Below are positions 1 to 64,000 of a DNA stretch of 64,000 nt, one piece after another. Under the pieces are notes generated by a model. The model made no database searches. It was not told the DNA's origin and saw only the letters and a list, made by a program, of their open reading frames with translations. The stretch comes from Streptomyces glomeratus. Its GTDB lineage: Bacteria; Actinomycetota; Actinomycetes; Streptomycetales; Streptomycetaceae. Both the position numbers and the translations under genes were made by a program. The stretch spans positions 1 to 64,000 of the forward strand of contig NZ_JAKEEB010000013.1 in assembly GCF_021462825.1 (NCBI RefSeq), given 5' to 3'. Each line of letters opens with the position of its first letter. The stretch's first letter is position 1.

Positions 1-2
1 TC

Positions 3-59
3 TACCGCCACCTGCCCCGCCCTCAAATCACCGCTGAACAGCTCACACAAGCCGCTTGA
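3..59 (+). CDS. C-terminal tail of an unidentified gene cut by the window start
   Basis: An open frame enters from the left edge and ends at a TGA at 57-59. The 18 visible residues (YRHLPRPQITAEQLTQAA) look like a genuine protein end, but I cannot name the family from so little. It converges with the TetR gene on the other strand. A transposase tail is possible but not supported by any motif. Confidence 0.3.
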   Translation, partial: YRHLPRPQITAEQLTQAA

Positions 60-85
60 CGATCTATAGGAGCTTCCGCCCGGAC

Positions 86-868
86 TCACCAGGGCCGGCC
101 CCGGGCGACCATGGCCTCGATCCCCGCGATCAGCGTCTCCAGCGCGAACGCGAAGTCGCGGTCGCGCATCTCCTCCACCGTGTCACCGCCGCGGGCCTCG
201 ACGAGGTCCGCGGAGCGGTGCACGGCCTCACCTAGGCCGGGGCTCCTGGTCACCGCGCTCAGCGCCTGCCGGAAGTACTCGTCCTGCGTCGTCCCGGCCG
301 CCGCACAGCGCTCGACGAAGTGCCCCTCGATCGTGCCGAATCCGTACACGAACTGGAAGACCGCCGAGATCGCGCCCATCTGCTCGTGCGCGGGCAGCCC
401 GGTCAGCCGGATCACCCGCTGCACGGCGAGCGAGAACGCGGCGGCGTGCGGGCCGATGTTGAGGAACCTCCCGACCAGCGGGGACAGCCAGGGATGGCGC
501 ACCAGCAGCGCCCGGTACTTTGCGGCGAGCGCCCGCAGCTGGTCGCGCCAGTCCCGGTCCGCGTCGGCCGGCGGCAAGCGCATCTCCCCGAAGGCCGCGT
601 CCAGCGCCAGTTCCAGCAGGTCGTCCTTGGTGTCCACGTACCAGTAGACCGACATCGCCGTGACGTTCAGCTCGGCGGCCAGGCGGCGCATCGAGAACTT
701 CGCCAGGCCCTCCGCGTCCAGCAGCCGCACGGTCGCCCCGGTGATCCGCTCACGGTCCAGTCCGGAGGGCTGACCGCCGCCCCCGCGCGAGCCGCCCCGG
801 GCGGCCTTGCCCTCCAGCCAGACGCTGGTCCGCAACGGGCGTCCGGCCCGCTGGGCTGTCTTCGCCAT
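86..868 (-). CDS. TetR/AcrR-family transcriptional regulator
   Basis: A 260-residue protein with an N-terminal TetR DNA-binding helix-turn-helix at about residues 40-85 (the segment around MRRLAAELNVTAMSVYWYV is the recognition helix and its tail) and a C-terminal ligand/dimerisation half of the TetR_C type with the usual pattern of long helices. The 35-residue basic, Gly/Arg-rich extension before the HTH is longer than normal, so an internal start is possible. It lies downstream of the glycosyltransferase operon but is separated from it by a strong hairpin, so it probably has its own promoter. The ligand and targets cannot be read from the sequence. Confidence 0.88.
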   Translation of the reverse strand: MAKTAQRAGRPLRTSVWLEGKAARGGSRGGGGQPSGLDRERITGATVRLLDAEGLAKFSMRRLAAELNVTAMSVYWYVDTKDDLLELALDAAFGEMRLPPADADRDWRDQLRALAAKYRALLVRHPWLSPLVGRFLNIGPHAAAFSLAVQRVIRLTGLPAHEQMGAISAVFQFVYGFGTIEGHFVERCAAAGTTQDEYFRQALSAVTRSPGLGEAVHRSADLVEARGGDTVEEMRDRDFAFALETLIAGIEAMVARGRPW

Positions 869-977
869 GGCGCACCTTCCTCGACACTCCGACGGCTGAT
901 CACGATGGTGCCCCTTCGGGGGCGCGAGACCGCTGTGCGGCCGGCACCCCCGAGTCTTCCCGTTCCGCCTGTGCGAA

Positions 978-1013
978 AAGCGGTGGGCCGGGCATGTGCC
1001 CGGCCCACCGCTT
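978..1013 (-). terminator. Strong hairpin terminator after the glycosyltransferase operon
   Basis: A 17-bp perfect inverted repeat (978-994 with 997-1013) and a 2-base loop lies 33 bases past the stop of the GT39 gene. There is no clear T-run, as is common in Streptomyces. It separates the operon from the TetR gene. Confidence 0.75.
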
Positions 1014-1045
1014 CGAGGCCCGCCGTCGGTCCCGCGGACCGGCCG

Positions 1046-3319
1046 TCAGCCGCCGGTCTTCCGCGTGAGGTCGTAGAAGGTGGCCGAACCGGCCGTCACC
1101 TTCTTGAAGTTCTTCTCGACCCACGAGGTGATCTGGGAGGAGACGCCGGAGCCGCCGGAGCCGCCCCGGCCGCCGAAGCCCCCGCCGGAGATGAAGTAGT
1201 GGATCCTGCCCTGCGCCACGTACTTCTGGAACTGGGCGAGCGTCGGGGACGGGTCGCTGCCGTTGAAGCCGCCGATCGCCATCACCGGGTCTCCGGTGGC
1301 GAGCTGGTAGCTCGCGGCGTTCTGGGAGCCGATGGACGCGGCGACCCAGGTGTATTTCCCGGCGTCCTTCTCCAGCAGCCTCCTGGCCTCGGAGCCGACC
1401 CGGGCGCCGTTGAGCAGGCCGCCCATGCCGCCGGGGGCGCCTCTGCCGTCCCCGCCCGTCCGGCCGGTGCCGGGTAGGCCGTTGCCCTGCTGCTGGTTCT
1501 GGCCCTGACCGTTCCGGCCCGGCATGCCGCCGCCGGGGAAGCCTCCGGGCAAGCCGCCGTTTCCGCCGCCCGGGAACCCGCCGCCCTGGCCGCCCTGGGC
1601 GGTGCCGTTGCCGTTGCCGTTGCCGTTCTGCTGGTTCCCGCCCGGCACGCCGCCGCCGAAGCCGCCGCGCATACCGCCACCGCCGGGGCCACCGGGGCCG
1701 CCGGGACCACCGCGGCCGCCCATCCTGCTCGCGCCCGCCGGACCGGCCGTGACGATCGAGCCGGTGTGGCCCTCGTTCACCGTGGTCAGGGTGTACGCGG
1801 CCGGACCCGCGAGAGCGGTCACCAGGCTCAGGCCCATCGTCGCCAGGGCGAGCCGCCGTCCGAGCCGGGCCACGAAGACCAGGCCGAGGGCGCCGGTCAG
1901 ACCGCCGACCAGGACGAGCCACCTCAGCCAGGGCAGATACTCCGGCGTGCGGTTGAGAAGCACATAGCCCCAGGCCGCGGTCGCCGTGGCGGTGGCCGCG
2001 AGCGTGAGCGACGCCCAGGTCTTCGACCGCTCCTCCCACAGGACCGTGACGCCCATGCCGACCAGGGCGGCGATGTAGGGGGCCAGAGCCACCGTGTAGT
2101 ACTGGTGGAAGATGCCGGCCATATAGCTGAAGACGACCGCGGTCATCAGCAGCGAACCGCCCCAGGCGAGGAAGGAGCTGCGGGTCAGGTCCGTCCGGGC
2201 GGCCCGGCCGGCGAGGACGAGGCCCGCGGCGAACAGGATCAACGCGGCCGGCAGCAGCCAGGAGATCTGGGAGCCGATCTCGGCGCTGAACATCCGGTCC
2301 CAGCCCGTGGCACCCCACTGACCGCCGCCCCCGCCGCCCATACCGCCCCTGCCGCCGACGCTGCCGGTCTCGTCGCCGTTGATGCGGCCGAGACCGTTGT
2401 AGCCGAAGGTCAGTTCCAGGAACGAGTTGTTCTGCGAGCCGCCGATGTACGGGCGCGAGGACGCGGGCCACAGCTCGACGATCGCGACCCACCAGCCGCC
2501 GGAGACGACCAGCGCAACCGTCGCGAGGCCCAGTTGCAGCAGCCTCTTCCTCGGCTTCACGGGCGCGCAGACGCCGTACACGGCCGCCAGGGCCGGCAGG
2601 ATCAGAAAGGCTTGCAGGGTCTTCGTCAGAAAGGCGAAGCCGACGGCGACACCCGCCCACACCAGCCACTTGGTGCGGCCGTCCTCCAGGCCCCGGACGA
2701 CGAAGTAGACCGTGACCGACATCAGCAGCGCCAGCAGCGCATCCGGGTTGTTGAACCGGAACATCAGCGCCGCGACCGGGGTGAGTGCGAGCACGGCGCC
2801 CGCGATCAGGCCGGCCGCGGGGCTGAACCGGCGGCGGACGGCCGCGTACACCACGGCGACCGTCAGGACGCCCATGATCACCTCGGGGACGAGGATCGCC
2901 CACGAGTTGAGCCCGAAGATCCGCACCGACAGGGCCATCGGCCACAGCGCGGCCGGGGGCTTGTCGACGGTGATCGCGTTGCCCGCGTCCAGCGAGCCGA
3001 AGAACAACGCCTTCCAGGAGGCGCTGCCGGCCTGGACCGCCGCCGAGTAGAAGGAGTTGGCGTAGCCGGAGGCGCTCAGGTTGTACAGGTACAGCGCAGC
3101 GGTGGCGAGCAGCAGGCCGAGGAACGCGGGGCGGGCCCAGCGGGGGTCCTCGGGCCGGCCGCGCCGGAGTCTGCGCGCGAGCGGCTGCCGGGGCTCACCG
3201 GCACCGGGGACCGGCGCCGGCGGTGCGGCGGGCTGCCGCGCCGAAGTCGTGGGGGGCGGCCCCCAGGAGTGCGGCCCCGGACCACCTGGGTGGGTCGGCT
3301 GGTCGAACTGGGTGGTCAT
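1046..3319 (-). CDS. GT39/ArnT-like polytopic membrane glycosyltransferase
   Basis: A 757-residue integral membrane protein starting at the ATG at 3317-3319, which overlaps the stop of the upstream GT2 gene (ATGA), so translation is probably coupled. The N-terminal 50 residues are Pro-rich and cytoplasmic. About a dozen membrane spans follow, with first-loop motif TVDKPP and the NNPDALL loop typical of C-type glycosyltransferases that take sugars from polyprenyl-phosphate carriers (GT39/ArnT/PMT superfamily). Two Gly-rich tracts are unusual: a short one near residue 310 and a long G/N/Q-rich stretch (roughly residues 535-665) before a folded C-terminal extracytoplasmic domain. The preceding GT2/GtrA gene would supply the lipid-linked sugar. 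The acceptor (wall polymer, glycolipid or protein) is unknown. Confidence 0.85.
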   Translation of the reverse strand: MTTQFDQPTHPGGPGPHSWGPPPTTSARQPAAPPAPVPGAGEPRQPLARRLRRGRPEDPRWARPAFLGLLLATAALYLYNLSASGYANSFYSAAVQAGSASWKALFFGSLDAGNAITVDKPPAALWPMALSVRIFGLNSWAILVPEVIMGVLTVAVVYAAVRRRFSPAAGLIAGAVLALTPVAALMFRFNNPDALLALLMSVTVYFVVRGLEDGRTKWLVWAGVAVGFAFLTKTLQAFLILPALAAVYGVCAPVKPRKRLLQLGLATVALVVSGGWWVAIVELWPASSRPYIGGSQNNSFLELTFGYNGLGRINGDETGSVGGRGGMGGGGGGQWGATGWDRMFSAEIGSQISWLLPAALILFAAGLVLAGRAARTDLTRSSFLAWGGSLLMTAVVFSYMAGIFHQYYTVALAPYIAALVGMGVTVLWEERSKTWASLTLAATATATAAWGYVLLNRTPEYLPWLRWLVLVGGLTGALGLVFVARLGRRLALATMGLSLVTALAGPAAYTLTTVNEGHTGSIVTAGPAGASRMGGRGGPGGPGGPGGGGMRGGFGGGVPGGNQQNGNGNGNGTAQGGQGGGFPGGGNGGLPGGFPGGGMPGRNGQGQNQQQGNGLPGTGRTGGDGRGAPGGMGGLLNGARVGSEARRLLEKDAGKYTWVAASIGSQNAASYQLATGDPVMAIGGFNGSDPSPTLAQFQKYVAQGRIHYFISGGGFGGRGGSGGSGVSSQITSWVEKNFKKVTAGSATFYDLTRKTGG

Positions 3320-4956
3320 CGGTAGTCCCTCGGGTCGGTGTCCTGCGGACGCACCGGCTGTACCGGCATGGTGGCGTCCGTCCAGCTGGCGCGGTCCGCG
3401 TCGGCACCGGCGCGGAACTGGGCGGTGTCGTACGCGGTGTCGTACGCGGTGTCGTACGTGGTGCCGTGCGCGGTGCCGTGCGCGGTGTCGTATGTGCCGG
3501 CGTATGTGCCGTCGCCGTCGGACGAGAACCGTGGCGCGGCGGGGCGCCGGGGCGGCGAAGGGTGCTGCCGGTGGTGCGGATACGGGTACGGGTACGGGAG
3601 GTCGCCGCGGGCGGTCGGGTCGTCGTGCGGGGGCCGGTCGTCGTGCGGGGGCCGGTCGTCGTGGGGGGTCCGGTCGTCGTAGAGGGGGCGGTCGTAGCGG
3701 GGCGCACGGTCGTCGTCGCGCCGGTCCGGGAAGACCCAGGCACGGAAGAGCAGGAACCGCAGCACGGTCGCGGCGAGGTTGGCGGCGATCAGCACCGCCA
3801 GCTCCGTGGAGTGCGCCGGATTTCCGGTCGCCGCGTTCAGGGCGGCGAGGGAGCCGCTGGTGAGGGCGAGGCCGATGCCGAAGACGACCAGGCCCTGCGC
3901 CTGGTGGCGGACGGCGCCGCCCCGGCCGCGCACCCCGAAGGTGAGCCGGCGGTTGGCCGCCGTGTTGGCGACCGCCGAGACCAGCAGCGCGAGCGCGTTG
4001 GCGATCTGCGCGCCCGAGAACTGCCGGAAGAGGCTGTAGAGCGCCAGGTAGAAGAGGGTGGACAGGCCGCCGACCACACAGAAGCCGACGAGCTGACGGG
4101 CCAGGCCCCGCGGTACGTCCTGGATGTCCCGGTCGCGCGGGTCGTCGCCGAACGGCCGCGCGAGCCGGTCCAGCGGCAGCGAGCCGGTGGCCAGCGCCCT
4201 GCCGATCCGCCACACGCCCTTGAGGTCGTCGGTCGCCGTCTTCACGATGTGCACCGTGGAATCGGGGTCGTCGACCCAGTCGACGGGCACCTCGTGGATG
4301 CGCAGACCGGCACGCTCGGCGAGGACCAGCATCTCGGTGTCGAAGAACCAGCCGGTGTCCTCCACCAGCGGCAGCAGCACCTGGGCCACCTCTCGGCGGA
4401 TCGCCTTGAAGCCGCACTGAGCGTCCGAGAACCGGGCCTGGAGCGAGCCGCGCAGGATGAGGTTGTAGGCGCGGCTGACGAACTCCCGCTTGGGACCGCG
4501 CACGACCCGGGAGGTACGGGCCAGCCGGGAGCCGATCGCGAGGTCGGAGTGGCCCGAGATCAGCGGTGCCACCAGGGGCAGCAACGCGTTGAGGTCGGTG
4601 GAGAGGTCCACGTCCATGTAGGCGAGGATCGGGGCGTCGGAGGCGGCCCAGACGGTCCGCAGCGCACGGCCGCGTCCCTTCTGCTCCAGCCGGAAGGACC
4701 TCACCTCCGCGAGCTTCGCCTCCAGCCGTGCGGCCACCTGCGGGGTGGTGTCCGTGGACGCGTTGTCCGCGATCGTGATGCGGAAGGCGTACGGGAAGGT
4801 GCGCCTGAGGTGCTCGTGCAGTCCGAGCACGCACGGCTCGAGGTCCTTCTCCTCGTTGTAGACGGGGATCACTACGTCCAGGACAGGCGTACCGGCTCCG
4901 GCGGCCGGGAGGTGCTCCCGCGCCGGCAGGGTGCCGGGAGAGGAATCGGTTCGCAT
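3316..4956 (-). CDS. GT2 dolichyl-phosphate-sugar synthase-like protein fused to a GtrA domain
   Basis: A 546-residue protein. Residues ~25-240 are a GT-A glycosyltransferase family 2 domain with DVVIPVYNEE near residue 28, a DVD metal/nucleotide motif near 115 and CGFKAIRRE plus DTGWFFDTEM farther on, as in polyprenyl-phosphate mannose/glucose synthases. Residues ~270-400 contain four membrane spans of the GtrA flippase family. The last ~140 residues are a low-complexity tail with DDRPPH repeats and then TYD/TAY repeats. Likely role: make and translocate a polyprenyl-phosphate sugar for the GT39 enzyme encoded just downstream. The start at 4954-4956 lies 14 bases after the histidine-kinase stop. 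Confidence 0.87.
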   Translation of the reverse strand: MRTDSSPGTLPAREHLPAAGAGTPVLDVVIPVYNEEKDLEPCVLGLHEHLRRTFPYAFRITIADNASTDTTPQVAARLEAKLAEVRSFRLEQKGRGRALRTVWAASDAPILAYMDVDLSTDLNALLPLVAPLISGHSDLAIGSRLARTSRVVRGPKREFVSRAYNLILRGSLQARFSDAQCGFKAIRREVAQVLLPLVEDTGWFFDTEMLVLAERAGLRIHEVPVDWVDDPDSTVHIVKTATDDLKGVWRIGRALATGSLPLDRLARPFGDDPRDRDIQDVPRGLARQLVGFCVVGGLSTLFYLALYSLFRQFSGAQIANALALLVSAVANTAANRRLTFGVRGRGGAVRHQAQGLVVFGIGLALTSGSLAALNAATGNPAHSTELAVLIAANLAATVLRFLLFRAWVFPDRRDDDRAPRYDRPLYDDRTPHDDRPPHDDRPPHDDPTARGDLPYPYPYPHHRQHPSPPRRPAAPRFSSDGDGTYAGTYDTAHGTAHGTTYDTAYDTAYDTAQFRAGADADRASWTDATMPVQPVRPQDTDPRDYR

Positions 4957-4970
4957 GGCCCCGACTCTTC

Positions 4971-6644
4971 TCAAGCGCCCTGTCGCACCCATGTGGTGAC
5001 GCTGTGCTGTGCCTGTGAGTGCCGTTCCCGGTCCGCTTCGGGAGCGGGCGCGGGCGCGGGGACGTGCGGGGTGAGCGCCGGCAGATGCACGGTGAACACC
5101 GTGCGTCCGGGCACGCTGTCGACGGTCACCGCGCCACCGTGCGCGGTCGCGACGGCCTGCACGATGGCGAGCCCGAGTCCGGTGGAGCCGGTGGCCCGTG
5201 AGCGCGCCGAGTCGCCGCGCGCGAACCGTTCGAAGACGTGCGGCAGCAGATCCGGCGGGATGCCCTGACCGTCGTCCTGGACGTCCACGCACAGCCATGG
5301 CCCCCGCCGCGCGACGCGTGCGGTGACGGTCGTGCCGGGCGGGGTGTGGGTACGGGCGTTGGCGAGCAGATTGACGAGCACCTGCTGGAGCCGGGCGGCG
5401 TCCGCCGACACGAGCGCGGGCTCGTCCGGCAGCTCCAGCCGCCAGTTGTGGTCCCGCCCGGCCGCCCGGGCGTCGCTGACGGTGTCCACGACGAGCGGTA
5501 CCAGGTCGGTCTGCTCGAAGCGGAGCGGGCGGCCCGCGTCCAGCCGGGCGAGCAGCAGCAGGTCCTCGACGAGGAGCGTCATGCGCCCGGCCTCGGACTC
5601 GATCCTCCCGAGGGCGTGCCGGGTGTCGGGCCCCGTCTCCTCGCGTCCGCGCCGGGTCAGCTCCGCGTAGCCGCGGATGGAGGCGAGCGGGGTGCGCAGT
5701 TCGTGACTGGCGTCCGCGACGAACTGTCTGACCCGCGTCTCGCTCTGCTGCCGTGCGTGCAGGGCGCCGTGGACGTGGTCCAGCATGCGGTTGAGCGCGG
5801 CCCCGACCTGCCCGACCTCGGTGTGGGGGTCGGTCTCGGACTCCGGCACCCGCTCGTCGAGGGTGACCTCGCCGGTGTGCAGCGGCAGTTCGGAGACCCG
5901 GGTGGCCGTCGCGGCGACCTTGCGCAGGGGCCGCAGGGCGAGCCCGACCAGTACGGATCCGGCGATCCCGGCGGCGACGAGCCCGGCGGCGGTGACGCTG
6001 ACCTCGACGATGACGAGGGTGTTGATGGTGTTGGTGACCTCGGAGGTGGGCAGCCCGATGTAGTAGTTGCCGCGCGTCCCCTCCTTGTACGTGACCCGGT
6101 ACTCGCCCCGGCCCGGGATGTCGACGGTGTGGATGCCCTGCTTCGGCACGGCGGAGAGCGCGGCGACCTGCCCGGCGCTCAGCTCGGTGAACACCATGCC
6201 CTTGAAGCCGACGTTGCTGTCGTTGGTGGCCACGGAGACGGCCGCCTTGACGATCCGGCCGTGCGCGTCGACCACGGCGGCGACCTCCCCCGGCTGCGCC
6301 GCCCCCCTGGTGACGATGAAGTCGAGCTTGTCGTCCGCCGATTCGATCCTGTTCGGGGAGTTCGGCAGTGACGCGTTGCCCGACGGCGGTCCCGAGCCGC
6401 CCTCGGGGCCGGGCGGTCCCCCCTCGGCCACCCCCTTGGGCAGCCCGGCGGCCCGCCGGGCGGCCTCGGCGACCTGGGCGTTCTTCTGTGCGTTCAGATG
6501 CTGGCTCAGCGCGATCGTCGTCACCGTGGCGATCACCGCGCACACCACGGCGATCAGCGTCACCGCCGAGACGACGAGCCGCGTCCGCAGCGTGCGCGGC
6601 TGTCGTCCTCGCCTCTGCGTACGCGGCCGTCGTCGCCTGCTCAT
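4971..6644 (-). CDS. Two-component sensor histidine kinase (HAMP-HisKA-HATPase)
   Basis: A 557-residue membrane kinase. TM1 lies at ~22-46 after an Arg-rich start. An extracytoplasmic sensor region spans ~47-207 and includes a Gly/Pro-rich low-complexity patch at 70-95. TM2 is at ~208-236 followed by HAMP. The HisKA box ASHELRTPL has His314 as the phospho-acceptor. HATPase_c shows the N-box (NLLANARTHTPP), the G1 box DDGQGIPP and the G2 box GLGLAIVQ. Its ATG overlaps the stop of the response regulator (ATGA). It presumably controls this cell-surface glycosylation operon and perhaps more; the signal is unknown. Confidence 0.93.
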   Translation of the reverse strand: MSRRRRPRTQRRGRQPRTLRTRLVVSAVTLIAVVCAVIATVTTIALSQHLNAQKNAQVAEAARRAAGLPKGVAEGGPPGPEGGSGPPSGNASLPNSPNRIESADDKLDFIVTRGAAQPGEVAAVVDAHGRIVKAAVSVATNDSNVGFKGMVFTELSAGQVAALSAVPKQGIHTVDIPGRGEYRVTYKEGTRGNYYIGLPTSEVTNTINTLVIVEVSVTAAGLVAAGIAGSVLVGLALRPLRKVAATATRVSELPLHTGEVTLDERVPESETDPHTEVGQVGAALNRMLDHVHGALHARQQSETRVRQFVADASHELRTPLASIRGYAELTRRGREETGPDTRHALGRIESEAGRMTLLVEDLLLLARLDAGRPLRFEQTDLVPLVVDTVSDARAAGRDHNWRLELPDEPALVSADAARLQQVLVNLLANARTHTPPGTTVTARVARRGPWLCVDVQDDGQGIPPDLLPHVFERFARGDSARSRATGSTGLGLAIVQAVATAHGGAVTVDSVPGRTVFTVHLPALTPHVPAPAPAPEADRERHSQAQHSVTTWVRQGA

Positions 6645-7381
6645 GACGCCGCGGGCTTGATCAGATAGCCGGCGCCGCGCCGGGTGTGGATCATCGGCTC
6701 GCGGCCGGCGTCGATCTTCCGGCGCAGATAGGAGATGTACAGCTCGACCACATTGGCCTGCCCGCCGAAGTCGTAGGACCACACGCGGTCGAGGATCTGC
6801 GCCTTGCTGAGCACGCGCCGCGGGTTCCGCATCAGAAAGCGGAGCAGTTCGAACTCGGTCGCCGTCAGGTGGATGCTCTCCCCGGCCCGCGACACCTCGT
6901 GGCTGTCCTCGTCCAGGGTGAGGTCGCCGACGACCAGGACGGAGTCCGAGCGGCGGTCCGCGGCGCCGGAGCGCCGGATCAGCCCGCGCAGCCGGGCCAC
7001 GACCTCCTCCAGGCTGAACGGCTTGGTGACGTAGTCGTCCCCGCCGGCGGTCAGACCCGCGATCCGGTCCTCCACGGCGTCCTTGGCGGTCAGGAAGAGC
7101 ACGGGCACGTCGGGCAGTTCGCGCCGCAGCCGCCCCAGGACGCTCAGGCCGTCCATGTCCGGGAGCATCATGTCGAGCACGACGGCGTCGGGACGGAACT
7201 CGCGCGCGGTCTGGATCGCTCCCTGTCCGTCACCCGCGCTGCGGATCTGCCAGCCCTCGTAGCGAAGGGCCATGGAGAGCAGTTCGGTGATCGACAGTTC
7301 GTCGTCCACTACCAGCACTCGGACGGGGCTCCCGTCCGGCCTCAGCAGTTCGGTGCGCCCCTGGGGCGAGGTCGTGGTCAT
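6641..7381 (-). CDS. OmpR/PhoB-family response regulator
   Basis: A 246-residue regulator if started at the ATG 7379-7381 (MTTTSPQG); a longer frame to 7450 exists but begins in poorly conserved sequence. The receiver domain has DD at 26-27, phospho-acceptor Asp70 in VVLDMMLPDMDG and Lys in the TKPF segment. The winged-helix Trans_Reg_C domain covers the last ~100 residues (TATEFELLRFL ... YISYLRRKID ... TRRGAGYLI). It is the first gene of the operon RR-HK-GT2-GT39. Confidence 0.93.
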   Translation of the reverse strand: MTTTSPQGRTELLRPDGSPVRVLVVDDELSITELLSMALRYEGWQIRSAGDGQGAIQTAREFRPDAVVLDMMLPDMDGLSVLGRLRRELPDVPVLFLTAKDAVEDRIAGLTAGGDDYVTKPFSLEEVVARLRGLIRRSGAADRRSDSVLVVGDLTLDEDSHEVSRAGESIHLTATEFELLRFLMRNPRRVLSKAQILDRVWSYDFGGQANVVELYISYLRRKIDAGREPMIHTRRGAGYLIKPAAS

Positions 7382-7592
7382 GATGGACACCCTGTCGAGG
7401 TCCCCTGAGAGAGCCCTTTCACCTGTCTGTGATTTCCCTGAGAAACGCACAGGTGCCGCTCAGGAAACTCCTGGGAAGTCCGCGAAAGGCCTTGCCACCG
7501 GGGACGGTTACCTCGTCATGGGGCGCGGATGAGACGAGGATGAGCGTCCGTGCCCGTGAAAACGCTGTGGTGGGACCGAGGATGACGGTAGG

Positions 7593-8015
7593 TCAGCCGC
7601 GCTCCGGGTCGGCCGGATAGGGCCGCTCGAAGGTGTGGCTGCGCTCGACCCTGGCGACATGCACCGTGTAGGCCTGGTACCACTCCGCACGCCCCCGCTT
7701 CTGGGCCGTGCGGTGCTCCTGATCGGTGCGCCATGCCTCGAGGGCGGCCGCGTCCCGGAAGTAGCCGACGGTGATCGACAGCCCGCCCGGGGTCCGGGCG
7801 TGATCCATGCCGAGGTATCCGGGAATCTCCCCGACCAGCTCCTCCATCCGCTCGGCGGTCTCCGCGTATCCGTGGTCGGCCTCGGTGCGCAGGGAGGTGA
7901 AGACAACGGCGTAGTAAGGGGGTTCATGGGCGGGGACGGGTACGGGGACGCCGGCTGCGGAGGCCGGGGCTGCGGTGGAGGCGGGGGCGCCGGGCACATT
8001 GCGGTGATCGCTCAT
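7593..8015 (-). CDS. Antibiotic-biosynthesis-monooxygenase (ABM) fold protein
   Basis: A 140-residue protein. After a ~30-residue Ala/Pro/Val linker comes a dimeric ferredoxin-like ABM domain: YYAVVFTSLRT, the EEL..IPGYLGMD segment, ITVGYFRDAAALEAWR and a WYQAY end. Proteins of this kind (YgiN/heme-degrading/quinol monooxygenase-like) act on aromatic substrates or have unknown small-molecule roles. No partner gene indicates the substrate. The domain assignment is solid, the function is not. Confidence 0.8.
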   Translation of the reverse strand: MSDHRNVPGAPASTAAPASAAGVPVPVPAHEPPYYAVVFTSLRTEADHGYAETAERMEELVGEIPGYLGMDHARTPGGLSITVGYFRDAAALEAWRTDQEHRTAQKRGRAEWYQAYTVHVARVERSHTFERPYPADPERG

Positions 8016-8094
8016 GCCGACACGATCGGCCGCGCCGGCACCGTCCGTCCACCCCCCGGCCCGGGGCAGCCGTCGGCCCCTGCGGCAGCGCCGC

Positions 8095-8964
8095 TCAGAA
8101 CAACCCGTCCTGCACGCCCGGGTCCCCCGACGCTCCGACCGGAACGGTCAGCCGATCATCGGGGGCACCCGTCAGTTCCCACCCGGTCATCAGCCGGGTG
8201 TCGAGTACGACGACGCCGCGCCCGGTGGCCAGATGAAGATCGGGCCCGGCGGCGGCCAGCAGATCTCCGCTCACCACCCCACCGGCGACCAGCTCGCTCA
8301 CCACACCGTCCACCCGTACCGGCCCCTCCAGACCGAACACCGCGCCATGGTCGACCGCCCGGAACGCCGCCCGCTCCAGCGACTCCGGCCAGCCGTCGAG
8401 CGCCACCGCCCGGGCGTGCAGCTCGGCCAGCTCGGCCGCGCGCTCCCCGGCGGACGGCAGCACGGCCCGCACCGCACGCTTGCCGGCGTAGGGAATCCGG
8501 TCCGGTACCCCCAGCGCGGCCCGCAGCAGCTCCTCGGTGCGGCGCGCCGCCATCAGGGGCCCGGTCCCCAGCCAGCCGAAGGAGACGGCGCCCTGCTCCA
8601 GCAGCCGCGCCGGGCCGCGTTCGGCCGCGGTGATCCCGACCTTGACCATGCCGGGCCCGAACCATGCCAGATACACCCGGTACGGGCGGGGATCATCGGC
8701 GGCGGTGTCCGCGGCCACGGAGTGCGCCCGGTTCAGGCGCGCACACTCCTCGCACCGCGCACCGGTGCTCCGCCCCGAGACCTCCGCCCGTATCGGGCAT
8801 CCATGGCCCCGCGCCCCCACGCAGGTCCGCACGCCGCCCGCCATGACGGCGAAGGCCACCCGCCTCCCCCGCTCCAGCTCACTGGGCCGCCCGCCTTCCC
8901 AGCGCAGCCGGGGACCGCCGTCGGCCCACGACAGCCCCGCGCATCTCCAGACCCGAGTCATCAC
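8095..8964 (-). CDS. DUF2797 protein with GIY-YIG-like core
   Basis: A 289-residue protein. An N-terminal region holds cysteines (RTCVG..HGCPI and RCEECA) that could bind zinc. The middle has YRVYLAWF ... MVKVGIT followed by an Arg and an EELL helix, the arrangement of a GIY-YIG-like fold as seen in DUF2797 members. The biochemical role of DUF2797 is not established to my knowledge. It stands alone between unrelated genes. Start chosen at the first Met; the second Met is equally possible. Confidence 0.72.
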   Translation of the reverse strand: MMTRVWRCAGLSWADGGPRLRWEGGRPSELERGRRVAFAVMAGGVRTCVGARGHGCPIRAEVSGRSTGARCEECARLNRAHSVAADTAADDPRPYRVYLAWFGPGMVKVGITAAERGPARLLEQGAVSFGWLGTGPLMAARRTEELLRAALGVPDRIPYAGKRAVRAVLPSAGERAAELAELHARAVALDGWPESLERAAFRAVDHGAVFGLEGPVRVDGVVSELVAGGVVSGDLLAAAGPDLHLATGRGVVVLDTRLMTGWELTGAPDDRLTVPVGASGDPGVQDGLF

Positions 8965-9033
8965 TGCCGAGACTAGGCTCCGCCACTGACACTGCGGGCC
9001 CGACGGGCGACGCGGGCCCGGCGGCCCGGTGAG

Positions 9034-9076
9034 CCGGGCCCCTCGGTCGCGTCCCGCCCGCGTCCGAGGGGCCCGG
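9034..9076 (-). terminator. Hairpin downstream of the thioesterase gene
   Basis: A perfect 13-bp stem (9034-9046 with 9064-9076) lies 9 bases past the thioesterase stop on the minus strand. Confidence 0.6.
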
Positions 9077-9084
9077 GGCCGCTC

Positions 9085-9975
9085 TCAGTGGCCCATCGCC
9101 GCGCGGACGGCCGCGACCAGTTCCGCCACTCCGTGCTCCTTCAGGACGCTGCAGTGGTCGCCCTTCAGCTCCACGACCCGGGGGGCGGCCGCCGAGCAGC
9201 CCGAGCGCCCATCGATGAAGGAGTGGTCGTCTCCCTGGGCCTTGAAGAGGGTGATCGGCGCTTCGAGGGTGCGCTCGGCCAGTTCGCGGAAGGTGTACTC
9301 GAACTCGTACGTCGTACCCACGATGCGGGTGATGCGGCGGATCACGGCCTCGTCCAGGGACGGGCACAGGCCGTGGACATAGGAGACGAAGCCGTCCTCG
9401 TCGTGCGCCTGGGCGAGGCGGGCGTCCACGGCGGGGCCGTGGACGGTGCCCGCGAAGACGGAGAAGGGAATCTTCAGGTAGGCCGGGTTGCCGAACGACG
9501 CCTCCCGTCCCCAGGTACGGCCGTCCTCCTCGCGTACCTTCGGGTTGCCCGGGCAGATCAGAAGCAGGTGCTCGACCTTCTCCCCGGCCTGCTCCAGCTG
9601 CCAGGCCGCCTCGAAGGCGACACGGGCGCCGAAGGAATAGCCCCACAGGGCGTAGGGGCCGCTCGGCTGGACACGGCGGATCTCCGCGACATCCGCGGCG
9701 GCCGTCTCGCGGATGGTGTCGTAGGGGGTCTCGCCGTCGTTGATGCCGTGCGCCTGGACACCGAAGAAGGGGCGGTTCAGGTCGGCCTCGCGGCCCAGCA
9801 GGTGCAGGAACTGGCGCCCGGGAACCCCGGAGCTCTCCGGGACCCCCGGCCCTGTGCACCTTCGCCAGGGCCCCGGCAGAGCCTGTCGACGGCGAATCCC
9901 CAACCCCCGAGATCCGTCGGGGTCATCCCCCATTTCCCAGATCGGTTGTTGCCCGTCTCCTGAGCCCGCCAGCAC
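9085..9975 (-). CDS. Type I-like thioesterase lacking the N-terminal strand; possibly a decayed gene
   Basis: From about residue 52 the frame reads as an alpha/beta-hydrolase thioesterase of the NRPS/PKS kind: LNRPFFGVQAHGIN, nucleophile Ser in GYSFGA, the acidic region ITLFKAQGDD and catalytic His in GDHCSVL near the end. What should precede it, the first beta strand and the HG.GG oxyanion loop, is absent; instead there is an Arg/Trp/Pro-rich stretch that does not look like protein. No synthetase lies nearby. Either the 5' part was lost by frameshift or replacement, or the protein is non-functional. The given start is simply the first Met of the frame. The neighbour on the plus strand begins 10 bases away. 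Confidence 0.6.
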   Translation of the reverse strand: MLAGSGDGQQPIWEMGDDPDGSRGLGIRRRQALPGPWRRCTGPGVPESSGVPGRQFLHLLGREADLNRPFFGVQAHGINDGETPYDTIRETAAADVAEIRRVQPSGPYALWGYSFGARVAFEAAWQLEQAGEKVEHLLLICPGNPKVREEDGRTWGREASFGNPAYLKIPFSVFAGTVHGPAVDARLAQAHDEDGFVSYVHGLCPSLDEAVIRRITRIVGTTYEFEYTFRELAERTLEAPITLFKAQGDDHSFIDGRSGCSAAAPRVVELKGDHCSVLKEHGVAELVAAVRAAMGH

Positions 9976-9984
9976 ACTGAATCC

Positions 9985-10602
9985 ATGTCAGGCGATCTCT
10001 CCGGAGCAGACGACTCTCGCCGTCGCCCGGTGTCCGAGCAGCGGGTGTCTCATCGGGACCGGGACGCGGCCGTGGAGATCCTCCGGGTCGCGGCCGGTGA
10101 CGGCCGGCTGACGGCCGCCGAGCTGGAAGAGCGCGTAGAAGCGGCGCTGGTGGCGCGCACCGCGTCCGACCTCGCGGAACTGACCGCCGATCTGCCTCTC
10201 GAAGGGATGCCGCCACAGGCTCGCGAGGTGATCCGGATCGACCAGCGCTTCGGAGAGGGCAAGCGCGCCGGTCGCTGGCTGGTTCCCCACCGGATGGAGA
10301 TCCGGCTGATGTTCAGCGACCTGAAACTCGACTTCACCGAGGCCGTGATCACCCACGACACCCTGCACATCGAGGTGGACCTGCGCATCGGCGGCAATCT
10401 GACGCTGGTCACCGGACCGGGGATCGTGGTCGACGCCGACGACGTCACCTACAGCCGCGGCGACATCAAGGTCCACCCGGTCACCGGCCCGGAGATTCCC
10501 GTACGACTGCGCGTGGTGCTGACCGGCAGGTCGACCGGCGGCGACATCGTGGCCCGTCTGCCACGACGCACCCCTTGGCAGCGGCTGCGCCGCAAGTCCT
10601 GA
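9985..10602 (+). CDS. DUF1707 (SHOCT-like) domain protein
   Basis: A 205-residue cytoplasmic protein. The N-terminal DUF1707 domain is clear: VSHRDRDAAVEILRVAAGDGRL...ELEERV.AAL.ART..DL..LTADLP. The C-terminal half is a beta-rich repeat-like domain (MFSDLKLDFTEAVITHDTLHIEV and following) similar to cell-wall-active-antibiotic-response proteins, expected to form a beta-helix-type fold. Such proteins are common in actinobacteria and have no assigned reaction. It starts at the ATG 9985 and appears monocistronic. Confidence 0.78.
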   Translation: MSGDLSGADDSRRRPVSEQRVSHRDRDAAVEILRVAAGDGRLTAAELEERVEAALVARTASDLAELTADLPLEGMPPQAREVIRIDQRFGEGKRAGRWLVPHRMEIRLMFSDLKLDFTEAVITHDTLHIEVDLRIGGNLTLVTGPGIVVDADDVTYSRGDIKVHPVTGPEIPVRLRVVLTGRSTGGDIVARLPRRTPWQRLRRKS

Positions 10603-10755
10603 GCGCCCGGCCCCTGTTCGGCCGGCGTCTTCGCGACCGGTGGGACGTCGAGGTGCCCCAGGGCGCGGGCGCGCCTACGAGGAACCTGCCCCGGAGGATC
10701 GGGGCAGATCGCTCGAGTCTTGCGCGGCTTGCGCAGTGTGCGGTGTGGCCGGGAA

Positions 10756-11241
10756 CTAGAAGTAGATGATGTCCCAGTGGCTGACTTCATCGCAGTAGAG
10801 GTCGCCTGACGGGGACTTCCACAGCGCGAAGCCATCGCCGCGGAGGCCGACGTATTGGAAGGTGCCCTTGATGTAGTTGTTGAGAGCGGGGATGGGCAGG
10901 AGGTCGATCTTGTAGCCGTTGGCGTGGGTGTACTTCTCGCCCTCCCCGTGGCCGACCTCCGTGCCGCCGGTGACGATGAGGCTCGCGACGCCGCTGGCCT
11001 TCTTGAGGTTGATCACCCCGTCCACCGTGTCACTGAGGATGCCCTCGTACGAGACGCAGTCCGGGTTGTTCTTGTCGGTACAGCCCCCGGGGGATGTGGC
11101 CGTGATGCCGTTGGAGATCAGCCGTGCCTCCGCCTGCGCCTGGGTCAACGGCGTACCGGAAGCCGAAGCAACCCCGGCGGTGAACAACAGAGCGGCCCCG
11201 ACCCCGGTGACAGTGACTGTCAGCTGGGGCAGTACGCGCAT
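10756..11241 (-). CDS. Secreted protein of unknown function
   Basis: A 161-residue protein starting at the ATG 11239-11241, with an excellent ribosome site (AGGAGG, 5 bases upstream). Residues 1-27 are a Sec signal peptide (basic start, hydrophobic core, cleavage after ASA). The mature part opens with TQAQAEARL, has two cysteines (GGCTDKNNPDC) and later a GGTEVGHGEGEKYTHANGYKIDL segment, and ends WDIIYF. The TQAQAEARL.SNGIT and DCVSYEGI pattern recurs in streptomycete extracellular proteins of unknown role. No catalytic motif was recognised. Confidence 0.7.
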   Translation of the reverse strand: MRVLPQLTVTVTGVGAALLFTAGVASASGTPLTQAQAEARLISNGITATSPGGCTDKNNPDCVSYEGILSDTVDGVINLKKASGVASLIVTGGTEVGHGEGEKYTHANGYKIDLLPIPALNNYIKGTFQYVGLRGDGFALWKSPSGDLYCDEVSHWDIIYF

Positions 11242-11478
11242 GGTGCCTCCTGAAGGTTGGGTGTCTGACGCCGACCGTGCGTCACGGAGCACAACGACCG
11301 TTCTCCGCACCGGTGCCGGGTGATCAAGGCAAGATCGCCGGGACGGAGTGCCGGCCGTACCGGGGCGGTCCGATGGGCTGATCTTCGCGACGACGCCCGG
11401 CAGTGTCACGACTCCCGCAGCCTGAACCTCATGCACGCGCGAGCCGGGATGTCAGCGGCGTGAGGTTCACTGAGCGCC

Positions 11479-12315
11479 ATGGAGGATTCGGAAGTCGTTG
11501 CCGCCATCCGGAAGATCATCGACTCGTCCGTTGTGAGCGGACCACCGGTCGTTCTCGAGGCCTCGGAGGGCACAAGTCTGAGGGAACTGCTTGCCGAAGT
11601 GAGCCGGTGGGCAGGCAGGCCCCGCAACCTCGCCGCGGACGGCTTCACCGACCCCTCACTCACCGAGCGCACCGGACTGCCGCTCGTCGAACCGTTCGGG
11701 GACGAGTTGCTCGAGATGCGGGGCTGGGCCTACAGGTCTCACTGGGTCGGTTGCGGCAGCGTCGCCACCTCACACCGGGAGCGCGTGGTCGTGGTGATCG
11801 CCCACCGTGAGGACCCTGCGGTCACCGGGTTTCCCGAGGGTGCCTCCTGGGCCGGGAAACTGCGCATCCTCACCGGCTGGCAACCGGTGCCGCAGCCGGC
11901 CGTCGACTGGCCTGCCGTCGAGGCCGATCTGGGCACCTCGCTGCCGAGCGATTACAAGGAGATCGTCGACCTCTTCGGTCCGGGCGGCTTCGACGAGTAC
12001 GTCGACCTCCTTGTCCCCGGAGCCCTGGGCATGGACATCGTGGACTGGGCCAAGAGCGAGGGCTATCCGGTGCCGGACGGGCTCCTGAGATGGGGATCGT
12101 CGGAGCAGGAGTTCGACTTCCTCTGGCAGACCAGGACGGCCAGTCCGGACGACTGGCCCGTCCTCGTCGGCCAGTACGGCGACTGGGAGCGATACGACTG
12201 CGGTCTGGGCGAGTTCCTCGTCCGCATGCTCACGGACCCCATGTACGCGTTCCCCACAAGCCGCCTGGACGCTCACTTCTTTTGCAGTAACGACCTTCGA
12301 TCCGTTGAGGGGTGA
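11479..12315 (+). CDS. SMI1/KNR4-family protein
   Basis: A 278-residue protein. The C-terminal ~160 residues carry the SMI1/KNR4 signature: a tryptophan-led helix (WPAVEADLGTSLPSDYKEIVDLFGPGGFDEYV), ALGMDIVDWAKS, a central WGSSEQEFDFLWQT and a WPVLVGQYGDWERYDCGLGEFLVRML segment. The N-terminal ~120 residues are of unknown fold. In bacteria such domains often serve as immunity proteins to polymorphic toxins, but no toxin gene is adjacent here, so that role is only a possibility. Confidence 0.8.
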   Translation: MEDSEVVAAIRKIIDSSVVSGPPVVLEASEGTSLRELLAEVSRWAGRPRNLAADGFTDPSLTERTGLPLVEPFGDELLEMRGWAYRSHWVGCGSVATSHRERVVVVIAHREDPAVTGFPEGASWAGKLRILTGWQPVPQPAVDWPAVEADLGTSLPSDYKEIVDLFGPGGFDEYVDLLVPGALGMDIVDWAKSEGYPVPDGLLRWGSSEQEFDFLWQTRTASPDDWPVLVGQYGDWERYDCGLGEFLVRMLTDPMYAFPTSRLDAHFFCSNDLRSVEG

Positions 12316-12709
12316 CTCGGCCACGGCACTCCTCGCACCGCGCTGACCGCAGCATGCGCCAGGTCCTATGTCAGCGTGGGCTTACGGGCGAGGATCTGGA
12401 TCCCCCGGATCGCGGCCTGCCTGCCGATCCCGTTGAGCCAGGGCAGATGCAGCGGGTGGGTGAACGTCTTCGTGGCAGCGGCGGAATCCCAGTGGGAAAC
12501 CCGGCTGGCGAGGCCGGACGTGGCGGGTGCCTCCCTGGGTGCATGGCTGAATCCCATCATGCCGCCACTGCGGTGGAAAATTACGTCGCCGGATTTCGGC
12601 AGGCGAGGGAAGAGCGCCCCTTGCGTCCGCGCCGTAACGCTCAGGACATGCCGAAGAATGTAGCGTGCTGCCCGGCCCCGATCGGGGACCCTGTCGCGAG
12701 GAGCCGGGA
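12316..12709 (+). other. 394-bp stretch with no convincing gene
   Basis: No reading frame here looks like a conserved protein on either strand. A 64-codon minus-strand frame (12366-12560) ends with ARKP-like residues reminiscent of some methyltransferase tails, but this is too weak to annotate. The last ~50 bases presumably carry the mscL promoter. Confidence 0.4.
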
Positions 12710-13153
12710 ATGCTCAAGGGTTTCAAGAACTTCCTGATGCGCGGCGATGTCGTCGTCGTAGCCGTAGGTCTCATCGTCGCATTGGCCTTCAGTAACCTGG
12801 TCAAGGCATTCACCGATTTTGTGATCAACCCCATCATTGCGCGCGCTCAGGGCGGCAATTCAGTCGGATTGGGCTGGCAACTCGGCCAGGCGGGCAACAA
12901 GAGCACGTACCTTGATATCGGTTCTTTCATCTCGACGGTCATCTACTTCATCATCTTCATGGCCGTCGTCTACTTCCTCATCGTCGAACCGTACAAGCGC
13001 TATTCGGCGCGGCGCGGTGCGGTGGTCTTCGGGGACCCGGGGCCCGTCAAGACGTGCCCGGCCTGCCTGTCCGAGGACCTGCCGGCCGCTGCTGCCAAGT
13101 GCCGGCACTGCGGCACCGACCAGCCGCCGGTGGCCGGAACGCCACGCCCCTGA
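12710..13153 (+). CDS. mscL: Large-conductance mechanosensitive channel (MscL) with C-terminal zinc ribbon
   Basis: A 147-residue membrane protein. It opens with MLKGFKNFLMRGDVV, the hallmark MscL N-terminal helix and TM1 start. TM1 is at ~14-40 and TM2 at ~72-95 after a short extracellular loop. The pore helix region is more Val/Ala-rich than E. coli MscL. After residue ~105 there is CPAC...CRHC, a zinc-ribbon not found in classical MscL. A good ribosome site (GAGGAG) precedes the ATG. Expected role: tension-gated release of solutes on hypo-osmotic shock. The extra metal-binding tail suggests a modified cytoplasmic gate or partner binding (inference). Confidence 0.85.
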   Translation: MLKGFKNFLMRGDVVVVAVGLIVALAFSNLVKAFTDFVINPIIARAQGGNSVGLGWQLGQAGNKSTYLDIGSFISTVIYFIIFMAVVYFLIVEPYKRYSARRGAVVFGDPGPVKTCPACLSEDLPAAAAKCRHCGTDQPPVAGTPRP

Positions 13154-13167
13154 TCGGACAGGGAGCC

Positions 13168-13188
13168 GCTGCCCCGTAGTGGGGCAGC
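13168..13188 (+). terminator. Hairpin after mscL
   Basis: An 8-bp GC stem (13168-13175 with 13181-13188) around a short loop starts 14 bases past the mscL stop. Confidence 0.5.
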
Positions 13189-13189
13189 G

Positions 13190-13306
13190 CGGGCTGGCCC
13201 CGCCGAGGTCGTCGGTCTGCGCTGGATGGACGTCGACCTGGAGCAGGGCACCGTCCGTGTCGAGGTCACCCGCACCCTGGTCGCCGGCAAGGTCATCGGG
13301 AGCCCT
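13190..13306 (+). pseudogene. Fragment of a phage-type tyrosine recombinase (integrase)
   Basis: One frame reads AEVVGLRWMDVDLEQGTVRV and on to TLVAGKVIG, which is the recognisable segment around the first catalytic-arginine box (ExxGLRWsDvDL) of actinobacterial tyrosine recombinases. Nothing else of the enzyme is present on either side. It lies ~330 bases from a 23-bp copy of the tRNA-Arg 3' end, fitting the debris of an old integration event. Confidence 0.65.
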
Positions 13307-13341
13307 GACCTCCACTTGGGAGGATCAGGGCTCTGACCTGA

Positions 13342-13554
13342 ATGGTGGCTGCCGTGCCGCCGGCATCGGGTGCGCCTCCCGGGCCGCCCATCGTCCCCAC
13401 GTATGCCTGGACCAGGAAGGTTCCCCACATCAACGTCGCCCCCCCGGCAGGGATCATCCTCTGTGTGGTGATCGGGACCACCACCGTCCTACTGACGGTG
13501 GTGATCACGATTGCAGCCCTGCCGGACGGAGTGCTCGCCCAGTTGCTGATCTGA
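13342..13554 (+). CDS. Small single-span membrane protein (hypothetical)
   Basis: A 70-residue frame. The first ~45 residues are Pro/Ala-rich, then one hydrophobic span (AGIILCVVIGTTTVLLTVV, ~46-66) and a short end. A purine-rich stretch (GGGAGGA) lies ~18 bases before the ATG, rather far. An overlapping minus-strand frame (13293-13508) competes but has no ribosome site or recognisable features. No family recognised. Confidence 0.4.
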   Translation: MVAAVPPASGAPPGPPIVPTYAWTRKVPHINVAPPAGIILCVVIGTTTVLLTVVITIAALPDGVLAQLLI

Positions 13555-13598
13555 CGAACCAGTGCGTCGAGACAGCGTTGACGTCACCCGCTGATGCC

Positions 13599-13631
13599 AG
13601 AGGCCCCTCGGGATAATCCCGAGGGGCCTCT
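13599..13631 (+). terminator. Hairpin copy A, paired with the tRNA-Arg fragment
   Basis: A 14-bp perfect stem (13599-13612 with 13618-13631). Nearly the same hairpin sits at 15306-15339 beside the intact tRNA-Arg, so hairpin and tRNA end were duplicated together. Confidence 0.6.
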
Positions 13632-13635
13632 TGAT

Positions 13636-13658
13636 CTGTGCGCACTCGGCAGGATTCG
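13636..13658 (+). repeat. Truncated 3' end of tRNA-Arg (candidate att site)
   Basis: Twenty-three bases identical to 15342-15364, covering the last 18 bases of the minus-strand tRNA-Arg(ACG) and 5 flanking bases. With the preceding hairpin the duplication reaches ~65 bp. Direct repeats of a tRNA 3' end are what tyrosine-recombinase integration leaves. Confidence 0.7.
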
Positions 13659-13709
13659 TAAGGTGCCGTCACTTACGGCTGCGACGGCTGGTCCCGTCGG
13701 CCGGGGTCG

Positions 13710-15026
13710 TCACCGATGAGGATGACTGAGGTTGTCGTACCAGTGGTGGTCGTGCCAGTGCCGGCCGCCCCCGCCGCCTTTGGCCCTCACGGTGAAGCAC
13801 TCGTTGCTGCCGTCCGCCGACACGGCGGCGTAGTTCGGGTTACCCGAGTACTCCGCGCGCCAGCAGTAGGTCCCTGCGACAGTCGGCCGGAACGGCGGGG
13901 ACGTCGCGGTGGCGGTGGTCGGCGACGTGGCGGTCAGCGGCCGTGGGCCGTCCACCGCGGTGCCGCCGCTCGTGCAGCTCGTCGCCGGCGGACCGCAGAC
14001 GAAGAAGGTCACCGTCGCACCGGACGCCGCAGGGTTGCCTTCCTGGGCGTTCCCGGTCACCGTCGCGCGGTCGACGACCGTGCTGCCGACTCGGAGCCTG
14101 GTCCTGGAGGGTCTGGTGACGACGTTCGGCGCGGACGTGTAGCTGATGGTCACCGAGGGAGTACCGGTGGGGTTGGCGACCGTGGAGACGTTGCTGGCGC
14201 TTGCGAAGGCGAAGCTCGAGCCGCCGCCCCCGCCGGCACCGGCGTTGGTCCCCGTAGCGCCGCCGCCCCCACCCCAAAAACCGGCGCCGCCTCCGCCGCC
14301 ACCGGCCCCGAACGGGTAGCTGCCACCGCTGCCACCGGCACCCGGTGTTCCGCCCCCACCGTTGGATTGGGGACCGGCTGAGCCCCCGCCGCCCGTCCCT
14401 CCGGACGTGCACGTTCCACCCGTGCCCGGCCCGGCACCGGCGGCCCCGGTGCCATCAGTGCCGGGATTGCAGTAGGCGAGCCCGACCCCACCGGCGCCAC
14501 CGCTCAGGGAGAGGGCGCCTCCACCACCACCCCCGCCGCCTGCACCCACCAGCCAGCGCGGGTCCGCCGAATCACCGGTCAGCATGCAGCCGGACGAGGT
14601 CGCCGAGCACGTGCGGAGGTCGGACTCGCCGCCGCCCGCCCCACCGTGGGTGGTACCACCGGGGCCACCGCCCACTCCGACCTCGACGTACAGCGTGCTG
14701 CCGGGGGTGACCGGGACGTCGGCCGTCACCTGCGCGCCCGCGCCTCCGGCGCCGCTCGAGGTGGTACCGGCCGCACCGTCGGCGACCACATGGATGCTGG
14801 TCACTCCGGAGGGCACGGTGAACGTGTCTTCACCGGTGGTGGTGTACGTACAGGTGGGCGGCGGCCCGCTACTGAAGACCCCGTTGGTCCCGCACGGACT
14901 CTGTGCGGACGCCTCCTGCCCCGTCATCCCCACGACACCGAGCGCCAGACCCACGGCAAGCGCCGCGGCCGGCGCCCGGCCGCGCAGGCCGAATACCCTC
15001 GCCCCACCACCGTACTTGTGATGCAT
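13710..15026 (-). CDS. Secreted glycine-rich protein with Ig-like C-terminal domain
   Basis: A 438-residue exported protein starting at the ATG 15024-15026 with a strong site (GGGAGG, 4 bases upstream). A signal peptide spans 1-~41 (cleavage near ASAQ). Residues ~45-105 resemble the beta-sandwich that precedes glycine-rich 'GGG-loop' proteins (TYTTTGEDTFTVPSGVTSIHVV). Residues ~115-275 are dominated by Gly tracts with scattered Cys. Residues ~305-415 look like a bacterial Ig-like repeat (TVTGNAQEGNPAASGATVTFFVCGP...YCWRAEYSGNPNYAAV). The tail is His-rich (HWHDHHWYDN), possibly metal-binding. Probably surface-attached or matrix material. It is the only gene between the two tRNA-Arg repeats. 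Confidence 0.75.
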   Translation of the reverse strand: MHHKYGGGARVFGLRGRAPAAALAVGLALGVVGMTGQEASAQSPCGTNGVFSSGPPPTCTYTTTGEDTFTVPSGVTSIHVVADGAAGTTSSGAGGAGAQVTADVPVTPGSTLYVEVGVGGGPGGTTHGGAGGGESDLRTCSATSSGCMLTGDSADPRWLVGAGGGGGGGGALSLSGGAGGVGLAYCNPGTDGTGAAGAGPGTGGTCTSGGTGGGGSAGPQSNGGGGTPGAGGSGGSYPFGAGGGGGGAGFWGGGGGATGTNAGAGGGGGSSFAFASASNVSTVANPTGTPSVTISYTSAPNVVTRPSRTRLRVGSTVVDRATVTGNAQEGNPAASGATVTFFVCGPPATSCTSGGTAVDGPRPLTATSPTTATATSPPFRPTVAGTYCWRAEYSGNPNYAAVSADGSNECFTVRAKGGGGGRHWHDHHWYDNLSHPHR

Positions 15027-15341
15027 CGAACCTCCCGAGGGACACGGCCACCTATAGCCGCGTTTCTGACATACCGTCAGTAAACCAAGGGAGGATTATT
15101 GTCCCCACGCGGCGCGCTGACCGGTGCAGTCATGCGGCCGAGCCGGTGCCTCGGGGCACACGGGACACGACAATCTTCATGGGGCCCCTGCCGTCCGATG
15201 GTCAGAAAAGTCAGAGGCCCTGTGGATCCTCCACAGCGCCTCATCAGCCAGCGAGTCGGAGCCGGACACCGAGGAGTGATCAGCGTTTCCGTCCGCGTTG
15301 ATGTCAGAGGCCCCCTGGGATGATCCCAGGGGGCCTCTGAA
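15027..15341 (-). promoter_or_regulatory. 315-bp upstream region with CTGAC-N5-GTCAG palindrome
   Basis: No gene is supported here. The notable element is the palindrome CTGACATACCGTCAG at 15066-15080, 40 bases upstream of the glycine-rich gene start, a plausible operator. A hairpin (stems 15306-15319 and 15326-15339) ends the region and serves as terminator for tRNA-Arg. Confidence 0.5.
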
Positions 15342-15346
15342 CTGTG

Positions 15347-15419
15347 CGCACTCGGCAGGATTCGAACCTGCAACCTTCTGATCCGTAGTCAGATGCTCTA
15401 TCCGTTAAGCTACGAGTGC
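15347..15419 (-). tRNA. tRNA-Arg(ACG)
   Basis: Seventy-three bases fold as a tRNA. The acceptor GCACTCG pairs with CGAGTGC, the anticodon loop CTACGGA gives ACG, and the T-loop is TTCGAAT. CCA is not encoded. Its 3' end is duplicated at 13636-13658. Confidence 0.95.
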
Positions 15420-15603
15420 TTGTTTTCTGTTTTCCGTCCCCGCTCCCGGCCCTTCCGGCCCGCTCGCGGCGACAGGAAGAACATTACATGACTGCCGCCG
15501 CCATGTGAAATCCATTAGGCACACCCCTTGTGACCTGCGGAAACGTCGCGCGAGGGGGTCGGAGGCGATGGGTGGGCGACCGGGTCGGGACGGGCCCGGC
15601 AAC

Positions 15604-15639
15604 GCCGAAGCCCCGGTCGCGGAGGACCGGGGCTTCGGG
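15604..15639 (-). terminator. Terminator of tRNA-Ser(GCT)
   Basis: A long near-perfect GC stem-loop (about 14 bp, around 15604-15618 with 15625-15639) lies directly downstream of the minus-strand tRNA-Ser gene. Confidence 0.65.
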
Positions 15640-15647
15640 ATCAGGTG

Positions 15648-15738
15648 CGGAGGCGGAGGGATTTGAACCCTCGATGGGCTTTAAGGCCCAAACCGCATTA
15701 GCAGTGCGGCGCCATAGACCGGACTAGGCGACGCCTCC
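15648..15738 (-). tRNA. tRNA-Ser(GCT)
   Basis: Ninety-one bases with acceptor GGAGGCG/CGCCTCC, a long variable arm (type II) and anticodon GCT in the loop CTGCTAA. The T-loop is TTCAAAT. This is the usual streptomycete Ser-GCT gene. Confidence 0.95.
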
Positions 15739-15948
15739 AGCACAACCGTCCGCGCGAGCGCGAAGGTGCGTGCAGATGATGACACAGCCGAGCGGTGTGT
15801 CACCAATCGACCCCCACGGTACTAGGGAGGACGGCCGCAGGGCAAAGCACATGGCCGCCGATCCGGGACCCGCATGTCGCCACCGCGGTCACCCCCGCCA
15901 CTCGGGTCACATACGCAACCGTCCCGCTTGGCCACCGTTAGTCATCGC

Positions 15949-16428
15949 ATGACCCAGTTCACCTCGCGCGCCGTGCTCCTCGGGGCCGCGGCCCTGCTCG
16001 CCGGCGTCACGGCCCCCACCCCGGCGGACGCCCACGGGACACTGCCCCTGCCCCGCGGCGACCAGCTCGTCGTCACCGTCCGGCACACCGGGCGCGCCGA
16101 CGGGATGTACCTGCTGCGCTGCCACCCCTCGCGCGGCAGCCACCCGAACCCCGCCATCGCGTGCGCCATGCTCGACCGGCGGACCATCTGGGGCCGCGAC
16201 CCCTTCGCCCCGGTACCCCCGCGGGCCCTGTGCACGATGCAGTACGGCGGCCCGGCCACCGCGCACATCTCCGGGACCTGGGCCGGACGACCGGTCGACG
16301 CGCAGTACGACCGCCGCGACGGCTGTCAGGTGGCCCGCTGGGACAGCCTCGTGCCCCTGCTGCCGGACGTGCGTACGCCGCAACGGCACCACGGGACCGC
16401 AGCCGGCGCGGGGGCGCGTCCGAGCTGA
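15949..16428 (+). CDS. Subtilisin inhibitor-like (SSI family) secreted protein
   Basis: A 159-residue protein. A signal peptide occupies 1-~27 (cleavage after ADA). The mature part shows the SSI pattern: LVVTVRHTGRADGMYLLRCHP, then SRGSHPNPAIACAML with the first disulfide, CTMQYGGPATAHISGTWAGR and the DGCQVARWDSL end. SSI proteins are extracellular dimeric inhibitors of subtilisin/trypsin-like proteases. The segment CAML.RRTIW is less regular than in known inhibitors, so the reactive-site specificity is unclear. Monocistronic. Confidence 0.82.
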   Translation: MTQFTSRAVLLGAAALLAGVTAPTPADAHGTLPLPRGDQLVVTVRHTGRADGMYLLRCHPSRGSHPNPAIACAMLDRRTIWGRDPFAPVPPRALCTMQYGGPATAHISGTWAGRPVDAQYDRRDGCQVARWDSLVPLLPDVRTPQRHHGTAAGAGARPS

Positions 16429-16616
16429 TATCGGGGGTTCTGCCCGGCGACCTGCGCGGTCACAGCTTCTGCGTCACTTCCGCGTGCGACCTCCCTCTCA
16501 TCCGGCGCCGCCCGCCGGGCCACTGCCCGTAGACTCCCTCGCGTGACACGCTGCGGGCCGGTTGGCAAGATGGCCCTCGCGGTCGGCAAGGTGCGGTAAC
16601 AGGGAGGAAGCGTCTC

Positions 16617-19600
16617 GTGAGCAGCAGGCCATCCCGAGGCGCTGCTCGCCTCGCTGCCATACTGGACGCGCTTCCCGACGCATTGGTGCTGGTCAACGCC
16701 AACGGAACGGTCGTCAACGCCAACACCATCGCCCTGGAGGCCTTCGAAGCGCCCGGTACCGCCCTGGTGGGGCGGGGGCTCCTCGACCTGCTTCCGCAGT
16801 TCGACTCGCGGCTGATCCCCGGGTCCATGCGGCGGCCCGACTCCATCGACCCGCTCGGACGCACCAAGCCGACGCGGATGATCGCGCGGCGCACCGACGG
16901 GAGCGAGTTCCCCGTCGAGGTCACGAGCGCCAACCTGGAGGACGGCCGCCAGGCCTACGACGGCTACGGCTACACCGGCGACGAACTGCTCATGCTCGTC
17001 GTCCGCGATCTTTCCGGCACGGTCGACACCGAGGCCGAACTCGCCCGCTCCCAGCGGCAGACCGAGATGATCCTGCGGGCCGCGGCCGAAGGCGTGGTCG
17101 GCACGGACACCGACGGGCGGATCGTGCTCGTCAACCCCGCCGCCGCCCAGATCCTCGGCTACCGGGCCAGCGACCTGGGCGGCAAAGAGCTGCACACCCT
17201 CGTTCTGCACTCGCGCGAGGACGGCTCCCCCTTCCCGTACACGGAGTCGCCGCTGCACGACACCCTGCGCTCGGGGCGCAAGCACCGGGTGCGCGGGCAG
17301 GTGCTGTGGTCCAAGCCCGGGCAGAAGGTGCCGGTCGACCTGACGACCTCGCCGGTGCGCGACGGCGACCAGATCGTCGGCGCCGTGATGACGTTCACCG
17401 ACCGGCGCCCGTTCGACGCGCTCGTCGCGGAGAAGGAGGCGGCCGACGAGCAGCACCGGCAGGAGCTGGAGCGGACCGCGAAGGAGCACGAGGAGGAGCT
17501 GGAGCGGCTTCGTGAGGAGCACGCCGCCGAGCTCGCCGGACTGCGCGAGCGGCACGCGGAGGAGATCGCGGCCGGCGAGGAGCGCTATGCCGCGCTCGGC
17601 GAGCGCGAGAAGGACCGCTACGAGGCCCTGACCGCCCGGCACGATCAACTGCTCGCCGTGCTCGGCCAGTCGCTGCGCGGGCCCCTCGACGAACTGCGCG
17701 GTGAGCTGTCCAAGCTCGCCGCGGACGACGCCGGACAGCTGTGGCCCGAGGCCAACCAGGTGCTCCACCACCTGGCGGCCGGCTACTCGCGGATCACCAC
17801 GCTCGTCGACAACGTCCTCGGTTACCAGCGGCTGGACGCGGGAGAGGACGAGCTCGTACGGACCACCGTCATGCTCGACGAGGTCGTCGCCGCGGGTGTC
17901 GACGGCGCCGTCGAACTGATCGGGCCCGGACGCGTGCAGTTCGCCGTGCACGCCCCGCCCATCGAGGCCGAGGTCGATCCGCAGCGGCTCGCCGAGGCGC
18001 TCGCGCACCTCGTCGCGGACGTGGCGGGCGTCGACGCCACGGGCAACGCGCCGGTCTCGGCGGGCGGTTACCTGGACAACACCGTCGTCGTGGCGGCCGC
18101 GCAGCGCGGCGAGGTCGTACGGATCGAGGTGCGTGGCCCGTACGCCGGGGGAGACCCGGTGCACCAGCCGATCGTCGCCGGAATCGTGCGCGCACACGGC
18201 GGTGTGCTGCAGACGCACGAGGTGCCGGGGATGAGCGGCAGCGCGTATGTGCTCGAGGTGCCGCTCGGCGGCGGCGCCGGGGCGGTCGCGGCGCCCCCGG
18301 TGAGGACACCCGCGGAGGACTCCGCCGGCGGGCCCGCGCAGATCGCCCCGCCGGAGCAGCCCGCGCAGCAGAGCGGCGGACGTCGGCGGGCCCGCCGGTC
18401 GTCCGTGGACGCGTTCCTGGAGAGCGAGGTGGGCGCCGGGTCCGCCCCGTCCTCCGAGCAGGCCGCGGTGGAGCCCACCGGGCGGCGCAGGCGGCGCCCG
18501 GCGCAGGAGCCGGCCGCCGAGGCGCCGGTTGCGGCGCAGGCGGCCGAGGGCGAGGACGCCATGGAGACCGCCGCGTCCGGCGGCACGGGACGACGGCGCG
18601 GGCGGCCGAGCCCCGCCGAGGGCAGTGCCGAGGGTGTGGCCGAGGGCTCGGTCGTGACCGCGGCGGAGCATGCCGCCGGGGCCCCGGCGGCGGCCACCGG
18701 ACTGGGTGCGGCCGTACCGCCGCAGGGAGTGCCCGTCCCCACGGGCCGGCGCGCCCGCCGGGACGCCGAACCGCAGGCGCTGCCGCCCGCGCTGCCGACG
18801 GCCGCCGATGCACCCTCCCCCCAGGACTCCGGTGTCGCCGAGACACCGACCGGACGCCGTCGGCGTGCTCTGGCCGCCGCGAACGAGCAGGCCGCCGCCG
18901 CGGATTCCGGTGCCCGGACCGTGTTCGCGCTGCCGCCCGCCGAGGCGGACCGCGCGCCGGGGCAGTCCGCTCCCGTTTCCGGCCCCGCTGCCGTGCCCGG
19001 CCCGGCTCCCGTTCCCGGCCCGGGGGACGAGAGCCGCCATGACGCGGTGGCGCACGACCCGGCCGACGACCACACTCCGCCGCAGCCGCACCCGGTGGCC
19101 GCGCCCACGGGCCGCCGCCGCGCCCGGACGACCGCCACACCCGGGCACCAGCCGGACGGAGCCGGCGCAACCGGAACCACGCCTGCCCAGGGTGCGCCCG
19201 GCCCGATGCCCGCCGCGCCCGGCGTGTCCGCAACCGTGGCGTCCGCGCAGGGGGCTCCCGGGCAGATGATCCCGGCGGTGCCCGCACAGGGCGTGCCCGC
19301 TCCGGGAGGCCCGCAGCCCGTCCCGGCACAGGGCCTGCCCGCACCCGCGGCACCCTCGCCCACCGTGCCCCCGCAGGGGGTTCCGGCTCCCGCCGCCGTT
19401 CAGTCCGTCCCCGGGCAGCCCCCCGCGGCTCCGCGGCCCGCGGCGCAGTCGCAGCCCGGCCCGCAGCCGATGGTGCCCGCTCAGAGCACGCCCGCGGGCG
19501 GTGTCCCCGGGATGCCTCTGCCGCAGGCCACGCCGTCGGCGGGCACACCGCTGCCTCCGGAGCGCGCCGCCCAGCCGGGAGCCTCCCGGCCCGGTACCCG

Positions 19601-20792
19601 GCAGCCGCGGACCGCCCAGCCGCTTCCGGCCGAGTCCGCCGCTCCCGAGGACCCCAACTCGACACAGGGGCGGGCGATCAGCGTGCGAACCCTCGGGCAG
19701 GGCGTGCCGTTCGCGCGTCAGGCCGCGGCCCAGCCAACGGCCCAGCCCCGCCCCCAGTCCGCCACGCCTCCCCCGCACTCGCCGAACGGTGCGGGTCGCC
19801 GCCGCAAGCTCGGAACGCCTCCGGAGCCCGCGGGCGAGCGCCAGGACACTGCGGTGCGCCCGCATCCCCAGTCCCCGTCGGCTCCGCTGCCGGCGCAGCC
19901 CTCACTGGCCGGGCAGTCCCGCCTGGCCGGAGCCAGCGAGGGCGCCGGACGGTCGTACGCCATAGGGGCTCCGGACATGAACGCCGACGAGGGCCCCGAG
20001 CCGCTCGACGGGCCCGGCGGCGCCGTGGAGGTCGCCGACCAGCCTCTGTCACGGCCGATGGACGACGAACTGCCCCCGGAGCCGCTCGACAACCCGCGCC
20101 GGCTGCTCGTGTGGCCCGCGCCGGACGTGACGACCCAGCAGGCGCTCAGCGACCGCGGCTACCGGCCCGTCATCGTCAACTCCCGTGAGGAGGTCGACGC
20201 GCAGATCGCCGCCTTCCCGGCCGCCCTCTTCGTCGACCCGCTCACCGGACCGATCACCCGGACCGCGCTCCAGTCCCTGCGCCAGGCGGCGGTGACCGCC
20301 GAGGTTCCCGTACTGGTCACGGCGGGGCTCGGGCAGGCGACCCGGGAGGCGGCGTACGGAGCCGACCCGGCCGTACTCCTGAAGGCACTGGCTCCGCGGG
20401 ACTCCGAGCAGCACCCGCCGCGCGTGCTGCTCATCGAGGAGCACGCGGAGATCGCGCTGGCCCTCACGGCGACCCTCGAGCGGCGTGGCATGCAGGTCGC
20501 GCGGGCCGCGTCGGACGCGGACGCGGTGACGCTGGCGGCGCAGATGCGGCCGAACCTGGTGGTGATGGACCTGATGCAGGTGCACCGCCGGCAGGCCGGA
20601 GTGGTCGACTGGCTGCGCGCGAACAACCTGCTCAACCGCACCCCGCTCGTCGTCTACACCGCTGCCGTGGATCAGGCCGAGCTGCCTCGGCTGGTCTCGG
20701 GGGAGACGGTGCTGTTTCTCGCGGAGCGCTCCACGAGCCCCGAGGTGCAGGAGCGGATCGTGGATCTGCTGTCGCGGGTCGGCACCAACTGA
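16617..20792 (+). CDS. Giant PAS-PAS / degenerate histidine kinase / double receiver protein
   Basis: A 1391-residue cytoplasmic protein with GTG start. PAS domains lie at ~5-140 and ~145-265 and a charged coiled coil (E/R/A heptads) at ~270-345. A HisKA-like helix follows in which the phospho-acceptor position is Gln351 (GQSLRGPL instead of the usual SHELRTPL). The ATPase-like domain (~360-550) has lost the N- and G1-box residues but keeps IVAGIVRAHGG. A ~610-residue disordered Ala/Pro/Gly linker then contains at least six copies of an Arg-rich TGRRRR-type motif and PAQGVPAP-type repeats. At the C-terminus there are two receiver-like domains: ~1160-1255, and ~1275-1390 with EEH and Asp in VVMDLM. 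It probably signals through PAS and receiver parts without autophosphorylation (inference). Fully open, so not a pseudogene. Confidence 0.85.
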   Translation: MSSRPSRGAARLAAILDALPDALVLVNANGTVVNANTIALEAFEAPGTALVGRGLLDLLPQFDSRLIPGSMRRPDSIDPLGRTKPTRMIARRTDGSEFPVEVTSANLEDGRQAYDGYGYTGDELLMLVVRDLSGTVDTEAELARSQRQTEMILRAAAEGVVGTDTDGRIVLVNPAAAQILGYRASDLGGKELHTLVLHSREDGSPFPYTESPLHDTLRSGRKHRVRGQVLWSKPGQKVPVDLTTSPVRDGDQIVGAVMTFTDRRPFDALVAEKEAADEQHRQELERTAKEHEEELERLREEHAAELAGLRERHAEEIAAGEERYAALGEREKDRYEALTARHDQLLAVLGQSLRGPLDELRGELSKLAADDAGQLWPEANQVLHHLAAGYSRITTLVDNVLGYQRLDAGEDELVRTTVMLDEVVAAGVDGAVELIGPGRVQFAVHAPPIEAEVDPQRLAEALAHLVADVAGVDATGNAPVSAGGYLDNTVVVAAAQRGEVVRIEVRGPYAGGDPVHQPIVAGIVRAHGGVLQTHEVPGMSGSAYVLEVPLGGGAGAVAAPPVRTPAEDSAGGPAQIAPPEQPAQQSGGRRRARRSSVDAFLESEVGAGSAPSSEQAAVEPTGRRRRRPAQEPAAEAPVAAQAAEGEDAMETAASGGTGRRRGRPSPAEGSAEGVAEGSVVTAAEHAAGAPAAATGLGAAVPPQGVPVPTGRRARRDAEPQALPPALPTAADAPSPQDSGVAETPTGRRRRALAAANEQAAAADSGARTVFALPPAEADRAPGQSAPVSGPAAVPGPAPVPGPGDESRHDAVAHDPADDHTPPQPHPVAAPTGRRRARTTATPGHQPDGAGATGTTPAQGAPGPMPAAPGVSATVASAQGAPGQMIPAVPAQGVPAPGGPQPVPAQGLPAPAAPSPTVPPQGVPAPAAVQSVPGQPPAAPRPAAQSQPGPQPMVPAQSTPAGGVPGMPLPQATPSAGTPLPPERAAQPGASRPGTRQPRTAQPLPAESAAPEDPNSTQGRAISVRTLGQGVPFARQAAAQPTAQPRPQSATPPPHSPNGAGRRRKLGTPPEPAGERQDTAVRPHPQSPSAPLPAQPSLAGQSRLAGASEGAGRSYAIGAPDMNADEGPEPLDGPGGAVEVADQPLSRPMDDELPPEPLDNPRRLLVWPAPDVTTQQALSDRGYRPVIVNSREEVDAQIAAFPAALFVDPLTGPITRTALQSLRQAAVTAEVPVLVTAGLGQATREAAYGADPAVLLKALAPRDSEQHPPRVLLIEEHAEIALALTATLERRGMQVARAASDADAVTLAAQMRPNLVVMDLMQVHRRQAGVVDWLRANNLLNRTPLVVYTAAVDQAELPRLVSGETVLFLAERSTSPEVQERIVDLLSRVGTN

Positions 20793-20829
20793 GTTCGCCG
20801 AAGGGGACTTACCGGTTCATACGTCGTGT

Positions 20830-20859
20830 GGGGCGCTGTTTCACGTGAAACAGCGCCCC
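20830..20859 (+). promoter_or_regulatory. parS: parS (ParB-binding) site within a bidirectional hairpin
   Basis: The core GTTTCACGTGAAAC at 20838-20851 is the exact streptomycete parS palindrome. It is extended by 8 bp on each side into a 30-bp perfect palindrome (20830-20859), so it may also terminate the two convergent genes that flank it. parS sites cluster around oriC in Streptomyces, placing this window near the origin. Confidence 0.88.
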
Positions 20860-20893
20860 ACTCCCTGTGCTCAAGGTGCCTCTGCCGGCAGCC

Positions 20894-22549
<1,656 letters not shown>

Positions 22550-22608
22550 GGCGTCCTCCCGGGGCGACATTGCCTACGCGGTGGTAGGGGGTTGCGCTGA
22601 TTCTGCGC

Positions 22609-22626
22609 ACATACCGCTTGGTATGT
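22609..22626 (-). promoter_or_regulatory. Palindromic operator candidate upstream of the acyl-CoA ligase
   Basis: ACATACCGCTTGGTATGT is a 7-bp perfect inverted repeat with a 4-base spacer, 60-77 bases before the ligase start, in the short space between ligase and sigma-factor gene. Repeats of this layout are typical of TetR-family regulators of fatty-acid genes; the binding protein is not identified. Confidence 0.5.
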
Positions 22627-22648
22627 CACTACTCCCCGGAATGATCGA

Positions 22649-23224
22649 TCAGTGTCCGGGACGTGACGTCCAACGCACCGGCTCCAGTTCGGGGTCCTCG
22701 CGGAGCTTGCCCAGAGCCCTGGACACCGCGGACTTCACCGTGCCGACGGAGACGCCGAGCACCTCCGCCGTCTGGGCCTCGCTCAGGTCCTCGTAGTACC
22801 GCAGGACCACCATCGCCCGCTGACGTGCGGGAAGTTTCATGATCGCCCGCCACATGGCGTCATGCAGGGCCTGCTCCTCGGCCGGGTCCGCGGCGGCCGT
22901 CCGCTCCGGCTCGGGCAGTTCGTCGCAGACGAACTCGTCGACCTTGCGCTTGCGCCACTGCGAGGTCCGCGTGTTCAGCAGCGCCCGGCGCACATACCCG
23001 TCGAGCGCGCGGTGGTCCTCGATCCGGTCCCATGCGACGTAGGTCTTCGCCAGGGCGGTCTGCAGCAGGTCCTCCGCGTCGCTCGGATTCGCGGTCAGCG
23101 ACCGGGCGGTGCGCAGCAGTACCGGCTGGCGTTCCCGGACGTACGACGAGAACGACGGATAGGGAAGGGTCTGCCTCGCTGATGCAGCGGCGTTCGGAGC
23201 GCTGGTGCAGACGGGTGTGGTCAT
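22649..23224 (-). CDS. SigE-family ECF RNA polymerase sigma factor
   Basis: A 191-residue protein. Region 2 lies at ~30-95 (FSSYVRERQPVLLRTARSL...DAEDLLQTALAKTYVAWDRI) and region 4 at ~125-180 (LPARQRAMVVLRYYEDLSEAQTAEVLGVSVGTVKSAVSRALGKLR). The region-2 form and the length fit the actinobacterial 'SigE-family' ECF group that often lacks a cognate anti-sigma factor. No anti-sigma gene is adjacent; 99 bases separate it from the ligase downstream. Confidence 0.88.
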   Translation of the reverse strand: MTTPVCTSAPNAAASARQTLPYPSFSSYVRERQPVLLRTARSLTANPSDAEDLLQTALAKTYVAWDRIEDHRALDGYVRRALLNTRTSQWRKRKVDEFVCDELPEPERTAAADPAEEQALHDAMWRAIMKLPARQRAMVVLRYYEDLSEAQTAEVLGVSVGTVKSAVSRALGKLREDPELEPVRWTSRPGH

Positions 23225-23457
23225 GGCTCCACGCTAGGTTCGCCGCCTCGTGCGACGGATCGGCCGGAGGTCCCGAAGCCGTCTCCCCCTCAGGTTGTAT
23301 GAGGGGGGCGTCCCTACCTCCTGAAGGTGGACGAGCCGGTCCGCCCGCGTGAGGGTTCATCCCCTGAGAGACGAGTACCGGGGCAGGGGGGAGCGGGGTA
23401 ACGGGCCGCTGAGGGCAGGGGAGAGGGGTACGGCGCCGCTGAGGGCAGGGGGCCGGG
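23225..23457 (-). other. Intergenic stretch with short tandem repeat
   Basis: Between the Ltp2-like gene end and the sigma factor start. It holds two imperfect copies of a ~30-bp G-rich unit containing CGCTGAGGGCAGGG (about 23408-23452) and presumably the sigma-factor promoter. No gene seen. Confidence 0.45.
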
Positions 23458-24624
23458 TCATCCGTCCGCTGTCAGGATCAGGCCGGAGGTGGGGACCCCG
23501 GTTCCCGCGGTGACCAGGGTGCGGGTGGCGCCGGGTATCTGGTTCGCCGCGGTGCCGCGCAGTTGGCGTACGGCCTCCGCGATGCCGTTCATCCCGTGCA
23601 GATACGCCTCCCCGAGCTGTCCTCCGTGGGTGTTGAGCGGCAGAGTCCGGGCGGCCACGAACTCCGCCGCCGCGCCCGGCGCGCAGAACCCGAACTCCTC
23701 CAGCTGCATCAGCACGAAGGGCGTGAAGTGGTCGTAGAGGATGCCCACGTGGATGTCCTCCGGTCCCATGCCCGATGTCCGCCACAGCTGACGGGCCACC
23801 ACGCCCATCTCCGGCAGCCCGGTCAGGTCGTCCCGGTAATAGCTCGTCATCTGTTCCTGGGCGCGGCCCGCACCCTGGGCCGCGGCAGCGATGACCGCGG
23901 GCGGGTGCGGCAGGTCACGGGCCCGCTCCAGGGAGGTGACCACCAGCGCCTGGCCGCCGTCCGTCTCCTGGCAGCAGTCGAGCAGCCGCAGCGGCTCCAC
24001 GATCCAGCGTGAGGCCGCGTGGTCGGCGAGTGTGATGGGCCGGCCGTGGAAGTACGCCGCCGGGTTCGTCGCCGCGTACCCGCGGTCCACCACGGCCACC
24101 TGGCCGAACGCATCGGGCGTCAGCCCGTGGGTGAAGAGGTACCGCTGGGCCGCCATGGCCACCCAGGACGCGGGGGTGAGCAGCCCGAACGGCAGCGACC
24201 AGCCCAGTGCCGCCCCCTCCGCGGAAGGCTCCCGGTGCTGCACCCCGGAGCCGAAGCGGCGCCCGGAGCGTTCGTTGAACGCTCGGTAGCAGACCACCAC
24301 CTCGGCCACCCCCGCCGCCACCGCGAGCGCGGCCTGCTGGACCGTCGCGCACGCCGCCCCGCCGCCGTAGTGGATCCGGGAGAAGAAGGACAGTTCGCCG
24401 ATCCCGGCCGCCTGGGCCACGGTGATCTCGGGGCTGGTGTCCATCGTGAACGTGACCATGCCGTCGACGTCCGCGGGCGTGAGCCCCGCGTCGTCCAGCG
24501 CGGCCCGCACCGCCTCCACCGCCAGCCGCAGCTCACTGCGGCCGGAGTCCTTGGAGAACTCGGTGGCCCCGATCCCGACGACCGCCGCCCGTCCGCCGAG
24601 GGCGTCCCTCGTACGCACGCTCAT
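23458..24624 (-). CDS. Ltp2-like thiolase-fold lipid-transfer/retro-aldolase protein
   Basis: A 388-residue protein with thiolase fold (AVVGIGATEFSKDSGRS...; GGAACATVQQAALAVAAG; NTHGGQLGEAYLHGMNGIAEAVRQLRG) of the SCP2/lipid-transfer class. In Mycobacterium and Thermomonospora such proteins (Ltp2) pair with the DUF35 domain of ChsH2 and cleave the hydrated steroid side chain by retro-aldol reaction. Here the ChsH2-like partner is two genes upstream, and the intervening MaoC gene overlaps by ATGA at 24621-24624, so the three are one operon. The substrate in this organism is not known; it may be a steroid, a bile-acid-like compound or another branched CoA thioester. Confidence 0.82.
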   Translation of the reverse strand: MSVRTRDALGGRAAVVGIGATEFSKDSGRSELRLAVEAVRAALDDAGLTPADVDGMVTFTMDTSPEITVAQAAGIGELSFFSRIHYGGGAACATVQQAALAVAAGVAEVVVCYRAFNERSGRRFGSGVQHREPSAEGAALGWSLPFGLLTPASWVAMAAQRYLFTHGLTPDAFGQVAVVDRGYAATNPAAYFHGRPITLADHAASRWIVEPLRLLDCCQETDGGQALVVTSLERARDLPHPPAVIAAAAQGAGRAQEQMTSYYRDDLTGLPEMGVVARQLWRTSGMGPEDIHVGILYDHFTPFVLMQLEEFGFCAPGAAAEFVAARTLPLNTHGGQLGEAYLHGMNGIAEAVRQLRGTAANQIPGATRTLVTAGTGVPTSGLILTADG

Positions 24625-25184
24625 CCGGGCCTCCGCACCGGGAGGTTGGCGCTGTCCAAGCCGGTGCCCGTGACCGTGTCCGTGCCGGTGCCGGTGCCGG
24701 TGCCCATGTCCGTGTCCGTGCCGGTGCCCGTGATGGTGTCCGTGTCCGTGCCCTCGTCCGTGCCGGGGAGGACGACGGTGACCGTGCCGGTGACGTGCCG
24801 GCCGATGCCGTTCTCCCCGACCACCCGCACCGTGACGGTGTCCCCGTCGACCTCCTCGACGGTGCCGGTCAGCACCATGGTGTCCCCCGGATGGTTGGGC
24901 GCGCCGAGCCGTATGGCGACCCTGCGCAGGACCGCGTACGGGCCGAAGTGGTCCGTGACATACCGTCCGACCAGGCCGTTCGTGGTCAGGATGTTCATGA
25001 AGATGTCGGGGGAGCCCTTCCGGCGGGCCAGCTCCGCGTCGTGGTGCACATCCTGGTAGTCACGGGAGGCGATCGCGGCGGCCACGATCAGCGTGCATGT
25101 GATCTCGATCCGGAGCGGTGGCAGCCGCGTCCCCGCCACTGCTGCCGCACACGGGATGACCACCGGTGTACGCGGGGTGTCCAT
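24621..25184 (-). CDS. MaoC-like hydratase (ChsH1-type) with low-complexity tail
   Basis: A 187-residue protein. Residues 1-~130 are a single hot-dog domain carrying the hydratase-2 motif D-x4-H (RDYQDVHHD) and a NILTTNGLVGRYVTDHFGP helix. In the known ChsH1-ChsH2 complex the ChsH1 subunit supplies these catalytic residues. The last ~50 residues are an almost pure Thr/Gly/Asp repeat (GTDTDT / GTGTGT) encoded by hexanucleotide repeats at about 24660-24765. It overlaps the Ltp2 gene by 4 bases and starts 1 base after the end of the ChsH2-like gene. Confidence 0.8.
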   Translation of the reverse strand: MDTPRTPVVIPCAAAVAGTRLPPLRIEITCTLIVAAAIASRDYQDVHHDAELARRKGSPDIFMNILTTNGLVGRYVTDHFGPYAVLRRVAIRLGAPNHPGDTMVLTGTVEEVDGDTVTVRVVGENGIGRHVTGTVTVVLPGTDEGTDTDTITGTGTDTDMGTGTGTGTDTVTGTGLDSANLPVRRPG

Positions 25185-25185
25185 G

Positions 25186-26097
25186 TCAGCCCCCGTTCCC
25201 GTCCTGGGCCCGGAACACCGGAAGCTCCAGCTCGTCGTCGTACCGCGCGAATTCCAGACGCACGGGCATGCCGATCCACACCTTGTCGTACGGCACCCCG
25301 ATCACGTTGCCGACCATCCGCACGCCCTCCGCCAGCTCGATCAGGCCGACCGCGTAGGGAGGGGAGAAGGCCGGGAAGGGCGGATGATGCACGACCACGT
25401 GCGAGAAGACCGTCCCGGCGCCGCTCGCCTCGACCGTGTCCCACTCCGGGCACCCGCACGCGTTGCACCCCGGCAGCCAGGGGAATCGCAGGGTGCCGCA
25501 GCCGGTGCACCGCTGGATCAGCAGCCGGTGCCGGGCCACGCCCTCCCAGAACCCGGCGTTGTCCCGGTTGATCACCGGGCGGGGCCTTCGGCCGCCGGGC
25601 CTGGCACGCGCGGGCGCGTACTTGAGGATGCGGAACCGGTGGGTCCCCACCGGCTCCCCGTCCACACGCAGGTCCATCCGCGTCGTCACGAAGTACCCCG
25701 TGCCGAGTTTCGTCCGCTTCCGGTCCGAGACCGACTCGATCACCGCATCGAAGGTGACCTCGTCACCGGGCCGCAGCGGGCGCAGATACTCCTGCTCGCA
25801 GTCCGTGGCGACGACCGAGGTGCAGCCGGCCTGGTCGAGCAGTCCGAGCAGTTCGTCGTACGCCTCCGCACGCCCTGCGTGCCCGGAGAGACCGCCCATC
25901 GTCCACGCCTGGAGCATGGTGGGCGGGGCGATGGCGTCCGGGCCGGTGTACGCGGGGTTGGTGTCACCCATCGCCTCGCACCAGTGCCGGATCATGGGCG
26001 CGTTGACCCGGTCCTTGCCGACACCGGCGACGGCGGCCGGCCGCCCCTCGTACGCCTTCAGCCGCGCGGCGAACGCACCCTCGACCGCGTCGCTCAT
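25186..26097 (-). CDS. ChsH2-like fusion: MaoC hot-dog domain plus DUF35 OB-fold
   Basis: A 303-residue protein. The N-terminal hot-dog domain (~1-155) lacks the D-x4-H pair, as in ChsH2, which only shapes the binding pocket. The C-terminal DUF35 domain (~180-300) has a rubredoxin-like zinc ribbon (CTGC...CNACGC) and an OB fold (GAGTVFSHVVVHHPPFPAF...). It would form a hydratase with the next gene product and tether the Ltp2-like aldolase. First gene of the operon. A CTGAC-N5-GTCAG palindrome lies 30 bases upstream. Confidence 0.82.
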   Translation of the reverse strand: MSDAVEGAFAARLKAYEGRPAAVAGVGKDRVNAPMIRHWCEAMGDTNPAYTGPDAIAPPTMLQAWTMGGLSGHAGRAEAYDELLGLLDQAGCTSVVATDCEQEYLRPLRPGDEVTFDAVIESVSDRKRTKLGTGYFVTTRMDLRVDGEPVGTHRFRILKYAPARARPGGRRPRPVINRDNAGFWEGVARHRLLIQRCTGCGTLRFPWLPGCNACGCPEWDTVEASGAGTVFSHVVVHHPPFPAFSPPYAVGLIELAEGVRMVGNVIGVPYDKVWIGMPVRLEFARYDDELELPVFRAQDGNGG

Positions 26098-26126
26098 CGG
26101 CTTCCCCTCTCCCGGAGCAAGACTTT

Positions 26127-26141
26127 CTGACTGTCCGTCAG
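26127..26141 (-). promoter_or_regulatory. Operator candidate for the ChsH2/ChsH1/Ltp2 operon
   Basis: CTGACTGTCCGTCAG is a 5-bp perfect inverted repeat with a 5-base spacer, 30-44 bases upstream of the first gene's start. The same arms (CTGAC-N5-GTCAG) occur at 15066-15080. Confidence 0.5.
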
Positions 26142-26194
26142 CTCATGGAAGCTGTCAAGGGAACCGCCCGCACGCACGCGTGAGCGCCGGAAAA

Positions 26195-26232
26195 CGTCCG
26201 CGCGGCGGCACCGAAGCACCGCCGCGCGGACG
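26195..26232 (-). terminator. Hairpin terminator of the small secreted-protein gene
   Basis: A 12-bp perfect GC-rich stem (26195-26206 with 26221-26232) lies 64 bases past the stop at 26297 on the minus strand. Confidence 0.65.
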
Positions 26233-26296
26233 TGTGATGACCCCGGAAAGCACCCAGACGCACATCAGGGCCGACGACGGCGCGTCGGCCCGTCGC

Positions 26297-26608
26297 TCAC
26301 CACAGCCGGGTGAAGTGGATGAGCACGGTCTGGCTCCGCTGGTTGATGGCGGTGAACGCGGAGCGGTTCACCTGGGCCGTGTTGCTCTGGTTCGAGGCAC
26401 CGGTGCCGACCGCCTGCTGCTGCGTGGTGGACGAGTTGCCGTTGTTGTCGCGGCCGACGCCGCTGCCGGTGATACTCGCCGCCGCCGCGTTCGATCCGTC
26501 GTCCGCGAAGGCGCCGTCGTCCGCCGAGGCGACGCCCGTGAAGAGGGCGGACGCGAGAGGCAGGGCCGCGACGGCGGCGAGAACGCGGGCGGTACGGATG
26601 CTTGCCAT
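26297..26608 (-). CDS. Small secreted protein rich in Ser/Asn/Gln/Thr
   Basis: A 103-residue protein starting at the ATG 26606-26608, with a clear ribosome site (GGAGGA, 5 bases upstream). A signal peptide occupies 1-~29 (ASA-DDG). The mature ~74 residues contain NNGNSSTTQQQAVGTG and NQSNTAQVNRSAFTAINQ and end in a hydrophobic VLIHFTRLW. Composition recalls small surface or amyloid-prone proteins, but it has neither the chaplin Cys/Gly pattern nor a rodlin pattern, so no family is assigned. Confidence 0.68.
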   Translation of the reverse strand: MASIRTARVLAAVAALPLASALFTGVASADDGAFADDGSNAAAASITGSGVGRDNNGNSSTTQQQAVGTGASNQSNTAQVNRSAFTAINQRSQTVLIHFTRLW

Positions 26609-26974
26609 GTGTTTCCTCCAGAACCCTGTACGCGCCGGCCAGGTCGCCGGCGTGTACGTGAAGTACGGCTTGTACCAAGGCAGTTGGCCGACCGCCTCGG
26701 ACGGTGCACGACGTCGCGACTCCAGAGTTGCCCACCGCATCACCGGCGAATCGCCCCGGAAGCCGCGATTCGCCCGCAAGCGTGAGGAGCAGTCGATAAA
26801 CCCCTTTCGCGACACCTCCTCGCGCGCGCCCCGGACGTCGGCCGTCCGAGGCCGCAGGATCCGGTACGCGCCATGGAGAGAGGAGCCGCAGAAGCCGCGG
26901 AAGCCAGCCGGGCGAAGCCCGCCCGGAGCCCGTCCCCTCTTCCCTTTTTCGAACGTGTGTACGAAAATGGACCC
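26609..26974 (+). promoter_or_regulatory. 366-bp divergent promoter region with a LexA-like box
   Basis: No gene is supported between the two divergent genes. At 26949-26964, 10 bases before the prim-pol ATG, lies TCGAACGTGTGTACGA, which differs in one position from the actinobacterial SOS box TCGAAC-N4-GTTCGA. The short distance implies LexA would cover the ribosome site or the start of a short leader. Confidence 0.6.
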
Positions 26975-27847
26975 ATGGCCACCACCGACCGGCAGGCCAC
27001 CACCCTGGCCCTGGCACACGCCCTGTCCGCCGCGGAGCGCGGGCTCGCGGTGATCCCGCTGTCCCGGACGAAACTGCCGGCCCTGCGCTCCCCCCACCGC
27101 GACGACCTCGATCCGACGGCCCCCGTGTGCCATGGCGAGTGCGGCCGATTCGGCCACGGGGTGTACGACGCCACGACCGACCCCCGCCGCATCCGCGCAC
27201 TGTTCGCCGCCGCGCCCTGGGCCACCGGCTACGGCATCGCCTGCGGCCTGCATCCCCACCACCTGATCGGTATCGACCTCGACACCAAGTCCGGCACCGA
27301 CTCCTCGGCCGCCCTGCGCGAACTGGCGTTGCGCCATCTGTTCACCATCCCGGAGACGGTTGTCGTACTGACCCCGAGCGGCGGCCGCCATCTGTGGCTG
27401 AGCGGGCCGCCGGACGTCGTCGTCCCCAACTCGGCGAGCCGTCTGGCCCCGGGCATCGACGTCCGGGGAGCCGGCGGCTACCTGGTCGGCCCCGGCTCAC
27501 GCACCGAGCACGGGGCGTACGGCATCGCGCCGGACACCGCACACCTGGCGCCCGCGCCGTGCCCGCCCGCTCTGCTGCACCTGCTCACGCCCCCGCCCCG
27601 GACCCCCCACACGGCGCCCTCGTCGACCGGGCGGCACGGCCAGGGCCTGGTCCAGTTCGTCCTCGCGGCGCACGAGGGCCAGCGCAACACCCGCCTCTTC
27701 TGGGCCGCCTGCCGGGCCTACGAGAACGGCATCGGACCCGACCTCGCCCCCGCCCTGGTCGACGCGGCGATCCGCACGGGCCTCACCCGGCGCGAGGCTT
27801 GCTCGACGGTCGCCTCGGCGGCACGGATGACGGGGCGGCCGGCCTGA
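26975..27847 (+). CDS. Bifunctional DNA primase/polymerase-domain (Prim-Pol) protein
   Basis: A 290-residue protein. It opens like other actinobacterial prim-pol proteins (LALAHALSAAERGLAVIPLSRTKLPALRSPHRDDL), with a CHGEC...FGHG cysteine/His patch at ~48-60 and YGIACGLHPHHLIGIDLDT near 100 carrying the catalytic acidic pair. TPSGGRHLWLSGP and ANSASRLAPGIDVRGAGGYLVGPGS-like sequence follows, and a C-terminal helical region. Plasmid and phage members prime replication; chromosomal ones are unassigned and might act in damage tolerance. The LexA-like box just upstream supports the latter. Start chosen at 26975 rather than at the upstream Met because that extension is Ala/Arg-rich and would include the box. 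Confidence 0.83.
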   Translation: MATTDRQATTLALAHALSAAERGLAVIPLSRTKLPALRSPHRDDLDPTAPVCHGECGRFGHGVYDATTDPRRIRALFAAAPWATGYGIACGLHPHHLIGIDLDTKSGTDSSAALRELALRHLFTIPETVVVLTPSGGRHLWLSGPPDVVVPNSASRLAPGIDVRGAGGYLVGPGSRTEHGAYGIAPDTAHLAPAPCPPALLHLLTPPPRTPHTAPSSTGRHGQGLVQFVLAAHEGQRNTRLFWAACRAYENGIGPDLAPALVDAAIRTGLTRREACSTVASAARMTGRPA

Positions 27848-27978
27848 CACGCCCCCGCACGGGGATCCGGCGGCACCCGGGGCCCAGGTGAGTTCCCTTT
27901 CAACCTTTAGGGTGCGTCAGCGCTCTGAAGAGGGGTGACAGGGCAGGGCCCCTCGACAGGGCCCGGAAAGGAGAGCAG

Positions 27979-28512
27979 ATGCCGGAGAACGGCCGGGGCT
28001 CCAGCGCGCCACGGGAATCCCAGGCGCCCGAGAGCTTCGAGGCCTTCGCACAGGCGAGCCAGAGACGGCTGTACCGGACCGCGTACCTGCTGTGCGGCGA
28101 CCCGGACATGGCCCGGGATCTGACGCAGACCACGCTGGCCAAGCTGTTTCAGCACTGGCGGCGGGCCAGTGCCGCCGACCATATGGAGGCCTACGCCAGA
28201 ACCGTGCTCACCCGCACCTATCTGGCCGAGCGACGGCGTCGGCTGCGGGACCTGATGGCGCACTCCCGCCCCGATCCCCGGCCCGCGCCCGACCACACCG
28301 ATCTGCGCGTGACGCTGCTGTCGGCACTGGCCGGGCTGCCGCCCAGAGCGCGGGCGATGGTCGTGCTGCGGTACTGGGAGGACCAGAGCGTCGAGTCCGT
28401 CGCCGAGCTTTTGAAGTGCAGCCCCTCCACGGTCAAGAGCCAGTGCTCACGGTCCCTTGCGAAGCTGCGCGTCCAACTCGGCGAGGCCCACACCTACACC
28501 ACGGGGAGCTGA
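27979..28512 (+). CDS. SigE-family ECF sigma factor
   Basis: A 177-residue sigma factor. Region 2: FEAFAQASQRRLYRTAYLLCGDPDMARDLTQTTLAKLFQHW; region 4: LPPRARAMVVLRYWEDQSVESVAELLKCSPSTVKSQCSRSLAKLR. A ribosome site (AAAGGAGAG) precedes the ATG. The downstream membrane protein begins 8 bases after the stop and is a candidate regulator of it. It is distinct from the sigma factor at 22649, with roughly the same architecture. Confidence 0.9.
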   Translation: MPENGRGSSAPRESQAPESFEAFAQASQRRLYRTAYLLCGDPDMARDLTQTTLAKLFQHWRRASAADHMEAYARTVLTRTYLAERRRRLRDLMAHSRPDPRPAPDHTDLRVTLLSALAGLPPRARAMVVLRYWEDQSVESVAELLKCSPSTVKSQCSRSLAKLRVQLGEAHTYTTGS

Positions 28513-28520
28513 GGAACCGC

Positions 28521-29396
28521 ATGGAAGACAACATGCCTCGAGACGACCACCGCAGCGCCCTGCTGGTCACGGATGCCATGGAACGAACCGTGGAGGAGCT
28601 GCCGCCGTTGCAGGACCTGGTGCCCGCGGCGGTCGCCCAGGGCCGACGCCGCAGGACGCGTGCCCGTCTCGCGCTCGCGGCCGGAATCGCCTGTGTGGCC
28701 GGGGCCGTGGTGTGCGGCTCCCTGGCGCTCGCCGTCGGGAACGACGCCCGTACGACGGTCCGTCCCGCCACGAGCGGCACACCCTCGGCGAGCGCGTCGC
28801 CCGACCGTGTCCAGGAGCCCGAGCCGTACCGGACACCGGTCCACATCGCCCCCACGAGCGACGGCGAACGGGCCACGGCCCACCTGCCCGCCGCCGAACG
28901 GAAACGGCGGGCGGAGTTCCAGCAACGGGCCGCCGTCCTTCTCGACAAGCTGCTGCCGGACGCCGTCGGCCTGATCCGGCCGGTCGACCTGGAGGTGTGG
29001 CGCTACCAGGCCGAGACGGCGGACGGCACCGTGTTCCCCGTCATCTTCTCCGTACGGCCCTCCGGCGGCGGCTCCGGTCTGAAGTCCTGCCCGGCGGATC
29101 CCGGCGCTCTCAAGGGCGGAAGTTGTGAGCAGGCGACTCTGCCGGGCGGTATCAAGGCCATCTCGCTCCGCGTGTTCGCCGACTCGGCCGAGACCATGGC
29201 CACCGAGGTCCATTTCCCGTACGGGCACAGTGACGTCACGCTCATGGTCAATCCCGCCCAGGGCGCCAGGGCCTCCGCTCCGGTCACCGGCAAGGAGCTG
29301 CTGGCGGCTGCCGCTGACCCACGCTTCCTCGAGCTGGTACGCCACGCCGACGCGCACCCGATGGAGAAGAGGCAGACCTCCGTCGAGGGCGGATGA
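28521..29396 (+). CDS. Single-pass membrane protein, probable partner of the upstream sigma factor
   Basis: A 291-residue protein. A cytoplasmic N-terminus (~1-50) with DLVPAAVAQGRRRRTRAR is followed by one membrane span (~51-75), then a Ser/Thr/Pro linker and an extracytoplasmic domain with two cysteines (KSCPADP, GSCEQ). The topology, N-terminal cytoplasmic helix and position match the membrane partners that accompany many SigE-type factors; a zinc anti-sigma motif is not visible, so the anti-sigma role is inference. ATG with GAGG site, 8 bases after the sigma gene. Confidence 0.75.
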   Translation: MEDNMPRDDHRSALLVTDAMERTVEELPPLQDLVPAAVAQGRRRRTRARLALAAGIACVAGAVVCGSLALAVGNDARTTVRPATSGTPSASASPDRVQEPEPYRTPVHIAPTSDGERATAHLPAAERKRRAEFQQRAAVLLDKLLPDAVGLIRPVDLEVWRYQAETADGTVFPVIFSVRPSGGGSGLKSCPADPGALKGGSCEQATLPGGIKAISLRVFADSAETMATEVHFPYGHSDVTLMVNPAQGARASAPVTGKELLAAAADPRFLELVRHADAHPMEKRQTSVEGG

Positions 29397-29402
29397 GGTG
29401 CC

Positions 29403-29582
29403 CTAGTCCTCGAGGGTCCGCCTTCTGCCCTTGTCCCTGCCGGAACGCCTGACCAGCTCACCGGCGAGGAGGGTTGCGGTCGCCACGGCGCGCACCCACC
29501 GAGGGCCGCCGCGCGCCGCCCACACCACGGCGCCGCACCCGGCCACCGTGAGCACCAGCACCACGCCGAGCAGCACCACCAT
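29403..29582 (-). CDS. Small membrane protein (hypothetical)
   Basis: Fifty-nine residues from the ATG at 29580-29582, with AAGGGGGA as a well-placed ribosome site; longer upstream frames lack one. One membrane span (~2-24) with a Cys, then a basic tail (SGRDKGRRRTLED). It converges with the preceding gene, with 6 bases between stops. No family recognised. Confidence 0.55.
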   Translation of the reverse strand: MVVLLGVVLVLTVAGCGAVVWAARGGPRWVRAVATATLLAGELVRRSGRDKGRRRTLED

Positions 29583-29878
29583 CGGATTCCCCCTTCCCGG
29601 GAACGCGGGAGGGGTGCCCCTCCCCCGAGGCGCACCCCTCCCGAGACGCACACCTCGAGCGATCTTGTCATCAATGGCGGCTCCGCCCGTGCGCAGCAGA
29701 AGCGCCGCGATAGGGCTACCGGCACTCGGGTCGACTGACTGACATGCGTGTACGCCGTGCGCGGTGCAGCGCTACCGCCGGCCGGCACCGAATTCGGTCC
29801 GTGCAGCGTCCCGCTCAGCGCGATGAAAGTCCCGCACGCATCGCCTCCGTACCACTCGGGAAAGAGTCCCCAACGTGA

Positions 29879-30367
29879 TTGACGCGGCAGTCCAAGTCGC
29901 TGCTGATGTCGGTCACGGCGCGCGCCGCCCAGGAGCTCACCGCCGCCCTCCACTCAGGTGGGGCCGCCTCCCTGGATGGTGATCATCCCGACACCCTCGC
30001 CATCTCCTACGCCCTAGCCACGTCCCTGGCCCATCTCGGGGAATACGCCGAGTCCCGCCGGATGCACGAGGACACCCTCGAACGCCGCCGCCGCACCCTG
30101 GGCGAGGACCACCCCGACACCCTCCACTCCTCCAACAACCTCGCCACCACGCTCTACAACCTTCGGCAGCTCCCAGCGGCGGTGTCGCTACTCAAGGACA
30201 CCCGCACCCGAGTCCGCCGCGTCCTGGGCGACGATCACCCTGTCACCCAGGACATCACCGAGAACCTTGTCGGGGCACTCATCGCCGCAGGCAAGCTGCA
30301 CGAGGCCCACAAGCTGTTCGCATCCCGCAGAACAGGGCAACGCCGACCGCGACCGAAGCGCCGCTGA
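29879..30367 (+). pseudogene. TPR-repeat remnant of an NB-ARC/TPR-type protein
   Basis: A 162-codon frame holds about three TPR_12-type units (DGDHPDTLAISYALATSLAHL, then [20 protein letters not shown] and RRVLGDDHPVTQDI) like those at the C-terminus of the TIR/NB-ARC protein at 33272. The N-terminal NTPase part is missing and no proper start or ribosome site is visible, so it is best read as the 3' end of a lost gene. It stops 23 bases before the first tRNA-Ser fragment. Confidence 0.65.
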
Positions 30368-30389
30368 GAGCGGCTATCCCTGCCGAAGA

Positions 30390-30420
30390 ACGGTGGCTCG
30401 CGCCACGACGGTCTTCAAGA
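30390..30420 (+). repeat. Partial tRNA-Ser(TGA) copy (old att site, 31 bp)
   Basis: Thirty-one bases matching 38012-38042 inside the intact tRNA-Ser(TGA) with one mismatch; it covers the variable arm and anticodon side but not the T-arm or acceptor. It marks the leftmost edge of the tRNA-associated region. Confidence 0.7.
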
Positions 30421-30934
30421 CGTTTCGCCGATCACGGCCGTTGACCGCCGCGCCGCAGGCCAGACGCGTGCAGGCACCCCCGCCGAGCCGTCGTCATCGT
30501 CGTCGTGCCCGCTTCATGCCGCAGAGGGAACAGAACGGGCACGATGGGACCGATGATCACCCGCGCTGCGGCGGCCCCGCCGACGGCGGGGGTGGACGGC
30601 GAGACCACCGGTCCATGTCCCCAAGCTTGTCAGCACCCGAGGCGGCAGCAGCGTAGTCAGGAACGGCCGGCCCCCGACAGCGGATTTCGTCAGGTATCAA
30701 ATCCCGTCCAACCGTTCGTCCGCAGCCACGGCGGCTTGTAGGCCGACAACAGCTGTACCCCCTGGACGGCGACACCCACGGGTGAACGCCCCCGCGCGCC
30801 GCCCAGCACCGCACCACCACAGTTGGAAAGCGTGGACGTTGTCCGCGTAACGCTGCGAGTGCGGTACTGGCAGCCGAGCCGAGTGGAGAGCACGGGGGAG
30901 CCACACCGCACCGCTGGTGTGGCACGATCGCCGC
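30421..30934 (+). other. Gene-poor stretch at the left island edge
   Basis: About 500 bases without a convincing reading frame on either strand; short frames here have shadow-like composition. It follows the first tRNA-Ser fragment and fits eroded mobile DNA. Confidence 0.4.
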
Positions 30935-31405
30935 GTGGACTGGGTGACCCTCGTTGGTACGGTGCTAGGAGCTGTTCTCGGTGTCGGGGCAACGCTGACC
31001 GGCGAGCACCTGCGCTGGCGACGAACCGTCAGAGACAGCAGACTGCAAGACCGCCGGGCCCTGTACGTGGACTGTCTGGTCACTCTGCGCCGGGCGCACG
31101 AGGCCATGCGGTTGGCCGCGGACGAGAACCACGCGGACCAGCAGACGCGGGCCGCCAGGGTCCGTCAGGCGTTCCAGGCGTCGGGCTGTGATGAGGCACG
31201 AGAACGGCTCGTCCTCACGGCAACCGACGATGTGGCAGCCGCCATAGACGCTTCGTACCACTCGCTACGTCGGGTTCGCGAGGCGCTCGCGGCCGGATGC
31301 ACACTGGAGTCTGAGGAGTATCACGCCGCCAGGCAGGTTCACGGAGATGCGACCCGCGCGGCCCGTGTGGTGCTCCGCCAGGACCTCGCCGGCCTGGAGC
31401 CCTGA
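30935..31405 (+). CDS. Membrane-anchored helical protein (hypothetical)
   Basis: A 156-residue protein from the GTG at 30935 (MDWVTLVGTVL); a GTG six codons upstream is an alternative. One N-terminal membrane span (~3-20, TLVGTVLGAVLGVGATLTG) is followed by a long alpha-helical cytoplasmic part rich in Arg, Ala and Glu (RWRRTVRDSRLQDRRALYVD...). Proteins of this layout are common in streptomycete accessory DNA and of unknown function. It runs directly into the GntR remnant. Confidence 0.6.
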   Translation: MDWVTLVGTVLGAVLGVGATLTGEHLRWRRTVRDSRLQDRRALYVDCLVTLRRAHEAMRLAADENHADQQTRAARVRQAFQASGCDEARERLVLTATDDVAAAIDASYHSLRRVREALAAGCTLESEEYHAARQVHGDATRAARVVLRQDLAGLEP

Positions 31406-32074
31406 CCGGCCGCTCCCGCGCCCAGATCGGCCAGGAGTGCGGCGTGGGCGAGAACGTGGTCCGCCGGGCGCAGGAGTTGCTGGTCTCCCAGGGCGTGTTG
31501 GAGGGCCGTGCCGGTTCGGGCACGTACGTCGCCGAGCCCCGGCAGCGGGTGCGGGTCCGTTCCTCGGCGCGCGAGCAGCCCGACGGATCTCCGTTCCGCT
31601 CCGCCATGAAGGCCGCGGGCAGGCAGGAGGATTGGGAAAGCCGGACCGATGCCAAGGTCCCGGCGCCGACGGAGATCGCGGCCCGGCTCGGCGTCGTCGA
31701 GGACGATCTGTGCGTCCGCACGACCTACGAGTTCCTGGCCGACGGCAGGCCGGTGCAGCTGTCGACGAGCTGGGAGCCGTACGACCTCACCGCCGGCACT
31801 CTCGTCGTCCTTCCCGAGAGAGGGCCGCATGCCGGGACAGGCGTCGTTAACCGCATGGCGGAGATCGGCGTCACGGTCAGCCACGCCGTGGAACATCCGG
31901 AGCCGAGGCAGGCGACAGCCGAGGAGGCGTCACTCCTGGGAATCCAGAAGGCCGCGCTGGTCACGCACATCCGGCGGACGTACTACAGCGACCAGGGGCG
32001 ACCCGTGGAGACGCGGACATCATGGTGCCGCCGCTCACTGCGAGATCGTCCTCGAGATTCCGATCAACCGGTAG
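31402..32074 (+). pseudogene. Decayed GntR-family regulator (HutC/KorA-like)
   Basis: From 31402 the frame encodes the second half of a winged helix (SRAQIGQECGVGENVVRRA, LLVSQGVLEGRAGSGTYVAEP) and a UTRA ligand domain (VRTTYEFLADGRPVQLSTSWEP, MAEIGVTVSHAVEHPEPRQAT, AALVTHIRRTYYSDQGRPVET). The first helices of the DNA-binding domain are missing, and the end (HCEIVLEIPINR, stop at 32074) is in another frame, so small deletions occurred near 32012-32035. Such regulators control transfer genes of actinomycete integrative elements, fitting the tRNA copies on both sides. Confidence 0.75.
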
Positions 32075-32248
32075 CCGACGGCGTCAGCCGTCCCGTGGAT
32101 CTCCTCAAGCCGCGTTCAGGCTGTGCCCCGCGCGTGCCCCTTGCCTGCCCGATCGAGCGGGAGAGCAGGGGGAGACACGGTGCCGAGCAGGCTCGGTACA
32201 ACGCAACGACCCCTGACCGAATCGCCTGGTCAAGGGCCATTCACCTGC

Positions 32249-32303
32249 GCGGTGGGTGTGGGATTTGAACCCACGGTGGCTCGCGCCACGACGGTTTTCA
32301 AGA
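32249..32303 (+). repeat. attL: 55-bp exact copy of the tRNA-Ser(TGA) 3' region
   Basis: Bases 32249-32303 are identical to 37988-38042, covering acceptor, T-arm, variable arm and anticodon loop of tRNA-Ser(TGA). The sequence diverges sharply at both ends, as expected for a recombination core. The tRNA 5' half is absent, so this copy is not a gene. Confidence 0.88.
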
Positions 32304-32440
32304 GCGTCAAAGGGGCAGTGCATACGCCCTAGTCAGGGCCTGTTCTAAGAATCCTCCGGCGCTTCCTGGCCCACACATGGCCCATAGGCGGCCCTATTGA
32401 CTTCTCTAGCTCGACTTCTTCAGGAGCAAGTAGCTAATCC
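32304..32440 (+). other. Region right of attL with a second short direct repeat
   Basis: No gene. Bases 32367-32386 match 37855-37874 with one mismatch, in the same orientation; each lies 60-115 bases from a tRNA copy. These could be integrase arm sites or remnants of the same element end. Confidence 0.45.
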
Positions 32441-32484
32441 AGCCTGTCCCACTGGACGCGGAACCGCGCACAGTGGGACAGGCT
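32441..32484 (-). terminator. Hairpin terminator of the 32495 gene
   Basis: A 14-bp perfect stem (32441-32454 with 32471-32484) lies 10 bases downstream of the secreted-protein stop on the minus strand. Confidence 0.7.
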
Positions 32485-32494
32485 CGCTCGTACC

Positions 32495-32920
32495 TCAGGC
32501 CGTACCGTACTCCTGGGTGCCAGCGTCGTGACAGGCGGTGAGCATGCCTGCGCCGGTGTTGACGAAGCCGTCACCCACGCTGCCGCAAGCCTGGACAGTT
32601 ACGTCCGCACCCTCGGGGATGTTCCATGGGTGCTCCGTGTCCGTGGTGCCGCACCCGGAAATATTGCGAATCGTCCGGAAGTTCCACCCATATCCGGATT
32701 TGTACCATGACAGCTGAGCCCAGACAGTGTCACCGTCGCATTTGCTGTCGTGAATTTTGAATTCGTCGCCATCGGCCACGAAGTATGCATAGCCGTCACC
32801 GTTGAACGCATACGACTTGGGCGAGTTCGTGCCTGCGCTGGCGGATGTCGCGGTTCCGATCACCATGCATGCTGCCGCGGCGGCGACAGCCGCAAAGCGG
32901 CGCGAGGATATTTGCTTCAT
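32495..32920 (-). CDS. Small secreted cysteine-containing protein, horizontally acquired
   Basis: A 141-residue protein (ATG 32918-32920, AAAGGG site upstream). A signal peptide occupies 1-~29 (SASA-GTN). The mature part is rich in Gly, Tyr and Asp with four cysteines that could form two disulfides (SKCDGD, ISGCGTT, VQACGSV, LTACHDA). Its codon use is visibly more AT-rich than its neighbours, indicating transfer. No enzymatic motif recognised. Confidence 0.68.
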   Translation of the reverse strand: MKQISSRRFAAVAAAAACMVIGTATSASAGTNSPKSYAFNGDGYAYFVADGDEFKIHDSKCDGDTVWAQLSWYKSGYGWNFRTIRNISGCGTTDTEHPWNIPEGADVTVQACGSVGDGFVNTGAGMLTACHDAGTQEYGTA

Positions 32921-33271
32921 CTCGGCAACCCTTTCCGATCTGGAGGGAATCAAGTAAAGGCTGCGCAATAAGCACCGAAATCGGCGTATTGCGCAGCACG
33001 CGAGCTGTGCGCGTACGCTCTCACATGGAATCCACCATGATCAAGTGCGATGCCCGTGACAGTCAGGAGACGAAGGCGTTGTGAAGTTCGACTGAGGCGC
33101 GCCTCCGACGACGAGCCACTGCCGGCGGAACATCGGATACCGCTGAGAGTCATCTGTGGTCGGTGTGGTCCCGGATCGTGCCTGGTTTCTGGCTTGTGTG
33201 GGTGAACGCAGGCGGGTTGGGGGTGGGGGGTTCTAGGCTCGGAGGTTCAGTGCGGTGGCTGGTCTCGGGGG
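32921..33271 (+). promoter_or_regulatory. 351-bp divergent intergenic region of lower GC
   Basis: This separates the divergent secreted-protein and TIR/NB-ARC genes and should hold both promoters. Its GC content is lower than the surroundings. A 19-codon ATG frame at 33027 has no support. No operator was recognised. Confidence 0.4.
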
Positions 33272-35968
33272 ATGGGGATGGGCGGCGTTGAGGTGCCTGG
33301 CCGGGCGTGGTTCGTCAGTCATGCGGGGGCGGATCGGGCCTGGGCGGAGTGGGCGGCGTGGCAGTTGGTCGATGCCGGTTTCCAGGTGGAGTTGGACTAC
33401 TGGGACTGGGGTGCGGGTGACAACTTCGTCCTGAAGATGAACGCCGCTTTGGAAGCGGGGCGGTTTCTGGCGTTGTTCTCCCCGGCCTACTTCGAGCCGG
33501 AGCGGTTCACCACGCCAGAGTGGACCGCCGTCGTGGCGATGAGGGAGAAGATCACTCCTGTCTGTGTGGCCGAGGTCGTCTCACCACCGATCCTGCGTCC
33601 CCTGCTGGCCCCGAAGTTGTTCGATTTGGGTGAGGAAGCCGCCCGGCGGGTGCTGCTGGAGGCGGTGAGCGGCCCGCGTCGGCCGACCGCTGCCCCGGCC
33701 TTCCCCGGGGCGTTACGGCAGCTGGGTGGCAGCGGGCCCCGCCTGCCCGGGTCGCTGCCGCGGGTGTGGAACCTGCCCGCCCGCAACGCCTCCTTCACCG
33801 GCCGCGACACCCTCCTCGTCCAGCTCCGCCAAACCTTGGCGGCCAACAGTCGCGTGGCCGTCCAGGCCCTGCACGGACGGGGCGGGGTGGGTAAGACGCA
33901 GCTCGCCGTCGAGTACGCGCACCGCTTCGCCGGTGAGTACGAACTGGCGTGGTGGATCGCCGCCGAGGATCCCGCCCTGATTCCTGATCAGCTGGCCCAG
34001 CTCGCCACCCGTATCGGCGCGGCGCCTGCCGGCGCACCCTCGGCCGACGCCGTGGAGGTGCTGTTGGGTGAGCTGCGCACCCGTTCTCGCTGGCTGCTGG
34101 TCTTCGACAACATCGAGGACCCCGCGGTCCTGACCGCCTATCTGCCGGGGGGTGGTGGCCACGTCCTGATCACCTCCCGCAGCCCGGACTGGCGCGCGCA
34201 CGCCAGCCCGCTGAACGTCGACGTCTTCACCCGTGTCGAATCGATCGCCCTGCTGCACGCTCACGGCGCCGTCCTGGACGACACCGATGCCGACGAGCTC
34301 GCTCGGGCCCTGGATGACCTTCCGCTGGCCCTCGCCCAGGCTGCCGCCCTTCTCACCGATGGTCTGTCCGCTGCCGATCTGAGCGCGGAACTGGCCCGGA
34401 GCACGGCCGAGGTCCTGGCCGAGGGCTGCCCCGTCGGCTACCCCGTCTCCCTGGCCGCGCAGGTCCGCCTGACCACCAGCCGCCTGGAATCCGACCACCC
34501 CGGCGCAGCCGCCCTGATGTTCGCCCTGAGCCTGCTGGCTCCCGAACCCTTCCCCGTCACCACCTGCGTCGGCCACCTCCCCGATACCGCCTCCGCACCC
34601 CTGGCCGATGCCCTGGCCACCCGCCTGGCCGGCAGTACAGCGCTGCGTGCCATCACCCGGCACAGCCTGGCTCGGGTCCAGGACGGCACCCTTCAGCTGC
34701 ACCGCCTCACCCAGAGGGTGCTGCGCGACCAGCTCACGCCCGACCAACGCCGGCAGGCGGGGCGGGATACCGAGGCCCTCCTGACCGCGGCCGCCCCGGG
34801 AGACGTCGGGCATCCCTCGACGTGGCCAGCCTGGCGAACGCTGCTGCCCCACCTCCTCGCGGTGGACCCGGCCCTCATCACCAGCGAGGCGGGACGGGAT
34901 GTGGTCCGCAATGCCTGCTGGTACCTGCTGGACCGTGGCCAGGCCCGCACCGCCCGAGACCGCCTCCAGCAGCTGTACGACACCTGGTCCCCGCAACTCG
35001 GCCCGGACCACGAAGGCACCCTGTGGACCGCCTACTATCTCGCCTGCGCCTACACCGACACCCGGGACCATGCGCGGGCCCGCGCCCTGGACGCGGACAC
35101 CCTCCAGCGCCGCCGCCGCCTCCTGGGCGAAGACCACCGCCACACCCTGATGACCGCCTCCAACCTGGCCATCCGGCTGGCAGCACTGGGGGAGACGGAG
35201 AAGGCCCGCGCCCTGGACGAGGACACCCTGACCCGGCAGCGGCGGGTTCTGGGCGAAGACCACCCCGACACCCTGATGACCGCCTCCAACCTGGCCAACC
35301 GACTGGCGGCGCTGGGACAGACCGAGGAGGCCCGCACCCTGGGCGAAGACACCCTGACCCGACGGCGGCGGGTACTGGGCGAAGACCACCCCGACACCCT
35401 GATCACCGCCTCCAACCTGGCTATCCAGCTCGCGGAACTGGGACAAACCGAAGAGGCCCGCGCCCTGGGCGAAGACACCCTGACCCGGCAGCGGCGGGTA
35501 CTGGGCGAAGACCACCCCAACACCCTGGCCACCGCCTCCAACCTAGCCAACTGGCTGGCGGAACTGGGGCAGACGGAGGAGGCCCGCACCCTGGGTGATG
35601 ACGCCCTGACCCGGCAGCGGTGGGTACTGGGCGAAGACCACCCCGACACCCTGACCACCGCCTCCAACCTGGCCAACCGACTGGCGGCGCTGGGACAGAC
35701 CGAGGAGGCCCGCACCCTGGGCGAAGACACTCTGACCCGGCAGCGGAGGGTACTGGGCGAAGACCACCCCAACACCCTGACCACCGCCTACAACCTGGCC
35801 ATCCAGCTCGCGGAACTCGGGCAGACCGAGGAGGCCCGCACCCTGGCTGAGGACACCCTGACCCGACAGCGGAGGGTACTGGGCGAAGACCACCCCAACA
35901 CCCTGACCACCGTCAGGTTCTTGGAGCAGCTGGGTGCGGCGCGGGAGGACCCCGACACCGGGGAGTGA
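33272..35968 (+). CDS. TIR / NB-ARC / TPR STAND-type NTPase (bacterial NLR-like)
   Basis: An 898-residue protein. The TIR domain spans ~10-135 ([55 protein letters not shown]). NB-ARC spans ~172-480 with Walker [10 protein letters not shown] at ~202-210, Walker B-like [10 protein letters not shown], a sensor TSRS and a [11 protein letters not shown] segment corresponding to the GLPLA motif. A helical arm follows, then from ~605 TPR units of 42 residues, six full and one partial, nearly identical to each other ([32 protein letters not shown]). STAND proteins with an N-terminal effector and C-terminal sensor repeats commonly act in phage defence by ligand-triggered oligomerisation. ATG 33278 is an alternative start. 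The TIR has no obvious catalytic Glu in the WDWGAGDNF segment, so NADase activity is uncertain. Confidence 0.88.
35096..35920 (+). repeat. 126-bp tandem repeats encoding the TPR array
   Basis: Six full units and one partial unit of 126 bp (42 codons) inside the STAND gene. Neighbouring units keep high DNA identity, including at silent positions, so they arose by recent duplication and can expand or contract by recombination. Confidence 0.85.
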
Positions 35969-36058
35969 CCAGTCAGCACACGCGAGAGTCGCAGTCAGCA
36001 TCACTGCACACGCAAGCGTGATTCCGAGGGAGGAGACCCCCGAGGGGGATTTCACTCG

Positions 36059-36997
36059 TCACTGCTTGTACGGCCCCATCTGCTCTGGCGTCGCCACACA
36101 CCGAAACCCGGTGTCGTCGTCATGCATCGTCTGGTCGGCATCGTTGGGCACGGCGGGAACCCCCCGGAAGAGGGGACTCGTGAAGGCACTGCCTCGGAGT
36201 TCATAGCGCCCGGGCGAGGTCGCAGTTGCAAGCCATTCCCACACGTTGCCCACCATGTCGTAGACACCATAAGGCGACACACCGCTGTGGTATCGAGAGA
36301 CGGACGTCGTGCGCTCCACGCCGGTCTCTCTGACGTTGCACTTAGCGGCGGTCTTCTGATCCCCCATGGGAAGGTGCGGCCGGCGGTTCCACGCGCCGCC
36401 TTCTCCCACTGTTCGGCCCTCGGCAGGGACTTCCCCGCCCACATTGCGTACGCGTGCGCGTCTCGCCACGTCACGTGCACGACGGGGTGGTCGTACAGGC
36501 TGCGGGGGCATCGGCCGTTCTCCCAGTGCTCGGGCGCAGGGTGCCGGGTAGCCGCGCAGAACCGCGCATAGTCGGCATTGGTCGTCGGGAAGGTGTCGAT
36601 ATAGAACTCGTCCACCCACACGGGCTCGTCGTCCTCCCCCGACAGAAAGATGCCTTCCGGCACGTGCGCCATGAGCTTGCCGTCTCCGGGGTGCTTCACG
36701 TAGTCGCCGCTGCTCGTCTGGTTCTCGTCGGGCTCAATGATTGCGTGCCTGGGGATATCGTCCGTCGCAAGAATACCGACGAAACGGCCCTGAGCGTCCT
36801 GGTCGGCCTTGGCGAGCAGGGTGTCTAAAGCCGCTTGGTTTACCATGCGTGATGGAGGCTTTTTCGCCGTCAGCCTCCCATGGGGAGACGATGCGATCAG
36901 AAACCCCCAATTTCTCTGCGAATTCCATGAGGCTCATGCGTACGGCTTCACGTAGCGCCTTGACCTCACGTCCGGTCCATCTCGTAACCAGTGGCAT
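36059..36997 (-). pseudogene. Frameshifted XRE-HTH / formylglycine-generating-enzyme-like (SUMF1) gene
   Basis: Three consecutive pieces in different frames rebuild one protein. Piece 1 is an N-terminal HTH (MPLVTRWTGREVKALREAVR, EKLGVSDRIVSPWEADGE) from the ATG 36995-36997. Piece 2, from VNQAALDTLLAKADQDAQ through the SUMF1 core (HVPEGIFLSGEDDEP, YARFCAATRHP, HPVVHVTWRDAHAYAMWAG, GRTFPWG), follows a shift near 36842-36850. Piece 3 (SPYGVYDMVGNVWEWLATA ... GFRCVAT) ends at 36059, after loss of one G in a G-run at ~36363-36368. The second could be a sequencing error; two shifts favour real decay. HTH-SUMF1 proteins of unknown function are frequent in Streptomyces accessory DNA. Confidence 0.78.
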
Positions 36998-37046
36998 GGG
37001 GCTACCTCTGTCGTGAGGAACCGCCACCAAAGGCGGCGGCACGCAT

Positions 37047-37721
37047 CTACAGACGCTCGCCAGGAATTCCTGCGTAGGCGTCACGCAGTGCGGCGAGCAC
37101 GGGGTGGTCCTGCGGGAACTTCACGTCGTCGAGCGCACTGACAGTACGAACACCGATCGATACATTCGTGGAATGCGGCGGCCATGTGGGACACGTCTGC
37201 GAGTCGTACTGGAGCGGTGATCTGCTTTGGAGCATCGAGGCCCTGGAGCAGCAGCATCGTCGTACCGGGGAGCACGGGGGCGTCCGGCCAGATCACTGTC
37301 CCCTCGTGATCGATGAAACCGAGGTTCCACGTGCCGCCCTCGGAGACATGGCCATCCGGCTCAACGAACACGGCATCATCGAATCCGGCGAACTGAGCGT
37401 CACGGCGAAGCTTCAGCTGCGGGTGAAGGCCGATGTGCTTCACCTCTGCGTTGTCGCGGGTGGAGGTGAAGGTCTTGGCGGTCAGCGGCGGCGGCGGCAT
37501 CGCACGCGCGGGCCGCAGGTTCACCAGGATGTGCGGGTCGTTGGCGTCGCTGGGACGCCCCATGTCCAGCGCGGGATCGAAGACAGTGACACGGAGGCCA
37601 ACGACGCCGGCTACGCCATCGGCTGCCTTCCGGATGTAGCTCAGCGTCCGCTCTCGGTCCAACTCGACACCGAAGACGATGCGGCAGTCCCGCAACAAAC
37701 GGTCGAGATGGAGACCCTGCG
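37047..37721 (-). pseudogene. Truncated, frameshifted class IV aminotransferase-like gene
   Basis: Recognisable as a fold-type IV PLP enzyme of the branched-chain aminotransferase / aminodeoxychorismate lyase group: LHLDRLLRDCRIVFGVELDR, then VEPDGHVSEGGTWNLGFID and PVLPGTTMLLLQGL. The N-terminal ~40 residues are missing because integrase-derived sequence begins at ~37713. A 2-base deletion near 37165 moves the end (NVSIGVRTVSALDDVKFP...AYAGIPGERL, stop at 37047) into another frame. Non-functional. Confidence 0.75.
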
Positions 37722-37851
37722 GAGGTCGCGGCCCGTGCCGGCCACAGCATCGCCGTGCTCTACCGCTTCTACGCCAAGATCCTTAAGGGCGGTCAGCAGC
37801 ACTCCAATCAACCTGATCGCCCGCGCGCTCGACGAGGAAGAGCGGCCCTGA
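37713..37851 (+). pseudogene. C-terminal remnant of a tyrosine integrase next to attR
   Basis: The frame DPAEVAARAGHSIAVLYRFY followed by AKILKGGQQHSN is the final catalytic box of actinobacterial integrases (His in AGHS, candidate Tyr nucleophile in YRFYAK). One frameshift later comes NLIARALDEEERP and a stop at 37851. The rest of the enzyme is gone. Its position 137 bases from the tRNA is typical for int beside attR. Confidence 0.78.
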
Positions 37852-37929
37852 CGCTGGCCCACAGATGGCCCATACGCACTGGTCAGAGTTGAGATACGGG
37901 CGAGAAAGGGTGAGACAGTCTGCACGCGA

Positions 37930-37960
37930 AAGGGGTGCCCCGATGACCGGGGCACCCCTT
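37930..37960 (+). terminator. Hairpin between integrase remnant and tRNA-Ser
   Basis: A 13-bp perfect stem (37930-37942 with 37948-37960) with a 5-base loop; it can terminate transcription from either side. Confidence 0.6.
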
Positions 37961-37988
37961 CTGACCAGCACCTAAGCTGACCTGCAAG

Positions 37989-38073
37989 CGGTGGGTGTGG
38001 GATTTGAACCCACGGTGGCTCGCGCCACGACGGTTTTCAAGACCGTTCCCTTAGGCCGCTCGGGCAACCCACC
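37989..38073 (-). tRNA. tRNA-Ser(TGA), integration target
   Basis: Eighty-five bases: acceptor GGTGGGT/ACCCACC, long variable arm, anticodon loop CTTGAAA giving TGA, T-loop TTCAAAT. The 3' two-thirds is copied exactly at 32249-32303 and partly at 30390-30420. The gene was restored by the inserted element. Confidence 0.95.
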
Positions 38074-38162
38074 CCGCGCCCACCGTGATCGCGGGCGCGG
38101 GACAAGAGTAACGGGTTGGCAGGGGCGCGCGGGGGTCGCCGCCGATGTCGCGGGCCGCCGGA

Positions 38163-39593
38163 TCAGCTGTCGCCGGCGCGGGAGCCCAGGGTCAGTTCCA
38201 CCGTGTGGGACTTTCCGTCGCGCTCGTAGGTGATCATGACCTTGTCCCCCGGCTTGTGGGTCCAGATCTCGCCGATCAGGGTCGGGCCGCTGTCGATCAC
38301 CCTGTCGTCGAGCTTGGTGATCACGTCGCCCGACTTGAGTCCTGCCTTGTCCGCCGGGCCGCCCGGCTCGACGGAGGCGGTTCCGGCCGCACCCTGGTCC
38401 GTGATCTTCGCCCCGCCGCTGCCTTCCTCCAGCGAGACCGAGGCGCCGATCTTGGCGTAGACCGGCTTGCCCGTCTTGATCAGCTGCTGGGCGACGTACT
38501 TCGCCTGGTTGATCGGGATCGCGAAGCCCAGGCCGATCGAACCGGACTGGCCGCTGCCGCCCAGGCCGCTGCTGCCCGTGGACTGGATCGCCGAGTTGAT
38601 GCCGATGACCGCGCCCCGGGCGTCCAGCAGGGGACCGCCGGAGTTGCCCGGGTTGATGGAGGCGTCCGTCTGCAGGGCGCTCATGTAGGACGCCTTGCTG
38701 GAGGAGTTGCCGTCACTGGAGGCCACCGGGCGGTTCTTGGCGCTGATGATGCCCGTGGTCACCGTGTTCGACAGGCCGAAGGGGGCGCCGATCGCGATCG
38801 TCGAGTCGCCGACCGAGACCTTGTCGGAGTCGCCGAGCGGGAGCGGGTTGAGGTCCGACGGGGCGTTCTTCAGCTTGACCACGGCGACGTCGTAGCCCTG
38901 TGCGTGCCCGATGATCTCGGCGTCGTACTTCCTGCCGTTGGGGAAGGTCGCCGTGAGCTTGCCGCCGTCGACCGCGTCCGCGACCACGTGGTTGTTGGTG
39001 ACGATGTGGCCCTGCTTGTCGAAGACGAAGCCCGTGCCGGTGCCGCCCTGGCCGTTGGTGCTCTCGGCCTCGATGGTCACCGTGCTCGGCAGGGCCTTGG
39101 CGGCCACCGCCGCGACCGATCCGTTGTCGTGCTTGACGTCGCCGCCGCTGGTGGCGGCGGAAACGGTCGTCGAGCCGGTGGAGTCGTCGTTCCTGGCCAG
39201 CTGGTAGCCGATGCCGCCGCCGACGCCGCCCGCCACCAGCGCGGCGGCGAGGACCGCGGCGACCAGGCCGCCACGGCCACCCTTCGGCTTCGGGGCCGGC
39301 TCCTGGTACGAGGCGCCCCAGGCACCGCCCGCACCACCGCCCCCGTAGGCGGGCGTGACCGGGGGAGGCGGCGGCCAGCCCGCCTGGGCGGCCGAGGGGG
39401 TACCGGGCTGCCCCGGAGGCACGGGCGGGAACTGTGTGGTCGGCGTGCCCTCCGGCAGGGCCGGGCCGGGCGCCGCCGCGGACGGCGTGTGCCCCTCGGG
39501 AGCCGCGCCCGGCGCGGAAGCGGGAGCGTCCACCGGCACGGGAGGTGCAGACGGGGCCGGGGGTACCGCAGTGCCCTCGTTCTCGGTGCTCAC
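38163..39593 (-). CDS. HtrA/DegP-like membrane-anchored serine protease with PDZ domain
   Basis: A 476-residue protein with GTG start (39591-39593) and GAGGAG site. The N-terminal ~105 residues are Pro/Ala-rich and cytoplasmic, with one membrane span at ~108-132. The trypsin-like domain carries the full triad: His in TNNHVV, Asp in YDVAVVKL, Ser in NPGNSGGPL. A PDZ domain fills the C-terminal ~95 residues (ASVEPGGPADKAGLKSGDVI). Expected role: degradation or sensing of misfolded extracytoplasmic proteins. Monocistronic; it shares a divergent promoter region with the phosphodiesterase gene. Confidence 0.93.
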   Translation of the reverse strand: MSTENEGTAVPPAPSAPPVPVDAPASAPGAAPEGHTPSAAAPGPALPEGTPTTQFPPVPPGQPGTPSAAQAGWPPPPPVTPAYGGGGAGGAWGASYQEPAPKPKGGRGGLVAAVLAAALVAGGVGGGIGYQLARNDDSTGSTTVSAATSGGDVKHDNGSVAAVAAKALPSTVTIEAESTNGQGGTGTGFVFDKQGHIVTNNHVVADAVDGGKLTATFPNGRKYDAEIIGHAQGYDVAVVKLKNAPSDLNPLPLGDSDKVSVGDSTIAIGAPFGLSNTVTTGIISAKNRPVASSDGNSSSKASYMSALQTDASINPGNSGGPLLDARGAVIGINSAIQSTGSSGLGGSGQSGSIGLGFAIPINQAKYVAQQLIKTGKPVYAKIGASVSLEEGSGGAKITDQGAAGTASVEPGGPADKAGLKSGDVITKLDDRVIDSGPTLIGEIWTHKPGDKVMITYERDGKSHTVELTLGSRAGDS

Positions 39594-39872
39594 AGCTCTT
39601 CTCCTCGTTCCACGGCTGTTCCAATCGATCGCACTCGGCCGTATCCGCTCACCCTGCGAGGCGCCGGGCGCGTTTCAGCTGTGCAAGTCTGTTGTACGCC
39701 GTCAAGCTTTTCCCACGGGACGTCAGGGCACCATAAGCGGCGGCTGTGGGTCCGCCCCTTCCCTTTATATCGGACCTGTCCGAACAAAAATCTGCATTCC
39801 CGACACCTCGCCGATACCATCGCGCCGCCTCCCGATCCCACGCCTTCCCCCTGACGGTGGCACCATGACGCG
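39594..39872. promoter_or_regulatory. Divergent promoter region with 14-bp palindrome
   Basis: This lies between the protease and phosphodiesterase genes. TCGGACCTGTCCGA at 39770-39783 is a perfect 6-bp inverted repeat with a 2-base spacer, flanked by AT-rich sequence unusual for this genome; it is a candidate operator for one or both genes. Confidence 0.45.
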
Positions 39873-40682
39873 GTGACCCACGCACGACAGCACCTGGTCC
39901 AGGTGGTCGCCCACCGCGGAGCCTCCGAAGAGGCCCCCGAGCACACCCTGGCCGCGTACAAGAAGGCGATCGAGGACGGCGCCGACGCCCTCGAGTGCGA
40001 CGTCCGGCTGACCGCGGACGGACACCTCGTCTGTGTCCACGACCGACGCGTCAACCGTACGTCCAACGGCCGCGGCGCGGTCTCCGCACTGGAGCTCGCC
40101 GACCTCGCCGCCCTCGACTTCGGCTCCTGGAAGCGGAGCGACGAGGAGCCCGACTGGGAGCACCGCCCACAGGACCCCGAGGACACTTCCGTCCTCACCC
40201 TGGAGCGTCTGCTCGAACTCGTCGCCGACGCCGGGCGCCCCATCGACCTCGCGATCGAGACCAAGCACCCCACGCGCTGGGCGGGGCAGGTGGAGGAGCG
40301 GCTGCTGCTTCTGCTGAAGCGATTCGGCTTGGACGCCCCGGCGTCCCCGGCCGAGTCGACGGTGCGGGTCATGAGCTTCTCGGCGCGCTCGCTGCACCGC
40401 ATCCGGTCCGCGTCCCCGAACCTGCCGACGGTCTATCTGCTCCAGTTCCTCTCGCCCCGGCTGCGGGACGGACGGCTGCCCGCGGGCGTCCGGATCGCGG
40501 GCCCCTCGATGCGGATCGTGCGCAGCCACCCCGCCTACATCCAGCGGCTGAAGCGCGTCGGCCACCAGGTTCATGTGTGGACCGTGAACGAGCCCGAGGA
40601 CGTCGACCTCTGTCTCGAGCTGGGCGTGGACGCCATCATCACCAACCGCCCGCGCGCGGTGCTGCACCAGCTCGGCCGCTGA
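39873..40682 (+). CDS. Glycerophosphodiester phosphodiesterase
   Basis: A 269-residue cytoplasmic GDPD-family TIM-barrel enzyme (GTG start): VVAHRGASEEAPEHTLAAYKKAI with the first catalytic His/Arg, ALECDVRLTADGHLVCVHD with metal-binding Glu/Asp and the second His, IDLAIETKHP, and VHVWTVNEPEDVDLCLELGVDAIITNRP. It hydrolyses glycerophosphodiesters to glycerol-3-phosphate and an alcohol for phosphate or glycerol recycling. No signal peptide, so intracellular. Confidence 0.92.
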   Translation: MTHARQHLVQVVAHRGASEEAPEHTLAAYKKAIEDGADALECDVRLTADGHLVCVHDRRVNRTSNGRGAVSALELADLAALDFGSWKRSDEEPDWEHRPQDPEDTSVLTLERLLELVADAGRPIDLAIETKHPTRWAGQVEERLLLLLKRFGLDAPASPAESTVRVMSFSARSLHRIRSASPNLPTVYLLQFLSPRLRDGRLPAGVRIAGPSMRIVRSHPAYIQRLKRVGHQVHVWTVNEPEDVDLCLELGVDAIITNRPRAVLHQLGR

Positions 40683-40973
40683 GCCCGCCCCGGCGCGCTG
40701 CCGCCCGCCACGAAATCCGTCGCCCGAAACTCCCCGTGGGTGGTGCGTGGCAGGTGGCACGCCGAGAGTTCCGTCACTGAGGCCGCCGCGGATCGCACTG
40801 CGGATTCCGCCGCATAAGGGGCGAAAACCAGCCATGCGATAACAGGGTGTGCACCGGCGCGTTCGCTCCGTGTTCGAGCGTGGACAATGCGTCAGCACAG
40901 GTGCACGGTCCGGTTTCCAGGTCATTCCCATGGGGCATTCACACCGTGGCGTGGGGCGAAGGAGGTCTCGGGG

Positions 40974-41525
40974 GTGGCGTTGGTGGTGGCACAGGAGGTG
41001 CCCACGTCGTCGAGCATGGCCGTACCCCATGGTCCTGCGGGCGTGGGGGAAGCAAGACATCGGATGCGTGATCAGTTGCGGACCGGTGGCGTGGCGGAAT
41101 CGGTCATCGACGATGCCGTACTGATCCTTTCGGAACTGCTCAGCAATGCGTGTCGCCACGGCAGACCACTGGGCGACCGCTTGCAGGGGGACGGGGACGT
41201 GCGCGCCGCATGGCGTGTCGACGCCTCCGGGCGGCTCACGGTCGAGGTGACCGACGGCGGCGGCCCCACCCGTCCGGTCCCCGCGACCCCCTCGGTCACC
41301 GCGCACGGCGGCCGCGGACTGAACATCATCACGGCACTGGCCGAGGACTGGGGCGTCCGGGACGACGTCCACGGCGAGGTCACGGTGTGGGTCGTGGTCC
41401 AGGACGACGTCGGATCGGCACACCGGCGCGACGATTTCGCTACGCGTGTCACGTCACCGTCCGTGTCGCAGATACCCGGCCTGGACTTCGCGGACGCGTT
41501 CGACGACCTGGACCGACTGGACTGA
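40974..41525 (+). CDS. Anti-sigma-type ATP-binding protein (HATPase_c_2)
   Basis: A 183-residue protein from the GTG at 40974, with GGAGG 8 bases upstream; a longer frame to 40887 lacks this. The RsbW/SpoIIAB-like ATPase domain has an N-box (VLILSELLSNACRHG), the DGGGP G1-like loop and GGRGLNIITALAEDWGV. It probably regulates a sigma or anti-anti-sigma factor, or is one of the many orphan regulatory ATPases of Streptomyces. The C-terminal ~35 residues are an acidic tail. Confidence 0.83.
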   Translation: MALVVAQEVPTSSSMAVPHGPAGVGEARHRMRDQLRTGGVAESVIDDAVLILSELLSNACRHGRPLGDRLQGDGDVRAAWRVDASGRLTVEVTDGGGPTRPVPATPSVTAHGGRGLNIITALAEDWGVRDDVHGEVTVWVVVQDDVGSAHRRDDFATRVTSPSVSQIPGLDFADAFDDLDRLD

Positions 41526-41844
41526 GACGGTACCGGGGGCCGGGCCGGGCCGGTCGAGGGGCCGCGCGCCCACGGAGGCTCGCGACCCGGATCGGGACAG
41601 CCGGAGGACCGCCCCCCGGACACCCCGCCGACCGGAATCCGAACAGCCGGGGACCCCGCCACCCGGCGGCCGGCCGGGGCACGGGAGGGACGGCCGGCGA
41701 CCGCCCGATCGGCGCCTTCCGACCTGGAACGGAGCACCGCTTCGAGGACGCCTCGGTGCGTTGTCCACAGGATCCCGTCGGGCGTCGTACGAACGGCTAG
41801 GCTCGCGCCCGTACGAAACGAGCCGTAACCGGGAGACACCCACG
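41526..41844 (+). other. 319-bp intergenic stretch with a lone DnaA box
   Basis: A very GC-rich spacer without a gene. At 41761-41769 there is a perfect TTGTCCACA, the streptomycete DnaA-box consensus, ~75 bases before the SEC-C gene. Confidence 0.5.
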
Positions 41845-42810
41845 ATGGCCAAGAAGCGACTCCAGACCAAGGCCGAGAGGCCGCAGCTCACGGATGCCGA
41901 GATCCCGGTCGTCGGCGCCCGTGAGCCCTGCCCCTGCGGCAGCGGCCGCCGCTACAAGGCCTGCCACGGCCGGGCCGCCGCGCACGCGGTGACCGAGCTG
42001 GTGCAGCGCCCGTTCGAGGGACTTCCGGGCGAGTGCGACTGGATCGCGCTGCGCGAGCTGGTGCCGGCGGCGACCGCCGAGCTGAAGCTCAGGGGCGACC
42101 TCCCCGAGGGCGTCCCCTCGGTCTCGCTCGTCACGGTCCTGCCGATGGCGTGGCCGGCTCTGCGCCGCGACGACGGCTCGGTCCTGCTCGGCCTGCAGAA
42201 CGACACGGCGTCGGGCGACATCAGCCGCGACCTCGCGGACACCCTCCAGCGCGCTCTGTCCGCCCCGCCGGGCACGCCGGTGCAGGGCCGCCGCGCACCC
42301 GCCGACGGGCCGCGGCTGCAGGATCTGCTGGACCCCGAAGGCGCCTTCGAGCCGGTCGTGCACAGCGGCTTCGAGTTCTGGGTCCCGGACGCGGAGAACG
42401 CGACGCCGGAGGTGGCCGCCTCCCTGGAGCGGGCCAACGCCGCGGCCATCCCGACCGTGAAGCTCGAGGGCGTCGACGCCGCTTACTGGTGCGAGACGCC
42501 CGAGAAGAACCATCTGCGGTGGGTCATGCCGCATTCCGAGGAGCGGCTTCTGGACGCTCTCGCACGCCTGCACGCGGCCGGGCAGTCGAGCCTCGGCGAA
42601 GGCACGCGCCTGGTCGGCTCCTTCCGTGCCCACGGGCTCACGGTGCCGGTGTGGGACCTGCCGAGCGAGGTGAGCGCGGCGGACATCGAGAAGCCGGCGG
42701 CCGAGTTCGCCGAGCGCCTCGCGACCGCCCTGGCGGCGGACACACCGCTCACCGCGGACGAGCGCCGCGCACGCGGCGGGCTGACCAACCGGCAGGTGAC
42801 GCTCAGCTGA
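41845..42810 (+). CDS. SEC-C motif protein, DUF5926 family
   Basis: A 321-residue protein. The N-terminus carries a zinc-binding SEC-C motif (EPCPCGSGRRYKACHG) followed by an alpha/beta domain conserved in actinobacteria (PFEGLPGECDWIALRELVPAATAEL...; SGFEFWVPDAENATPEVAASLERANA; DAAYWCE...HLRWVMPHSEERLLDALARL). It resembles DUF5926 proteins, which lack a known reaction. Ribosome site GGGAG 10 bases before the ATG. Confidence 0.82.
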   Translation: MAKKRLQTKAERPQLTDAEIPVVGAREPCPCGSGRRYKACHGRAAAHAVTELVQRPFEGLPGECDWIALRELVPAATAELKLRGDLPEGVPSVSLVTVLPMAWPALRRDDGSVLLGLQNDTASGDISRDLADTLQRALSAPPGTPVQGRRAPADGPRLQDLLDPEGAFEPVVHSGFEFWVPDAENATPEVAASLERANAAAIPTVKLEGVDAAYWCETPEKNHLRWVMPHSEERLLDALARLHAAGQSSLGEGTRLVGSFRAHGLTVPVWDLPSEVSAADIEKPAAEFAERLATALAADTPLTADERRARGGLTNRQVTLS

Positions 42811-42962
42811 CCCACCGCCGCCACCTGACCGACCGTTCAGACGGTCCGGGGTGTCCCTGCGGGTGACTCCCGTCACAAGTTGCCGACGGGACAGCTAAAT
42901 CCGTGTCCGAATAGCCGAGATCGAATTTGCGAACCGCCGATCTCTTGTTACCGTTCCAGTAG

Positions 42963-43000
42963 CCCGGTTGCTGGTGCATCCCCCGTCGCCAGCAACCGGG
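42963..43000 (+). terminator. C-rich-loop hairpin followed by TCTTT
   Basis: A 12-bp perfect stem (42963-42974 with 42989-43000), loop containing CCCCC, then TCTTT. It lies 150 bases past the SEC-C stop. It may terminate that gene or end a short independent transcript, since a -35-like TTGCGA is present near 42926. Confidence 0.5.
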
Positions 43001-43083
43001 TCTTTCCATGTACACGTGCGCACATCCCGCCATGCGCGTACATCAACTGCCTTCAGCAGCAACCGAGTTACCGCTCGTTCGAC

Positions 43084-43692
43084 TCACTGCCCGCTCGACT
43101 CGGGCCGTTCGCTCCCGGAGCGCAGCAGCAGCGGTCCGCCGCCGTCGCCCCGGGCGAACTCCGCGACCGCCGCATACGCCCCCGGGTCGCCCGTCACATG
43201 CTGCGGGGGCGTCTCGCAGGTCTCCGGATCGTCCGCGGCGGCGACCGTACAGCGCGTCTCGACGGTGCGTCCGTCGGGAGCCATCAGATTCAGGACGGAA
43301 CTCAGACGCTCGCCACTGGCGTTGCGGTAGTACGTGCGAGCCCAGACGTCCCCTGCCCGCGTCAGCACACAGGTCTGGGCCTCGATGCCGTCGCCGGAGG
43401 ACAGTGGCGATCCACAGCGGACGGCGGTGGCGAGCCCGGGGCCCCGCAGCAGCGGGGAACGCGCGGAGACCGAGCGCTTCGCGTCATCGTGCGCCGGTGG
43501 ACGGACCGCGACGCGGCCCGCTTCGCGGACCTGTCCGGCAAAGGCCACGGTGAGCGGCAGGGCGGCCACGGCCGCGGCCACGGCCAGGAGCGCCAGCAGC
43601 CGGATCCCATGGGGGTCGGGCCGGCCGGGCCCCTGTGGCTCCTCCCCGGGACCGAGTCCGCGTCTCCCGTGTCCCCCACGACTCATCAGCAT
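43084..43692 (-). CDS. Membrane-anchored extracytoplasmic protein (hypothetical)
   Basis: A 202-residue protein. A basic Gly/Pro-rich start is followed by one membrane span (~31-52, IRLLALLAVAAAVAALPLTV) and an extracytoplasmic domain with four cysteines (VRCGSP, AQTCVLTR, TRCTVA, ETCETPP) and a central DVWARTYYRNASGERLSSVLNLM. No catalytic motif. The layout suggests a small disulfide-bonded surface domain. Start at the first or second Met. Unknown function. Confidence 0.65.
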   Translation of the reverse strand: MLMSRGGHGRRGLGPGEEPQGPGRPDPHGIRLLALLAVAAAVAALPLTVAFAGQVREAGRVAVRPPAHDDAKRSVSARSPLLRGPGLATAVRCGSPLSSGDGIEAQTCVLTRAGDVWARTYYRNASGERLSSVLNLMAPDGRTVETRCTVAAADDPETCETPPQHVTGDPGAYAAVAEFARGDGGGPLLLRSGSERPESSGQ

Positions 43693-43748
43693 GAGGGCGA
43701 AGATATCCGCCGATCACGGGCGCCCGGTTCGGCCCGCGCCCGGCACCC

Positions 43749-44414
43749 CTACATCTCGGGGGCGCTCACACCCTTACGAGTGAGGGCCTCCACGACGGCG
43801 TCCACGACCGCCTCCACATCGGGGACCCAGGGCGAGGCGGAGCCGGGCAGCGGGGCGCGCTCCCAGCGGATCTGCCCATGGCCGGTCTCGGACGGGGGGA
43901 GGGCCAGATAGCCGCCCTCACCGTGGAAGCGCAGTGAGCCGGGGACGAAGTCCTGGGCGTAGAGCAGTTCGCCCAGTTGCTCCATGGAGTACGGCGCCAC
44001 GAGGATCGCCCAGCGGTGCGATCCCGCCACGACCGGACCGAGACGCATGCCCTTCCGGCCGAGTGCGGCCAGGGCGCGCGAGGCCGCGAGGGCGGGCAGG
44101 CTCACCGCGCACGGCGCCCTGCCCCCGGTGGCCAGCACGATCGGTGCGGACGGCCGGTTGGTCCACCACCAGCGCACCATGCGCTCATCGGTGGTGGCCG
44201 CGAGCAGCCCCGGGTCGAAGGGGTGCGCGCCGGGCACCGTGCACTCCGGGTCGGGGCATCCGCAGCGGGCACGCCCCTGCGGGTCGGGTGCCACACCCGG
44301 GAGAACGGGCCACTGCCATGCGGTCGCGAAGGTGAGGGCCGCGCCGATCAGCTCAGGCTTTCCGTCCCTCCGCTTGGACAGGAGCCTGCGTCGCCTTCCG
44401 AGGATCTCGCGCAT
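43749..44414 (-). CDS. Prim-pol-family protein with degraded catalytic residues
   Basis: A 221-residue protein. The overall layout is that of actinobacterial prim-pol-domain proteins: ALTFATAWQWPVLPGV, a CGCPDPECTVPGAHPFDPG cysteine patch, WWTNRPSAPIVLATGG, and later GYLALPPSETGHGQIRWERAP. The acidic pair seen in the 26975 protein (GIDLDT) is replaced here by CAVSLPAL, so polymerase activity is unlikely. Conserved orphan genes of this kind occur in Streptomyces; role unknown, possibly nucleic-acid binding. Confidence 0.72.
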   Translation of the reverse strand: MREILGRRRRLLSKRRDGKPELIGAALTFATAWQWPVLPGVAPDPQGRARCGCPDPECTVPGAHPFDPGLLAATTDERMVRWWWTNRPSAPIVLATGGRAPCAVSLPALAASRALAALGRKGMRLGPVVAGSHRWAILVAPYSMEQLGELLYAQDFVPGSLRFHGEGGYLALPPSETGHGQIRWERAPLPGSASPWVPDVEAVVDAVVEALTRKGVSAPEM

Positions 44415-44893
44415 GAGCGCTCGTTCCTTTCCGTTGCACGCCTGGCAACACCGAGGATCACATCACACCATGTGTCGATCACTTCACTGTGCGTACCTAC
44501 TGGCGCATCACACCCCTGTCGCGGACAGGGGGAACCCCTATGGGCCGAGCCTTGGCTGCGTCCGTCCATACTGCGCCCATCACCAGCATGGGCATGGCGT
44601 GGGGTGGCGGCGCCTGGCGATGTGCCGTCCGGCTCTTGCTCGCCGCCTCCGCCACGAGAGGATGGGGCTCGGTCGTCGGTGGTTAAGACGCCCGGGTCCG
44701 GCACCAGGTTCCGGGTGATCCCCAACCACCCCTGGCCTTCACCGAGTACGTACCCATCACGACCGCTGTGACGCTCCGTCGAACAAGGCCAGTCGACCGC
44801 AATGGGCCGATACCCGAGGCAGTTTTAAGCCAACTTTGCTTCCTTGCAAGTGAGTAAGGGCGCCTCACGGACACCAGGAATCCCAGCAGGACA
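44415..44893 (+). promoter_or_regulatory. 479-bp divergent intergenic region with GTGAG-N9-CTCAC repeat
   Basis: No gene is supported. It holds promoters for the divergent prim-pol and SpoIIE-like genes. An inverted repeat (GTGAG at 44850-44854, CTCAC at 44864-44868) lies 26 bases before the phosphatase ATG and resembles the older AGTGA-Nm-TCAC description of BldD targets. It follows an AT-rich TTTTAAG segment. Confidence 0.4.
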
Positions 44894-46411
44894 ATGCTGG
44901 ACATCCCCTCACGAGTGCGTGTACATGTGGAGACACCGCTAGCGGCGCAGATTGACATGGGGGTTTGCGATGCTATCGAGCAATACGCACCGGTTCGAAA
45001 GCCGGACGCCATGAACGCCCCTCACCCTCCGAAAGTGGCCGGAATCGATTCAGCGGTTCCTCCGCCCGCACACACTGTCGCGCCGACGTCTGCCGCCACG
45101 GGTGCCCCTTCGGCCGTGCCCACCGCCCCCGTCGGCCCGGGAGCCCTCCTCCAGGACCGGCTCGCCGGCTGGGTCTCCGATCTGACGACCCTCCACGAGC
45201 TCACCGAGCGCCTCGCGCGCACGGACTCGCTCGCCGATGCGCTCCAGGAACTGCTGCGCGCCGGAGCCGCCCTCGTGGGCGCCCGGCGCGGTCTTGTCGT
45301 ACTGGAGCCGCGCGACGGGCTCGGCCCCGACACCACGATCGGCCTCGGCCTGGCCCGCGCCGACCTCGGGCACATCGAGACCGTGCCGCGCAGCGCCCTG
45401 TCGTACGGCAGGATCCTCGACGGACTGCCGGGCGGCGAGCGCGAGATCGCTCAGCCGGATCTGTTCTCCGAGGACGGCCTCGACCCCCGCCACCGCGAGG
45501 TCGCCGCCCGGCTCGGCTACGCCGCCAGCTATGCCCTCCCCCTGGCCGGCGAGACGGCCGGCCGTCTCGGCGCCGCCGTGTGGCTCTACGACGAACCCGC
45601 CGAGCCGGTCGAGCGCCAGCGCCACCTGGTCGGCCTGTACGCCCGCTACGCGACCGAGCACCTGGCCCGGATGGTCGAGATCGAGCGCACGCGCGCGTGT
45701 CTGACGACGATGTCCGAGGAACTGCTGCCCACCCGGCTGCCCCGGGTCGCGGGCGTCCAGCTCGCCGCCCGGCGCCGCACGGGCCCGCGCGGGGGCGGCG
45801 ACTGGTACGACGCGCTGCCGCTGCCCGACGCCGCACTCGGCCTCGCGGTCGGTTCCGTGACCGGGTCCGGTCCCGGCGCGGTCGCCGCCATGGGACGGCT
45901 GCGGGCCTCCCTGCGCGCCTACGCCGTGATGGAGGGCGAGGACCCGGTGGCGGTCCTCTCCGATCTGGAGCTGCTGCTGAGGCTCACCGAACCCGCCCGT
46001 TCCGCCACCGCACTGTTCGCTTACTGCGAGCCCGTGCTGCGCAGGCTGACACTCGCAGGCGCCGGGCACAGCCCGCCGCTGGTGATCGGCCCGCGGCGCA
46101 CCGAGTTCGTCGAGACCTCGCTGTCGGCGCCCCTCGGCATGCTGGCCTGCTGGGAGGCGCCCAGCATCGAGCTGACCGCCGAGCCCGGCGAAACCGTACT
46201 GCTGTACACCGATGGACTGCTGCATCGCACCGGAGACTCCCTGGACCGCGCCTTCGCGCGGCTGCACGCGGCGGCCGCCGGGGTGCCGCGGCCGGTGCGC
46301 GCCGACCCGGGGGCGGTCGCCGACCACGTGCTGCGCACGGTGCTGCCCGACGGCCTGGACGAGGCGGACAGCACGGAGGACGTGGTACTGCTGGCGGCGC
46401 GGTTCGAGTAA
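44894..46411 (+). CDS. GAF / SpoIIE-type PP2C phosphatase-like regulator
   Basis: A 505-residue protein. After a ~90-residue Pro/Ala linker come a GAF domain (~95-265) and a SpoIIE/PPM domain (~280-505: LPTRLPRVAGVQLAARRRTG, GGDWYDALPLPDAALGLAVG, SATALFAYCEPVLRRLTLAGAGHSPP, ETVLLYTDGLL). The second metal-site motif, normally GDVxGHG, reads GSVTGSG (Ser321, Ser325), so metal binding and catalysis may be weakened. Active members dephosphorylate anti-anti-sigma factors. Nearby ATPases (40974 and 48056) could belong to the same kind of circuit, but no STAS protein is in the window. Confidence 0.85.
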   Translation: MLDIPSRVRVHVETPLAAQIDMGVCDAIEQYAPVRKPDAMNAPHPPKVAGIDSAVPPPAHTVAPTSAATGAPSAVPTAPVGPGALLQDRLAGWVSDLTTLHELTERLARTDSLADALQELLRAGAALVGARRGLVVLEPRDGLGPDTTIGLGLARADLGHIETVPRSALSYGRILDGLPGGEREIAQPDLFSEDGLDPRHREVAARLGYAASYALPLAGETAGRLGAAVWLYDEPAEPVERQRHLVGLYARYATEHLARMVEIERTRACLTTMSEELLPTRLPRVAGVQLAARRRTGPRGGGDWYDALPLPDAALGLAVGSVTGSGPGAVAAMGRLRASLRAYAVMEGEDPVAVLSDLELLLRLTEPARSATALFAYCEPVLRRLTLAGAGHSPPLVIGPRRTEFVETSLSAPLGMLACWEAPSIELTAEPGETVLLYTDGLLHRTGDSLDRAFARLHAAAAGVPRPVRADPGAVADHVLRTVLPDGLDEADSTEDVVLLAARFE

Positions 46412-46446
46412 GGGAACGGCTTCCTTCGGTAACAGGCGTTCCGGCC

Positions 46447-46488
46447 CTGGGCCCCCTTCAGTACGACCGTACGATGGTGGGGGCCCAG
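46447..46488 (+). terminator. Hairpin between the phosphatase-like gene and pepP
   Basis: A 10-bp GC stem (46447-46456 with 46479-46488) sits 36 bases past the phosphatase-like stop and 12 bases before the pepP ribosome site, so it may also affect pepP expression. Confidence 0.45.
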
Positions 46489-46511
46489 TGCCGTATCCAA
46501 GGAGGATGACC

Positions 46512-47984
46512 GTGGCGGACGAGCTCACTCCGGCGACCCCGGACGAGACCGAAGAGCCGATCAAGCAGCGCAAGAACGGCCTGTACCCGGGCGTTTCCGA
46601 CGAGCTGGCCGAGAACATGAAATCCGGCTGGGCCGACACCGAGCTGCGCGACCTGCAGCCGATCGCCCAGGCCGCCGAGACCGCCGCCCGCCGCGCCGCC
46701 CTGTCCGCGCGCTTTCCGGGCGAGCGTCTGGTGGTCCCCGCGGGCAATCTGAAGACCCGCTCGAACGACACCGAGTACCCCTTCCGCGCCTCCGTCGAGT
46801 ACGCCTACCTCACCGGCAACCAGACCGAGGACGGCGTTCTCGTCCTGGAGCCGGCCACCTCCGCGGACGGCAGGAGCGGCCACAAGGCGACGATCTACCT
46901 GCTGCCCCGCTCCAACCGCGAGAACGGCGAGTTCTGGCTCTCCGGGCAGGGCGAGCTGTGGGTCGGCCGCCGCCACTCGCTCGCCGAGGCCGAGCAGCTG
47001 TACGGCATCCCCGCCTCGGACGTGCGCGAGCTGCCCGAGAAGCTGAAGGAGGCCACCGGTCCGGTCCGGGTCGTCCGCGGCCACGACGCCGGTATCGAGG
47101 CCGCGCTGCACGACAAGGTCACCGCCGAGCGCGACGAGGAACTGCGTGTCTTCCTCTCGGAGGCCCGTCTGGTCAAGGACGACTTCGAGATCGGCGAGCT
47201 GCAGAAGGCCGTCGACTCGACCGTGCGCGGCTTCGAGGACGTCGTGAAGGTCCTCGACAAGGCGGAGGCCACCTCCGAGCGTTACATCGAGGGAACGTTC
47301 TTCCTGCGCGCCCGCGTGGAGGGCAACGACATCGGCTACGGCTCCATCTGCGCGGCGGGCCCGCACGCGTGCACGCTGCACTGGGTACGCAACGACGGCC
47401 CGGTCCGCTCCGGGGACCTGCTCCTGCTGGACGCGGGCGTGGAGACGCACACGTACTACACCGCGGACGTCACCCGCACGCTTCCGGTCAACGGCACCTA
47501 CAGCGAGATCCAGAAGAAGATCTACGACGCCGTGTACGAGGCCCAGGAGGCCGGTATCGCGGCGGTGAAGCCGGGCGGCAAGTTCCGCGACTTCCACGAC
47601 GCCGCCCAGCGGGTGCTGGCCGCGAAGCTGGTCGAGTGGGGCCTGGTCGAGGGCCCGGTGGAGCGCGTCCTGGAGCTGGGTCTGCAGCGCCGCTGGACCC
47701 TGCACGGCACGGGCCACATGCTCGGCATGGACGTCCACGACTGCGCCGCCGCGCGCACCGAGACGTACGTGGACGGCACGCTGGAGGCGGGCATGGTGCT
47801 CACGGTCGAGCCGGGCCTGTACTTCCAGGCGGACGACCTCACCGTCCCGGAGGAGTACCGCGGCATCGGCGTCCGCATCGAGGACGACATCCTGGTCACC
47901 CAGGACGGCAACCGGAACCTGTCGGAGGGCCTTCCGCGGCGTTCCGACGAGGTCGAGGCGTGGATGGCGTCCCTGAAGGGCTGA
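46512..47984 (+). CDS. pepP: Xaa-Pro aminopeptidase (aminopeptidase P)
   Basis: A 490-residue M24B metallopeptidase. An N-terminal creatinase-like domain (~1-225) precedes the pita-bread catalytic domain with the five metal ligands: Asp in LLLLDAGVET, Asp in YYTADVTR, His in GTGHMLGMDVHD, Glu in LTVEPGLY and Glu in GVRIEDDI. It removes N-terminal residues preceding proline. Start set at the GTG 46512 because GGAGG at 46501-46505 is 6 bases upstream; the ATG at 46506 abuts that site. Confidence 0.94.
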   Translation: MADELTPATPDETEEPIKQRKNGLYPGVSDELAENMKSGWADTELRDLQPIAQAAETAARRAALSARFPGERLVVPAGNLKTRSNDTEYPFRASVEYAYLTGNQTEDGVLVLEPATSADGRSGHKATIYLLPRSNRENGEFWLSGQGELWVGRRHSLAEAEQLYGIPASDVRELPEKLKEATGPVRVVRGHDAGIEAALHDKVTAERDEELRVFLSEARLVKDDFEIGELQKAVDSTVRGFEDVVKVLDKAEATSERYIEGTFFLRARVEGNDIGYGSICAAGPHACTLHWVRNDGPVRSGDLLLLDAGVETHTYYTADVTRTLPVNGTYSEIQKKIYDAVYEAQEAGIAAVKPGGKFRDFHDAAQRVLAAKLVEWGLVEGPVERVLELGLQRRWTLHGTGHMLGMDVHDCAAARTETYVDGTLEAGMVLTVEPGLYFQADDLTVPEEYRGIGVRIEDDILVTQDGNRNLSEGLPRRSDEVEAWMASLKG

Positions 47985-47993
47985 TACGGCGGT

Positions 47994-48033
47994 GAAGGGC
48001 CGGGTGACCGTGGAGCGGTGTACCCGGCCCTTC
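47994..48033. terminator. Bidirectional terminator between pepP and the ATPase gene
   Basis: A 12-bp perfect stem (47994-48005 with 48022-48033) lies between two convergent genes. Confidence 0.75.
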
Positions 48034-48055
48034 GCATGAGCCGGTCGGGCCCCGG

Positions 48056-48511
48056 CTACACGACCGTCAGCGGGGAGCCCTTCTTCCACTTCAGGATCTT
48101 GTCGAAGCTCACCACCGCCCCGTCCCGTCCCGGCGTGTTGCCGATGTGGACGTGGTCGGCGAGTTCCTCGATTAGGCACAGGCCCCGGCCGTGCTCCGCG
48201 TCGGTGCAGCTCGGCAGGGTCACGGCACGGGATCTGCCGACGGGGAAGCCCGGGCCCGAGTCGGCGACTTCGATGCGGCACGTCTCGCCGTCGAGGTACG
48301 CCGTGACGCGGTACGCCTCCGACATGCCACCGAGTGCGCTGTCGCCGCCGTGCTCGACCGCGTTGGCACAGGCCTCGCTCAGGGCGACGGAGATGTCGTA
48401 GGAGATGTCCGGGTCGACGCCCGCGGTCTCCATCGTGCCCATCAGGAGCCGTCGGGCGAGCGGCACGCTCGCAGCCTCGCGCCGCAGTTGGAGTGACCAC
48501 CAGATGCTCAT
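48056..48511 (-). CDS. RsbW-like regulatory ATPase (HATPase_c_2)
   Basis: A 151-residue single-domain protein: LARRLLMGTMETAGVDPDISYDISVALSEACANAVEHGG (N-box), RIEVADSGPGFP (G1) and HGRGLCLIEELADHVHI (G2). Anti-sigma-factor kinase fold, canonical motifs intact. No sigma or antagonist gene is adjacent. It is separate from the similar protein at 40974. Confidence 0.88.
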   Translation of the reverse strand: MSIWWSLQLRREAASVPLARRLLMGTMETAGVDPDISYDISVALSEACANAVEHGGDSALGGMSEAYRVTAYLDGETCRIEVADSGPGFPVGRSRAVTLPSCTDAEHGRGLCLIEELADHVHIGNTPGRDGAVVSFDKILKWKKGSPLTVV

Positions 48512-48755
48512 GCTCCAGCCTCCTGGCTGCGGCTCGACATACCGTTACGTATTGCCGCGCGTACGCGACCGCAATCTCCCATGCGACGAGATCCCGCCCG
48601 TACGGCGGATGCGCGGAAGCCGGGAACGGTGTATGCACGCAGCTCGCATCGCCGGAGTGCGGTCTTCCGAAAGCGCCCCTCCGCATACCGCGCGAAAGCC
48701 GTCTTGCGGACCTGCCGCACCGGCGCCGAACGGCCAGTGCGATGATGAGGCCGCC

Positions 48756-49586
48756 ATGAGTGCCCCCCACCAGCGCACACCACGCACCGGGTGCGAGCTG
48801 CGGATCCTGCGGGCCGCGGTGTTCGCCGCGGTCTGCGTCGTGCTGGCCGGGGCCGGGCACACACTCGCGTCCTGCGCCACGGTTCCGGTGTGGACGCTGG
48901 GCGCCGGCTTCCTCGGCGTGTTCGCCGTCACCGCCCTGCTCGCCGGGCGCGAGCGCTCACTGCTGGGCATCGCGGGCCTCCTCGCGGTGGGCCAGACCGT
49001 GCTGCACACCCTGTTCGGGCTCGGGCGGCATTCCGGTGCGGTGTCGATGGCGTCGATGACCTCGAACGCGACGGCGACTGCCGATGCCAGGCTCGTGGCA
49101 CGGGCCGCGCACCTGCTGTGCGGCACCACCGCGGCGGCGATCTCCCCCGCCCAGGCCCAGAAGATCCTCGCCGACGCGCGGCTCGGCACGGGTACGGACA
49201 TGGCCGCCATGCACCACCCCGCGGACGCGCTGTCGACCACGCCCGGTTCGTGGTGGTCGGTACTGCCGTCCGTGCCCATGCTGCTCGGCCACGTCCTCGC
49301 GGCCGTCGCCGCCGGGTGGCTGCTGCGCCACGGGGACAGGGCGCTGCTGCGGCTCATGAGCCTGTCGGCGCACGGAGTCGCCGAAGGGGCGCTCATACGA
49401 TCCCTGCGCTCCTCGTTCGCCCTGGTGCGCGCCCTGCTGGCCGGGCTTCCCACGACTCCCGAAGCGGGTATCCGCGCCCCGCGCACCGCGTTCCTCACGG
49501 CGCCGAAGCCACGGACGACGGCGCTGCGGCATGCGGTGATCCGGCGCGGACCGCCCTCCCCCGCTCCCTGCGTCCTCGCAGCCTGA
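48756..49586 (+). CDS. Integral membrane protein preceding the copper genes
   Basis: A 276-residue protein with about five membrane spans: ~18-42, ~45-63, ~67-85, and ~168-190, plus a weaker one. The central loop is Met/His/Ala-rich (SMASMTSNATA, TDMAAMHHPAD), which could bind copper. The C-terminal ~80 residues are basic and cytoplasmic. It lies 153 bases upstream of the YcnI gene in the same direction, so a link to copper handling is likely by position, not by family evidence. Confidence 0.7.
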   Translation: MSAPHQRTPRTGCELRILRAAVFAAVCVVLAGAGHTLASCATVPVWTLGAGFLGVFAVTALLAGRERSLLGIAGLLAVGQTVLHTLFGLGRHSGAVSMASMTSNATATADARLVARAAHLLCGTTAAAISPAQAQKILADARLGTGTDMAAMHHPADALSTTPGSWWSVLPSVPMLLGHVLAAVAAGWLLRHGDRALLRLMSLSAHGVAEGALIRSLRSSFALVRALLAGLPTTPEAGIRAPRTAFLTAPKPRTTALRHAVIRRGPPSPAPCVLAA

Positions 49587-49739
49587 CGCGACGCGCCGCT
49601 CCCCCTCGTCCTGTGCGGAGGGGCCGCCGTCGCGCGGCACGCGCGCGTGCCCGTGTGGTGCCACGACCGTGGCGTCCCCTGCGCACACGCGCCCTCTTCC
49701 TCAACGGACTCTCACTCGGAGTGGAGTGTTTCCCACGTC

Positions 49740-50486
49740 ATGAAGGTCATCAAGGGTTCCCTGAAGCCGTCCCGTCTCGCCGTCACCGGTGCCGCCGCCG
49801 CGTCGGCCGTCCTGTTCCTGTCCGTCCCCGCGTTCGCGCATGTCACCGTGCAACCGGAGGGCGCGGCCGCCAAGGGCGGCTATGCGGTCGTGGACTTCAA
49901 GGTCCCGAACGAGCGCGACAACGCCTCGACGACCAGGCTCGAGGTCTCCTTCCCGGCCGACCACCCGCTCGCCTCGGTGATGCCGCAGCCCCTCGACGGC
50001 TGGAAGGTGCAGGTCACCAAGTCCAAGCTCGACAAGCCGCTCACGCTGCACGGCAAGCAGATCGACGAGGCCGTCACCAAGGTGACCTGGACCGCCACCG
50101 GCAAGGGCATCGAACCGGGCTACTTCCAGAAGTTCCCGCTCTCCGTCGGCCGGCTCCCCGAGAACACCGACCAGCTCGTCTTCAAGGCGCTCCAGACGTA
50201 CTCCGACAACGAGGTCGTGCGCTGGATCGAGCCGCAGAAGGAGGGCCAGGAGGAGCCCGAGAACCCGGCCCCGGCGCTCCAGCTGACCGCCGCCGCCTCC
50301 GGCCACCACGGCTCCACGGCCGAGGACACCTCCGCCCGGTCGGCCGCCAAGGAGACCACGGCCGAGACCTCCACCGACTTCAGTGACACCACCGCCCGCG
50401 TCCTCGGCATCGTGGGCATCGTGGTCGGCGCGGCAGGCGTGGCGTACGGCGTTCTGGCCGGCCGCCGACGCGCCCCGCAGGCCTGA
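49740..50486 (+). CDS. YcnI-like copper-associated membrane protein (DUF1775)
   Basis: A 248-residue protein. A signal peptide occupies 1-~33 so that the mature chain begins with HVTVQPEGA; the N-terminal His of YcnI proteins forms the copper site. The DUF1775 beta-sandwich spans ~34-180 (GGYAVVDFKVPNERDNASTTRLEVSFP, GYFQKFPLSVGRLPE, YSDNEVVRWIEP). After a Ser/Thr-rich linker, a C-terminal membrane anchor (~220-240) is followed by basic residues. It probably presents or delivers Cu(II) outside the membrane. Confidence 0.9.
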   Translation: MKVIKGSLKPSRLAVTGAAAASAVLFLSVPAFAHVTVQPEGAAAKGGYAVVDFKVPNERDNASTTRLEVSFPADHPLASVMPQPLDGWKVQVTKSKLDKPLTLHGKQIDEAVTKVTWTATGKGIEPGYFQKFPLSVGRLPENTDQLVFKALQTYSDNEVVRWIEPQKEGQEEPENPAPALQLTAAASGHHGSTAEDTSARSAAKETTAETSTDFSDTTARVLGIVGIVVGAAGVAYGVLAGRRRAPQA

Positions 50487-50509
50487 GGCCGGAATCGCCT
50501 TCGGACACG

Positions 50510-50558
50510 CGCCGGGGTCGTACGGCATCGCCGTGACGCGCCCCGCACGACCCCGGCG
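50510..50558 (+). terminator. Hairpin after the YcnI gene
   Basis: A 12-bp perfect stem (50510-50521 with 50547-50558) lies between the YcnI stop and the Sco gene start, so part of the copper cluster may be separately transcribed. Confidence 0.6.
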
Positions 50559-50592
50559 TCCATCGGAACCCCTAGATCTGGGACATTTCTCT

Positions 50593-51267
50593 ATGCGCAC
50601 GAAGAAGACGCTCGCCGCGGCCGCCCTCCTCGCCGCCGCCGCGCTCACCCTCTCCGCCTGCGGATCCGGCGCCGGCGGCGACAAGCCGGTCGCCGAGGTC
50701 TCGGCGGAGTCCGGCTCGGACAAGGCGGCCACCGTGCTCGACCCGCCGTTCGGGAAGCCGGACCTCGTCCTCACCGACACCCGCGGCAGGAAGTACGACC
50801 TGCGCGCGCAGACCAAGGGCAAGCCGACGCTGATCTACTTCGGCTACACCCACTGCCCCGACGTCTGCCCGCTGACCATGAACAACCTCGCCGTCGCCAA
50901 GAAGGAGACGGAGAAGAGCAAGGAGCTGACCCAGGCGCAGAAGGACTCGCTGCGGATCGTGTTCGTCACCACGGATCCGGAGCGTGACACCCCTGCCGCG
51001 CTCGGCAAGTGGCTCCAGGGCATCGATCCCGACGTCGTGGGCCTGACCGGCGACTTCTCCGCCATCCAGGCCGGCGCCCGCCGCCTCGGCATCGACGTCG
51101 AGGCACCGCGGAAGGAGAAGGACGGCAAGATCGTCTCCACCCACGGCAGCCAGGTCATCGCGTTCTCACCGAAGACCGACGGGGGTTATCTGCTCTACGG
51201 CCAGGACGCCACCGTCGACGACTACACCAAGGACCTCCCCAAGATCATCAAGGGGGACAACCCGTGA
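50593..51267 (+). CDS. sco: Sco1/SenC-type copper chaperone lipoprotein
   Basis: A 224-residue lipoprotein. The lipobox LSAC lies at ~20-23 and a thioredoxin-like domain carries the copper motif CPDVC (in YFGYTHCPDVCPLT) and the distal His in STHGSQVIAF. The S. lividans orthologue of this locus delivers copper for radical copper oxidase (GlxA) and cytochrome oxidase maturation (recalled literature). Its TGA overlaps the GTG of the next gene (GTGA). Confidence 0.92.
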   Translation: MRTKKTLAAAALLAAAALTLSACGSGAGGDKPVAEVSAESGSDKAATVLDPPFGKPDLVLTDTRGRKYDLRAQTKGKPTLIYFGYTHCPDVCPLTMNNLAVAKKETEKSKELTQAQKDSLRIVFVTTDPERDTPAALGKWLQGIDPDVVGLTGDFSAIQAGARRLGIDVEAPRKEKDGKIVSTHGSQVIAFSPKTDGGYLLYGQDATVDDYTKDLPKIIKGDNP

Positions 51268-51725
51268 ACCTCCATCTCGGCCGGGTCGCCGCGCTGACGG
51301 CGGCGGGTCTGGTGCTCGCGGGCTGCGGCGGCTCGGGTGGCTCGTCCTCGGCACGGCCCGAACTGAAGGTCACCGGCGCCTATATGCCCGCGCCCGTCAC
51401 CGGCGACATGGCGGCCGGCTTCTTCACCGTCACCAACGCCGGTGGCGCCGACACCCTCACCTCCGTCACGAGCAACGCCGCCCGTGAGGTGACGCTGCAC
51501 TCCACCAAGGACGGTGCGATGGAGGAGGAGAAGTCGTTTCCTGTGCCCGCGGACGGCACACTCGACTTCGCGAGCGGCGGCAACCACCTGATGTTCGAGA
51601 ACCTCACCCGCAAGCCGAAGCAGGGCGACAAGGTGCCCGTGCAGCTGCACTTTGCCAAGTCCGGAACGGTCACGGTCGAGATGCCGGTGAAGTCGGCGAC
51701 GTACTCCCCCAAGACCGGGCACTGA
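51264..51725 (+). CDS. PCuAC-type extracytoplasmic copper chaperone (ECuC-like)
   Basis: A 153-residue lipoprotein with GTG start overlapping sco. The lipobox is LAGC at ~19-22. The PCuAC/DUF461 domain has YMPAP...MAAGFFTVTNAGG, the copper-ligand region EVTLHSTKDGAM, then GGNHLMFENL, i.e. the H/M pattern of the Cu(I) site. It is expected to hand Cu(I) to Sco, encoded immediately upstream. Confidence 0.9.
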   Translation: MNLHLGRVAALTAAGLVLAGCGGSGGSSSARPELKVTGAYMPAPVTGDMAAGFFTVTNAGGADTLTSVTSNAAREVTLHSTKDGAMEEEKSFPVPADGTLDFASGGNHLMFENLTRKPKQGDKVPVQLHFAKSGTVTVEMPVKSATYSPKTGH

Positions 51726-51738
51726 GAGAGGGAACACC

Positions 51739-53823
51739 GTGACGCAGGCCATCGCTCCCGACGCGCACGTCCGGAGAGACATCCGGGCGGCGCCGCCGCG
51801 CACGCGCCGTCTCCGGGCGCTCCAGGCACTGCTGGCGCTGCTGCTCGCCGTCATGGGCGCGCTCTTCGCCGGGGCCGCGCCCGCCTCCGCGCACGCCGCG
51901 CTGATCGGCAGCGACCCGGCGCAGGGAACGGTGGTCGACAAGGCGCCCACCCAGGTCACCCTCACCTTCTCCGAGAACGTGGCGCTCTCCGACGGCTCGC
52001 TGCGGGTCCTCGATCCACGCGGACAGCGCGTCGACACGGGGAAGCCGTCCAACCTGAGCGGGACGATGTACGGGGTGCGGGTGCGCGCGGGACTGCCCAA
52101 GGGCACGTACACCGTCACCTACCAGGTGGTGTCGGCGGACAGTCATCCGGTCTCCGGCGCCTTCACCTTCTCCGTCGGCGCGCCGTCCGCGACCACGGTC
52201 CCGGTCTCCGGCCCGGCCGCGGGCGGCGGCGTCGTCGGCTGGCTCTACGGGTTCGCACGGTACGTCTCCTACGCCGGATTCATCGTCCTGGTCGGCGGCG
52301 CGGCCTTCGTGCTGGCCTGCTGGCAGCGGGGCGCCGGCGTACGGGCGGTACAGCGGCTCGTGGTCTCCGGGTGGGTGGCCCTCACCTCGGCGACGCTCAC
52401 GCTGCTGCTCCTGCGCGGTTCGTACACCGGCTCGGGGAAGATCGCCGACGTCTTCGACGTGTCCCTGGTCGGGCAGGTGCTCCAGACCAAGGCCGGGGCG
52501 GCGCTGGTCTCCCGGCTGCTGCTGCTCGCGGCCGGGGCGCTCTTCATCGCGGTGCTCTTCGGGGCGTACGTGCGACGGGACACGGGCGCCGAGGCGGCGG
52601 ACGGCGAGGGAGCGGACGGCGAGGGCGGCTCCTCGGAGGACGACGCCGCCCGGGACGCCGAGAAGCGGGATCTCACCTTCGGCCTCGCCCTCGGCGGGAC
52701 CGTCGTGGCGGCGGGGCTCGCGGCGACCTGGGCGATGGCCGAGCACGCCTCGACCGGCATCCAGACCGGTCTCGCGATGCCGGTCGACGTCCTGCATCTG
52801 CTGGCCGTCGCCTGCTGGCTGGGCGGGCTCACCACACTGCTCCTGGTGCTGTACCGGGCACCCTCGCTCGAGGCGGCGGCCGTGCGGCGCTTCTCGCGCC
52901 TCGCGTTCGTGTGCGTCGTGGCGCTGACCGCGACCGGGGTCTACCAGGCGTGGCGTCAGCTCGGCTCTTGGTCGGCCCTGACCGGGACGTCCTACGGGCA
53001 GCTGCTGCTCGTGAAGGTCGCCCTGGTCGCCGTTCTCGTGGGCATCGCCTGGATCTCACGGCGCTGGACGGCGCGGCTGGCGGATGCACCGGTCGCGGCG
53101 GTGGAGAAGGACTCGGCGGGGAAGCAGCGCACGACGGCGGCCAAGCGCGCGACCGTTGCGGCGAAGGCGTCGGCCAAGGGATCGGCGAAAGCGTCAGTGA
53201 AGGCGGCGGCCAAGGGATCGGCGAAGGGCGGCGCGCGGGGGAATGCCCCCGATTCGGAGCGGGCCGCGCAGCTGGCCCGGCAGCAGGCTGCCGTGGCAGC
53301 GGCAGAGGCCAAGCGGGTCCGCGAGGCCGACCCCGTCCGTTCGGGACTGCGCCGCTCCGTGCTCGCCGAGGCCGGCGTCGCGATCGTCCTGCTCGCCGTC
53401 ACCACCGCGCTGACCACGACCGAGCCGGGACGTACGGAGGAGGCGGCCAAGGCGGCCACCGCGTCCGCCTCGCAGCGGTCGGGCCTCCTGTCGCTGAAGG
53501 TCCCCTTCGACACCGGCGGCCAGGAGGGAAAGGGCACCGTGCAGGTCACCCTCGACCCTGCCCGTGTGGGCGCAAACGAGATGCACGTCTATGTGGTGCG
53601 GCCCAACGGCAAGGCCTTCGACGTCCCGGAGGTCAAGGTCGCCTTCACCCTGGAGTCCAAGGGCATCGGACCGCTCCCCGTCGTGCCCGACCGCATCGCC
53701 ACCGGGCACTGGTCGGCGAGCGGCGTGCAGATCCCCATGGCGGGCGACTGGAAGATCGCGGTGACCGTCCGGACCTCCGACATCGACCAGGCAACCGTCA
53801 CCAAGAACGCGAAGATCGGCTGA
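51739..53823 (+). CDS. CopC-CopD fusion copper-transport protein
   Basis: A 694-residue protein with GTG start and a GAGAGAGGG site. A signal peptide occupies 1-~51. The mature CopC domain starts with His52 (HAALIGSDPAQGTV) and has the second ligand region DSHPVSGAFTFSVG. The CopD membrane domain follows (~160-445, eight or so spans, MAEHASTGIQTGL, GLTTLLLVLYRAPS). An unusual Lys/Ala/Ser/Gly-rich stretch (~455-540) follows, with AAKASAKGSAKASVK-type repeats, then another span and a C-terminal YtkA-like beta domain (~580-690). It likely imports or buffers copper at the membrane. Confidence 0.9.
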   Translation: MTQAIAPDAHVRRDIRAAPPRTRRLRALQALLALLLAVMGALFAGAAPASAHAALIGSDPAQGTVVDKAPTQVTLTFSENVALSDGSLRVLDPRGQRVDTGKPSNLSGTMYGVRVRAGLPKGTYTVTYQVVSADSHPVSGAFTFSVGAPSATTVPVSGPAAGGGVVGWLYGFARYVSYAGFIVLVGGAAFVLACWQRGAGVRAVQRLVVSGWVALTSATLTLLLLRGSYTGSGKIADVFDVSLVGQVLQTKAGAALVSRLLLLAAGALFIAVLFGAYVRRDTGAEAADGEGADGEGGSSEDDAARDAEKRDLTFGLALGGTVVAAGLAATWAMAEHASTGIQTGLAMPVDVLHLLAVACWLGGLTTLLLVLYRAPSLEAAAVRRFSRLAFVCVVALTATGVYQAWRQLGSWSALTGTSYGQLLLVKVALVAVLVGIAWISRRWTARLADAPVAAVEKDSAGKQRTTAAKRATVAAKASAKGSAKASVKAAAKGSAKGGARGNAPDSERAAQLARQQAAVAAAEAKRVREADPVRSGLRRSVLAEAGVAIVLLAVTTALTTTEPGRTEEAAKAATASASQRSGLLSLKVPFDTGGQEGKGTVQVTLDPARVGANEMHVYVVRPNGKAFDVPEVKVAFTLESKGIGPLPVVPDRIATGHWSASGVQIPMAGDWKIAVTVRTSDIDQATVTKNAKIG

Positions 53824-53831
53824 ACCCCACC

Positions 53832-55232
53832 ATGGCTGACCAGTCCACATCGGAGGCGTCGGAGGCGTCCCCCGAGGGCATCCCCTCCCAGAAGACGCCC
53901 GGCCACCCCACGGCCAAGAGCTCGCCCAGGGGAGCCGCGGCACGCGGCTCCTCGAAGAGGACCGCTCCCATCAAGAGCACCCCCGAGGAGGCCGCTTCCG
54001 GCAGTGCTCTTCCGCAGGGAGTGATCTCGCGGCGGCGGCTCCTCGGGACCGCCGGGGCCACCGGGCTCGCCCTGGGCGCGGCCGGCGGAGCCGCCGGATA
54101 CGCGGCGGCACCTTCCGAGAAGAGCACTCCCCTGACCTCGCTCGGCACCGACCGGGCGATGTTTCACGGGAAACATCAGCCCGGCATCACCGAGGCTCTC
54201 CAGGCGCGTGGCCATCTCGCCGCCTTCGACCTGGCGCCCGGTGCGGGCCGCAAGGAGGCCGCCGCACTGCTGCGCCGCTGGTCGGCCATCGCCGAGCGGC
54301 TGATGGCGGGCGAGGCGGCCCCGCACGACGACACCGGCGTCGCCCGTGACGCGGGCCCCTCGGCCCTGACGATCACCTTCGGCTTCGGGAACAGCTTCTT
54401 CTCCCGCACGGGCCTGGAGAAGCAGCGTCCGTCCGCCCTGGACCCGCTGCCCGACTTCTCCTCCGACCGGCTGGACAAGTCCCGTAGCGACGGCGACCTG
54501 TGGGTCCAGATCGGTGCCGATGACGCGCTCGTCGCCTTCCACGCCCTGCGCGCCATCCAGAAGGACGCGGGCGGCGCGGCGCGGCTGCGCTGGCAGATGA
54601 ACGGCTTCAACCGCTCTCCGGGCGCCACCGCCCACCCGATGACGGCGCGCAATCTGATGGGCCAGATCGACGGCACACGCAACCCGAAGCCGGCCGACCC
54701 CGATTTCGACCGGCGGATCTTCGTCCCCGCGTCCGGCGACCCGGCATGGATGGCGAACGGCTCGTACGCCGTCGTACGCCGGATCCGCATGCTCCTCGAC
54801 GACTGGGAGAAGCTCTCGCTCCAGGCCCAGGAGGCGGTCATCGGACGCCGAAAGTCCGATGGGGCACCGCTCAGCGGCGGCACCGAGACGACCGCCATGG
54901 ACCTGGAGAAGTCCGGTGCCGACGGCACCCCGGTCGTGCCCCTGAACGCGCACGCGCGGATCACCCGGCCCGACCGGAACGGGGGCGCGGCGATGCTGCG
55001 CCGCCCGTTCTCCTTCCACGACGGCTTCGACGCGGACGGGACGCCCGACGCGGGCCTGCTGTTCATCTGCTGGCAGGCGGATCCGCTGCGCGGTTTCGTC
55101 CCGGTCCAGCGCAAGCTCGACCGGGGGGACGCGCTGTCGCCGTACATTCGCCACGAGGCGAGCGGCCTGTTCGCGGTGCCGGGCGGGGCGGCGGAGGGGG
55201 AGTACGTCGGGCAGCGGCTGCTGGAGGGGTGA
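53832..55232 (+). CDS. dtpA: Tat-exported DyP-type heme peroxidase (DtpA/EfeB-like)
   Basis: A 466-residue protein. A long polar N-region precedes a twin-arginine signal (SRRRLLGTAG at ~66-75, hydrophobic core to ~92). The DyP domain has GQIDGTRNPKP (GXXDG motif with catalytic Asp), the proximal heme His in PLNAHARI and the distal Arg in the following RPDRNGG...MLRRPFSF region. In S. lividans the orthologue DtpA works in the copper-trafficking pathway with Sco and ECuC. A parS-like palindrome lies inside the coding sequence at 54161-54174. Confidence 0.92.
   Translation: MADQSTSEASEASPEGIPSQKTPGHPTAKSSPRGAAARGSSKRTAPIKSTPEEAASGSALPQGVISRRRLLGTAGATGLALGAAGGAAGYAAAPSEKSTPLTSLGTDRAMFHGKHQPGITEALQARGHLAAFDLAPGAGRKEAAALLRRWSAIAERLMAGEAAPHDDTGVARDAGPSALTITFGFGNSFFSRTGLEKQRPSALDPLPDFSSDRLDKSRSDGDLWVQIGADDALVAFHALRAIQKDAGGAARLRWQMNGFNRSPGATAHPMTARNLMGQIDGTRNPKPADPDFDRRIFVPASGDPAWMANGSYAVVRRIRMLLDDWEKLSLQAQEAVIGRRKSDGAPLSGGTETTAMDLEKSGADGTPVVPLNAHARITRPDRNGGAAMLRRPFSFHDGFDADGTPDAGLLFICWQADPLRGFVPVQRKLDRGDALSPYIRHEASGLFAVPGGAAEGEYVGQRLLEG
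54161..54174 (+). promoter_or_regulatory. parS-like site inside the DyP peroxidase gene
   Basis: GTTTCACGGGAAAC differs from the parS consensus by one base, and the palindrome extends 3 bp on both sides (GAT...ATC). Streptomyces chromosomes carry many parS sites near oriC, some within genes. Confidence 0.6.
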
Positions 55233-55299
55233 CCGGGGGCGGCGCAGCCGTTGTCCATGGATGCGAGCCGGGTTCCGCCGGGCCCATTAGGGTGAGGTC

Positions 55300-56232
55300 A
55301 TGCCAGCCAGCTATGCGTATCTCGGTCCCGAGGGCACCTTCACCGAGGTCGCCCTGCGCACGCTGCCGGAGTCCGCGACCCGGGAGCTCGTCCCGATGGT
55401 GTCGGTCCCGGCGGCGCTCGACGCCGTCCGCAACGGCGAGGCCGAGGCCGCGTTCGTGCCGATCGAGAACTCGGTGGAGGGCGGCATCACGACCACGCTC
55501 GACGAGCTGGTCGCCGGTGAGCCGCTGATGATCTACCGGGAGGTCCTCCTCTCGATCACCTTCGCGCTGCTGGTCCGCCCCGACACCAAGCTCTCCGAGA
55601 TCAAGACGGTCACCGCGCATCCGGCCGCACAGCCGCAGGTGCGCAACTGGCTGAAGGCCAACCTTCCGGACGCCGTCTGGGAGTCCGCCGCGTCCAACGC
55701 GGACGGCGCCCGGCTGGTCCAGGAGGGCCGTTACGACGCCGCGTTCGCGGGTGAGTTCGCCGCCGCGCGCTATGGCCTCGAGGCCCTGGAGACCGGCATC
55801 CACGACGCGGAGAACGCGCAGACACGCTTTGTGCTGGTGGGCAGGCCTGCTCGGCCGGCGGCTCCGACAGGCGCGGACAAGACCTCGGTCGTTCTGTGGC
55901 AGCGCGACGACCACCCCGGTGGCCTGCGCGACCTGCTGGGCGAATTCGCCGTCCGGGGTGTGAACCTGATGCTGCTCCAGTCCCGCCCTACCGGAGCGGG
56001 AATCGGGAACTACTGCTTCTGTATCGACGCCGAGGGTCATATCTCCGACCGCCGGGTCGCCGAGGCCCTGATGGGGCTGAAGCGGATATGTCTCCAGGTG
56101 CGGTTCCTCGGCTCGTACCCGCGTGCCGGCATCACGCCGGACGAGGTCCGGGTTCAACCGGCGGGGACGTCGGACGGCGAGTTCATGGAGGCCGCGGACT
56201 GGGTGGCCCGCTGTCAGGACGGCCGGTTCTAG
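55300..56232 (+). CDS. pheA: Prephenate dehydratase
   Basis: A 310-residue enzyme. The PDT domain spans ~1-185 (YLGPEGTFTEVALRTL, PIENSVEGGITTTLDEL, AQTRFVLVGRP with the essential TRF motif), and a C-terminal ACT regulatory domain follows from ~200 (HPGGLRDLLGEFAVRGVNLMLLQSRPTG) for phenylalanine feedback. It converts prephenate to phenylpyruvate. Monofunctional, without a chorismate mutase domain, as usual in actinobacteria. Confidence 0.95.
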   Translation: MPASYAYLGPEGTFTEVALRTLPESATRELVPMVSVPAALDAVRNGEAEAAFVPIENSVEGGITTTLDELVAGEPLMIYREVLLSITFALLVRPDTKLSEIKTVTAHPAAQPQVRNWLKANLPDAVWESAASNADGARLVQEGRYDAAFAGEFAAARYGLEALETGIHDAENAQTRFVLVGRPARPAAPTGADKTSVVLWQRDDHPGGLRDLLGEFAVRGVNLMLLQSRPTGAGIGNYCFCIDAEGHISDRRVAEALMGLKRICLQVRFLGSYPRAGITPDEVRVQPAGTSDGEFMEAADWVARCQDGRF

Positions 56233-56771
56233 CCAGGACCGCCGGTTCAGCGTGCCCGGTACTACCTGCGGATTTTCGTTGTCCACAGAAGTTATCCACA
56301 GGTTGGCTTCTCGATCTGGGGACAAGTCGACAACACGGCCCTTCGGGGTCGATAAATCTCTCCCGTGACCCCCCGTTCGTCTACCGCCGCGTTCGACACT
56401 GTTGTCCACCCGTTTCTCCCGATCAACTCTTTGAGGCGACCCCTTTGCACCCAAAAGTGCAAGTAGTGACGGTTTGAACAGCGAATTCCAGGCTCACCGG
56501 AGAGCCTTCGGAGTGATCAACTCCGGAGTCCACAGATCTTCCGCACAGCCTGTGGATAACTCCAGGAGGCCTGTGGACGCCTGTGGACAAGCCGAGCCCA
56601 AATCCCGCTGTCCACAAGGAATTCCAGTCAATGGAGCGTCCCCGGAACGCCTCGTTCCGGGGACAGTACCCCTTTTCTTGACACGCTACGTAATTGCCGC
56701 ACAACGGAACATGTTGCGCGGATCGATAAACGGAGTCGTAGGCCGCAACCCCGCACCGGTAGCCTTGAGGG
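56233..56771. promoter_or_regulatory. 539-bp intergenic region with a DnaA-box cluster
   Basis: No gene. Four perfect 9-mers: TTGTCCACA at 56279-56287 (+), TTATCCACA at 56292-56300 (+), and their complements at 56551-56559 and 56582-56590 (- strand). Three near-matches lie at 56402-56410, 56572-56580 and 56608-56616. The two groups face each other across ~250 bases of below-average GC. The serS promoter must also lie here. Confidence 0.85.
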
Positions 56772-58049
56772 GTGATTGACCTTCGCCTGCTCCGTGAGGA
56801 CCCCGACCGTGTTCGCGCGTCCCAGCGCGCCCGTGGTGAGGACGTCGCGCTCGTCGACGCCCTCCTCTCCGCCGACGAGCGGCGCAGGTCGTCCGGCGTC
56901 CGCTTCGACGAGCTCCGTTCCGAGCAGAAGGCGCTCGGCAAGCTGATCCCCAAGGCCACCGGAGACGAGAAGGCCGAACTGCTGGGGAAGGCGAGCCGGC
57001 TCGCCGCCGACGTCAAGGCGGCCGACGCCGAACAGAACGAGGCCGAGGAGGAGACCAAACGGCTTCTGCTCCAGCTCGGCAATCTGGTGCACCCCGACGT
57101 CCCGGTCGGCGGCGAGGAGGACTTCGTCGTCCTGGAGACGCACGGCACCATCCGCGACTTCGGCGCCGAGGGCTTCGAGCCCAAGGACCACCTCGAGCTG
57201 GGCGAGGCGCTCGGCGCGATCGACGTCGAGCGTGGCGCGAAGGTCTCCGGCTCGCGCTTCTACTACCTGACGGGCATCGGCGCCCTGCTGGAGCTGGCGC
57301 TCGTCAACGCGGCGATGGCGCGGGCAGCGGAGGCCGGGTTCACCCCGATGCTCACCCCCGCCCTGGTCCGTCCGCGCGCCATGGAGGGCACGGGCTTCCT
57401 CGGCCAGGCCGCGGAGAACGTGTACCACCTGGAGAAGGACGACTTCTACCTGGTCGGCACGTCCGAGGTCCCGCTCGCCGCGTACCACATGGACGAGATC
57501 ATCGACGCGGACCGGCTGCCGCTGCGCTACGCGGGCTTCTCCCCGTGCTTCCGCCGCGAGGCCGGGACATACGGCAAGGACACGCGCGGCATCTTCCGCG
57601 TGCACCAGTTCGACAAGGTCGAGATGTTCTCGTACGTCGACCCCGAGGACGCGGAGAACGAGCACAAGCGGCTCCTGGAGTGGGAGAAGGACTGGCTCAA
57701 CGCCCTGGAGCTGCCGTTCCAGGTCATCGACGTGGCGACGGGTGACCTGGGCGCGTCCGCCTCGCGCAAGTACGACTGCGAGGCCTGGATCCCCACGCAG
57801 GGCAAGTACCGTGAGCTGACCTCGACCTCCAACTGCGACGGCTTCCAGGCCCGCCGTCTGTCGATCCGCATGCGGGACGGCAAGAAGGTGCAGCCGCTGG
57901 CGACGCTGAACGGCACGCTGTGCGCCGTACCGCGGACGATCGTGGCGATCCTGGAGAACCACCAGCTGGCCGACGGCTCCGTGCGGGTGCCCGAGATCCT
58001 TCGCCCCTACCTGGGCGGCCGGGAGCTGCTGGAGCCCGTGGCCAAGTGA
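56772..58049 (+). CDS. serS: Seryl-tRNA synthetase
   Basis: A 425-residue class II synthetase with GTG start. The N-terminal coiled-coil tRNA-binding arm spans ~28-100. The catalytic core has motif 2 around [21 protein letters not shown] and motif 3 in [18 protein letters not shown]. It charges all tRNA-Ser species; three tRNA-Ser genes are in this window, one 868 bases downstream. Its stop overlaps the start of the HAD gene (GTGA). Confidence 0.97.
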
Positions 58050-58864
58050 GCGCGGCCGGGCCCGACCGTTTTCCGTACCGGCTGATCGCGACCGATCTCG
58101 ACGGGACGCTTCTGCGCCCCGACGAGACGGTCTCCGCGCGCACCCGTGCGGCACTCGCCGCGGCCACCGCGGCGGGCGCGGCGCACATCGTCGTCACCGG
58201 CCGCGCGGTCCCGTGGACCCGCCCCATCCTCGACGACCTCGGATACCGGGGGCTCGCGGTGTGCGGCCAGGGCGCACAGGTGTACCACGCGGGGGAGCGG
58301 CGGCTGCTGACGTCGGTCACCCTGGACCGGCAGATCGCGGGTCTCGCGCTGGCGAAGATCGAGGCGGAGGTGGGCCCGCTGCTGCTGGCGGCGAGCCGGG
58401 ACGGGCTGGACGGGGAGGTCCTCGTCGGCCCCGGCTACCGGGTCCACGACGGACCGCTGCCGTACCAGCCGGTCAGGGACCCGGCGGACCTGTGGTCGGC
58501 CCCGCTGAACAAGATCTACATCCAGCACCCGAGGCTGAGCGACGACGAGCTGGCCGAGGCGGCGCAGCAGGCCGCCGGGGGTCTTGTCGGCGTCACGATG
58601 GCGGGCGAGGGGATAGTGGAGATCCTGCCGCTGGGCCTGACGAAGGCCACGGGACTGTCGCTGGCCGCCCGCCGCCTGGGGTTGAAGGCCGCGGACACGA
58701 TCGCCTTCGGCGACATGCCGAACGACATACCGATGTTCGCCTGGGCGAGCCGGGGCGTGGCCATGGCCAATGCCCACGAGGACCTCAAGGCCGTCGCGGA
58801 CGAGGTGACGCTCTCCGACGAGGAGGACGGGATCGCGGTGGTGCTGGAGCGCTTGCTGGGTTAG
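58046..58864 (+). CDS. HAD-superfamily (Cof-type) phosphatase
   Basis: A 272-residue protein, GTG start overlapping the serS stop, so the two form an operon. HAD motif I is [13 protein letters not shown], motif II the Thr/Ser in IVVTGR, motif III the Lys in [15 protein letters not shown] and motif [13 protein letters not shown]; a C2 cap lies between. Cof-type enzymes dephosphorylate sugar or nucleotide phosphates; the substrate is unknown. Confidence 0.9.
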
Positions 58865-58916
58865 CCGGCGCGGCACCGTGCGCCGGATGCGCCCATGTCG
58901 GGCGGCCCATGTCTCG

Positions 58917-59004
58917 CGGAGGATGCGCGGATCGAACGCGCGCGGGCTTTCCAGACCCGACCAAGGCTTAGCAAGCCTGTGCCTTACCGCTCGGCCAATC
59001 CTCC
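58917..59004 (-). tRNA. Second, divergent tRNA-Ser(GCT)
   Basis: Eighty-eight bases: acceptor GGAGGAT/ATCCTCC, D-arm GGCCGAGCGGTAAGGC, anticodon loop TTGCTAA giving GCT, long variable arm, T-loop TTCGATC. It reads the same codons as the gene at 15648-15738 but differs widely in sequence. Confidence 0.85.
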
Positions 59005-59290
59005 GGGTGGGCGGCCCACGCGAATCCCTTCGCGTGCTCGAAGCGGCCGCCCCGGGCAGTTCCCCGTGCGGGGCGGGCTCGACGGAGGGGTAACTACTCC
59101 GGAGCCCGCCGCGGGCTGCCCTGTCGGGAGCCCGGCGTACTGCCGTGCATGGACATCGCCCAGCTCCTCTCCCGGAACGTGGCGCCGGCTCGATCCGGCG
59201 TCGTGGACATAGCCACTGTGCCCGTCCACCGCATCGGGCGCCACCGAATAAATTCCGCCTGTCGCGGGGGCCGCCGGGGGCGCACGCCCG

Positions 59291-59530
59291 CTACCGGCGG
59301 CGCCACCTGCGGCGGCGGGCCTTGCTGAAGAACCAGCCGGCGGGCGGCTCGTCCGAGCGCCAGGGCTGGGGGTCGGGCGCCTCGTTCCGCCAGCGGGCGG
59401 CCAGCATCCGGGCGCGCGCGGAGGGCTCCGTGGTCGCCGCGGACCGTATGAAGTCCTCGTCGAACACGACGCCGTCCCAGGCTTCCCCGGCCTCTCCCGG
59501 CCCTTCGCCCTGTGGTGCGTCCGCTGTCAT
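59291..59530 (-). CDS. Small conserved-looking cytoplasmic protein (hypothetical)
   Basis: A 79-residue protein from the ATG 59528-59530 with GGAAAGGA as ribosome site; an ATG six codons upstream is less well placed. Acidic first half (GEAWDGVVFDEDFIRSAATTEPSARARMLAARW), then PPAGWFFSKARRRRWRRR, a very basic end. The DEDFIR..ATTEPSARARML pattern looks like a maintained small protein; no known domain. Confidence 0.6.
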   Translation of the reverse strand: MTADAPQGEGPGEAGEAWDGVVFDEDFIRSAATTEPSARARMLAARWRNEAPDPQPWRSDEPPAGWFFSKARRRRWRRR

Positions 59531-59646
59531 GCCCGGTCCTTTCCGCAACGCATCCCCTGTGCCCAGTGTGCCCGGGCAGATGTGAAGCCGCTGTCAAAAA
59601 GCCTTCTGCGAAGACGCGGGCAACGGCCCGCCTCCGAGGCGCATAC

Positions 59647-59676
59647 GGGCGCGGCCTCCTTCCGGGGGCCGCGCCC
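59647..59676 (-). terminator. Terminator of the ABC-transporter operon
   Basis: A 10-bp perfect GC stem (59647-59656 with 59667-59676) lies 35 bases past the stop of the last permease gene on the minus strand. Confidence 0.65.
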
Positions 59677-59710
59677 GCGCCGGAGCCCCGCCGGGGCCCC
59701 ACGGTCGCTG

Positions 59711-60430
59711 TCACTCCTCGCCCGCCAGCGTCAGCGTCCGCAGTTTCCGGCCCGCGTACCAGGTGGCGGCCAGGGTCAGCACGATCAGCAGCACCGTCGC
59801 GGTGGGCAGTGCGACATCCGACGTGACGAGCGAGCTGTCGGAGACCTTGTGTGCCACGGCGAGCGCCCACTGCTGGACGCTGAGCGTGCGCGCCCCGGAG
59901 ACCAGCGAGCCGAAGAGCGCCTCCCAGACCAGCGCGTAGACCAGTCCGAAGACCACCGCGTGCCGGCTCACGGTGCCGAACAGCAGGAACAGCGCGGCGT
60001 AGGCGATGGAGGCGACCAGCGCCGCAACCGTGTACGCGACCGCGATCTGCTGGCCGTTGCCGTTGAGGATCAGGCCCGCGATGAACGTCGGCAGCGCCGA
60101 GAACGCCATGGTGACCGCGATGGCGACGATCAGCTTGGTGATGATGATCGTGGGCCGCTTGACCGGCTTGGCCAGCAGATACACCACCGAGCCGTCGTCG
60201 ATCTCGGGTCCGATCGCGCCGGTGCCCGCGATGACGCCGATGATCGGCACCATGGTGGCGAGCGCGAAGCCGCCGAGGACGTCGTGGGCCACCTGGTCGT
60301 CGGCGCCGGTCAGCGCCCGGACGACGGCGGAGATCACGATCAGCAGGGCGGGCAGCGCGCCGAGGATGAGGGCCCGGCGGCGGCCGAGCAGGCCCCGGTA
60401 GGTGAGCCGGGCGACTGTGGGGTCGTACAT
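59711..60430 (-). CDS. ABC transporter permease (ABC-2 type)
   Basis: A 239-residue protein with six predicted membrane spans, the first at ~20-40 after MYDPTVARLTYRGLLGRRRALIL. The segment IGPEIDDGSVVYLLAKPVKRPTIIITKLIV is typical of ABC-2/ABC2_membrane_5 permeases that pair with Nat-type ATPases. Last gene of a four-gene operon of two ATPase/permease pairs. Substrate unknown; probably lipid, peptide or drug export. Confidence 0.88.
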   Translation of the reverse strand: MYDPTVARLTYRGLLGRRRALILGALPALLIVISAVVRALTGADDQVAHDVLGGFALATMVPIIGVIAGTGAIGPEIDDGSVVYLLAKPVKRPTIIITKLIVAIAVTMAFSALPTFIAGLILNGNGQQIAVAYTVAALVASIAYAALFLLFGTVSRHAVVFGLVYALVWEALFGSLVSGARTLSVQQWALAVAHKVSDSSLVTSDVALPTATVLLIVLTLAATWYAGRKLRTLTLAGEE

Positions 60431-60440
60431 CTTCGGCCTC

Positions 60441-61352
60441 CTACGCCGCGACCAGATACGAGAAGACGGACTCGAGGGATTCGTCGGACGGCGAGACCGT
60501 GAGCAGCCGGACGCCGTGCTCGCGCGCGACCTTCGGCAGCAGGACCGTGAACCGGCCGAAGTCCACCGCCTGGATGCGCAGGGCGCCCTCCGCGAGGTCG
60601 ACTTCGATGCCGGACGTCGACGGGTCGGCGATCAGCGCGGCCGCCAGCGCCCGGTCGTCGCTGGAGCGCACCAGATAGCGGTGCGGACGGTCGGTCATCA
60701 GACGGCGGATCTTCCGGAAGTCGCCGCTCGCCGCATGCCGTCCTGCGACGATCACCTCGATGTGGGAGGCGAGTTGCTCGACCTCTTCGAGGATGTGGGA
60801 CGAGAAGAGCACCGTGCGGCCCTCGGCGCCCATGCGCCGCAGCAGTTCCATCAGCTGCATGCGCTGTCGGGGGTCCATGCCGTTGAACGGCTCGTCGAGC
60901 AGCAGCAGGGACGGATCGTGCACCAGCGCGGACGCCATCTTCACGCGCTGGCGCATGCCCTTGGAGTACGTGGAGATCTTCCGGTCCTGTGCGTACTCCA
61001 TCTCGACCGTGGCGAGCGCCCGCTGGGCGGCCTTCGCGCCCAGGCCGTGCAGCTCCGCGTTGGCGACGACGAATTCGCGGCCGGTGAGGAAGTCGTACAT
61101 CGCCTCGCGCTCGGGGACGATGCCGATGTGCCGGTAGATCTCCTCGTTGCGCCACACGGGCCGGCCGTCAAGGGTGACGGAGCCGGTGGAGGGGGCGAGG
61201 AAGCCGCCCATCATGTTGATGAGGGTGGACTTCCCGGCGCCGTTCGGGCCGAGCAGGCCCGTGACGCCGGGGCCGATGGTCATCGTCACGTCGTTGACGG
61301 CGACCACGTTGCCGAACCAGCGCGAGACGTGGTCGATGGTGAGCGTGGTCAC
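60441..61352 (-). CDS. ABC transporter ATP-binding protein
   Basis: A 303-residue ATPase from the GTG at 61350-61352, which overlaps the preceding permease stop (GTGA). Walker A GPNGAGKST, signature YSKGMRQRVK, Walker B LLLLDEPFNGMDP, switch His in SSHILEE. The C-terminal ~90 residues form an accessory domain (DRPHRYLVRSSDDRALAAALI...). It pairs with the permease that follows. Confidence 0.92.
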   Translation of the reverse strand: MTTLTIDHVSRWFGNVVAVNDVTMTIGPGVTGLLGPNGAGKSTLINMMGGFLAPSTGSVTLDGRPVWRNEEIYRHIGIVPEREAMYDFLTGREFVVANAELHGLGAKAAQRALATVEMEYAQDRKISTYSKGMRQRVKMASALVHDPSLLLLDEPFNGMDPRQRMQLMELLRRMGAEGRTVLFSSHILEEVEQLASHIEVIVAGRHAASGDFRKIRRLMTDRPHRYLVRSSDDRALAAALIADPSTSGIEVDLAEGALRIQAVDFGRFTVLLPKVAREHGVRLLTVSPSDESLESVFSYLVAA

Positions 61353-62257
61353 AGTCCGGCCTTTCGGTAGCGGCGCATCAGCAGGCCGTAGCTGCCCGCG
61401 ATGAGTCCCAGGACGACGAGGAGATAGACGACTCCCTGCGCGGCCGAGGGTCCTCCCCCGCCGGGGAAGGAGGAACTCGCGCCCAGGAAGGCGGTCTGCA
61501 CGCCGTCGATGAGGGTGACGGGCGAGAACAGTCCCATCCAGACGATGGCGGCGGGGTTGCCCGACTGCGCGTCCGCGATGGCCTGGATGGTGGAGACGGC
61601 GCCGTACGAGATGGTCAGGACGGCGATGACGGCCGCGATGCCGAAGCCGCGCCGGGGGGTGGCCGCGGCGATCACCAGGCTGATCCCGGAGAACAGCAGG
61701 GAGAGCAGGGCCACGGAGACCAGTCCCTCGGCGAATCCCTTCGTCTGGTGGCCGAAGTCCAGCTTGGCGAGCAACGCCCCCACATAGAGGACGAGCAGCG
61801 GTGCGGCCGTCAGGATGAACAGGGCGGAGGCCAGGGCCGCGTACTTGGCGCGGACGTAGTCGGCGGTCTCGATGGGGCGTGAGAAGTACAGGGGCACGGT
61901 CTTGAAACGCAGGTCCCGGGAGACGGACTGGGGCGCCTGCGAGGCGATGTACAGACCGATGACGGCCTGCATGATGATCGCGTAACGCGTGTAGTCGACG
62001 GGCAGGTCCTTGGCCTTCGTGGCGACCGCGACCGCGACCATGATCAGTGCGGGCGCGCACATCACCACGAAGAGCAGCATCGGCAGCACCTTGGACTTCA
62101 CCGAGCGGCCGAGGCCGTAGGCGCCGCGCAGGGACTGCGAGTACAGCGAGCGGCGGGCGTAGGCGCGGCCCAGGCGCGGGCCGTCGTACGCGCGGTAGCC
62201 GATGTTGTGGATCCGGGTCTGCTCGGCCGCACGGGCCGTGGGCTGCTCAACCGCCAT
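61349..62257 (-). CDS. ABC transporter permease (ABC-2 type)
   Basis: A 302-residue protein. A ~55-residue cytoplasmic N-terminus (IHNIGYRAYDGPRLGRAYARRSL) precedes six membrane spans, and SQAPQSVSRDLRFKTVPLYFSRPIETADYVRAK is the ABC-2 permease coupling segment. It overlaps the upstream ATPase gene by 11 bases and the downstream one by 4, so expression is tightly coupled. Confidence 0.88.
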   Translation of the reverse strand: MAVEQPTARAAEQTRIHNIGYRAYDGPRLGRAYARRSLYSQSLRGAYGLGRSVKSKVLPMLLFVVMCAPALIMVAVAVATKAKDLPVDYTRYAIIMQAVIGLYIASQAPQSVSRDLRFKTVPLYFSRPIETADYVRAKYAALASALFILTAAPLLVLYVGALLAKLDFGHQTKGFAEGLVSVALLSLLFSGISLVIAAATPRRGFGIAAVIAVLTISYGAVSTIQAIADAQSGNPAAIVWMGLFSPVTLIDGVQTAFLGASSSFPGGGGPSAAQGVVYLLVVLGLIAGSYGLLMRRYRKAGL

Positions 62258-63215
62258 GGCCGACCGCCTCCTTCCGCTGGTCGTCGCTGTCCTTGAAGAC
62301 CTCCGCGATGTGGTGCCTGCGCTGTTCCATGCGGACCAGGCCCAGGCCCAGGTCGGCGACGACGTCCCGGATCAGGTCGTACGTCTGCTCGCCCTCCGCG
62401 GTCAGCAGCAGGATGTGCCCGGCGCCCGGCAGACCGCTGCCGTCGTGCGTGCTCACCCCGCGCGCGAGGAGCGCGTCGCGCACCGCGCGGGTGCCGTCGG
62501 GGTGTTCGTCGGTGTCGGTCACCTCGATCGCGAGGGTCGTGGTGGTCTGGGTGAAGTCCCGGGTGGAGCTGGAGCGAAGCAGCTTGCCGCCGTCGACGAC
62601 GACGACGTGGTCGCAGGTTCGCTCCAGTTCGCCCAGCAGGTGTGAGGTGACCAGGACCGAGATGCCGAAGTCGGTGTACACCCGGCGGATCAGGCCGAGC
62701 ATCTCGTCGCGGCCGACCGGGTCGAGACCGTTGGTCGGCTCGTCCAGGAAGACCAGCTGGGGGTCGTGGACCAGAGCCTGGGCGAGCTTGACGCGCTGCT
62801 TCATGCCGGTCGAGTAGCCGCCGATGGGGCGGTAGCGCTCCTCGTACAGGCCGACGTGGCGCAGCGTGTCCGCGGTGCGCTCACGGGCGGCGGCCGGGGG
62901 CAGCCCGGACATGCGCGCCATGTGGACGACGAACTCGGTGGCCGACACGTCGGGCGGCAGGCAGTCGTGCTCCGGCATGTACCCGACGCGCTCGCGGATG
63001 GCGCCGCCCTTGGTGGCGACATCCAGGCCGAGCACCTCGGCGCGGCCCTCGGTGGCGGGGGACAGACCCAGCAGGATCTTGATCAGTGTGGACTTGCCGG
63101 CTCCGTTGGCGCCGACGAGCCCCGTCACACCGGGTCCGACGTCCACGGAGAGCCGGTCAAGGGCGGTCACCCGGGGGAACCGCTTGCTCAGGCTTTCGGT
63201 CGCGATCACAGTCAC
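62247..63215 (-). CDS. ABC transporter ATP-binding protein, first gene of the operon
   Basis: A 322-residue ATPase from the GTG at 63213-63215 (VTVIATESLSKRFPRV); a GTG two codons on is equally possible. Walker A GANGAGKST, signature YSTGMKQRVK, Walker B LVFLDEPTNGLDP, switch His in TSHLLGELE. A C-terminal accessory domain contains an ACT-like segment. The operon order ATPase-permease-ATPase-permease suggests two related exporters or a four-component pump. Confidence 0.92.
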   Translation of the reverse strand: MTVIATESLSKRFPRVTALDRLSVDVGPGVTGLVGANGAGKSTLIKILLGLSPATEGRAEVLGLDVATKGGAIRERVGYMPEHDCLPPDVSATEFVVHMARMSGLPPAAARERTADTLRHVGLYEERYRPIGGYSTGMKQRVKLAQALVHDPQLVFLDEPTNGLDPVGRDEMLGLIRRVYTDFGISVLVTSHLLGELERTCDHVVVVDGGKLLRSSSTRDFTQTTTTLAIEVTDTDEHPDGTRAVRDALLARGVSTHDGSGLPGAGHILLLTAEGEQTYDLIRDVVADLGLGLVRMEQRRHHIAEVFKDSDDQRKEAVGHGG

Positions 63216-63518
63216 GTCATCGACGGTAGTGACGTGTACCACTGCAGTCGTCAGACCGAAGAGCTGTCTGCGGGTCAGCCTCCAGTCGTACGGGCCCGTA
63301 GGGGTCACCCTCAGGTCGAACAACCGGGCGGTCAAGCCGGCCGGTGTTGTCCCCATTGCCGAGGTTGTCCACAGGTGGGCGCGGGCCTGTTGACGCGTTC
63401 TCTAACAAGTGCGAGATTCGCCGGTGTCACGGGACGGACACCAACTGTGGCCGATGTGGACGGCGGTGCGGTCGTCGAAGGACGGCGGCCTCGTCCACGG
63501 GGCCGGGGCGGAGGGCAA
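63216..63518. promoter_or_regulatory. 303-bp divergent promoter region with a DnaA box
   Basis: This lies between the ABC operon and the hydrolase gene. It holds a perfect DnaA box (TTGTCCACA, 63365-63373) and presumably promoters for both directions. No gene seen. Confidence 0.5.
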
Positions 63519-64000
63519 GTGACTCTCGAGGGGGCGCGGGAGCGCCGGGTGCGCGCGGACGGGGTCGAGCTGAGCGTGGCCGAGCTGGGCGATCCCGGCC
63601 GGCCCACGGTGGTGCTCGTCCACGGCTATCCGGACAGCAAGGAGGTGTGGTCGGAGGTGGCCGCCCGGCTGGCCGGGCGATTCCATGTGGTGCTCTACGA
63701 CGTCCGCGGCCACGGCGGCTCGACGGCACCGCGGCCGTTGCGCGGCGGATTCACGCTGGAGAAGCTGACGGACGACTTCCTGGCGGTCGCGGACGCGGTC
63801 AGCCCGGACCGGCCCGTGCACCTCGTGGGGCACGACTGGGGCTCGGTGCAGTCCTGGGAGTTCGTCACCGTCCGGCGCACCGAGGGCCGGATCGCGTCCT
63901 TCACCTCGATGTCCGGGCCGTCCCTGGACCACTTCGGGCACTGGATCAAGCAGCGGGTGCGCCGGCCGACCCCGCGCCGCCTGGGCCAACTGCTCGGTCA
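63519..64000 (+). CDS. Alpha/beta hydrolase, N-terminal part (cut by the window end)
   Basis: The frame is open to the last base; 160 residues are visible from the GTG at 63519 (GGAGGG site 3 bases upstream). TVVLVHGYPDSKEVWSEVA is the oxyanion strand, VVLYDVRGHGGS follows, and VHLVGHDWGSVQSWEF holds the nucleophile position, here Asp-Trp in GHDWG as in epoxide-hydrolase and haloalkane-dehalogenase types. In actinobacteria this domain is often fused to a short-chain dehydrogenase; that cannot be seen here. Confidence 0.85.
   Translation, partial: MTLEGARERRVRADGVELSVAELGDPGRPTVVLVHGYPDSKEVWSEVAARLAGRFHVVLYDVRGHGGSTAPRPLRGGFTLEKLTDDFLAVADAVSPDRPVHLVGHDWGSVQSWEFVTVRRTEGRIASFTSMSGPSLDHFGHWIKQRVRRPTPRRLGQLLG

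Follow-up and report, generated by a model that had tools for sequence, protein, structure and literature searches.

Three clusters of DnaA boxes outside oriC, named H69, H24 and D78, were reportedly described in Streptomyces coelicolor by Smulczyk-Krawczyszyn et al. in 2006; D78 is said to have bound DnaA best, and its deletion to have raised initiation. In the available text of three reviews, the DnaA-box clusters of S. coelicolor are described as repressing untimely initiation (PMC5742627, PMC10950094, PMC4585315). A single box is bound weakly by S. coelicolor DnaA, the high-affinity box of which is given as TTGTCCACA (PMC4285127, available portion). At the Streptomyces oriC, the DnaA complexes on two groups of boxes form a hairpin by joining over the spacer between them, and the long domain II and the dimerising domain I of Streptomyces DnaA are described as suited to distant sites (PMC5448010, sections available). 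In Escherichia coli, initiation is restrained by datA, a group of DnaA boxes remote from oriC whose internal spacing matters (PMC4585315, available portion); datA depends on an IHF site between the boxes and on hydrolysis of DnaA-ATP, according to the accessible passages of PMC4585315 and PMC5742627. Clusters close to oriC that repress initiation are described also in the Gram-positive Bacillus subtilis (Okumura et al. 2012, as cited in the available text of PMC5742627 and PMC10950094).

The window analysed here, a stretch of 64,000 nucleotides of S. glomeratus DNA, includes a 539-bp non-coding spacer between pheA and serS with a cluster of DnaA boxes at 56279-56616 (Table 1). Four boxes match the pattern TTRTCCACA perfectly and three with one mismatch, and the first-pass annotation had counted four perfect boxes and three near-matches. 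Its description of two groups on opposite strands applies to the four perfect boxes, while the strands are mixed among the weaker ones.

Table 1. Genes and DnaA boxes of the pheA-serS locus, with positions in the window.
Feature	Position	Strand	Product or match to TTRTCCACA	Remarks
pheA	55300..56232	+	prephenate dehydratase; PF00800 and ACT domain	reading frame; the cluster sits past the 3' end of pheA
box A, TTGTCCACA	56279..56287	+	exact	at least 131/171 spacers have a box with no more than one mismatch 12-13 bp ahead of B
box B, TTATCCACA, left anchor	56292..56300	+	exact	followed by GG
box E, TTGTCCCCA	56317..56325	-	one mismatch	23-25 bp after B with one mismatch in 169/171 spacers
loop-interior box, TTGTCCACC	56402..56410	+	one mismatch	conserved block around it
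box F, weak, GAGTCCACA	56526..56534	+	two mismatches	25 bp before C; two mismatches in 99/171 spacers, one in 55/171
box C, TTATCCACA, right anchor	56551..56559	-	exact	259 bp from B
box D, TTGTCCACA	56582..56590	-	exact	at most one mismatch in 150/171 spacers
outer box, CTGTCCACA	56608..56616	+	one mismatch	conservation not clear
serS	56772..58049	+	seryl-tRNA synthetase; PF02403 and PF00587	separated from the cluster in six relatives

Like the clusters of the D78 type, the cluster comprises several DnaA boxes that lie in non-coding DNA near oriC but outside it. In S. coelicolor, serS reportedly lies on cosmid D78, and the cluster is probably the D78 cluster of that species; no paper giving the place of D78 was found in the literature searched. 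The kind of locus, and probably the locus itself, is already known. New as compared with D78 are the breadth of occurrence in the family, the mirror-image halves, the helical phasing between them, and the independence from serS, none of which was found in the literature searched, which included few subscription papers. The cluster is like datA as a group of DnaA boxes away from oriC that would restrain initiation and in which spacing would matter, and differs from it in sequence and in neighbouring genes. With the B. subtilis clusters it shares its place near oriC in a Gram-positive bacterium and the presumed repression of initiation. With the Streptomyces oriC it has in common the two groups of boxes, but not their quality or position.

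The genome assembly (7.81 Mb in 125 contigs, the contig concerned being called C13) contains 63 exact boxes, as compared with 17 matches to the control pattern read backwards. Four exact boxes within 350 bp are found at two places only, in the pheA-serS spacer and at C13:154355-154567. A random scatter of 63 boxes is expected to yield ~2e-7 such clusters, and in 60 dinucleotide-block shuffles of 164 kb of the contig at most three boxes with no more than one mismatch fell within 400 bp, against seven in the real cluster. The cluster is not due to chance.

Adjoining dnaA is characteristic of oriC, and the cluster does not adjoin it: dnaA (Pfam Bac_DnaA) is located at C13:132301-134232, 76 kb away. 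Next to dnaA, at 134.6 kb of C13, ten one-mismatch boxes and no perfect one lie within 400 bp, and this stretch was taken as oriC because of its place and its boxes. The cluster, with its four perfect boxes, thus differs from oriC in box composition and lies 78 kb from it on the same contig, inside the chromosome segment around oriC.

Three further groups of boxes were observed on C13. The second four-exact-box cluster, at C13:154355-154567 (L085 10355-10567), lies 20 kb across oriC, past a gene for a rhomboid protease. It was considered as a candidate for oriC and ruled out, since the rhomboid gene adjoins it and the box-rich stretch by dnaA is at 134.6 kb. A Pfam search of one minus-strand frame beside it gave no family; a small minus-strand gene there has the appearance of crgA, and the cluster is possibly the H69 cluster of S. 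coelicolor. At C13:98124-98386 (L082 14124-14386), 36 kb from oriC, one exact box and four with a single mismatch occupy ~260 bp. At C13:65353-65460 (L081 1353-1460), exact boxes TTGTCCACA on the plus strand and, 25 bp on, TTATCCACA on the minus strand face each other and are accompanied by a third, weak box. They are directly preceded by CTGGGGATCAAGTCGAC, a sequence similar to the E block conserved in the main cluster, and the gene downstream resembles kptA.

Conservation in Streptomyces was examined in two sets of genomes. Set 1 comprised the window and 80 serS loci from records that name an organism, the 80 best of 545, including one titled only 'Actinobacteria bacterium' and one metagenome bin; spacers were called by PheA anchoring, and PheA was found upstream of serS in 81/81 loci. 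The spacers of this set contain one (n=1), two (n=27), three (n=37) or four (n=16) exact boxes and from four to nine boxes with at most one mismatch. Altogether, 230 exact boxes are present in 45,560 bases of spacer, as compared with three in 458,944 surrounding bases. Set 2 consisted of 80 of the 151 genomes of the genus searched, mostly the less similar and less fragmented ones, and may share species with set 1; two to five exact boxes were found in each of its 80 spacers. The cluster is therefore present in 161/161 Streptomyces spacers examined, and conservation in related species, which had been set beforehand as a test, did not refute the first-pass interpretation. Further, the wide pair TTATCCACAG-N235-265-CTGTGGATAA was found in 324/393 Streptomyces genomes, as compared with 0 for the reversed control among the matches listed; the positions of these hits were not confirmed individually, and misses can reflect another spacing or a changed letter.

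Among the other genera of the family, 66 genomes were searched, of which 64 gave a match, and 40 of these 64 were sampled. PheA lies directly upstream of serS in 29/40, with two to four exact boxes in the spacer, and not directly upstream in 11/40. In six of the latter, four from genus g3, one from g4 and one from g14, the cluster is located just past pheA and is followed by a minus-strand gene and then by serS, the distance from box C to serS being 1,018 to 1,802 bp. Judged by motifs, we take the inserted genes to resemble polysaccharide deacetylase (g3, g4) and a PAP2/lipid-kinase fusion (g14). The remaining five (two of g2 and three of g5; L278, L279, L285, L286, L287) have no cluster between pheA and serS, but between one and three exact boxes are found upstream of pheA, at ~1.0-1.3 kb; in these genomes the cluster may have moved or shrunk. 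No perfect box was found within 1000 bp upstream of serS in any of the 11 genomes, two of which have one weak box ~880 bp away. From other families, 59 genomes yielded 30 loci, of which five proved to be Streptomyces; the other 25 are devoid of exact boxes, whether the pheA-serS spacer was examined (10 loci, 0-226 bp) or the 1000 bp preceding serS (15 loci). Comparison with the other genera and families thus indicates a family-wide feature at this place, which travelled with the end of pheA when the gene order changed. The cluster is not conserved for the control of serS.

A common template fitted 171 of the 190 spacers, and 19 were dropped; the 171 all differ from one another in sequence. In the left half, A on the plus strand is followed after 12-13 bp by B on the same strand and, 25 bp further, by E on the minus strand; in the right half, the weak F on the plus strand is followed after 25 bp by C and, after 30-31 bp, by D, both on the minus strand. 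Hence, the two halves mirror each other apart from the A-B and C-D distances. Each half has one nearly invariant anchor, B or C, which reads TTATCCACAGG. In both anchors all columns other than position 3 and the last G are identical in 171/171 spacers, and in box B TTATCCACAG is constant apart from position 3 in 171/171. Selection of the boxes with at most one mismatch favours the apparent invariance, whereas the G that follows the box played no part in the selection. Position 3 is A in 164/171 spacers in B and in 149/171 in C, and G in 119/150 in D, despite TTGTCCACA being the sequence given for the high-affinity S. coelicolor box (PMC4285127). Further conserved blocks were found within the loop, i.e. 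the segment between the two anchors (109 spacers).

Two inverted repeats were observed inside the loop, TTGCAC-CCAAAA-GTGCAA at 56445-56462 and CGGAGT-GATCA-ACTCCG at 56509-56525, and the consensus of the 109 spacers contains related repeats. Between the cluster and serS, at 56638-56664, there is a long perfect hairpin, GTCCCCGGAACG-CCT-CGTTCCGGGGAC, which was not flagged by the terminator scan and is perhaps a terminator or a leader structure. A conserved RNA was considered and rejected: an Rfam search of the spacer gave no match at E up to 1, and the consensus fold of the 171 spacers rests mainly on the hardly varying complementarity of B and C and is therefore uninformative for RNA.

The distance between B and C is 256-261 bp in 109/171 spacers, 267-274 bp in 40 and 278-282 bp in 15, the other values (250, 290, 291, 294, 295, 302 and 312 bp) occurring in one spacer each. 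For counting of independent events, relatives were paired on a tree of pheA and the start of serS, which gave 85 pairs. The distance is unchanged in 38 pairs, differs by 1-3 bp in 25, and by at least 4 bp in 22, the sizes of the latter changes being 4, 9 (three times), 10 (twice), 11 (seven times), 12, 19, 22 (three times), 25, 32, 39 and 42 bp. At a period of 10.5 bp these 22 changes have a mean cosine of 0.646 (z 4.28). In the same pairs, the flanks used as controls gave a mean cosine of 0.097 for pheA to B (z 0.86, 40 changes) and 0.222 for D to serS (z 1.86, 35 changes of 4-60 bp). The phasing of the B-to-C distance is significant as compared with indels resampled from both flanks (p = 0.0006) and with uniform sizes (p = 5e-6). 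A scan from 5 to 17 showed the best period at 10.6, and with the cut-off varied from 3 to 6 bp z ranged from 4.0 to 4.6. These data showed that changes in the B-C distance come in whole helical turns.

The indels fall at varied points of the loop and hence do not reflect one slippery repeat. The mean cosine is lower, 0.48, for the eight changes of at least 15 bp, and among 11 changes near one turn two are not separable, by sign alone, from a plain preference for short indels. In an extended set, 18 of the 19 dropped spacers were re-added with distances read by hand (L061 was left out, as its box C is not clear) together with the six loci in which a gene separates the cluster from serS; the resulting 195 sequences gave 97 pairs and 24 changes with a mean cosine of 0.523 (z 3.62). 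Six genomes of one genus (L228-L233), which keep the distance at 244-246 bp with almost no variation, are out of phase with 260 bp, as are single genomes with distances of 241 and 243 bp. In L228-L233 the right half was also seen to differ, TTATCCACA on the plus strand following C after ~37 bp (48 in L230) and TTATCCCCA on the plus strand 21 bp further.

Given these data, we regard the locus as a datA-like chromosomal DnaA sink that would close a loop of ~260 bp, with a probability of about 0.6. This reading is based on the mirror-image groups at a phased distance, which match the needs of DnaA pairing, and on what the reviews state of such clusters. That the locus serves as a DnaA sink, with DnaA occupancy and an effect on initiation, appears likely; closure of a loop between the halves by DnaA is favoured with less assurance. 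DnaA would bind the two roughly mirror-image sub-clusters cooperatively, and DnaA on both sides would meet across the DNA loop and thereby be held away from oriC. At 78 kb from oriC the locus would be copied soon after initiation, and this early copying would double the sink and make a second initiation less likely. The cluster thus probably holds DnaA away from oriC instead of controlling a neighbouring gene. The first-pass annotation had proposed titration of the datA kind together with a possible control of serS by DnaA; the former fits the occurrence in all Streptomyces spacers, the enrichment of boxes in the spacer and the repression described in the reviews, while the latter found no support.

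Conservation and literature would equally suit a sink in which the two groups bind DnaA separately and no loop is needed, the spacing resulting from wrapping on a continuous complex of DnaA or nucleoid proteins or from a bias of indels. Blocks of the loop interior are conserved too, and the pooled flanks show a mild excess of indels near 10-12 bp (mean cosine 0.22). However, phasing is stronger between B and C than in the flanks, and the layout is a mirror with the anchors facing each other; a sink of this loop-free form is considered unlikely. Regulation of serS transcription by DnaA bound at the cluster is suggested by the location upstream of serS in 190/201 spacers of Streptomyces and the other genera, and the changes in the D-to-serS length are weakly periodic. 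Against it are the minus-strand gene that separates the two in six genomes, the lack of a perfect box in these six over the 1000 bp that precede serS, and the 25 box-free loci of other families; moreover, a consensus scan of the spacer for promoters and terminators, which covers one promoter type, gave nothing. Such regulation is improbable.

Slimmer still is the chance that DnaA bound at the clusters around oriC serves to bring them into contact with oriC or with one another and so shapes the origin region. The additional clusters on either side of oriC (C13:98124, C13:154355) and the pairing of Streptomyces DnaA complexes at a distance (PMC5448010, sections available) speak for such an arrangement, but the constrained distance that was found lies within the locus. 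A second replication start site or a DARS-like site for recharging of DnaA would accord with an AT-richer spacer, the GC content of which is 0.58, as compared with 0.67 in the oriC stretch (lowest 50-bp values 0.46 and 0.50, respectively). With dnaA and the box-rich oriC stretch 78 kb away, and the S. coelicolor clusters being described in the available review text as repressing initiation, this is very improbable.

ScbR2 is a receptor that answers antibiotics in S. coelicolor, in which its binding to this region has been reported (PMC4595836). In the available text of that paper, serS of this species (sco3961) is listed among the ScbR2 targets that gel shift confirmed; its fold change is only 0.947, and the 28-base site printed for serS is a motif prediction and not a footprint. 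With one mismatch, this site matches the loop in two sampled genomes, 101 bp after B and 159 bp before C; hence, S. coelicolor very likely carries the same spacer, as judged from this match. The site is present with at most six mismatches in 30/171 spacers, the best of 60 shuffled spacers having 11. In the window, the best match has 13 mismatches, which is no better than chance, and the site would therefore be a trait of some lineages. That ScbR2 bound inside the loop closes or opens it, and that the amount of DnaA free to start replication would thereby depend on antibiotic or butyrolactone signals, is a speculative and distinctly unlikely extension of the sink with a loop.

At issue is whether DnaA sinks act by the mere number of their sites or through a complex of defined shape. 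The helical phasing of the two halves suggests selection on shape at this locus, and with the cluster separated from serS it is no longer tempting to read it as a gene switch. If it is true that the ScbR2 site acts on the loop, antibiotic signalling would be linked directly to chromosome replication.
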